A stretch of DNA of 38,848 nt from DHVE2 group archaeon (GTDB taxonomy: Archaea > Thermoplasmatota > Thermoplasmata > Thermoplasmatales > Aciduliprofundaceae): positions 1 through 38,848 of the forward strand of contig WAOD01000091.1 in NCBI GenBank assembly GCA_015521465.1, read 5' to 3'. The notes below the pieces were generated by a model. The model saw only the letters and a program-made list of their open reading frames with translations, was not told where the DNA came from and did not search any database. Of the stretch, positions 1 through 38,848 are shown one piece after another. The position numbers and the translations under genes are program-made. Numbering within the stretch: position 1 is the first letter of the stretch; the number at the start of each line of letters is the position of its first letter.

Positions 1-253
1 ACCCTCTGTACCTTATCCATATATTCCATAATCTGGAGCGTGTTTTCTATGTTCCCAAATACTGCGCCAGCACTATCGGCATGATGTGCTGGTGTATCGT
101 GTGATCCTTCCTTGAATATTTGCTCCAGTAAAGTGGAATTTTTGCTCTTTTCATTGCTTTTAGCCCCATCTTCACAATCTTGTATATCTCTAATTTACGA
201 CTCATCCATCATTAATCTTCTCTATTTTATTTTTTATATGGTTGCAACTTACC
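1..253 (-). mobile_element. Terminal fragment of an IS element: 5' end of a frameshifted transposase plus outer terminal repeat, continuing off the left edge
   Basis: Reverse strand reads MSRKLEIYKIVKMGLKAMKRAKIPLYWSKYSRKDHTIHQHIMPIVLAQYLGT* from nt 205, then continues in another frame (GNIENTLQIMEYMDKVQR). The terminus (GGTTGCAACTTACCC, about 240-253) and N-terminus closely match the element ending near 27116. Confidence 0.6.
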
Positions 254-300
254 CATTTTAAAGTAAACTTTAAGTACAAACAAATTCATTTAGTTAACAG

Positions 301-3300
301 GTGATTGCTATGAGGAATGATAATTACAAATATGGAAAGAATGAGGGACCTAGAAAAATTGCTAAAATACTGCTGATGTACGGCATTGTTTTTTCTTTGC
401 TCTTGATGCCAATGGGGATGGTGCACGGGGCAACTACAGCGATATCTCTTTCTAAGTATAGCGGGTCTCCTGGAACAAACATATGGATTAATGGAACAGG
501 GTTCTCGGCAAACTCTAATGTGGATATATACTGGGATAATTCGTATCAGGACACAACAACCACCGATGCAAATGGTAATTTTAGCTATCAATATACCATA
601 CCCTCATCAACTGCTGGGGCACATACCATATATGTAACTGATGGCTCTAACAGTGCCTCTGCAACCTTCACAGTGGTTCCTGCTATAACCTTATCCACGA
701 ACAACGGCTATGTTGGCACAACAGTTACGGTGAATGGTGAGGGATTTTCAGGTAATGTACGAGTTTATCTATTCTGGGATTCAACATATCTTGGTAGAAC
801 CACTACAAATAATAATGGGGAATTTACATTCACATTCAATACACCTGCCAGCCCCTATGGGTTGCACTCAGTAAAAGCGATAGATACGGATAACAATCAA
901 GCCACTGTGTCTTTCCTTATTTTAAGTCATATAACTCTATATAGTTCTTCAGGTTATTATGGCAAACAAATATATTATAATTGCACAGGGTACTCAGCAA
1001 CCGCGAGATTATCAATAATCTGGGACTACGGAACTACCGATACCATTATATTAGACACAGTAACTACGGATTCAACAGGATCATACAGTGGGGCTTTCCG
1101 TGTTCCTGAGGCAACATATGGAACACATAATGTAACTGGAATAGATGAATATTCCCACTCTGATACAACCGCCTTCTTTGTTACTCCCAAAGTTGAAATA
1201 TATCCCGGCTCAGGTATAGTAGGTAGCAAGGTTTATGTTATAGGATACGGTTTCTCTGGAAATACCATAGTCAATATAAGTTGGAGCTCTGGTGCTATTC
1301 TCAATAGCACAACTTCAAATCAATTAGGATCTTTTTATGCAAACATAACCATACCCTATGCAACTGCGGGTAACCATTTAATAACCGCTAACGATACAAA
1401 TTCTGTGGAGAGTTCAGCAGTATTTAACGTAGTCCCCAATATTAAGATATCTCCCAACTGTGGATTACCTGGAGATACTGGCATAGTTACAGCTACGGGA
1501 TTTTCAGGCTCAGCGAATATAGATGTATACTGGGATTTTGGACTTTCTACAGAAACTGTTTTATCCACAGGGACCACTAACACCACTGGAACATACACAG
1601 CCAGCGTGACTATTCCCAGCGGCTCTAACACAACGCATACCATTGCAGGAGTAGATGCAAATAATTACATAGCGCAAACATACTATTATCTCGGGCCACA
1701 TATCTATATATCCCCTAACAGCGGATTTGTAGGTACAAACGTGATGATAAATGGCACTTCATTTTCCCCTAACACATCCGTTACTATTTATTGGGATGGA
1801 ACCATAATCACTACAACAAACACTAACACAACGGGATATTTCAGCACGATCTTCTCGGTACCACACTCTGTTTACGGGTATCACACCGTTACTGCGGTTG
1901 ACGCTAACGGAAGCTCTGCAAGTGCTAATTATCGGGTCTTAGCTCACATTATCATCTCTAAGAATAGTGGGTATGTATTTGACAACATAACTGTGCAGGG
2001 GAATGGTTTCAGCGGAGATTCTGCAGTTTACATATATTGGGACAGCGTCGATACTCAAAGAAGCATGCTAACCAACTCCGTAGGCGATTTCACACTTACT
2101 TTCCAGATTCCAGAGGGTACAGCGGGTATTCACACAATCTATGGAGAAGATACAAACGATATCAAATCAGACATCAGAGATTTCCAAATTTATCCAATGG
2201 CAAGGCTTATCCCCAACTATGGTGAAATAGGAACCTCATACAAGATATATTGCTATGGTTTTGGTTCCTCTGTTACCCTTAATATGCTCTGGGACGGAGT
2301 TTCTGAATCATACTATTCAACTACCAATTCCATTGGAAGCGGAGTCATAAATGCAATTGTACCAAACTCTACCGCGGGTCCACATACTATAGTTGTGTAT
2401 GATTCATTGCTTAACAAAGCAGCACCAGTTAATTTCACGGTAATTCCGCCAGACACTCCAATAGCGTATGCTCCTGAAGGGTATGTCAACTCGACTACGG
2501 TAACTCTCCACTGGTCATCGGTTAACAACACTGCGAGTTATACAATTGAGTACAGTACATCTCAAAATTTCACGAACCCCATCATCGTAAATAGCACTAC
2601 CAATTCGTATACACTTACTGGGCTTTACGATGGAACAACATACTATTGGCGAGTCCAGGCAGTGGACATTAATGGAAATGCGGGTGATTATTCAAACGTG
2701 ATGTCTTTTACAATAGACGCAACTCCTCCAGTATCTACAGCCCATGTGAATGAAAAATACAGCAGTAGTACCCATATATTAGTATATTATAATGCAAGCG
2801 ACTCAGGAAGCGGTGTAGGGAAGGTTGAATTATATTACAGTTACAACAATAGTGAGTTTCAAGAATACTCTGTTACTAACATAGCTTCTGGAGTATTTGA
2901 TTTCTATGCAATGCATGGGGATGGTAACTATTCTTTCTATACCATAGCTTATGACAATGCTGGAAATGTTCAGAGATCTCACACAATTTGCTCTGTTGTA
3001 GTGGATACAACACCACCTACTTCATATCTCTCCAGTTTACCCAAGTACACTCAATCACATACTATAAATCTGCATTTTAATGCTTCAGACGTTGGTACGG
3101 GCGTATCATACGTTGAGATTTACTGGAGCACCGATGGATCAGCATGGAATTTCTATGGATCCTTCAATACGTCATCAGTAGTATTTTTGGCACCTCACGA
3201 TGGCGTTTATTACTTCAAGTCAGTGGCCGTTGACGCAGCAGGGAACGTTCAGATGAATGAATCAGTAATTGTATCTACTACTGTTGATACAACTCCTCCC

Positions 3301-4605
3301 GTATCTAATATATTCATATCAGGTACTCTTAGAGCAAATGGATGGTACGTATCTCCAGCGCACATATCTTTAAAAGCTACAGATATTACTACCGGCGTTA
3401 GAGAGATATATTACAGTATCAACGGCGGTAACTATGTTGAGTTCAATAACCCAATAATACTAAGTACAGATGGAGTGTATAACATATCATACTACGCTGT
3501 AGACTTTGCAGGGAACTCTGAAACTCCAAATCATATTGTGGTTAAAGTTGATAGAACTGCACCATCTCTTGCCATTATGACCCCCACGCATAAAGAGGTA
3601 CTAACAGGAGAAGCTACGATAATGGTGAAGGCAAATGACACCTATATGTTGGGTGTTTACTATAGAATCGATAATGGCCCATGGACACCTATCACTAACA
3701 CCGGAAGCGTTTGGAAATCTATATTTAACACAGAGACATACTCCGATGGCGAACATGTAATACATGTTATGGCTATTGATGATGCTGGCAATCACAAGTA
3801 TTCCAATGTTACGGTAATTATAGACAACAAAAATCCATCAATTGTAAATATATCTATACCTAAGGGCATAGTTTCTGGTAGCATTTCAGTCTCCGTAGAA
3901 GTAAACGATTATATTGGTGTCAAAAGTGTGATTTGTAAGCTAAGTACCAATGGATTTAACAAAACATATACCATGTACAGAACATCATCTGGTATTTATG
4001 CCGTTCTACTAAACACCACTGAGCTAAGAGATGGTTCTTACACCATAACAATTACCGCCGAGAATTACGGGGGAAAGACCACCGTGGTTACCTCTCAGTT
4101 CACCGTTGACAATACACCCCCAGAAGTAAAGTATACAGGGAGTAACGTATTAAGCGGAATTGCAACACTAACATTTAATGTGAAAGATGACACCACTGGC
4201 GTTAAAAGCGCATGGATATCTATTGACAATGGCAATTGGATTAATGTTCCAGTTAAAAACGGACTAATAAAATACAGATGGAACACCATCTTACAAGATA
4301 ATGGTGTGCACAAAGTTCGAGTTAAAATAATGGACAACGCAGGTAACGAAGAGACCTTTGAGAAAGATGTGACAGTGAACAACCTAAATTTAATGCCTAT
4401 AGTTTACACGGTGATTCTAATAGTACTAATGATAGGTATCCTATTTCTACTCAGAAAGGATAAAAAGCAGGAAAAACCTAATAAAGAAGAACCAAAAAAA
4501 GAAAAGACTGAAGACATGAGTCTTCCAGAATCTAATGAAAATCCAAATAGAGAAGACAACGTAGATCTTTCAGATTTGGAGGTGGGGGGTGATCTAAATG
4601 TATAA
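301..4605 (+). CDS. Giant secreted/membrane-anchored surface protein with about 8 tandem Ig/TIG-like repeats, an FN3-like domain, further Ig-like repeats, and a C-terminal TM plus charged tail
   Basis: 1434 aa ORF with N-terminal hydrophobic signal, repeated pattern 'I.ISPNSGxxGTxVxInGxGFSxNxxVxIYWD', 'DTTPPVS' linkers, C-terminal TM (LMPIVYTVILIVLMIGILFLL) and acidic/basic tail. GTG at 301 or ATG at 310 are both possible starts. Confidence 0.85.
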   Translation: MIAMRNDNYKYGKNEGPRKIAKILLMYGIVFSLLLMPMGMVHGATTAISLSKYSGSPGTNIWINGTGFSANSNVDIYWDNSYQDTTTTDANGNFSYQYTIPSSTAGAHTIYVTDGSNSASATFTVVPAITLSTNNGYVGTTVTVNGEGFSGNVRVYLFWDSTYLGRTTTNNNGEFTFTFNTPASPYGLHSVKAIDTDNNQATVSFLILSHITLYSSSGYYGKQIYYNCTGYSATARLSIIWDYGTTDTIILDTVTTDSTGSYSGAFRVPEATYGTHNVTGIDEYSHSDTTAFFVTPKVEIYPGSGIVGSKVYVIGYGFSGNTIVNISWSSGAILNSTTSNQLGSFYANITIPYATAGNHLITANDTNSVESSAVFNVVPNIKISPNCGLPGDTGIVTATGFSGSANIDVYWDFGLSTETVLSTGTTNTTGTYTASVTIPSGSNTTHTIAGVDANNYIAQTYYYLGPHIYISPNSGFVGTNVMINGTSFSPNTSVTIYWDGTIITTTNTNTTGYFSTIFSVPHSVYGYHTVTAVDANGSSASANYRVLAHIIISKNSGYVFDNITVQGNGFSGDSAVYIYWDSVDTQRSMLTNSVGDFTLTFQIPEGTAGIHTIYGEDTNDIKSDIRDFQIYPMARLIPNYGEIGTSYKIYCYGFGSSVTLNMLWDGVSESYYSTTNSIGSGVINAIVPNSTAGPHTIVVYDSLLNKAAPVNFTVIPPDTPIAYAPEGYVNSTTVTLHWSSVNNTASYTIEYSTSQNFTNPIIVNSTTNSYTLTGLYDGTTYYWRVQAVDINGNAGDYSNVMSFTIDATPPVSTAHVNEKYSSSTHILVYYNASDSGSGVGKVELYYSYNNSEFQEYSVTNIASGVFDFYAMHGDGNYSFYTIAYDNAGNVQRSHTICSVVVDTTPPTSYLSSLPKYTQSHTINLHFNASDVGTGVSYVEIYWSTDGSAWNFYGSFNTSSVVFLAPHDGVYYFKSVAVDAAGNVQMNESVIVSTTVDTTPPVSNIFISGTLRANGWYVSPAHISLKATDITTGVREIYYSINGGNYVEFNNPIILSTDGVYNISYYAVDFAGNSETPNHIVVKVDRTAPSLAIMTPTHKEVLTGEATIMVKANDTYMLGVYYRIDNGPWTPITNTGSVWKSIFNTETYSDGEHVIHVMAIDDAGNHKYSNVTVIIDNKNPSIVNISIPKGIVSGSISVSVEVNDYIGVKSVICKLSTNGFNKTYTMYRTSSGIYAVLLNTTELRDGSYTITITAENYGGKTTVVTSQFTVDNTPPEVKYTGSNVLSGIATLTFNVKDDTTGVKSAWISIDNGNWINVPVKNGLIKYRWNTILQDNGVHKVRVKIMDNAGNEETFEKDVTVNNLNLMPIVYTVILIVLMIGILFLLRKDKKQEKPNKEEPKKEKTEDMSLPESNENPNREDNVDLSDLEVGGDLNV

Positions 4606-5020
4606 AATCAACACTAGAGAATTTGGAATATTCTTTGGAAACTTGCTGGTATTTGTTAGCATTTTTATGCCTTGGTACAGCGTAAACCACTATGGAAATA
4701 TCGTAAGTTATACCGGAATAGAGATGGCATCCAGCTTGACGGAACTGAGTATTCTCTACCTCCTACCACTTTTAAGCGGTGTGCTAATGAGCTATGTAGC
4801 AATGAATTGGATAGGAGAGAAGCATCAAAATTCTGGAAAGTATCTTTGGATAACAGGAGTAGCAGTTGCAGTGGCGATCGTAGCAATAGTGTTTGTTTCG
4901 TTAATCATATACCCTGTAGGTATACCTTTATACGCTCTGAACGGGTTAAGTATAGGGGGATATGCAGCGATTACTGGTGCCCTAATGTCTCTATTTTTCA
5001 TAGTCTATCCCTCTTCTTAA
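4598..5020 (+). CDS. Small multi-TM membrane protein, overlapping the end of the surface-protein gene
   Basis: 140 aa hydrophobic ORF overlapping the upstream stop by 8 nt; preceded by GGAGGTG. Confidence 0.7.
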   Translation: MYKINTREFGIFFGNLLVFVSIFMPWYSVNHYGNIVSYTGIEMASSLTELSILYLLPLLSGVLMSYVAMNWIGEKHQNSGKYLWITGVAVAVAIVAIVFVSLIIYPVGIPLYALNGLSIGGYAAITGALMSLFFIVYPSS

Positions 5021-5065
5021 TTTTTTAAAGCAGATCTTTTCCACGTTCTATCCTGACACGTTTAT

Positions 5066-5719
5066 ATGGATCTACATCAATCACCCTGCATGCGCAAGGA
5101 AGCATATCTCATGCAGGAGTTCATCGCCGAGATGGAGAGGAAGTATTTCAGGGAGAGAAAGATGGAGAAAATTCGCGGGGAGTTGGCGATTTTGGGGGTG
5201 GACATGCAGCGCCATTTCCTCAAACCCGAGGGGGTTGCGTATCTCCCTTCATCGCGGGAATTTTTAGAAGGGGTAATGAGTTTTTACGCATTCGCAAAAG
5301 AATCGGGGATAAAAATAATTCTCACAAGGCACTGCCACGCGGGGAACAATCTGGCGAGGTGGTGGGGCGACGAGATGATTTGTGATGATAAATCCACGGA
5401 AATAGTGGACGAGATAAAAAAATTCGGAGACGAGATCATTGAGAAAAGCACCTACAGCGCGTTCATGGGGACCAATTTGGAAGAGAAATTGAGAGAAGAG
5501 GGGATAGGGGGAATAATAATAACTGGAGTTATGACGCACCTGTGCTGCGAAACAACCGCGCGAGATGCTTTCAATCGGGGATTCGATGTAATATTCCCCA
5601 TCGACGGAACATTGACCCAAAATGAGGAATTGCATGAATGCTCTCTCAGGGCGATCTCGCATGGGTTCGGAGTCGCGCCTACGCTAAGTTATCTTCTGAA
5701 ATATCTGCGGAAAATATAA
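5066..5719 (+). CDS. Isochorismatase/nicotinamidase-family cysteine hydrolase
   Basis: LGVDMQRHFL (Asp motif), GVMTHLCCETTARDAFNRGFDV (catalytic Cys region). True start may be ATG at 5111 (MQEFIAEME). Confidence 0.85.
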   Translation: MDLHQSPCMRKEAYLMQEFIAEMERKYFRERKMEKIRGELAILGVDMQRHFLKPEGVAYLPSSREFLEGVMSFYAFAKESGIKIILTRHCHAGNNLARWWGDEMICDDKSTEIVDEIKKFGDEIIEKSTYSAFMGTNLEEKLREEGIGGIIITGVMTHLCCETTARDAFNRGFDVIFPIDGTLTQNEELHECSLRAISHGFGVAPTLSYLLKYLRKI

Positions 5720-5759
5720 ATATCTAAATTTTGTATAGAATCGCGTTGAAAACGCCAAC

Positions 5760-6328
5760 CACGGAGGAGAAAAAATTAGTACACCTGAGCAGGTTCCCTC
5801 ACGGTGCACAGCAACAATATCTGAGAACAGAATATACAGAAACAGCAACTATGGTATATATTTGGATTATTACAATCCTTCGTTGGGTGCTACGATTGTG
5901 AATAACTACGTGTTCGGAAATGATATAGGAATATACGCAGAAAGCAGCCATAAGACCACGATTGAATACAACGGAATCTCGTACAACTCGCACTACGGAA
6001 TAGAGCTAAAATCCACCTCTAGATTGCATATTTGCACATCTACGGAAATAAAATTATTTACAACAACGGCACATTTGGTTATTACGATCCAGCGAAGAGA
6101 CAGGCGTACGACGACGCTTCCGCAAAATACGTAAACCTGTGGAACTCTTCCACGGAAGGAAATTACTGGAGCGATTACGGTGGCTCTGGCACATATGCGA
6201 TAGACGGCGGCAGCTCTGTGGACGAGCATCCCAACGACTGCGCAACGGTGCCGGAATTCAGCGCGGAAATTATGATTGCGGTCATCATCACACTGGGCGC
6301 AGTGATGCTCCTGAGAAGGAAACACTAA
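5760..6328 (+). pseudogene. Truncated and frameshifted NosD-like parallel beta-helix surface protein, C-terminal part only
   Basis: Frame 1 gives ISENRIYRNSNYGIYLDYYNPSLGATIVNNYVFGNDIGIYAESSHKTTIEYNGISYNSHYGIELKST; frame 2 gives HIYGNKIIYNNGTFGYYD...NLWNSSTEGNYWSDYGG...VPEFSAEIMIAVIITLGAVMLLRRKH. The frame change is near 6025-6040. No signal peptide or N-terminal half is present. Confidence 0.7.
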
Positions 6329-6373
6329 CTCTTTTTATTTTATTTTAAAATACTTGCTTTTCATTTCCGTGTT

Positions 6374-7174
6374 ATGCTCGTTGCTCCCGTTGGCATAATC
6401 GGCGCCGGGCCCGCCGGGGTGAGCGCGGCGGTGCAGCTGAAAAGGTACAAGATAAACTCGGTGCTCTTTGAGAAGAGAAAAATAGGGGGATTGATTGAGA
6501 ACGCGCACAGGATTGAGAACACCATGCTATTTTCCAACGGAATCAGCGGAAGAGAATTTGTGAAAATTTTAGAGGAGTACGCGAGAAAATACGATCTCAA
6601 TGTGATTTACGAGGAAGCTAAAAAAATAAAAGCCGGGGAGAGAATAACCATAGAGACAGAAAATGGGGAGTACGAATTTGATTATTTCATAGTTGCCACG
6701 GGCACGCGACCAAGAACTCTGCCCTTTCCAGAGGTAAAGTATCATATTACTGAGATTGAGAAATGCGATAAAATATTGATAATAGGCGGAGGGGATATCG
6801 CATTCGACTACGCCCTAAGCGCAAGCGAAAAATGCAAAGATGTGACGTTAATTTACAGAAGCACGATAAAAGCGTTGCCTGTGTTGGTGGATGAAGTCAT
6901 GGCTAAAGGAATAAAAATCGTTCGGGGAGAAGTGGAAAAAATAGAGAATGGCGTCGCGTACACTTCCGCAGGAATTTTTGAATTTGACGAAGTCTTGGCG
7001 GGAATAGGGCGCATTCCAAACGTTGAAATAGTTGAAGGAATTGCTGATTCTAGGATATTTGTAATAGGCGATGCAAAAAACGGCATATACCGCCAGAGCT
7101 CTCTGGCCATTGCGGATGGGATAAGAACTGCTATGAAGATATGGAGAGTGATAAAATATGGAGATACTGAGTGA
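6374..7174 (+). CDS. Thioredoxin-reductase-like FAD/NAD(P)-dependent oxidoreductase
   Basis: GIIGAGPAGVSAAVQL Rossmann motif, ILIIGGGDIAFDYALSASE second nucleotide motif, FVIGDAKNG. No CxxC active-site pair is visible. Confidence 0.8.
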   Translation: MLVAPVGIIGAGPAGVSAAVQLKRYKINSVLFEKRKIGGLIENAHRIENTMLFSNGISGREFVKILEEYARKYDLNVIYEEAKKIKAGERITIETENGEYEFDYFIVATGTRPRTLPFPEVKYHITEIEKCDKILIIGGGDIAFDYALSASEKCKDVTLIYRSTIKALPVLVDEVMAKGIKIVRGEVEKIENGVAYTSAGIFEFDEVLAGIGRIPNVEIVEGIADSRIFVIGDAKNGIYRQSSLAIADGIRTAMKIWRVIKYGDTE

Positions 7175-8099
7175 AGTGGGCGATGACTCCATCGCGAAGG
7201 TTTACATAGGCCGCACTCACAGAGGGAATATAATTGAGTTCGTTGAATCAATACCCACCAGAAACATAGAGGAGAAATGGGTTCTAATCATCTCATCGCT
7301 AAACGGCTGTCCCGTGGGCTGCAAGATGTGCGACGCGGGGTTCTTTTACAAAGGCAAGTTAGACTACGAGGAGCTAATGGAGCAAATTGAGTATCCAATA
7401 AAGAGAAGATTCGGAGATAAACCAAAGACCAAAAAATTCAAAATTCAGTTTGCGCGCATGGGAGAGCCGAGTTTCAATCCAAACGTGTTAGATGTGATCA
7501 ACGATTTGGGAGACAAGTACGAGAATTTCTTTCCCTCGTTGTCCACGGTGGCACCGATAGGTGTGGATTCCTTCTTCTCAAAATTGTTAAAGATAAAAAA
7601 AGAGAAGTACGCAAAGAGATTCCAGCTCCAGTTCTCGATTCACACAACGAATCAGAGGCAGAGAGATGAGATAATCCCCGTTAAAAAGTGGGATTTTAAG
7701 AAGATTGCAGATTACGGAATGAAATTCTACGATGAAGGCGGACTAAAAATCACTTTGAATTTCGCTCTTGCGCAGGAAAATGAGGCGGATGCAGAAGTGG
7801 TTAGAGAATTTTTCCCGAAGGAGTATTTTCTAATAAAAATCACTCCAATAAATCCAACGGTGAGCTCGGTTAGAAATGGACTGAACAACGATGTTGACGA
7901 GAGAACGGGCATGGCGAAGAAGCACAGGGATTTCATCGATGAGCTGAGAAGAATGGGCTACGATGTAATTATTTCCATAGGTGACACAAGAGAGAATCTG
8001 ATCGGATCAAATTGCGGCATGTTCATACTGAGATTCTTGAAAGATCATCCAGAGATGAGAAATGCATACACATTCGCAAAAGAGCTGGTTATTCAATAA
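7158..8099 (+). CDS. Radical SAM protein, RlmN/Cfr-like
   Basis: GCPVGCKMCDAG (CX3CX2C), ARMGEPSFNPNV (compare RlmN MGMGEP..N..NV), FSIHTTNQRQRDEIIPV, and NCGMF near the C-terminus (compare the RlmN 'CGQL' cysteine). Confidence 0.8.
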   Translation: MEILSEVGDDSIAKVYIGRTHRGNIIEFVESIPTRNIEEKWVLIISSLNGCPVGCKMCDAGFFYKGKLDYEELMEQIEYPIKRRFGDKPKTKKFKIQFARMGEPSFNPNVLDVINDLGDKYENFFPSLSTVAPIGVDSFFSKLLKIKKEKYAKRFQLQFSIHTTNQRQRDEIIPVKKWDFKKIADYGMKFYDEGGLKITLNFALAQENEADAEVVREFFPKEYFLIKITPINPTVSSVRNGLNNDVDERTGMAKKHRDFIDELRRMGYDVIISIGDTRENLIGSNCGMFILRFLKDHPEMRNAYTFAKELVIQ

Positions 8100-8956
8100 T
8101 TAAACGGAACGCCCATTTCATACGCAATTTTTCGAAGGGCTTCAATTCTCTCCTCTGTAGATGGATGAGTGGAGAAAAGCTTCAACAGGGTAGATCCACG
8201 GAAAGGATTCACAATAAACAGATGCGACGTGCTTGGATTACCCTTCATTGGTCTCCATTCTACGCCCCGCTCTATTTTCATGAGAGCTCTTGCGAGTGCG
8301 CCGGGATTGCGCGTGAGCTTCGCACTTCCCTCGTCCGCTAAATATTCCCGAGTTCTGCTTATTGCCATGCGAATTAGAAACGCGGCAATGGGTGCGAAAA
8401 TCGCCAAAGCTATGAGTGCTATGAGAGAATTGTCATCGTCATCAGAAAATAAAAAGGCGAACCATCGCGCGATGTAAGCCAGATACACGATGGCACTTGC
8501 GATCATGGCTGCAACGGTGCCTATGAGCATGTCCCTATGTTTAATGTGCGTAATTTCATGTCCTAAAACCGCCTCTAATTCTTCTCTGTTGAGCATATTC
8601 AAAATCCCTTCGGTCACTGCGACCACCGCATGCCTCGGGCTTCTACCGGTGGCAAATGCGTTGGGAACTGAAGAGGGTACAATTGCAATTTGAGGCTTTG
8701 GAATTCCTGCCCGATTAGCGAGAGAGGCAACCATTTCATGGAGCCACGGCATATCATGCTCGGAGATTATCCTCGCTCCGTAACTCCTGAGTACGATTCT
8801 GTCCGAGAAAAGGAACGAAATGATATCAAATAGCAAAGACAAAATAAGCATGAAGCCTGCAACGGCAATTCCCCCAATCAGGTATCCTATGCCAATGAGC
8901 AACGCCGCGAGAAAAGATAAAAGCATTATTGTGCGGAGCCACAGTACTGCTCCCAT
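8093..8956 (-). CDS. htpX: HtpX-like M48 membrane zinc metalloprotease
   Basis: GHEITHIKHRDM (HExxH), TM segments, SRTREYLADEGSAKLT, STHPSTEERIEAL. Confidence 0.92.
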   Translation of the reverse strand: MGAVLWLRTIMLLSFLAALLIGIGYLIGGIAVAGFMLILSLLFDIISFLFSDRIVLRSYGARIISEHDMPWLHEMVASLANRAGIPKPQIAIVPSSVPNAFATGRSPRHAVVAVTEGILNMLNREELEAVLGHEITHIKHRDMLIGTVAAMIASAIVYLAYIARWFAFLFSDDDDNSLIALIALAIFAPIAAFLIRMAISRTREYLADEGSAKLTRNPGALARALMKIERGVEWRPMKGNPSTSHLFIVNPFRGSTLLKLFSTHPSTEERIEALRKIAYEMGVPFNY

Positions 8957-8986
8957 AGAGAAACACCAGAAAAAAGGAAAAAGGGT

Positions 8987-10663
8987 TTACATCATTCCGG
9001 GCATGCCGCCGCCCATGCCTCCCATTCCGCCCATGCCACCGGGCATACCACCCTCAGGGCCAGGGCCTTTGCCACCTTTATCGGAGCCTTTCGCCGCTAT
9101 GACATCATCAATGCGCAGTATCATCGTCGCCACTTCTGTTGCACTTTCAACGGCCTGCTTCTTAACGCGCATGGGCTCAATTACCTTGTTGCCCAGCATA
9201 TCATTTATAGTTCCCTCAAACACATCCACGCCAGCGTGCTTGTTGCCCTTCTGGTGCTCTGCCTTCAGCTTCATCATTATGTCTATCGCATCGAGACCGG
9301 CGTTCTCTGCAAGGGTTCTCGGGATAATTTCAAGAGCATCTGCAAATTTCTCAATGGCAAGCTGCTCCCTGCCACCAACACTTGGTGCATACTCACGAAG
9401 CTTCATTGCAAGCTCAACTTCCGTTGCACCGCCACCGGGTACCGCCACACCATCCTCAATGGCCACGGCAACCACCTTAAGTGCATCGTGCAGTGCTCTT
9501 TCAACCTCGTCCACCACGTGCTCAGTTCCTCCGCGTATCAGTATGGACACGCTCTTTGGATTCTTGCAGCCGGTTACGAAGGTCATGTTGTCATCACCAA
9601 TCTTGCGCTCTTCAACAACCGCAGCGTATCCGAGGTCATCAGCGCTCAGATCGTCCAAGTTGGTAACTATCTTGGCACCGGTAGCCTTTGCCAACTTCTC
9701 CATATCACTCTTCTTTATGCGGCGAACCGCGTATATTCCATACTTGGCCATGTAGTGCTGGGCCATGTCATCAATTGCCTTCTGGCAAAATACCACGTTT
9801 GCACCCACTTCCTTAACTTTCTCAACCATCTTCCTGATTTCCTCCGCTTCTTGGTCCAAGAATGCCTGTATATCCTCTGGCTTGTTAATCTGTATCTTTG
9901 CGCTTATCTCTGTCTTTTTAACTTCAAATCCTGTATTGATAAGTGCAATCTTGGCGTTTTCAATTCTCTTAGGCATGCGCGGATGCACTTTCTCCTTGTC
10001 CAGTATTATGCCATCGATTAACACAGTATCGTGTATCCCGCCACCCTGCTTCTTCTCTACCTTTATATTGTCCACATCCACTGCAGTTTTGCCGTCCATT
10101 TCCTCCGCAACTGCGCGTACGGCCTTCACAGCAATATCGGAAAGGTATTCCTTGGAATCACCAACATTCTTGCCAGTCATGGCAGTCATTGCAATTTCTT
10201 TAAGAATCTCGTCATTGTCAACCTTTACACCCAGCTCTGGAAGAATTTCAAGGGCTTTCTCCGCAGCGAGCCTGTATCCATTGGTTATTACAGTAGGATG
10301 CACGTTCTGATCAAGAAGTTCCTCTGCCACTTTCAAAAGCTCTCCAGACAGCACCACGGAGCTTGTGGTTCCATCTCCAACCTCGGTATCCTGGCTCTTT
10401 GCCACCTCTACCATCATCTTGGCAGCAGGATGCGCCACATCTATCTCCTTCAAAATAGTTGCACCATCATTAGTTATAACAATATCCCCCAGAGAATCCA
10501 CAAGCATCTTGTCCATCCCCTTGGGACCAAGTGTGGTACGCACAGCATCTGCAATAGCCTTAGCCACCTCTATATTCTTTTTCTGTGCATTTCTGCCAGT
10601 CTCTCTCTCAGTTCCCTCTTTGAGAACTAGAATCGGTACTTGACCTCCCATCATTTTTATCAC
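8987..10663 (-). CDS. Thermosome subunit (group II chaperonin)
   Basis: [58 protein letters not shown]-terminal GGM repeats. Start may be the second Met ([20 protein letters not shown]). Confidence 0.97.
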
Positions 10664-10782
10664 CTCAAAATCCGTAAGTTAGTTCTTCTATATAAACATA
10701 TCGCAAAATGCCCTTTGAAAAACGCACAATAAAAAGGATATTGGCAAAAATAAAAAGGATTAAAGAACGGCGCAATGGCGCG

Positions 10783-13338
10783 TTAAACCTTCCTTTTAAG
10801 CATCGTAAGCACTGAAGCTAATATGACAATAAGAAACTCAAAAAACAGGCCAAATTCAGGTACAGAAGGTACAGGTGTTGCAAGAACCTCGTTGCTCCCT
10901 TCACTCTCCCCACCGGACACAGACGCGGTTATGTAATAAGTATATGTTTCCCCGTTGACCACGTTAGTATCGTTGTACCAAAGCTGATGCCCAGAAACGT
11001 TTGCTATAGCAACACCGTTCCTGTACACCGTGTACCTCAAAATTTCAGAGGGCGCGTAAACGGGAGGATTCCATGTGAGATTCACGTAATCATCACCAGA
11101 ACTCGCACGCAAATTCTGGGGATGTGTAAGTACATTGCTCAGATTTTCAATTTTCAAAGGATACATGTCACGCGAAAGAGAGCTCCCGGAAATCGCATAT
11201 GGCCAATCCACTATACCATCGTGATTTTCATCGTTTGTATCGTTATTTAGAGCCCAATCTCTCCAGTAATTACCGATACCTGACGATGAGTTCCAGAAGT
11301 TATGCCATCCGTCATCTAAGGATTGAGAGATGCCTTTAAAAGAAGAGTTGGTTCCGGAGTTTAGATAGAAATAATTCAAAAATACAGAGTTCCCGCGACT
11401 CTGGTATATCGCCACGCCGTACCCGGAGTTGTTATAAAAGGTGTTATTTTCTATAACATTGCAATCTGAACCTTCACTTAAGTAGATTCCATCACCGCGA
11501 TTTTCTGAGATGTTGGAATTAACAATGTAATTGTAAGAGGAAAATCCCAGCATTATCCCCGAACCATTCACCACATTGGCACCATCTATTTTAACGTGGT
11601 TGGTACCTGCCATTATCACCTCTCCAAAAGTGCCAGATATAGTTCTGTAACTGATATCTTTCAGGTAAAGGATTTCATTTTCATTTACCGTGTTATTTGT
11701 GATTATATGCGTGTTCCAGTAGCTGACATTATCTCCGGATAGTAATATTCCTCCCCCCAAAAGCGCATTTTCACTCATGTTGAATTTCAGAGAATCAAAC
11801 AAATATATTCCTCTACGTAACGCAGTTACCTTGTTCAATGAAACATTGCCCTCTTCTGTGCTTTCAAAATACATTCCTGTTTTTGAAAATTTCACCGTGT
11901 TTTCTTTAATATTCACATCCCCTGAATACAGAATTTCAACTGCAGTGTCTAAGGAGGTTAAGTTATTATTTAACACGCTTACATTATATGATTGCTCGTA
12001 TTCAACTCCCACCTCTCCTTCAAATACACTGTTGAAAACAGAGACATTTTTCACGCCAAACCCGTACAGAGAGTATTTCTCATACCCAAATGAACTCACA
12101 TTGGAAATCGATACGTTATTTACATTTGATAAATACACCCCGTAACTGGAGCAGTAAGAAGTGTTCACTTCACCAATCTTCAAGTTTTTAGAATCGCCAA
12201 CTAAAATTCCCACATCAGCTCGCGTGGCATTAACATCAGAAATCTTCACATTGGAGGAATTTGCCACTATGACCTCCCCTGCACTTCCCGAATATGCAAC
12301 ATCTACCATGTTTGATATGTACTCCACCACCTTACCGTTGACTGTATTGTTTATCATATCGTGAGTGTTCCAGTAAGCATGGTTATCGCCGCTAATATAC
12401 ACTGAATCAAAGTACAATGTGTTGTTTTCTATGTGTATTTTTTCAGAAGATATTATATTTATCCCAAAATTACCGTTGCTGATAATGTTATTACCCGTAA
12501 CGCTGTTTTCTGATGATTTTGACAGAACAATACCATCCATATAGTTGTGTGCCACCTCATTTTTCAATATCTGGTTTAAGGTTGAGTTAAAAAGATATAT
12601 GCCATTGGCAGAGGAATATTTCACAGAATTATGGTCCAGAGTATTAAATTTTGAATCGTAAAGGGTTATTCCCCCTCCCAAAAAAATACCAGAACCTTCG
12701 TTTCCGTAAACGCTGTTATTAGCCAAGGTGTTATTATACGAGTATTCCATGATAATCCCGCAATTCGAATTTTGGGATACATTGTTACCACCCACGTAAT
12801 CTTCAAAAGAAGATGTAAGAGATATCCCGCTACCACCTGTTTCAGTTAAGCCGGTGGCATTGTTGTACATTACTGAATTGTTTACAACCTGAGAATATGA
12901 TGTGTTAACTAAAACTATTCCATTTGTGTTTCCGTAAACTGTATTATTCCTCACAATTCCGTTCTTCACATTGCCAAGAAAGATTCCAGATGTCCCATTT
13001 TTTAATGTGCAGTTTTCCACTATGAAATATGCCGTCGTGTTAATTATGTATATATCTGCCCCAGATTTGCCAGAACCTATGCTCCATCCTGAAATAATAT
13101 AAGGATTCTCTTTGGAGCCGTTTCCCGCAATTACCCCGTTAGATGCATTAAAATCTCCATCCCCGTAAATTTTTATAGGTAAATGAGCCGTAATTGACTT
13201 GATACTCCTAGATATTGTCGGCTTAACATGCTCGTGGGTTTCAACCGTGTTTCCATGGTAAGAAACACTCTGAGCCATAACACTGCCTGTAGAAAACAAA
13301 AACACCATCGCAATCAGCATTGCGGCTGTCCCTCTCAT
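10783..13338 (-). CDS. Secreted parallel beta-helix (NosD/CASH-like) surface protein with FN3 domain and C-terminal VPEF-TM-basic tail
   Basis: 851 aa; signal peptide, many 'NNTVxxNxxGIxLxxSxxNxVxNNxV' repeats, HNFWNSSSGIGNYWRDW, FN3 segment (PQNLRASSGDDYVNLTWNPP), C-terminus PVPSVPEFGLFFEFLIVILASVLTMLKRKV. Confidence 0.88.
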   Translation of the reverse strand: MRGTAAMLIAMVFLFSTGSVMAQSVSYHGNTVETHEHVKPTISRSIKSITAHLPIKIYGDGDFNASNGVIAGNGSKENPYIISGWSIGSGKSGADIYIINTTAYFIVENCTLKNGTSGIFLGNVKNGIVRNNTVYGNTNGIVLVNTSYSQVVNNSVMYNNATGLTETGGSGISLTSSFEDYVGGNNVSQNSNCGIIMEYSYNNTLANNSVYGNEGSGIFLGGGITLYDSKFNTLDHNSVKYSSANGIYLFNSTLNQILKNEVAHNYMDGIVLSKSSENSVTGNNIISNGNFGINIISSEKIHIENNTLYFDSVYISGDNHAYWNTHDMINNTVNGKVVEYISNMVDVAYSGSAGEVIVANSSNVKISDVNATRADVGILVGDSKNLKIGEVNTSYCSSYGVYLSNVNNVSISNVSSFGYEKYSLYGFGVKNVSVFNSVFEGEVGVEYEQSYNVSVLNNNLTSLDTAVEILYSGDVNIKENTVKFSKTGMYFESTEEGNVSLNKVTALRRGIYLFDSLKFNMSENALLGGGILLSGDNVSYWNTHIITNNTVNENEILYLKDISYRTISGTFGEVIMAGTNHVKIDGANVVNGSGIMLGFSSYNYIVNSNISENRGDGIYLSEGSDCNVIENNTFYNNSGYGVAIYQSRGNSVFLNYFYLNSGTNSSFKGISQSLDDGWHNFWNSSSGIGNYWRDWALNNDTNDENHDGIVDWPYAISGSSLSRDMYPLKIENLSNVLTHPQNLRASSGDDYVNLTWNPPVYAPSEILRYTVYRNGVAIANVSGHQLWYNDTNVVNGETYTYYITASVSGGESEGSNEVLATPVPSVPEFGLFFEFLIVILASVLTMLKRKV

Positions 13339-13503
13339 AATTGGTTATGCAACTATACCAATATAAATGTTTGGAATTCCCTTCACTAAGTTAAAAATCG
13401 ATAAAAACCAGGCGCGGGTAGTTTACATTAAGCCAGTGTTGTTATTACGAAAAATGATTATTACCAGACAAAAGTTAAATATGTCAAGAATAATTGAGCT
13501 ACC

Positions 13504-14352
13504 ATGGATATACTGTGCTTTCACTCAAATGCACAGCTTCGTAAGCAGATGAGTATGTATTTAGAGGAGATGGATTTCAATTTTGAATGTTTCGATCTGG
13601 ATGATACTTCTGTGATTGAAAACACAATAAGAATTGAGAATCCCCGAATAGTTCTGCTGGAGTTCAATAAGAATAATGTTGCGGATTATAAAAAGATATC
13701 CAATTTAGCATTCACAATCCCCCTAATAAAGTCAATTGATAGAGACATCGCCATAAACTTTGAAGAATGGGGTGTGGATTACATATTCACCGATACGGTA
13801 ACGCAGTTTAGAAGCTCGTTGATGAAAATTCTGATTAAAAACAAAGAATCGCTAAAACACCTTTTTAAAGATGAGAGAGTATTCAAGAACATAATTTATG
13901 GGTACAATTTTTCGTGGGGACACATGTACATTGCAAGTATGGAGCAGAGAGATGAAATTTTTTCACTTATTCCCGTGCTTAGCGAGCGCATAGAAATTTT
14001 TGTAGCGTTAAGGGAAAACCCGTATTTCTTGGAGGGAATACCCAACATCAGGGTGGTCTGGGTAACAGACATAGTGGGAAAAAACAGGATAAAACCGCAT
14101 AATTTGACAATAATAACCGATAACATAATAAAATTCCTGGAAAGCGGCGATAAAAAAATCGTTATAATTGACTGTATAGAATATCTTCTGCTTTACAACG
14201 ATTTCATAAACATAATGAGAAACGTGGAACTAATAAACAGCTATGCAATGGAAAATAACTCTCTGGTAATTCTCATTGTTGATAATGAAGCATATACAAC
14301 AAAAGAGTATTCTTTATTAAAGAGATACGCTATACTCTGGAAAGGAGCGTGA
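13504..14352 (+). CDS. Degenerate receiver-like domain fused to a DUF835-like domain
   Basis: N-terminus follows a receiver-fold pattern (MDILCFHSNAQLRKQM ... PRIVLLEFN ... GVDYIFTDTVTQFRSSLMKIL). The C-terminus (NIRVVWVTDI...IKPHNLTIITDNIIKFLESGDKKIVIIDCIEYLLLYNDFINIMRNVELINSYAMENNSLVILIVD) resembles DUF835. Confidence 0.65.
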   Translation: MDILCFHSNAQLRKQMSMYLEEMDFNFECFDLDDTSVIENTIRIENPRIVLLEFNKNNVADYKKISNLAFTIPLIKSIDRDIAINFEEWGVDYIFTDTVTQFRSSLMKILIKNKESLKHLFKDERVFKNIIYGYNFSWGHMYIASMEQRDEIFSLIPVLSERIEIFVALRENPYFLEGIPNIRVVWVTDIVGKNRIKPHNLTIITDNIIKFLESGDKKIVIIDCIEYLLLYNDFINIMRNVELINSYAMENNSLVILIVDNEAYTTKEYSLLKRYAILWKGA

Positions 14353-14357
14353 TTTAA

Positions 14358-15653
14358 ATGATACCAAAGGAAGTCGCCAAATTCTTTGAGAACGAGGGAG
14401 GGCACTCTCTAATAATCAAAGGGGAGCCGGGAAGCGGAAAGACCACGCTTGCACTGGAAATCTTAGAGCAATTTCGCAAAAAAAAGGAGGTCATGTACAT
14501 TTCCACAAGAGTTGCAGATTCCACATTGATTTCTCAGTTTCCCTGGGTAAAAGACATAGTAAGATACAAACCCCAAAAAAATAATGGTGAAATTAGTAGG
14601 AAACATCTCAACATGCTCGAAGGGCTCATAGAAGAGGGATTTGTAAAGGAAAATATCAGTTTTGATGGCGATGAAGCAATACTTGAAGTGGGCGAGTTGC
14701 TTCCTGAATTAGAAACTATTTACGACTTCGTTGCATCGCATAAAAATGCGCTTGTTTGTATAGATTCCATAGATGGATTGAGCGAAAAGTACGGAATTCC
14801 CCCTGAGAAGATTCTGTTTACCCTCCAAAAAGATATTGTGGAGTCTGGGCACGGCAGCATGATATTTGTGCTCGAGGAGACCAGCACCAGAGGAATTGAC
14901 TACTTAGCAGATGGAGTCATCAGCCTTTCCCACGAGGCAAAGAATAGGTTCTGGAAAAGAGTGCTCGTGATTCACAAGTTAAGAGGTGCAGTTATAGACA
15001 AGCCGAGGTATCTGTACACGCTTTCTGGTGGTCGATTCACGGCTTTAGACTACTCCTCATTTTCAATGGATTTGGCCACTCCAAATGTGGATTCTTTGAT
15101 ATCACTGCTTCAGGATTATTCACGGTACAGGTGTCTTAACTTTGAGCTTGGCGATGGTATTCCAAAAGAGCTTGTTGAATCACTGATAATCGCCATAGCC
15201 AAGTATTCTGGGAATGTGGTAGTAATACCTCCCCTGTTTTATCCCGGTGATTTGCTGGAAACGCAGGCCAAAAATTACGGCGTAGAAAACATGAATGTCG
15301 TGGGCTTTGGAAGCGACAAGCGAGAGATGTATTTAGAAGGCTCGGACATGCTTGTTGAACTTGCCTTTGACGTTTTAGAATATCACGCAGGTAAAAATTT
15401 CACCGTGGTAATCGGTGTGGATACAATGGCACACGTGTATAAAAATCTAAACGACCTTCCATCTCTGATTAACAACCTGAAACACCACGCCAAAGTGGTG
15501 CTATTATCTCCTGAAGGCTACAACGTGGGTGGCGGTATCGACTACACCATACACATGGACGTTATGGAAGACATACCTGTAATCATGGGCACGATTGCAT
15601 ATGGAATAACAAACCATGACCTGAAATCTCTAAAATTGCTACCGTTAGTATAG
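14358..15653 (+). CDS. GvpD/KaiC-like RecA-fold ATPase; intact N-terminal P-loop domain, second degenerate RecA-like half
   Basis: HSLIIKGEPGSGKTTLALEIL (Walker A), NALVCIDSIDGLSEK (Walker B-like). The C-terminal half has FTVVIGVDTMAHV but no GxxxxGK[ST]. Confidence 0.78.
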   Translation: MIPKEVAKFFENEGGHSLIIKGEPGSGKTTLALEILEQFRKKKEVMYISTRVADSTLISQFPWVKDIVRYKPQKNNGEISRKHLNMLEGLIEEGFVKENISFDGDEAILEVGELLPELETIYDFVASHKNALVCIDSIDGLSEKYGIPPEKILFTLQKDIVESGHGSMIFVLEETSTRGIDYLADGVISLSHEAKNRFWKRVLVIHKLRGAVIDKPRYLYTLSGGRFTALDYSSFSMDLATPNVDSLISLLQDYSRYRCLNFELGDGIPKELVESLIIAIAKYSGNVVVIPPLFYPGDLLETQAKNYGVENMNVVGFGSDKREMYLEGSDMLVELAFDVLEYHAGKNFTVVIGVDTMAHVYKNLNDLPSLINNLKHHAKVVLLSPEGYNVGGGIDYTIHMDVMEDIPVIMGTIAYGITNHDLKSLKLLPLV

Positions 15654-15655
15654 AG

Positions 15656-15994
15656 GTGATTCACATAGACAAAAGTACCGCATGGGAGATTCTCCAGCAC
15701 ATTTCGGACCAATATTCAATCAGAATACTCAGGGCTACGCTGCACAGGCCAATGGACGCCATATCTCTGAGCAACCAGCTGGGAATCCCTATTGCGGTAT
15801 GCTACAGGAGAATAAAAGAACTTGAAAAGCTGGGTCTGATAAAAAAGGAGGGAAAAAAGCTAACATCCAAGGGAAAATGGATAAATCTTTACAAGGCCAA
15901 TGTGAAAAACGCGGAGGTGAAGATGGTTGATGGAAAAATCGTTTTAAAGCTCACCTTCCGCTGGGGTAAGGAGGAAGAGATAGAGGTGGAATAG
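15656..15994 (+). CDS. Winged-helix (ArsR-like) DNA-binding protein
   Basis: AISLSNQLGIPIAVCYRRIKELEKLGLIKKEGKKLTSKGKWINLYKA. Overlapped with the preceding ATPase; exact start uncertain (GTG at 15656). Confidence 0.75.
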   Translation: MIHIDKSTAWEILQHISDQYSIRILRATLHRPMDAISLSNQLGIPIAVCYRRIKELEKLGLIKKEGKKLTSKGKWINLYKANVKNAEVKMVDGKIVLKLTFRWGKEEEIEVE

Positions 15995-16451
15995 CGTGCT
16001 TTGTCCATACTCTCATGGATATCGCTATGGGAATTAAAACGATTAGCCATATCGCGAGTCCGTGAATAAATCCAGCATGATTGGCACTGAATTCTGTGGT
16101 ATATACTGGATAATACAGTGCAAGAGTATCTCCCTCATAGTAGAGATCCATTATGAGATGTGTCCAAGTACTCGCTAAAATAATCACCCCTGCATCTATT
16201 AAATTTCTGCTCTTTATCACTATGCCCGCAAACACTATTGCAAGTGGCATCTCAATGAGAAAGAATAGGTTATGTGTGTAATTCTTGTTTACTAAATGGG
16301 CACCATCTATTATCAGCTCCATAATCACAGCTGCAAGCACGATTTTCTCTTTATGCTCTTTCCAGTACGGATAAATGATAATGGTAGCTATTATTGCAAA
16401 CAGCACGTGAAGAATTCCGTCTAAGATCCCGGGAAATGTTAGCTCAAACAT
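15951..16451 (-). CDS. Small multi-TM protein, possibly YdjM/DUF457-like putative membrane-bound hydrolase
   Basis: Hydrophobic segments with MELIIDGAHLVNKNYTHNLFFL and ASTWTHLIMDLYYEGD His/Asp motifs. Its 3' end overlaps the convergent wHTH gene by 44 nt. Confidence 0.6.
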   Translation of the reverse strand: MFELTFPGILDGILHVLFAIIATIIIYPYWKEHKEKIVLAAVIMELIIDGAHLVNKNYTHNLFFLIEMPLAIVFAGIVIKSRNLIDAGVIILASTWTHLIMDLYYEGDTLALYYPVYTTEFSANHAGFIHGLAIWLIVLIPIAISMRVWTKHAIPPLSLPPYPSGR

Positions 16452-16575
16452 ATTTATTAGTTCTATAGCCCTATAAAAAACACTTTTCCCGTAAAAATCA
16501 AACTAGATATTCACATTCTCGCATTTAATTTTCATTTGCGATAATCACAATGCAAAATATTTAAATAAAGGTGAG

Positions 16576-16935
16576 ATGGTATATAATATGAATGGTGAGC
16601 TGGAGCAAATAATGAAGATACTCTCAGATGGCTATGCCATAAAAATTTTAACTGCAAGTTATAAAGAAGAGAAAAGCGCGATAGAACTCAGCCAGGAGCT
16701 CCAGGTGCCCATAGCCGCTTGTTATCGTAGATTGCATGCCCTGCAGACCATTGGATTTATGGATGTTAAAGAAAAAACAAACAGCAAGGGAAAGAAAATT
16801 AAGTACTACAATTCCATCATAAAAAAAGTGAGCATTAACATAGAAGCAAACACCATTGAGATTAGAATCGATGACAAATACGGGAACACAAAAGTTTACA
16901 GGGGAAAGATAATTGCAAAGGGGTATGGAAAATGA
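16576..16935 (+). CDS. Winged-helix DNA-binding protein, paralog of 15656-15994
   Basis: AIELSQELQVPIAACYRRLHALQTIGFMDVKEKTNSKGKKIKYYNS aligns by eye along its length with the 15656 protein. Confidence 0.75.
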   Translation: MVYNMNGELEQIMKILSDGYAIKILTASYKEEKSAIELSQELQVPIAACYRRLHALQTIGFMDVKEKTNSKGKKIKYYNSIIKKVSINIEANTIEIRIDDKYGNTKVYRGKIIAKGYGK

Positions 16936-17468
16936 ATCCCGAAGAAGTAATCAAGAAAATAGAGGCGGGGAAAGTAACCGTGGTGGAATGTTCAAAAATG
17001 CCCATTGCGGAGTTAAATTATCGGATAATAAAACACCTGGTCACAGTTAGAAAAGCCAGGATTTTATTTATATCCGTGGAAAAACCCCATCAATATATGA
17101 CATATATACTCAGCATGCACAAGGTACCCCAGAGAAGCATAACTTACGTGGACATAAACAAAAACTCAAGGGTTCGCTTTCCCCTCACATCAAAGGACAT
17201 GAAAAACGTAAAGATAGGTGGATTTTTAAAGCGCGATTTCATAGCATTGAGAGATTACGAATACATTATAATTGATAACGTTGAATTTTTGAGCCATTTC
17301 TGGAGCGCAGAAAACCTATTGGAGTTCCTGAAGTCAGTAATATTATCCGCGAAGGAGCATGGATGCGGTGTGCTCATGCCCGTAACAGGAGCAAGGGCAG
17401 ACGTGTGCGAGTACCTTGGAAAAGAATGTGACGTTAAGTTAAAAGTCAGCAATGAGGTGAGAACATGA
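16932..17468 (+). CDS. Degenerate RecA/KaiC-like protein lacking Walker A
   Basis: Overlaps the wHTH stop (ATGA). RILFISVEKPHQYMTYIL and YEYIIIDNVEFLSHFWSAENLLEFLKSVILSAKEHGCGVLMPV fit a RecA-like core; no GxxxxGK[ST]. Confidence 0.55.
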   Translation: MNPEEVIKKIEAGKVTVVECSKMPIAELNYRIIKHLVTVRKARILFISVEKPHQYMTYILSMHKVPQRSITYVDINKNSRVRFPLTSKDMKNVKIGGFLKRDFIALRDYEYIIIDNVEFLSHFWSAENLLEFLKSVILSAKEHGCGVLMPVTGARADVCEYLGKECDVKLKVSNEVRT

Positions 17469-18118
17469 GGATTAAAAGCGGCATACCCGGACTTGATCCA
17501 CTCATGGAAGGGGGATTCGTTGACCCGTCCATAGTACTGGTAAATGGTCCTCCAGGAGCAGGAAAGAGCATATTTTCCCTGCAGTACCTCATGTACGGGG
17601 TCTCCCAGGGCGAAAGAGGATTGTACATAACAACCCTCAGCGAGAAGTTTGAATGGATGGCGCGGTTTATGAGCGATTTTGAATTTTTTAAAAGAGAGTA
17701 CTTTGAAGACAACATGCTAATTTACGAAGACATCTCAGATAAGATCAAAACCGAAAGCAGCACCTTAATAAGATCTCTGATGGACACAATAACTGAAACT
17801 ATGCCAAAACGCATAGTGATAGACCCAGTAAATCCTCTGAGAGAATATATGCCTAACTATCGGGAATTTCTTTTTGACTTAGTAGACATGCTGAAAAAAT
17901 GGGGGGCCACGGTGATAATGACTTCTGAGCAAGACTTCAAAACCGAGGAGGAAAGGTACATGGCAGATGGCATAATAGAATTGATGATGAAAACTGAGGG
18001 AGATGTTATAAGAAGATATATAAGAATAATAAAAATGAGGGGGACAAACCATAGCCTATCAGTGCATCCAATGTCAATAACCGAATCTGGCATCTCCGTG
18101 TTAAAGGCAAATTTCTAA
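17465..18118 (+). CDS. KaiC-like RecA-superfamily ATPase (single domain)
   Basis: RIKSGIPGLDPLMEGGFVDPSIVLVNGPPGAGKSIFSLQYLMYG (Walker A), RIVIDPVNPLREYM (Walker B-like), DGIIELMMKTEGDVIRRYIRIIKMRGTNHS. Confidence 0.9.
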   Translation: MRIKSGIPGLDPLMEGGFVDPSIVLVNGPPGAGKSIFSLQYLMYGVSQGERGLYITTLSEKFEWMARFMSDFEFFKREYFEDNMLIYEDISDKIKTESSTLIRSLMDTITETMPKRIVIDPVNPLREYMPNYREFLFDLVDMLKKWGATVIMTSEQDFKTEEERYMADGIIELMMKTEGDVIRRYIRIIKMRGTNHSLSVHPMSITESGISVLKANF

Positions 18119-18996
18119 ATACTTTGCCCGGTTATTTTCGTGTACATCTCCTCGTAAAGCTTTGCCACTTTTTCAATCATATCATCGGGAAGAGGCGGGA
18201 TATCCGGTTCATCTATACCCTTTTCCCTTGCATTTACAAGCTCTGAATAATAACCTATTTCACGATAATACTGCCTCACAAATTCTTTGCTAAGCTGCTT
18301 GATTTCTCCATTTTCATACGCCTTCTTGTCCCACCACCTATCCTCGTCCATTGTCCCGAATGTATCTACCACGTAAATCTCTCTATCTCTACCAAGAGCA
18401 AGTTCCTTTTTCCCATCAACGTGTATTAGCCCCCTTCTTTCTACCTCTTTTTGTATTATTTCATCCACCTTCATCACTATTTCTTTTATTTCTTCAATAT
18501 CCTCTCTGGTCAACCCCCCAATTTCCATAGCCTTTTCAAAATCAACTTTTCTATCATACTCCTCAAATTTGGTAGTTATCTCGAATAAAGGCTCCGGTAA
18601 TGGTTCCCCGTACTCTGGCTCTCTTGTGTAACCAAGGTCTTTATAATTCACCTTTCCCTTCTTTATACGGTCATAAAGGGAGCCGGCAAGATAATAACGC
18701 GTTATGAATTCAAGGGGAATTAGATACTCAGAATCATTTTTATCGGCTTTGTTAACAATTTTGAATTTCTTAACTATCATTGTTGTCCCATTGCATTCTT
18801 TGAAATGGTTCTTTATTCCATAATCCCCTATCTTGCTGAACCAGAAAGCTGCAGTTTTGCACAGTATCTCCCCCTTGCGTGGCACGGATGATGGAATTAT
18901 CTTGTCAAAAACAGATATATTATCCGTGAATTCAAATACTAACTCATTCCCAGCATCGTACACCTTTTTAACCTTCCCTTCCCGTATGAGTTCCAT
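18115..18996 (-). CDS. purC: Phosphoribosylaminoimidazole-succinocarboxamide synthase (SAICAR synthetase)
   Basis: MELIREGKVKKVYDAGNELVFEFTDNISVFDKIIPSSVPRKGEILCKTAAFWF, GLIHVDGKKELALGRDREIYVVDTFGTMDEDRWW. Start placed at MELIREG (18996). Confidence 0.93.
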   Translation of the reverse strand: MELIREGKVKKVYDAGNELVFEFTDNISVFDKIIPSSVPRKGEILCKTAAFWFSKIGDYGIKNHFKECNGTTMIVKKFKIVNKADKNDSEYLIPLEFITRYYLAGSLYDRIKKGKVNYKDLGYTREPEYGEPLPEPLFEITTKFEEYDRKVDFEKAMEIGGLTREDIEEIKEIVMKVDEIIQKEVERRGLIHVDGKKELALGRDREIYVVDTFGTMDEDRWWDKKAYENGEIKQLSKEFVRQYYREIGYYSELVNAREKGIDEPDIPPLPDDMIEKVAKLYEEMYTKITGQSI

Positions 18997-19025
18997 GCTC
19001 GTGCATTGTAAAAACAAATAAAAAG

Positions 19026-19184
19026 TTAACTATTAGCCAACCCCTTCAAGTAGCTATACACCTGCTGTAGATAATTCTTCATTTCTTCTATCTCACGCTC
19101 CATATTTTCAATCTTCTCGTTCATATCCATTATCTTTTTCTCAAGCTCTCCAACCTTTTTTACCATATCCTCATCCGCAACCAT
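19026..19184 (-). CDS. Small coiled-coil protein (52 aa)
   Basis: MVADEDMVKKVGELEKKIMDMNEKIENMEREIEEMKNYLQQVYSYLKGLANS*; upstream GGAGGTGATGAAAT Shine-Dalgarno context; heptad-like pattern. Not in the supplied ORF track. Confidence 0.6.
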   Translation of the reverse strand: MVADEDMVKKVGELEKKIMDMNEKIENMEREIEEMKNYLQQVYSYLKGLANS

Positions 19185-19209
19185 ATTTCATCACCTCCAT
19201 ACATATTTA

Positions 19210-19605
19210 CTACTTATCCCAACCAAGAGCAATTATGGAACCTATCAAAGAAATAACATTCACCGGAGCAAAAAGAGATGCTATTAAGCCAATAACCGCA
19301 CCAGTTCTTACCTTATCCCCACCTCTTTTTACAATCAAAGCAGAAATTAGTATAACGACTCCCCAGATTAAGAGCCAGACGTTAAACACTGGCAAAAAGC
19401 ACCAAGGCAATAAAATGTAAAATCCAGACGAAGATTGCATCATACAAAAAACTGAATAAGGAAACACAATCAATAGCTCGGCAACACCTCCCGCAATCAT
19501 GAGCGTAAACGCGGAATGTGGATATTTTCTAACCAGCAGCACACAGTCGGTATTGAAATCATTGTATATAATTTTAACACCATTATTGCAATCTCGCAAT
19601 TTCAC
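19210..19605 (-). CDS. Small DUF4064-like multi-TM membrane protein
   Basis: HSAFTLMIAGGVAELLIVFPYSVFCM...LLIWGVVILISALIVKRGGDKVRTGAVIGLIASLFAPVNVISLIGSIIALGW. Start uncertain. Confidence 0.6.
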   Translation of the reverse strand: MKLRDCNNGVKIIYNDFNTDCVLLVRKYPHSAFTLMIAGGVAELLIVFPYSVFCMMQSSSGFYILLPWCFLPVFNVWLLIWGVVILISALIVKRGGDKVRTGAVIGLIASLFAPVNVISLIGSIIALGWDK

Positions 19606-19677
19606 AATAATAATTTAGATGGAAAAAATACACAAGCTCAGAAAACTATAAATAGTAGTATTAAGATGTAAAAGAGT

Positions 19678-20604
19678 ATGGAGAAAGAAGAACTCCTGTA
19701 CGCGATAAAGCGCATGCTCACCAAAGGAGGTTTTGATATAGGCGAGCCTATCAAAAGAAGCATGATTTTTGATTTTATAGCAAGAAAAGATAATATAATT
19801 TTAATAATCAAAGTTCTTCAAAACGCTGACTCTCTAAGGCAAGGGATTGCCAGAGAAATTAAAATATTGGGGCACGAATTCAAAGCTGCTCCCATCATAA
19901 TAGGTTTGCGTTCAGGTACCGGAAAACTGTTAGATGACGTGGTATATTCAAGATACGGGTTACCTGTTATTACCCCTGAGACCTTCAGGGAATTTGTAAT
20001 TGAAGGAATTTCACCTATGGTTTATGTTGCCCCAGGCGGATTCTACGTGAACATTGACGGAGAACTTCTAAAAGAAATTCGAGATAAAAGAGGCATCTCT
20101 CTAGGAGACATGGCCAGAATTGCCGGAGTCTCAAGAAAAACCATACAGCTTTACGAAGAGGGTATGAGCTCCACCGTCGACATTGCCCTGAAGTTAGAAG
20201 AGTATCTTAGAGAGGAGCTAATAAGACCAATTGACCTGTTCTCGTTTGCTGACCTGTCTGAAGATAGAATGCCTGACGAGAAGGTGATATTTGAAGACAT
20301 ATACAGGCACCTCACCAACATGGGCTACGATGTATTTTTGATGCGCAAGTGTCCCTTTGAAGCTATTAGCAGGGACAGCGTGGAAGTTATGCTAACTGGA
20401 TTTGAAAAAAATGAAAGAAAATTGAAGTACAAGGCACAGAACATACGCATATTTTCTGAGCTCCTTGACAGGAAAGGGTTTATCGTAGTATCCGAGACCA
20501 CTTATGAGGATTACAATGGCGTTGCAATAATCAAGAAGAAAGAAATAATGAGCTACAGCAAAGACGAGCTAAAGAAAGTTATTGAGGAGAGGAGCAGTAT
20601 ATGA
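19678..20604 (+). CDS. Archaeal HTH-type (XRE-like) transcriptional regulator
   Basis: Central HTH LKEIRDKRGISLGDMARIAGVSRKTIQLYEEGMSSTVDIALKLEEYL with flanking conserved-archaeal-type domains. Confidence 0.85.
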   Translation: MEKEELLYAIKRMLTKGGFDIGEPIKRSMIFDFIARKDNIILIIKVLQNADSLRQGIAREIKILGHEFKAAPIIIGLRSGTGKLLDDVVYSRYGLPVITPETFREFVIEGISPMVYVAPGGFYVNIDGELLKEIRDKRGISLGDMARIAGVSRKTIQLYEEGMSSTVDIALKLEEYLREELIRPIDLFSFADLSEDRMPDEKVIFEDIYRHLTNMGYDVFLMRKCPFEAISRDSVEVMLTGFEKNERKLKYKAQNIRIFSELLDRKGFIVVSETTYEDYNGVAIIKKKEIMSYSKDELKKVIEERSSI

Positions 20605-21233
20605 GCATTACCAAAAAAATTAGCATTAATAACAGAGATTTGCTTTTCTTTGGCACCGTTAAAGGTCTGGTTAAAGAAAGGCAGGAATTAAGAACAACCT
20701 TTCAATCATATAGCCCAGAGGTTATCTTACTGGGAATATCCCCTGAAGAGTTAGATGGCCTTAAAAAGTATCTTCAAGAACCCTTTGAAATCGAGCCCGA
20801 CGATTATGGGGTCATTTACGCGCGAAAACTGGAAAAATTCGGGGAAGTTGGGCTTCCAGTGCCCACTTACTTAGAGGTTTTCTCCATTCTAAACTCTCAA
20901 AAAATCGAGGTATATCCCATAGACATGCCAGACGAGCAGTACTCGGAGCTTTTCGCAAAAAAAATAGACCTATTTAAGATTATGAGGTACGACATGCGCA
21001 AGAGAAAAATTTGGAAGATGAATTTTAAAGTGAGCACTCCTGAAGAGTTTGCAATTGAATGGGACAGGGAAGTGAACAAAATCAAAGAATTTAGAGAAAT
21101 AGAAATTGAACGGGAGAAATACATGGCAAATAAAATAAAAGACATGATAACTCAGGGAAAATATGCCAAAATAATGGTTGTACTGGAAATCGAGCGCATG
21201 AACGGTGTCATATCGCATCTCAATGGCCAATAG
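20601..21233 (+). CDS. Conserved hypothetical, possibly TraB/PrgY-like
   Basis: ATGA overlap with upstream HTH gene. LLFFGTVKGLVKERQELRTTFQSYSPEVILLGISPEEL and C-terminal EREKYMANKIKDM resemble TraB-like proteins. Confidence 0.55.
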   Translation: MSITKKISINNRDLLFFGTVKGLVKERQELRTTFQSYSPEVILLGISPEELDGLKKYLQEPFEIEPDDYGVIYARKLEKFGEVGLPVPTYLEVFSILNSQKIEVYPIDMPDEQYSELFAKKIDLFKIMRYDMRKRKIWKMNFKVSTPEEFAIEWDREVNKIKEFREIEIEREKYMANKIKDMITQGKYAKIMVVLEIERMNGVISHLNGQ

Positions 21234-21267
21234 AAAACATTTTATTAAATCCCGCAATTTTAGCAGT

Positions 21268-21561
21268 ATGATAATTGCCGAAATCACCATGACCCCATTG
21301 GGTAAAGGTGTGAGCGTGTCCCCTTACGTGAAAGCTGCACTGCAGAAAATTAAAGAATCTGGGCTAAATTACAGGTTAACTCCAATGAGCACAGTTGTGG
21401 AGGCAAGAACTTTAGACGATATATTTTCAGCGGTGAAAAAAGCAGAAGAAGCCATGCTGGGACTTGGAGCAGAGAGGGTGGTGATAGATATAAAAATTGA
21501 CCACCGGCTCGATAAAGATGCCACAATGGACTCAAAAATAAGAGCAGTGGAAAGGATATAG
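21268..21561 (+). CDS. MTH1187/YkoF-like thiamine-binding protein
   Basis: MIIAEITMTPLGKGVSVSPYVKAALQKIKESGLNYRLTPMSTVVEARTLDDIFSAVKKAEEAMLGLGAERVVIDIKIDHRLD. Confidence 0.85.
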   Translation: MIIAEITMTPLGKGVSVSPYVKAALQKIKESGLNYRLTPMSTVVEARTLDDIFSAVKKAEEAMLGLGAERVVIDIKIDHRLDKDATMDSKIRAVERI

Positions 21562-21572
21562 AGTGGATTAAC

Positions 21573-22208
21573 ATGCCATTTAATCCACATGAATATGACA
21601 CGTGGTACGACAGGCATTCCTCAATTTTCAAGGCTGAATTAGAAGCCATTAAAAGAGTAGCAAGAGATTGTCCAGAACAAACCTTGGAGGTGGGAGCTGG
21701 AACAGGAAGATTTGCAGAAAAAATGGATGTGGACTGGTGCCTGGACCCGGATGAAAAAATGCTTGAACTTGCACGTGGGAGATGCAAACACACAGTAAAA
21801 GGGTACGCCGAGAGATTACCTTTTGAAACAGGCAGCATGGGTACTGTGTTTTTCATAACCTCGTTATCCTTTATTGATAAACCACACCTTGCAATTTTGG
21901 AAGCACACAGGGTCTTAAGAAATGATGGGTGCCTGATTATTGGGTTCATCCCCAAACAAAGCTATATTGGAAGAAAATACGAAAAATACGGGAAAGAAGG
22001 AGACAGGCGTTTCTCAAAGGCGCATTTTTTCACATATGAAGAAGTGTTATCCCTGCTCGAACCATATTTCTCGATAGATACCGTGTATTCTACTTTATTT
22101 GAAGAAAAACTTCTGAAAAATGTTTTCTCGGGATATCATGAAGACGCAAGTTTTGTAGCAATTAGATTCGTTAAAAAGGTTTTTATTGACAATCCACATG
22201 GCACATAA
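21573..22208 (+). CDS. Class I SAM-dependent methyltransferase
   Basis: TLEVGAGTGRFAEKMDVDWCLDPDEKMLELARGRC, YAERLPFETGSMGTVFFITSLSFIDKPHLAILEAHRVLRNDGCLIIGFIP. Confidence 0.85.
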   Translation: MPFNPHEYDTWYDRHSSIFKAELEAIKRVARDCPEQTLEVGAGTGRFAEKMDVDWCLDPDEKMLELARGRCKHTVKGYAERLPFETGSMGTVFFITSLSFIDKPHLAILEAHRVLRNDGCLIIGFIPKQSYIGRKYEKYGKEGDRRFSKAHFFTYEEVLSLLEPYFSIDTVYSTLFEEKLLKNVFSGYHEDASFVAIRFVKKVFIDNPHGT

Positions 22209-22220
22209 AGGGTGATGTGC

Positions 22221-22526
22221 ATGCTCACTGAGAGAATATACAACGAGCTAAATTTGTTATCAAGGCACGTAAAAGTCCTGCAAATTGTGAAAGAATACCA
22301 GCCAATAGGAATAGTGAGAATATCAAACATGCTGGAAATAGGTGAGCACGAAGTACGGCACTCTCTTGGAATTCTGGAAGAGGCAGGTCTTGTAAAACCA
22401 ACACCCAACGGGGCTGTTATCAAGGGTAACATTAAAGAGGAACTTATACGCTCTGCAGAGGTACTTGATGACCTGTCAAACACTGCAAAGGTGCTTAAAA
22501 AAGAGATTTTGAGGATGGTTATATAA
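22221..22526 (+). CDS. Winged-helix transcriptional regulator-like protein
   Basis: LQIVKEYQPIGIVRISNMLEIGEHEVRHSLGILEEAGLVKPTPNGAVI; start placed at MLTERIYN. Confidence 0.65.
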   Translation: MLTERIYNELNLLSRHVKVLQIVKEYQPIGIVRISNMLEIGEHEVRHSLGILEEAGLVKPTPNGAVIKGNIKEELIRSAEVLDDLSNTAKVLKKEILRMVI

Positions 22527-23245
22527 TGCCCTCGTTTGATATCGTAGGAGATGTTGCGATTATCAAATATAGAGATGATTTAGATGTGGAGGAACTCGCA
22601 GATTATATACTCAAAAAGCACAAAAATGTGAAAAACGTGGCCGTAGACTACGGAGTGATAGGTGAGACAAGGGTTAGAAATGTAAAGCTAATACGTGGAA
22701 ATACCACTGAAACTATTTATAAAGAATTTGGAGTTCGTATCAAGGTAGACGTGGCCAAGGTGTATTTTTCACCACGGCTGGCCACCGAGCGGTGGAGAGT
22801 TGCAAAAGATGTGGAAGATGGAGAGGTCATATACGACATGTTCTGTGGAGTGGGACCCTTCACCCTGCTAATTGCAAAGCACAAGAATGTTGAAATTTAC
22901 GCCAGTGACATAAATCCCCACGCTATAGAGTTCTTAAAAGAGAATATACGCCTCAACAAGCTATCCAGGATAACACCCATACTGGGAGACGCGGCAATTG
23001 TATGGAAAAGCCTTCCAAAAGTTGACAGGGTAATAATGAATCTACCTCATTCCTCATACATGTTCATAGACTACGCTTTGAATATCCTGAAGAAGGGAGG
23101 AACAATCAATTACTACGAAATATTACCCAAGGATTTCAACCTGTACCAAAGATTTGAAAGAAAAGACCTAAAAATAATAAACATCAGACGCGTGCATGAG
23201 TACTCCCCCGCAAAGACGCTTTTTTCGTTAACTCTGAAAACCTGA
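22526..23245 (+). CDS. Trm5/Tyw2-like class I tRNA methyltransferase
   Basis: KVYFSPRLATERWRVAKDVEDGEVIYDMFCGVGPFTLLIAKHKNVEIYASDINPHAIEFLKENIRLNKL and NLPHSSYMFIDYAL. Confidence 0.85.
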   Translation: MPSFDIVGDVAIIKYRDDLDVEELADYILKKHKNVKNVAVDYGVIGETRVRNVKLIRGNTTETIYKEFGVRIKVDVAKVYFSPRLATERWRVAKDVEDGEVIYDMFCGVGPFTLLIAKHKNVEIYASDINPHAIEFLKENIRLNKLSRITPILGDAAIVWKSLPKVDRVIMNLPHSSYMFIDYALNILKKGGTINYYEILPKDFNLYQRFERKDLKIINIRRVHEYSPAKTLFSLTLKT

Positions 23246-23246
23246 G

Positions 23247-25190
23247 TCACTTTATTCTCAATGCGTCTAAATTTTTCAGTGACACGGTCTCCATACCGTA
23301 TCTCTTATGGAGCCCTATCGCAAGGTCTATGCACTTACTCTCCTCTCCGTGGCAGGTTATTATGCGCTCCGGCTTGGGGTTCATAGAACCTATAAACTGA
23401 ATTAGCTGTCTCCGGTCTGAGTGCCCAGAAAATCCATCAATGGTTTCAACGTCCATCTCCACCTTTATTTTTATCGGATGCCCGTGTTCGCTCATGGTAA
23501 CTTCTTTCAAGCCGTTCTGAATCCTCCGGCCCAAAGTGCGCTCTGCCTGATAGCCCACAAAGACGAGGGTATTTCTTGAGTCATCAGCCCATTGCTTAAA
23601 GTATTCAAGAACCGGCCCCCCATTCATCATACCCGAAGTAGAGAGAACGATTAACGGCTCAGACGAGTTTATCACGCTTTCCCTGCGCTCAGCCGCCTCA
23701 ACTCTGTGGAAAACTTTTGATAAAAATGGATTTTCATTTTTCTGGAATATGAGCTCTCTGAGATCCTTGTTCAAGTACTCCGGATACGCAGCATGTATGG
23801 TGGTGGCTTCCCATATCATTCCATCCAGATATATCGGAGTCTCGGGCAGTTCCCCGTTTCTCATAAAGCTTTCCAGTACCAGCATTACCTCCTGGCTTCT
23901 TCCAACAGCAAACACAGGAATTAAAACCTTGCCGCCACGCTCTATGGTACGAAGCACCACATCTTTGAGCCTCTCGGCTGCCTCCCTGCGCGGGGGCTGG
24001 AAATCTTCCCGACCGCCATAAGTGCTCTCCATTATTACAGTCTCAACTCTCGGAAAACGATTATGTGCAGGATTGAATAGCCAAGAGCGTTCGTACTTTA
24101 TATCCCCTGTAATAACGACGTTGTAGAATCCCTCACCTATGTGAAAATGAGATACTGCTGAGCCGAGTATATGCCCGGCGTTGTGGAATGTCAATCTCAC
24201 ATCAGGAGATATATCAGTGGTTTCACCATATTTCAGGGTTATAGTATGCTTAATCATTTCCTTTATGTGCTTTGACTCAAAAGGCACTTTTCTACCCTCA
24301 GATTGAGCAACCTTCAGGTAATCTATAAGAAGCATCACTGCAAGGTCCCGAGTAGGCTGTGTCATGAAAACTGGACCGGAATAGTTATGCTTGAACAGCA
24401 TTGGAACAAGCCCGACATGATCAAGATGTGCGTGAGTAACGACCACAGCATCTATGTACTTTAAGGGATTTTGAGGGGTCGAATTATCCCACACTTCCGG
24501 CATATACAGGTAAGGAGTACCGCTCCAAGGCTCGGATTCATCTCCAGCTGAGACATTCAATCCGCAATCCACCAAAATTCTGCTTGTTCTGGTCATGAGC
24601 AATGTGCTGCTTCTACCAACCTCTCGGTAACCTCCTAAGGCAACGACCCTAACCCACTGCTCACCGCTAAGTGGCGGTCTGTTGAGCCGCTTGCCGATAT
24701 CACGAAGTATTTTTCTACGTTCTTCCCTCACGATCTTAAGATACTCCCTCATCTCTTTAACAATTCGGGATTCAAGAGGTGGTGCACGAACAACCTTTGG
24801 TGCCCATCTGACTCTCTTTTTTATTTCGTTGAGCAACTCGCCTTCTTTGCCTATGACCGCACCCGGCGAATCCGCCACAATGGTAACTTCCCCCGTCTCA
24901 GGGGTGAAATATATATCCTTTATACCTGCTTCCTTCGGGACTATATTTTTAATTTCTTCCGTGGCCTCTTTTTCGTCCATGAGCATCTTCGGGTCAGGTC
25001 TGATAGATATCCTTCGCCTGACGCTCTGGGCAATCTTTTTAACCACATCAGGATGCTCTGCAAAAAACTCCATGTCCATCGTGTAAACAACCACCAGAGG
25101 ACCTTCAAGGTCAATGTTGGTTATCTCTGCCTGTGGTGCAAGCTCATTCAGGAGCTCACTTGTCTTCGTCAATATATCCTGCCACTCCAT
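23247..25190 (-). CDS. aCPSF1-type KH-domain beta-CASP ribonuclease (metallo-beta-lactamase fold)
   Basis: VVTHAHLDHVGLVP, GHILGSAVSHFHIG, ITGDIKYERSWLF, MESTYGGREDF, IDGFSGHSDRRQL; N-terminal KH-like segments (GEVTIVADSPGAVIGKEGELLNEIKKRVRWAPKVVRAPP). Confidence 0.95.
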   Translation of the reverse strand: MEWQDILTKTSELLNELAPQAEITNIDLEGPLVVVYTMDMEFFAEHPDVVKKIAQSVRRRISIRPDPKMLMDEKEATEEIKNIVPKEAGIKDIYFTPETGEVTIVADSPGAVIGKEGELLNEIKKRVRWAPKVVRAPPLESRIVKEMREYLKIVREERRKILRDIGKRLNRPPLSGEQWVRVVALGGYREVGRSSTLLMTRTSRILVDCGLNVSAGDESEPWSGTPYLYMPEVWDNSTPQNPLKYIDAVVVTHAHLDHVGLVPMLFKHNYSGPVFMTQPTRDLAVMLLIDYLKVAQSEGRKVPFESKHIKEMIKHTITLKYGETTDISPDVRLTFHNAGHILGSAVSHFHIGEGFYNVVITGDIKYERSWLFNPAHNRFPRVETVIMESTYGGREDFQPPRREAAERLKDVVLRTIERGGKVLIPVFAVGRSQEVMLVLESFMRNGELPETPIYLDGMIWEATTIHAAYPEYLNKDLRELIFQKNENPFLSKVFHRVEAAERRESVINSSEPLIVLSTSGMMNGGPVLEYFKQWADDSRNTLVFVGYQAERTLGRRIQNGLKEVTMSEHGHPIKIKVEMDVETIDGFSGHSDRRQLIQFIGSMNPKPERIITCHGEESKCIDLAIGLHKRYGMETVSLKNLDALRIK

Positions 25191-25194
25191 AAAA

Positions 25195-25836
25195 TCACTT
25201 CAGCTTGAGTTTTTTCATTCTGCTTTCCACTTCTTCAGTAGAGAGCTCTTCAAACCCCTTCTCCTTGGTAATAGTAGCAACAGATATGCCATCTCCGCTT
25301 GCTGCATCTCTCCTTATAGCTGCGTTAATACCACGAATTGCAAGGTCAATACCCTCGCTCAAGCTAATGTCATCAGACCACCTATCTTCCAAAACACCAT
25401 AAACAAACAGTGAGCCAGAGCCCACACTGGCGTACTTGTCCTCAATGGCCCCACCTGCCGCATCTATAGAAAACACGTGATATCCCCTACTATCGTATCC
25501 ACCAATAATTAACCCAACATAGTACGGGAAGAATTTTCTCTCGTTTAATATATTTGACAATAATGTTGCAGCTGCGTTAACGGGCATCAGCGTATCTCTT
25601 CTTAGGCGATACAGAGATATTTCAGCCCGCATATAGCGTACTAGTACCTGCAAATCACCCACAAGCCCAGCAGTGGTCATACCCAGATTAGTGTCCAGCT
25701 TGTATAGTTTCTGTGCTACCTTGTGAGCTATAAACGTCTCCATACTGGCCCTGTGCTCAGTAGCCAGTACCACGCCATCTTTAGTCACAATACCTACCGT
25801 AGTTGTCCCGGTTTTAACGTTCTCCATCTTTAACAC
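25195..25836 (-). CDS. psmB: 20S proteasome beta subunit
   Basis: [29 protein letters not shown] with Thr nucleophile motif [37 protein letters not shown]. Confidence 0.96.
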
Positions 25837-25971
25837 CCTCTTAAAATCGTAGGATGAGGAGTAATTCCATTTAGCTATTTAAATCTTTTTCAAAAATTCA
25901 GAAGTGTCCAAAAAGGCAGATTGAAACCAGAGAAACACAAAAATTAAAGCAAATGGTACAATTGGGCAACC

Positions 25972-26403
25972 ATGAATGCAATAACCATAATTCAGGGTAC
26001 TTTAGCTCCACTTCTCCTGGTTTCCGGAACTGGCTTGTTGATTCTGGGCCTTGGAAACAGAATGGGAAGAGTAATAGACAGGTTACGCGAGTTCTCAAAG
26101 GAAGTTAGAGAAGGGGTACCGGATGAAAGAAAAGAGATAATAATGAGGCAGAAAGGAGTGCTGATAAGAAGAGTCAAGCTATGCAGAGATGCCATGGTGC
26201 AGTTTCACCTTACAATACTGTTTGCTGCGTTAACGTCCACGTTCATATTCGGGGCAACACTCTTTGAATACATGCACTACCTGGCTCTCCTGTTTTTTTC
26301 CCTCTCCCTAATAACCCTGCTTGTAGGAGCCATCATGGCCGTGTACGAAATTGCATTATCATACTCCGCAATACTGAAAGAAGCGGATGTTTATCTAAAA
26401 TAG
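25972..26403 (+). CDS. DUF2721-like membrane protein
   Basis: APLLLVSGTGLLILGLGNRMGRVIDRLREFSKEV, C-terminal TM pair. The stop codon TAG abuts the IS remnant boundary. Confidence 0.75.
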   Translation: MNAITIIQGTLAPLLLVSGTGLLILGLGNRMGRVIDRLREFSKEVREGVPDERKEIIMRQKGVLIRRVKLCRDAMVQFHLTILFAALTSTFIFGATLFEYMHYLALLFFSLSLITLLVGAIMAVYEIALSYSAILKEADVYLK

Positions 26404-27116
26404 GGCAAGTTGAATTCCTAAGAAAACAAGGAAAAATGGAGATAAAAATAAGGAGGTAATTAAATATAAAGGTTGTAAGCGAAGACTTTGAAAAGAAGGA
26501 GCATAGGAACGATGTAGAAAGAGTGAAACACAGATTCCACGATATTTCTATGCGAGTATTTTTTCTTCCACTCCAACGATTTGCTCTTTTTCAGTAATCG
26601 TCTACGCAATCCACTACGTGCGTTCTCACGGATTGCAATGTACAGTATTTCCTTCCTTTCAAGAACAAATCGTATGTTTCGTAAAGAGTCTTAGCCTTTA
26701 TCCGCATAGACTTCCTCAATCTTTCCCCCGTTTTTCAAAAGAGGGATGAGATAAAGAGAATCATTAGCATGCCATTTTATAACTATCTCATCTTCTCTTC
26801 CCGCCTTCCTCCCGATTCGCTGTGTGTGTATTAATACGAACGATAAGAAATTTGAATACCAGTAGAATCTACGGCAAATTTAGTGAGTATTCCCACTATT
26901 ATCTTCACTACTTCCCTGAGCACGAAACGAATCCACCGGTTATTCTTTTAACCCGTTTTAATTTGTGCCTTTGTGTGGGATTTTTTAAATATCATTCTCT
27001 TCCTTGCTCTTTCCATTGCTCTTAATTCTATCTTTACAATCTTGCATATCTTTAATTTCCTGCTCATACTTTATTAATCTTTCCTATTTTATTTTTTGAG
27101 GGATTGCAACTTGCCC
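26403..27116 (-). mobile_element. Decayed IS element remnant (DDE transposase pseudogene, IS5-like)
   Basis: Ends carry GGGCAAGTTG (26403-26412) and its inverse CAACTTGCCC (27107-27116). The reverse strand reads MSRKLKICKIVKIELRAMERARKRM..., then TKFAVDSTGIQIS..., VYADKG*DSLRN..., RNIVESVF with premature stops and frame breaks. Confidence 0.75.
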
Positions 27117-27159
27117 CTGAACCAAAAAACTATATCTCTATACCCTTTTATCTTTTGGG

Positions 27160-28212
27160 ATGAAGATTGCCTTTGGTGTGTGCTCTCTTGGACTTGGGCA
27201 CGCAACTAGGAGTGCGCCTATCATAAGGAGACTTTTGAAAGAAGGGCACGAAGTAGTGCTCATTTCCCACGGACGCGCGCTCTCTCTATTAACTATGGAA
27301 TTTCCTTCAATCAAGTATTATGACTTGGTAGACTATCCTATACGATACACCGAAAAAGCACATCAATTTCTGCCGTTATTCATAAGAGATTCACGGCGAA
27401 TTATGAAAACAATGATAGAGAATCACAGAATTTTTTTGGATATTGACAAAAAAGAAAATTTTGATGTTATAATTTCAGATAGTCGCTATGACGTTTTTAA
27501 TAGATTCAAGCCATCGTACCTGCTCATACACCAGCTACGTATAATGTTAAAATCGGCAGTTCTTCGGGGCGGGACAATGCTCTACAACGGGTACATGACA
27601 AAATTCTACCGCACGATACTGGTACCCGATTTTGAAGACTGTCGACTATCCGGAGAAATGGCAAAAAATTTGAGATTTATTCCGGAGGATAAGATAGAAT
27701 ATGTTGGACCACTATCATCATTCAGAAATCTGAATTGCGAGCGGGATATTGACGTTCTGATTTCAATTTCCGGGCCTGAGCCACAAAGAAGCATGTTCGA
27801 AAAAATAGCGTTAAAGCAAATAGACAACTTAAATGGAAAAGTCGTTGTGACACTGGGGAGACCTGAAAAGGGAAAGCACGTGGAGAGTAACGCAGAAATA
27901 CATTACTACCTCTCAGCAGATGAGAGAGAAAGAATAATGAACCGTTCTAAGATAATAATCTCCCGTTCAGGATACTCAACCATAATGGACATGTACATAA
28001 TTGGTGGAAAAGCAGGGTTCATACCAACCCCGGGACAGCCAGAACAGAGATACCTTGCAAAGTATTTGAATAATAGAGGAGTCGCTGCATGGATGCCACA
28101 GGAATCCCTTGACATTCCTCGGTTGATAAGCGAAGCTGCAAAGTACAGAGGATTCAAGGGAAATTACGATGGAGAGAGTTCTGTAAATAAGGTATTAGAG
28201 GTGATTCTGTGA
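27160..28212 (+). CDS. Glycosyltransferase (GT-B, MJ1255/VC2487-like)
   Basis: MKIAFGVCSLGLGHATRSAPIIRRLLKEGHEVVLISHG; IIISRSGYSTIMDMYIIGGKAGFIPTPGQPEQRYLAKYL. Confidence 0.85.
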   Translation: MKIAFGVCSLGLGHATRSAPIIRRLLKEGHEVVLISHGRALSLLTMEFPSIKYYDLVDYPIRYTEKAHQFLPLFIRDSRRIMKTMIENHRIFLDIDKKENFDVIISDSRYDVFNRFKPSYLLIHQLRIMLKSAVLRGGTMLYNGYMTKFYRTILVPDFEDCRLSGEMAKNLRFIPEDKIEYVGPLSSFRNLNCERDIDVLISISGPEPQRSMFEKIALKQIDNLNGKVVVTLGRPEKGKHVESNAEIHYYLSADERERIMNRSKIIISRSGYSTIMDMYIIGGKAGFIPTPGQPEQRYLAKYLNNRGVAAWMPQESLDIPRLISEAAKYRGFKGNYDGESSVNKVLEVIL

Positions 28213-29222
28213 GCTTTGACATAATGAAACGCTGGAAACTCTGGCTCGTGTTAGCAATTGCAATAAGTGGAGTATCCATGGCTTTAATATACTATTTCAC
28301 AATCAAGCCCGGAGGCATAGAAAAATTATTTAAAATTCCAATATACATAATCCTTCTTGCCATAGCTGCCCATGTGCTCAATCTCCTTTTCTGGTCACTT
28401 CGCATAAAGATTTTAGCGTATTCAATGGGGGAGCATGTCAGTTTATATAGATGCTTCAAGATAGTTATGGTAAACCTCTTTGTTGCTGCAATAACCCCCT
28501 CTGGAATGGGGGGCGAACCTGCAAGGATATACATGCTTTCTGAAGGCAACATGTCCGGAGGAGATGCCACTGCAGTCACCATTGGCGAGAGAATAATCGA
28601 TTTCATATTCATGGGTTTAGCCATACCCCTGTTTTTTTTCGTGACCGGCATGGCAATGGACATCGGAGAAGTTAAAATTTACCTGTACTTAGCCTCCGGA
28701 TTTTTGGGAATCCTTGGAGTTCTTTTAGTTTATATGTTAATACACGCGGAAAAAATAAAGAAAAAGATAGGAAAATTAGAGTTTTGGATTAAATTTTTCG
28801 TAAGAGACGATGAAAAGCGTGAGAAAATTATGAAAAAACTTGAAGATGAGTTCATGCAATTTGCAACAAGTACCAAGAATCTATTCTCACTGCGTAAGAA
28901 GTATCTCATTTTGACTTTTATAGTAACCGCTGCAATGTGGTTAGTGGATTTCACCATAATACCTCTGATACTCATAGGACTGGGATACGCGCCTCACTGG
29001 TTATTCATGTTCACAGCCCAATTGATAATTATACTTATAACCATAATTCCAATATCTCCTGGTGGCACCGGTCTTGCAGAATTCACAGGTTATGCTCTTT
29101 TCTCACAGAAGGTCCCCGCTGAGATTGCAGGGATAACTGTCATACTTTGGAGAGCACTGACATTCTACATGAATTTAGTCCTCGGACTGATATACACTCT
29201 GAGCTACATCGCAAAAAAATAA
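28209..29222 (+). CDS. UPF0104/lysylphosphatidylglycerol synthase TM-domain-like (AglD-like) membrane protein
   Basis: Multi-TM; TPSGMGGEPARIYMLSEGNMSGGDATAVTIGERIIDF and ITIIPISPGGTGLAEFTGYALF motifs; overlaps the upstream glycosyltransferase. Confidence 0.85.
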   Translation: MSFDIMKRWKLWLVLAIAISGVSMALIYYFTIKPGGIEKLFKIPIYIILLAIAAHVLNLLFWSLRIKILAYSMGEHVSLYRCFKIVMVNLFVAAITPSGMGGEPARIYMLSEGNMSGGDATAVTIGERIIDFIFMGLAIPLFFFVTGMAMDIGEVKIYLYLASGFLGILGVLLVYMLIHAEKIKKKIGKLEFWIKFFVRDDEKREKIMKKLEDEFMQFATSTKNLFSLRKKYLILTFIVTAAMWLVDFTIIPLILIGLGYAPHWLFMFTAQLIIILITIIPISPGGTGLAEFTGYALFSQKVPAEIAGITVILWRALTFYMNLVLGLIYTLSYIAKK

Positions 29223-29248
29223 ATATAAACATTGATCATTACGAGGTG

Positions 29249-30940
29249 ATGGCTTCTGAAGAGAAGTATATTGCATCTCTACGAAAGCATTTGTTCAAAA
29301 CACCAAATCCCGGCGTGGGTGTAGGGATATATTTAGTGATTTTAACACTTGCCATCATAACCATTCACATATCCTACAAGGACACGGTATTTCTATTCGT
29401 AATTCCTTTTTTTGCTGCAATAGGCGCCGATTACCTAACAATAAAATTCCTTGGAATTTACTTTCCAGTTAGCAGGATAGTGTCCCTAAACGTTCTTGCA
29501 TTTATAATTGCGATGATAATGTTTCTGATCTCACTAATATTTTTTCCGTTTTACATGGCATTCTACCTGGGATTTTCAACGATGATTGACATAAGATACG
29601 TTGTTTACCGTGCATTTTTCGGGGAAAGAAAGAGATATTCAATATTGGCAAGCACTTACTACAACGGGGCAGTTTTTGCGATATCATTGCTATATCCTGG
29701 ATTTCCAGCAATCCCGTACATTTTAGCGTCAATTGCATTTTTACTTGTGGGTTACACATATATGTCCACTACCACGGCACCATTTATAGAGGAATACAAC
29801 ACTGATCCGCTTATATTCATCTCATCATTTGTGAATTACTTAGGAGAGTTCAAAAAAGAAGACGAGAGCAGAATAAACGACTTCTTTTATGAAATGTATG
29901 AATACAGAGAAGTTCCGGTTACAACCCTCGTGTTTAGAAATGATAAAGGTGTGAAAGCCGCATTCGTTGCACCTTACATGCATCCAGGTCCATTTGGAAC
30001 AATAGGAGGCAGCGACATACCAAACAAGCTGGAGAAAATGATTGGTGAGAGTAATCTCATGGTGTTTCACACGACAACCACACACGACAACAACATAGCA
30101 AACGATGAAGATGTGAAAAAGATTGCCGAAGCAGTAAAGAAGGCTCTGAATGAAATGTGCAAGTACGACACGATGAGCGACCTGTACAGGTTCAAAATAG
30201 GAGAGGTAAGTGCGGCCATACAAGTATTCGGAAACTACACTTTAGTTGCGTTGATTCCGGAAAAAGCGGATTTTGATGATGTTGAGCTCGAGACCGGTTT
30301 GGCCATAATAGAAAAGCTAAATAATTTTTATGAAGAAGTCATGCCAATAGATGCACACAACTGCTTTGACGAAGGAGCTACACCTCTTCAAATACCGAAG
30401 GAAGATATTTATTTTGAAAAGGTATTAAAAGAGATACAGGCAAACAAAAAAATCAGAATGGGTTTCTACCGCATGGATTTCAGCGGGAAAAGCATTGGAC
30501 CAGGGGGGATAAGAGCCGCGGTGTTTGAATACGGCTCAAAGAAAATTGCTTACATATTGGTGGACGGAAACAACATAAAAAAAGGATTGCGGGATAGAAT
30601 AAGAAAAGAGGTTGAAGCTGACGAAGTGGAAGTATTTTCCACGGATAATCATGTGGTAAATGTATCCATGGTTGATTTGAATCCAGTGGGGCAAAGAGAT
30701 TCGTGGGACGATATAGTAAATGCTTGCAGAAAAACCGTTAAAAATGCCACAGACAACATGGAAGATGTTTGTGTTTACGCTCATACTGAAAAAGTAAGAT
30801 TGAGAATGGCTTCACACGGAAACATGAAAAAGATAGCCGCTGTAACCAAAGAGGGCGTTAAAAGAGCAACAATAATGGCACCTGTGCTTCTTGCATCAGG
30901 CTACATTATCTCTGCAATTTTGTTCTACCTGCTTCAATGA
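29249..30940 (+). CDS. DUF2070 family membrane protein
   Basis: N-terminal TM bundle followed by APYMHPGPFGTIGGSDIPNKLEKMI, HTTTTHDNNIANDEDV, DAHNCF and SHGNMKKIAAVTKEGVKRA. Start placed at ATG 29249 (GAGGTG upstream). Confidence 0.88.
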   Translation: MASEEKYIASLRKHLFKTPNPGVGVGIYLVILTLAIITIHISYKDTVFLFVIPFFAAIGADYLTIKFLGIYFPVSRIVSLNVLAFIIAMIMFLISLIFFPFYMAFYLGFSTMIDIRYVVYRAFFGERKRYSILASTYYNGAVFAISLLYPGFPAIPYILASIAFLLVGYTYMSTTTAPFIEEYNTDPLIFISSFVNYLGEFKKEDESRINDFFYEMYEYREVPVTTLVFRNDKGVKAAFVAPYMHPGPFGTIGGSDIPNKLEKMIGESNLMVFHTTTTHDNNIANDEDVKKIAEAVKKALNEMCKYDTMSDLYRFKIGEVSAAIQVFGNYTLVALIPEKADFDDVELETGLAIIEKLNNFYEEVMPIDAHNCFDEGATPLQIPKEDIYFEKVLKEIQANKKIRMGFYRMDFSGKSIGPGGIRAAVFEYGSKKIAYILVDGNNIKKGLRDRIRKEVEADEVEVFSTDNHVVNVSMVDLNPVGQRDSWDDIVNACRKTVKNATDNMEDVCVYAHTEKVRLRMASHGNMKKIAAVTKEGVKRATIMAPVLLASGYIISAILFYLLQ

Positions 30941-30973
30941 TTTTTTTTATCCCTTTTATCAATTCCCTCACCA

Positions 30974-31689
30974 TGATTAAGGTTGGCACTTGCGGGTTCC
31001 CCATGTCAAGGGAGAAATACTGGAAAGTATTCAAAGTTGTAGAAGTGCAGAAAACATTTTACACTGATATGAGTGAAAAGCTCGCAAAAAATGGCGTGAG
31101 ACCGCACCGGAAACATTTGAATTCACACTCAAAGCACCTCAAACAATAACCCATGAGATGAAAAGTCCCACATATAGAAGATATCGTGGATTTCCCGGGA
31201 AATTTGGAAGATTTAGAGTTAACGAGGATACCATGCGCTCATGGGCCAGGTTCATAAAAATTGCTAAAATACTCCGCTCAAAAATCATAATATTACAAAG
31301 CCCCCCAAGCTTCCCGGAAAACAGTGAAAATATGAAAAACATCTACGATTTTTTTCTCAGTCACCGAAAAAAGATTCATCTACGGTTGGGAACCCCGCGG
31401 GAAATGGAGCATAGACACAGTAAGAAAAATCTGCAATGACCTGCACATAATACATGTGGTGGACCCTTTTAAGGGGAAAAGCACCGCAGGAGATTTTCGC
31501 TACTACAGGCTTCATGGCATTGGAGGGTACAACTACAAATACTCCACCGAAGAACTATCCATATTAACTAAAATCGTGAAAGATGGAGATTACGCAATGT
31601 TCAACAACACGGCCATGTGGAACGACGCTAAAAGATTCATCGCCCAGGTAAATGGTGATTTAAGAAAGAAGGGTATGGAGAAACATTAA
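30974..31689 (+). pseudogene. DUF72 family protein gene with two compensating frameshifts
   Basis: Frame 1: MIKVGTCGFPMSREKYWKVFKVVEVQKTFYTDMSEKLAK; frame 2: ETFEFTLKAPQTITHEMKSPTYRRYRG...IYDFF; frame 3: VTEKRFIYGWEPRGKWSI...YYRLHGIGGYNYKYSTEEL. Junctions fall at an A6 run (about 31086-31091) and a T7 run (about 31349-31355). Confidence 0.8.
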
Positions 31690-31714
31690 ATAAAACCGTG
31701 TAATTCAAAGCAGG

Positions 31715-33658
31715 ATGGGAATTGCTCACGAGATGGCAAAGAAACAGAGGGAGATAAGCGTAGCCGAGTTTTTCCAGAAAAACAAGCACATACTTGGCTT
31801 TGATTCAATGACCAAATCACTAATAGTCAGCGTTAAAGAAGCGGTAGATAACTCGTTAGATGCTTGTGAAGAAGCGCGCATCCTTCCTGATATTTACGTG
31901 GAAATAAAAAATGTTGGAAAAGACGAGTACCAAATGATTGTCGAGGACAACGGTCCAGGGATAATTAGGAAAAACATACCTCTTGTTTTTGGAAAGCTGC
32001 TTTACGGTTCAAGATTTCACGCGCTAAGACAGTCAAGGGGTCAACAGGGCATAGGCATAAGCGCAGTAGTTCTTTACGGGCAGCTCAGTTCAGGCAAGCC
32101 AGCAAGGGTCATATCAAAGATCAAAGACGAAGAAGTGGCTTATGAAGTTCTTCTGACCATCAATACCAAGAAAAACGAACCGAGGATAATCAAAGAAGAG
32201 CCAGTGCTGTGGGACAGAGAACAGGGCACCAGAATAGAAGTCACAATGAAGGCAAGGTACACCAAGAGCAAGCAAAGCGTTTACGAGTACCTGCAGCAAA
32301 CGGCCATAGTTAATCCCCACGCGCAAATCACGCTGGTGGAGCCAGATGGAAAGAAAACGGTGTTCAGGAGAGTCACGAGCAAACTGCCCCTTCCTGTAAA
32401 AGAAATTAAGCCCCACCCACACGGAATTGAACTTGGTGAGCTAGTAAACATGGCAAGGACAACAAAAGCGTACCGCATCACGTCCTTTTTAACCTCTGAA
32501 TTTTCAAGAGTGAGCCCGAAAATCGCAAGCAAGATATGCAAAATAGCGTACCTGTACGAAGAAATGCGACCTCAAGAACTGTCTCTGAGCGAGGCAAGAA
32601 GGATTTTAGATTCATTTGCAAAGGTAAAGCTCATGGCACCGCCCACAGATTGCCTGTCCCCAATAGGCGAAACACTCATCAAAAAAGGATTGAAGAACGT
32701 ACTGGGCTCGCTTCGTCCGGGATTCTACGCACAGCCAATCACCCGCGACCCGAAAGTTTACAGCGGAAATCCGTTCATAGTGGAAGTGGGCATGGTTTAC
32801 GGCGGAGAGTTGCCCAAAGACCAGCCCGTTCACATACTTCGCTTTGCCAACCGAGTTCCCCTGCTTTACCAGCAAGGCGCAGACGTGATAACGAAAGCAA
32901 TAAGCTCCGTGGACTGGCGCAGATACGGACTCGAACAGCGCAGGGGACAGGGCATACCCGTAGGACCTGCAATTATACTTGTGCACGTTGCATCAACGAG
33001 AGTACCGTTTACCTCCGAGGCAAAGGAAGCCATAGCAGATGTACCTGAAATAAGAGAGGAAATCATACTTGCGCTCAAATCCATAGGAAGACAACTAAAA
33101 ATGTACCGGGTGAAAAAAGAGAAAAAGAAAAAACTCAGCGAGAAATTTTTCATTGTAAACCAGCTTCTACCGGAAATTGCAAGAAAAAGCGCAGAAATTG
33201 TTGAAAAGCCCGTACCCAGATTAGAGCCGGTGATTACCAAAATAATGAACGTGATTTGGATAGATGAGAGCATTGAGAAGAAAAATGGAAAGCTCATTAT
33301 TAAAGTGCGCATAGCCAATTTCACGGATGAAAAGCAGAGCTTCAAGCTCTATGCAGATTATCCGGTGGGAGAAGCTGAAGGTAGCGATGGGAACATAGAG
33401 GACGATTACATACACTGGGATATAACCATAGAACCCGTGAGTTACCAGTACCATAAATTCATGCTAAGAGACGCTACTGGATACTCGGAAACCACTTATT
33501 ACGTTGACGGTATAAATCCCAACAAAGTAATAGGCGCAGAGCCTTTGCCTGGCGACTGGAACCTGAAGCTGGATTTTGTAGAGGAGATAGATGATGAAAA
33601 CGAAGGAGAGAGTGAAGGGGATGAGGATATCGAGGAGGTGAGTGATTATGAGCAGTGA
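31715..33658 (+). CDS. top6B: DNA topoisomerase VI subunit B
   Basis: GHKL ATPase motifs: [62 protein letters not shown]. Confidence 0.96.
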
Positions 33659-34736
33659 TGACGCCCTAAAAAAACTTTACGAAATTGCAGAACAGGTTTA
33701 CGATGAGCTGAATAGAGGAGAGATTCCAAAGATGCAACTTGCTGCAAGGCATAAAGGCAATATCGTTTTTGATCCACGCACAGGAGTGTGGAAATACGGA
33801 GAGAACAAAATAACTAGAAGTGCAAAAAAATTAGATGGTGGATACATGATTCTGAGAACTCTGTACATTATGGAGTTCATAAAAGAGATGATTCACACCA
33901 AGAAATCTTCCACGCTGAGAGAAATGTACTACATCTCAGAAGGATGGAACCTGGCAAAGTTTCACTCGCAGGACGAGAGCAACAAGCTTGCAGAGGATTT
34001 GGAGATAATCACGGGATTCTTGAGGGAAGACTTCAAGCTGCGACCGGAGGAGGACGGAGCAAGTGTAATTGGAAATATTACAGTAGAGGAAATTAACCGT
34101 AAAGGCAAACCAATGCGTATAAATTGCAGGGATGATGTTGGGGATAGCGGATACCTGATACCGTACAACGTTGAGAGTGACAAGCTTAAATTTGTGGACG
34201 TGGACGCAGATTTTGTCATAGGAATTGAAACTGGAGGTATGTTTGACCGCCTGGTGGAAAACGGATTTGACGAGAAATCAAGGGCAATTCTCGTGCATAT
34301 TAAGGGGCAGCCAGCAAGAAGTACAAGGAGATTGCTCAAAAGAATGAACGAAGAGTTAGGATTACCCGTGGTAATATTCACCGATGGTGACCCATGGTCA
34401 TTCAGAATTTTTGCGTCAATTGCATACGGCGCTATAAAGACGGCACACATAAGCGAATATCTTGCGACTCCCACCGCCGAGTTCGTAGGAGTCACTGCCA
34501 GCGACATCGTCAATTACGATTTACCAACGGATAAACTTAACGATAGAGATATAGCTGCACTGCAAGCCGAGCTCAAAGATCCGAGATTTAACACCCCATT
34601 CTGGAAGGGGGAGATTGAACTCATGCTCCAGATAAAAAAGAAAGCTGAGCAGCAAGCACTTGCAAAATACGGACTTGATTACGTCACAGACACCTACTTA
34701 CCGGAGAAACTAACAGAGATAGGAGTGCTCAAATGA
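33648..34736 (+). CDS. top6A: DNA topoisomerase VI subunit A (Spo11-like)
   Basis: [12 protein letters not shown] (catalytic Tyr region), [44 protein letters not shown]. Overlaps the end of top6B. Confidence 0.96.
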
Positions 34737-34748
34737 AAAATAGAGAAT

Positions 34749-35018
34749 TTACAGATACTTTATCTTTGCACTGGGCTTGAACACAAACTTCTTCTTCTCT
34801 TTTACCGTCATCATCTTACCGGTTCTCGGATTTCTAACTTTCCTTGCTTTCTGCACTCTCCTTTCAAATATGCCCAACCCCGCTATGCGCACGCTTTCTC
34901 CGTTATTCACCTGGGTCACTATTTCCTCCAAAAATGCGGTTATGACCTCCCTCGTTTTTTTCTGAGAAAGACCTGTTTTATTTGCCACGGGTTTTGCCAA
35001 CTCAGTTATACCTGCCAT
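34749..35018 (-). CDS. HU/IHF-family DNA-binding protein (HTa-like)
   Basis: MAGITELAKPVANKTGLSQKKTREVITAFLEEIVTQVNNGESVRIAGLGIFERRVQKARKVRNPRTGKMMTVKEKKKFVFKPSAKIKYL; 'GIF..R....R..RNP.TG' signature. Confidence 0.92.
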   Translation of the reverse strand: MAGITELAKPVANKTGLSQKKTREVITAFLEEIVTQVNNGESVRIAGLGIFERRVQKARKVRNPRTGKMMTVKEKKKFVFKPSAKIKYL

Positions 35019-35291
35019 TTCAAACACCCAATATAACTTAATAAAAGAGATATATTTATATTTTTCGTTCATTTATGCATATTTCACCTATTCTTTTTCT
35101 AAAATCTTTTTAGGAAACGGCAAATATTCGCCGTACCAAAAGTTTCGATCTGCACAAACGCTGTTTAAAAGAAAAATTTAAATAGTACATTTTCAAAAAC
35201 AGCAAGCTTAAGAGAATTTGCACATCTTCAATGAAAAGAGTGAAAGAAGAAAATTTATTGAATAGATACATTATGTAATCGGTGCATTTAA

Positions 35292-35942
35292 ATGATAGAG
35301 AAAAATGGAGCCATGACATTTGAAGACTCGCCCTATATACAGCAGCTACTGACCATATTGAGAGATAAGAATACAAGCAGTATATCATTTCGCAGAAATT
35401 TAGTCTCACTGGGAAGATACATGGCCTACGAGCTAACAAGAACATTTCCTGTGGAAAGATTTCCAGTACAAACACCAGTTGCCAAAACAGAAGGTTTGAG
35501 AATCAGCATGGACAAAATAACCATAATTGTTGTACTAAGAGCAGCCATACCTTTTATGGAAGGAGTAATTAAAGTTTTTGATAAAGCCAAGGTGGGTGTG
35601 ATTTCTGCATCTCGTGGCTCACCACCTGATTTTGAGATAAATGTGAAATACGTGAGAGTTCCCAGAATAGACAAGGATACTCTAATCATACTTGATCCAA
35701 TGATCGCCACAGGCTCAACACTGTTAAAAGTAATTGAAGAATGCGAGAAACACGGCACCCCTGAAAGAAAGATTATAATGGGTGTTTTATCCGCCCCTGA
35801 AGGTGTTGAAAGGATACGCAAATCTTACAGTGATGTAGAAATATACGTTGCAGCAATGGACAAGCAACTGAACAACAATGGATACATAGTTCCGGGACTT
35901 GGAGATGCAGGAGACAGGGCATTCAACACGATGTTTGAATGA
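35292..35942 (+). CDS. upp: Uracil phosphoribosyltransferase
   Basis: [79 protein letters not shown]. Confidence 0.94.
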
Positions 35943-36168
35943 GGTGAAACAAAATCAACTTTAAAATATATAAATACAACTTGTAGCTACATCGCTTTAA
36001 GACCTTAAAATCATCCGATCTTTTTTCTGAATTTTTCTCATTCGTAAAGATTATAAATTGTCGCTTTTTTTATCACATAATTTTTTAATAGACAAATAAT
36101 ATGTAGGGAGTTTGGGGTGTTGAGCCCAAAAACCAAACAAATAACTAAAGGAAAAGGAGGTGAAATCT

Positions 36169-36219
36169 ATGATGGGCGGAAAGAAGAATAAAAAGGAAAA
36201 GAAGAAAGAGCCTCGGTAA
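36169..36219 (+). CDS. Putative micro-ORF MMGGKKNKKEKKKEPR (16 aa)
   Basis: Strong SD (AAGGAGGTGAAATCT) directly upstream of ATG; TATA-like GATTATAAATTG further upstream; T-rich tract downstream (TCTTTTTATTTTT). Not in the supplied ORF track. Confidence 0.4.
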   Translation: MMGGKKNKKEKKKEPR

Positions 36220-36401
36220 GGATCAACTTAAAAACCATTAAATCACAACTCTACTTATCTTTTTATTTTTCATGTTCTTATCTTCAGCTCTATTTAGCTG
36301 TATGTCTTAAAGCAACTAATAGCCTGGCAAAGCAAAAAATTAATCTTTTAAAGCAATAAAAAGGTTAGACGCGTATATATCAGGCAAACATAAAAGAAAA
36401 G

Positions 36402-36509
36402 TGCCGGGGCCGGGGTTTGAACCCGGGACCTTCGGATTTCTCAGGCTTGGAGGTGGAGAATTTCAATACCCTATGAGTCCGACGCTCCACCAGGCTGAGC
36501 CACCCCGGC
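36402..36509 (-). tRNA. Elongator tRNA-Met (CAT) with a 34-nt intron at canonical position 37/38
   Basis: Spliced: GCCGGGG TG GCTC AGCCTGGTG GAGC G TCGGA CTCATAA TCCGA AGGTC CCGGG TTCAAAC CCCGG CCCCGGC A; all stems pair. Intron about 36438-36471. Confidence 0.93.
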
Positions 36510-36510
36510 A

Positions 36511-37173
36511 TCATGATGGCTGGACAGCAGGTTCAGGGGAAGGTTCTTCCTCTTTTTTGAGTTCCACTATTTTCTCCTCGGGGAAATGAAGCACCTCAGA
36601 CTTTCTTATCTCTATTCTACGCACTGGGTATATGGGCTTTAACACTTTGGCAAGTTCTCTAGGTGCCTCATCAGATATTATGAATTTGGCATACTCCGAA
36701 AACGTCATTTCCCTTGCTTTCTGAGCCAAATATTCTGTAATTTTCTTCCTTATCTCGCTTTTAATTGAACTCTTGATTCTACGATCGGGAACGCACAGAA
36801 CCTTTACCCTCATCCGGTAGCCATCAGAGGTTTCCACGTTGAATATGACATCTATCCTGCTCCTCCTTCTTCTAATCATTCTTCGAATATAGTCTGTAGT
36901 CATATCATGGCCAACAAATCTTGTGTGAGCATTTGTACCCTGCACCTTATTTATCCTAAAGTAGAGCTTAACATGCATCTTTTTAAAATTGCCCGTGAGG
37001 TCATAAAGCGTAGTCTCCGCTACTCGTCCAATAACCTTCTCGGGCTCATCTGCAGGAGTCATACCCAACTCCTTCGAACTAAACGTTTCAGGAGCTATTA
37101 TGGTGTACCACACCTTTGAGCGCCATTTATCTCGAACCTTCCTCGCCGCTGATCTCTCTCTCTTTCCAGCCAT
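36511..37173 (-). CDS. rps3ae: 30S ribosomal protein S3Ae (eS1)
   Basis: DKWRSKVWYTIIAPETFSSKELGMTPADEPEKVIGRVAETTLYDLTGNFKKMHVKLYFRINKVQGTNAHTRFVGHDMTTDYIRRMIRRRRSRID. Confidence 0.96.
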   Translation of the reverse strand: MAGKRERSAARKVRDKWRSKVWYTIIAPETFSSKELGMTPADEPEKVIGRVAETTLYDLTGNFKKMHVKLYFRINKVQGTNAHTRFVGHDMTTDYIRRMIRRRRSRIDVIFNVETSDGYRMRVKVLCVPDRRIKSSIKSEIRKKITEYLAQKAREMTFSEYAKFIISDEAPRELAKVLKPIYPVRRIEIRKSEVLHFPEEKIVELKKEEEPSPEPAVQPS

Positions 37174-37207
37174 GAGTATTCACCTTGCACGGGTAATAGT
37201 CATTTGT

Positions 37208-38401
37208 TTAAATATTTTTTCTCTCTTCCCTCATGTAATCCTCTATCCTATCAAACGCTTCTTCAAGATATTCCACCGGCGGTAAATTCACTATCCTGAA
37301 ATGCCCCCTGCCATAAACAGGACAGAATCCAGAGCCATGAACTGTGAGAACATGCTTTTTCATTAGCAATTCGAGAACAAACTTCTTGTCATCTTTGCAA
37401 TCATCTACTTTGATAAACATATAAAATGCACCCTTAGGAGGAACCACACTCAAACCATCAATCTCTCCCACACGTTTAGTAACATAATCTCTCCTCTTTC
37501 TGAGCCTTTCCATAGTTTCTTTTATATGGTCTTCAGGGCCGCGAAGAGCCGCAAGATATCCCAGCTGTAATGGTGTATTTGCACAAAGCCTGGCACGGGC
37601 CTGTCTCATTATGCCATCTCTAATGTCCTCGAGCTGCCCATCTGTATCACGAATTGCAAGGTACCCTATTCTCCACCCGGGGGCCAAATACACCTTTGAT
37701 ATTCCGTTTAGTATAATCACAGGCACATCCTTGGCAATCTTAGCCGGAGAAACAAATTCATCATCGTAAAGCATTTTATCGTATATCTCATCGCTTATGA
37801 GGAAAAGGCCATGTTCTCCCGCAAGATCCGCTATTTCCCTGAGTACCTTCTCACTATAGTATGCACCTGTTGGATTGTTCGGGTTTATCACCGCTATGCC
37901 TTTAGTTTTCGGGGTTATTTTCTTTCTAATATCATCAATGTCTGGATGCCAGCCTTCCTCTTCCACAGTACGATATGTCTTGGGTACACCATCATAGAAA
38001 GTTGGATAAGTTATGTACGGAGGATAAGTTGGACCTGGAACAAGGATTTCCTCTCCAGGATCAAGTGCTGCAGCAAATATAAGCATCAGCGCCTCGGTAA
38101 CACCCGTAGTAACAACGATGTCATCAACGGATACATCAACACCGTATCTTTTTTCTTTTTCAACTATTGCTTCTCTCAATTCAGGTAAACCCTCTGAAGG
38201 AGAATACTCGCTCCTAGAATTCATAACTGCTTCCGCGGCGGCTTTTCTTATATGTTCAGGAGTTTTAAAATCATACTTTATAGGGTCACCTATGTTGAGT
38301 TTCAATACATTAATACCCTTCTTTTCCAGCTGAGCAGCTGGCACGGTTACATCTCTGATGGCGTACTCTATCCTTTTAGACCTTATTGATGCACGTATCA
38401 T
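37208..38401 (-). CDS. Pyridoxal-phosphate-dependent aminotransferase, class I/II (Ala/Asp aminotransferase-like)
   Basis: LNIGDPIKYDFKTPEHIRKAAAEAV, INPNNPTGAYYSEKVLREIADLA, LNGISKVYLAPGWRIGYLAI. Start placed at MIRASIRSKRIEYAI, as the longer ORF crosses the promoter region. Confidence 0.92.
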   Translation of the reverse strand: MIRASIRSKRIEYAIRDVTVPAAQLEKKGINVLKLNIGDPIKYDFKTPEHIRKAAAEAVMNSRSEYSPSEGLPELREAIVEKEKRYGVDVSVDDIVVTTGVTEALMLIFAAALDPGEEILVPGPTYPPYITYPTFYDGVPKTYRTVEEEGWHPDIDDIRKKITPKTKGIAVINPNNPTGAYYSEKVLREIADLAGEHGLFLISDEIYDKMLYDDEFVSPAKIAKDVPVIILNGISKVYLAPGWRIGYLAIRDTDGQLEDIRDGIMRQARARLCANTPLQLGYLAALRGPEDHIKETMERLRKRRDYVTKRVGEIDGLSVVPPKGAFYMFIKVDDCKDDKKFVLELLMKKHVLTVHGSGFCPVYGRGHFRIVNLPPVEYLEEAFDRIEDYMREERKNI

Positions 38402-38467
38402 AATGGGGCATGTGTTAGTAAATTTAAAATATTGGCTTTCGTTACAAGTTTGAGTAAAAGCGAAAGG

Positions 38468-38476
38468 AATATATAC
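38468..38476 (+). promoter_or_regulatory. Putative TATA box for the 16S rRNA transcript
   Basis: GGAATATATACC in the divergent intergenic region, about 200 nt upstream of the mature 16S start. Confidence 0.45.
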
Positions 38477-38674
38477 CTCATCCCTATTAGGCGGACATGC
38501 GACCAAAAGGCGCCAGATGTGAAAGAATGAACATCTGGGTTCCAAGGTTGCAGATATCACGTTCAATGGAGATCTGAGAAAAACTTCCCTGAAGGGATGG
38601 AGCTCTCGGATCTGACGCTCGATAGGTGTGCAGACTGCGGTCTGCCGTCGTACTTTACCAAGCGAGGCTCGATC

Positions 38675-38848
38675 AACTCCGGTTGATCCTGCCGGAGGCC
38701 ACTGCTATCGGGTTCCGACTAAGCCATGCGAGTTTTGGGGCTCTTCGGAGCACCGGCGGACGGCTCAGTAACACGTGGACAACCTACCCTCGGGTGGGGG
38801 ATAACCTCGGGAAACTGAGGCTAATACCCCATAGGCCTTGGATACTGG
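38675..38848 (+). rRNA. 16S rRNA, 5' end (truncated by window)
   Basis: AACTCCGGTTGATCCTGCCGGAGGCCACTGCTATCGGGTTCCGACTAAGCCATGCGAG...GGCGGACGGCTCAGTAACACGTGG is a canonical archaeal 16S 5' sequence. Confidence 0.97.

Follow-up and report, generated by a model that had tools for sequence, protein, structure and literature searches.

Archaeal KaiC-like ATPases are widespread and their targets are mostly unknown; in a 2017 mBio proposal they were reportedly described as signalling hubs. One inactivated form of the KaiC domain (iKaiC) is DUF835, and proteins with a REC-DUF835 architecture are known, including from Thermoplasmata (PMC5847659). In the haloarchaeal GvpD/GvpE system, breakdown of GvpE needs the P-loop of GvpD, and the GvpE activation sites are 20 nt long, consist of two 8-nt parts 4 apart, and are adjacent to BRE (PMC4390858). 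For CirA/CsmR of Haloferax volcanii, a KaiC-like protein was proposed to tune a transcription regulator; the two are encoded at separate loci and are linked by overlapping transcriptional effects (PMC13286277).

The locus studied here spans seven genes, designated A to G, in a window of 38,848 nucleotides, the whole stretch of DNA that was analysed. The genome is about 1.5 Mb, and its relatives are the DHVE2 group and Aciduliprofundum, archaea of deep-sea vents. Similar to haloarchaeal GvpD/GvpE, the locus had a GvpD-family P-loop protein beside a small transcription regulator, and divergent promoters with a candidate 20-nt regulator site adjacent to BRE (PMC4390858). Unlike that system, its regulators were winged helices and not of the leucine-zipper-like GvpE type, it also encoded KaiC and partners of KaiC type that lack a P-loop, and its box was also present at further KaiC operons. 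The window genes searched included no gvp structural gene, and a gas vesicle role is not indicated. By analogy, the locus may work like GvpD/GvpE, yet it does not belong to that pair. As with the REC-DUF835 proteins and KaiC hubs, signalling KaiC ATPases are here partnered by an inactivated KaiC domain, DUF835 (PMC5847659), but the locus differed from them in its fixed seven-gene block, two winged helices, common promoter element and putative, degenerate receiver part. A conserved block and box also set it apart from CirA/CsmR, for which neither is described (PMC13286277).

Conservation of the seven-gene block

The initial annotation had placed six ORFs (A, B, C, E, F and G) on the + strand in two cassettes of abutting or overlapping genes. 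When re-read in the window, their positions, strand and order were borne out: the A-B and B-C gaps were 5 and 2 nt, and the E/F and F/G overlaps were 4 nt each. The annotation had missed a conserved antisense gene, D, and a common promoter element. The order A-B-C-D-E-F-G, followed by purC, was found on one contig in 13 of 18 genomes of the Aciduliprofundum/DHVE2 family. Three genomes (G001, G005 and G006) had consistent pieces of the block at contig ends; two others that were 72-75% complete (G010 and G016) had no F match and distant matches only for A and B. The neighbouring genes on either side, purC excepted, were lost between genera, so that the block is not explained by general synteny. 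In Aciduliprofundum sp. JdFR-45 (G021), which belongs to another family (f5), A-B-C-E'-F-G formed a contiguous same-strand array with no D and no purC. The proposed co-localisation of the six genes in related genomes was thus confirmed, and the locus is a real, conserved KaiC-wHTH module, wider than was first seen. The cultured species Aciduliprofundum boonei is presumably among the carriers of the block.

The protein encoded by A (13504..14352, + strand) carried DUF835 at residues 149-274 (2.1e-33; 115.4 bits against a Pfam cut-off of 33.1), and the domain was present in 15 of 15 homologues. Of the proposed degenerate receiver-DUF835 architecture, the DUF835 part stood, and the receiver N-terminus was plausible but weak: it matched a designed Rossmann fold at 3.4e-4 and CheY at 0.27, and no Response_reg match was found in profile searches of 15 members. 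In an alignment inspected by eye, the position of the phospho-acceptor Asp was occupied by Glu or another residue. A single A homologue showed a weak KaiA_N match (0.029).

Gene B (14358..15653, + strand) encodes a GvpD/KaiC-like ATPase, as first described, with matches to GvpD_P-loop (PF07088; 7.5e-20, 72 bits against a cut-off of 24) and KaiC (1.9e-13). PF07088 was detected in all 15 B homologues, and all 15 retained GxPGSGKTT in the alignment, showing an intact P-loop in the first half. The second half had no P-loop and, judged from the structure model (pLDDT 86, pTM 0.81), is RecA-like. The model aligned to two-domain KaiC structures over about 480-500 columns with a TM-score of 0.38, which was low because the two domains are arranged differently from those of KaiC. 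GvpD basic region 2 (PF20440) was searched for in 15 B homologues at E 0.01 and was absent among the families listed (25 of 28); one Thermoplasmatales homologue of B contained it (2.1e-10). The comparison of A and B profiles gave nothing usable. One P-loop-less RecA-like domain had been assigned to each cassette. This was correct for cassette 2; cassette 1 holds two, namely DUF835 and the second half of B, because DUF835 is itself an inactivated KaiC domain.

Gene F (16932..17468, + strand) gave no Pfam match. Its profile had modest similarity to that of G (P 5.7e-4), and comparisons with A and B yielded nothing usable; the fold was therefore settled by structure prediction. The F model (pLDDT 86, pTM 0.87) matched ArlH/FlaH (4yds, 1.7e-5), the closest solved fold, and KaiC (2.2e-5) in the PDB. 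Walker A was missing in all 16 aligned homologues, in which P52, H53 and Y55 were invariant. F is thus predicted to be a KaiC/ArlH-fold protein without Walker A; unlike ArlH/FlaH, it lacks this motif and no archaellum context was seen in the block. The abutting gene G (17465..18118, + strand) encodes a single-domain KaiC ATPase (PF06745; 3e-50, 171.2 bits against a cut-off of 26.6) that retained Walker A, as did all 16 homologues, and a KMRGT.H motif. The DUF835, KaiC-like ATPase and P-loop-less RecA assignments of the initial annotation therefore all held in profile searches and fold comparison.

The KaiC folds and the weak KaiA_N match would suit a Kai-clock-like oscillator, in which the pseudo-receiver of A, the KaiC-type ATPases and a winged-helix output keep time. 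We regard such an oscillator as highly improbable, since G is a single-domain protein and B has no P-loop in its second half. No match to KaiB or to a full KaiA was found among the locus proteins, which do not make up a Kai clock.

Gene D (15951..16451, - strand) lies antisense between C and E, overlaps the end of C by 44 bp, and was present in every intact family copy, showing that it belongs to the conserved block. It encodes a YdjM-like membrane protein with the same type of conserved histidines and aspartates as YdjM (PF04307); E45, D49, H52, N55, T59, H60, H98, D102 and E106 were invariant. The window D itself scored below the YdjM cut-off of 29 (14.1), as did L088 (19.3), whereas the homologue in family f17 (L257) passed it with 31.1. 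In that family, the YdjM gene sits between a wHTH pair and F-G.

The winged helices and the box at KaiC operons

Gene C (15656..15994, + strand, GTG start) matched HTH_24 with 26.2 bits against a Pfam cut-off of 21.9, and E (16576..16935, + strand) matched winged-HTH profiles below the cut-off only. The two are paralogues, as had been proposed (phmmer E 7e-16 to 4e-17), with near-identical recognition helices, and a profile common to both identified ArsR-like relatives in the PDB (best 2p4w, 1.9e-5). The identity of C ranged from 54 to 100% when G021 was included with the family.

New here are a 39-bp element at E and the recurrence of its core box at other KaiC operons of the same genomes. 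The element lies between D and E (16527..16565, + strand) and consists of a 20-bp box (16529-16548) followed by the BRE/TATA of E. In 15 genomes, 27 of its 39 columns were invariant, whereas the flanking stretches had 1 invariant column of 45 and 0 of 22; the diverged flanks ruled out slow background divergence. A sequence-only model of the element found one strong copy (E <1e-11) in each of the 15 genomes. The core box, TTTTCATTTNNRATAATCAC, occurred 34 times with 0-1 mismatch in 17 of 18 family genomes, and the reversed control pattern was not found there; 43 other genomes of the order held a single occurrence. Two-mismatch sites differed from genome to genome and were regarded as chance matches. 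The exact TGATWATCA was absent from the window, where the copy reads GCGATAATCAC. The box was also absent from G021, though the genes are there.

All 34 sites belonged either to the E promoter or to one of two further kinds of KaiC operon, ruling out a general promoter element. Sixteen were at the E promoter (one G001 promoter, present at two contig ends, is counted twice), 15 preceded a KaiC gene that was followed by a zinc-ribbon gene in the loci examined, and 3 preceded a KaiC gene that, where the contig extends far enough, is abutted by an F-like gene. The distance from the box end to the start codon was 38-40 nt wherever the contig continues, if the second ATG is used in genomes with two nearby; contig ends truncated one E site and one KaiC site. 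This constant distance suggests short or absent leaders at the box promoters. The true start of E is probably 16588 and not 16576, because the second ATG preserves the box-to-start distance of the relatives.

The 20-bp box is thus common to three kinds of KaiC operon. The locus itself holds a fixed partner set of two winged helices, an abutting KaiC/P-loop-less pair and a GvpD-like ATPase. The recurrence of the E element at other KaiC operons lends independent support to the proposal of the initial annotation that the winged helices are the output. We favor, with a probability of about 0.6, a KaiC-family signalling module in which C and E would bind the box and coordinate KaiC operons, while the ATPases would gate C and E as GvpD does GvpE. 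We infer that C and/or E bind TTTTCATTTNNRATAATCAC, which immediately precedes BRE/TATA, and thereby control their own E-F-G operon, perhaps D too, and the two further kinds of KaiC operon in a coordinated way. By analogy with the GvpE sites, the position of the box next to BRE on its upstream side would point to activation rather than repression. The ATP-binding proteins B and G, with the P-loop-less A, F and second half of B, may form nucleotide-dependent assemblies that, as GvpD acts on GvpE, could hold, release or destabilise the winged-helix regulators. Input might enter through the N-terminus of A or through the membrane protein D. The presence of the box at KaiC genes suggests a self-regulating signalling circuit and names a testable DNA site, and the output step of KaiC signalling would be testable with small proteins and short DNA.

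The box could be bound by a regulator other than C or E. If it served such a regulator of KaiC genes, or if C and E merely autoregulated, the output of the locus might be at the protein level, for example through D or the surface machinery. Archaeal KaiC-family ATPases are tied to type IV pili and archaella (PMC4858521), D is conserved in the block, and no obvious effector operon with a box was found among the 34 sites. However, both winged helices were kept in every intact block copy and C was at least 64% identical across the family, compared with 26-34% for F outside close relatives; in other families, wHTH genes also had TGATAATCA upstream more often than other ORFs did. An output at the protein level is therefore considered unlikely relative to the coordination of KaiC operons by C and E.

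Distribution in Thermoplasmata

Of 400 genomes sampled from the class, 162 had members of the C/E winged-helix family. When 56 loci were drawn for neighbourhood analysis from the wHTH-family matches in these 162 genomes, 25 had a homologue of A, B, F or G in the vicinity, a raw count of loci that are not phylogenetically independent. Subsets of the block (B-wHTH, wHTH-D-F-G and F-G) recurred across Thermoplasmata. The commonest arrangement was B adjoining one or two wHTH genes, which was seen in many families. A collinear wHTH-wHTH-D-F-G was present in family f17, where B also occurred together with these genes. Methanomassiliicoccales and a single additional Thermoplasmatota genome had pairs of F and G without the rest, and the DUF835-GvpD pair stood alone in family f6 of the order.

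Free-standing subsets such as B-wHTH in many families and F-G in Methanomassiliicoccales would be expected if the B-wHTH and wHTH-F-G cassettes were two separate systems, each with its own regulator, that became neighbours by history. The strong box stands before cassette 2 only, and the match upstream of A was a weak half-match limited to one genus. However, the cassettes were retained jointly across the family while the flanks were lost, they formed one contiguous array in G021, and B, the wHTH pair, D, F and G were together in family f17, so that two unrelated systems are improbable.

At 35-110 bp upstream, TGATAATCA was present for 9 of the 69 wHTH-family genes from the rest of the class and for 5 of the 275 other ORFs (Fisher p = 3e-4), a comparison of loci that are not phylogenetically independent. 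When exact TGATAATCA was counted in a 130-bp window, the values were 10 of 69 wHTH genes and 4 of 255 others. The recognition helix PIAACYR[RK] was present in 9 of the 10 wHTH genes with a TGATAATCA site. It was also the commonest helix among wHTH genes without a site, and the association of helix and site is therefore consistent but not discriminating. As a tentative extension of the module proposed for this locus, and one that we rather doubt, PIAACYRR/K winged helices might read a TGATAATCA-type box throughout the class, gated by heteromeric assemblies of KaiC and P-loop-less KaiC. If this were true, the KaiC genes of a cell would regulate themselves as a single network, and it would become possible to identify the output arm of archaeal KaiC hubs.

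Of the four non-wHTH ORFs with a TGATAATCA site in the 130-bp window, two head wHTH operons (L223 and L226) and a third is the D-like gene in L223.

Other KaiC regions carrying the box

The genome of the window contained a second KaiC region (L120:3416-10561, contig G000:C1), in which the conserved 20-bp box (3479-3498) preceded an operon of KaiC and a zinc-ribbon gene. KaiC, DUF835, GvpD-like and receiver genes followed within the region, and the receiver was intact (Response_reg, 3e-22). The same box stood before a further KaiC gene overlapping an F/DUF835-like gene that lacked a P-loop (L128:5954-7221 and L134:3816-5095); these two genes are a paralogous KaiC/P-loop-less pair.

Winged-helix operons in other families

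In two other families, the first genes of wHTH-wHTH operons encoded large cadherin/Ig-like domain proteins (L223:2313-4931 and L226:4749-7430), and the motif TGATAATCA was found upstream of both. A 289-aa protein, coiled-coil in appearance, followed the B-wHTH-wHTH cassette in several families (L229:6199-7068, L249:3608-4477, L256:3704-4573 and L271:3599-4468).

Genes flanking the block and gene A

A gene named purC-like from sequence reading alone adjoined the KaiC gene G convergently (18115-19017); it was retained in the family copies and absent there in Aciduliprofundum sp. JdFR-45. Upstream of the DUF835 gene A lay a NosD/beta-helix surface-type protein (10783-13338). Among the relatives' loci, a homologue occupied that place in just two, G007 and, in reverse orientation, G005. 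Another gene of the window (301-4605) encoded a very large protein whose domains included Ig-like and fibronectin type III. In G011, gene A was divided into two ORFs in different frames (L100:4713-5559), reflecting either a frameshift or a sequence error.
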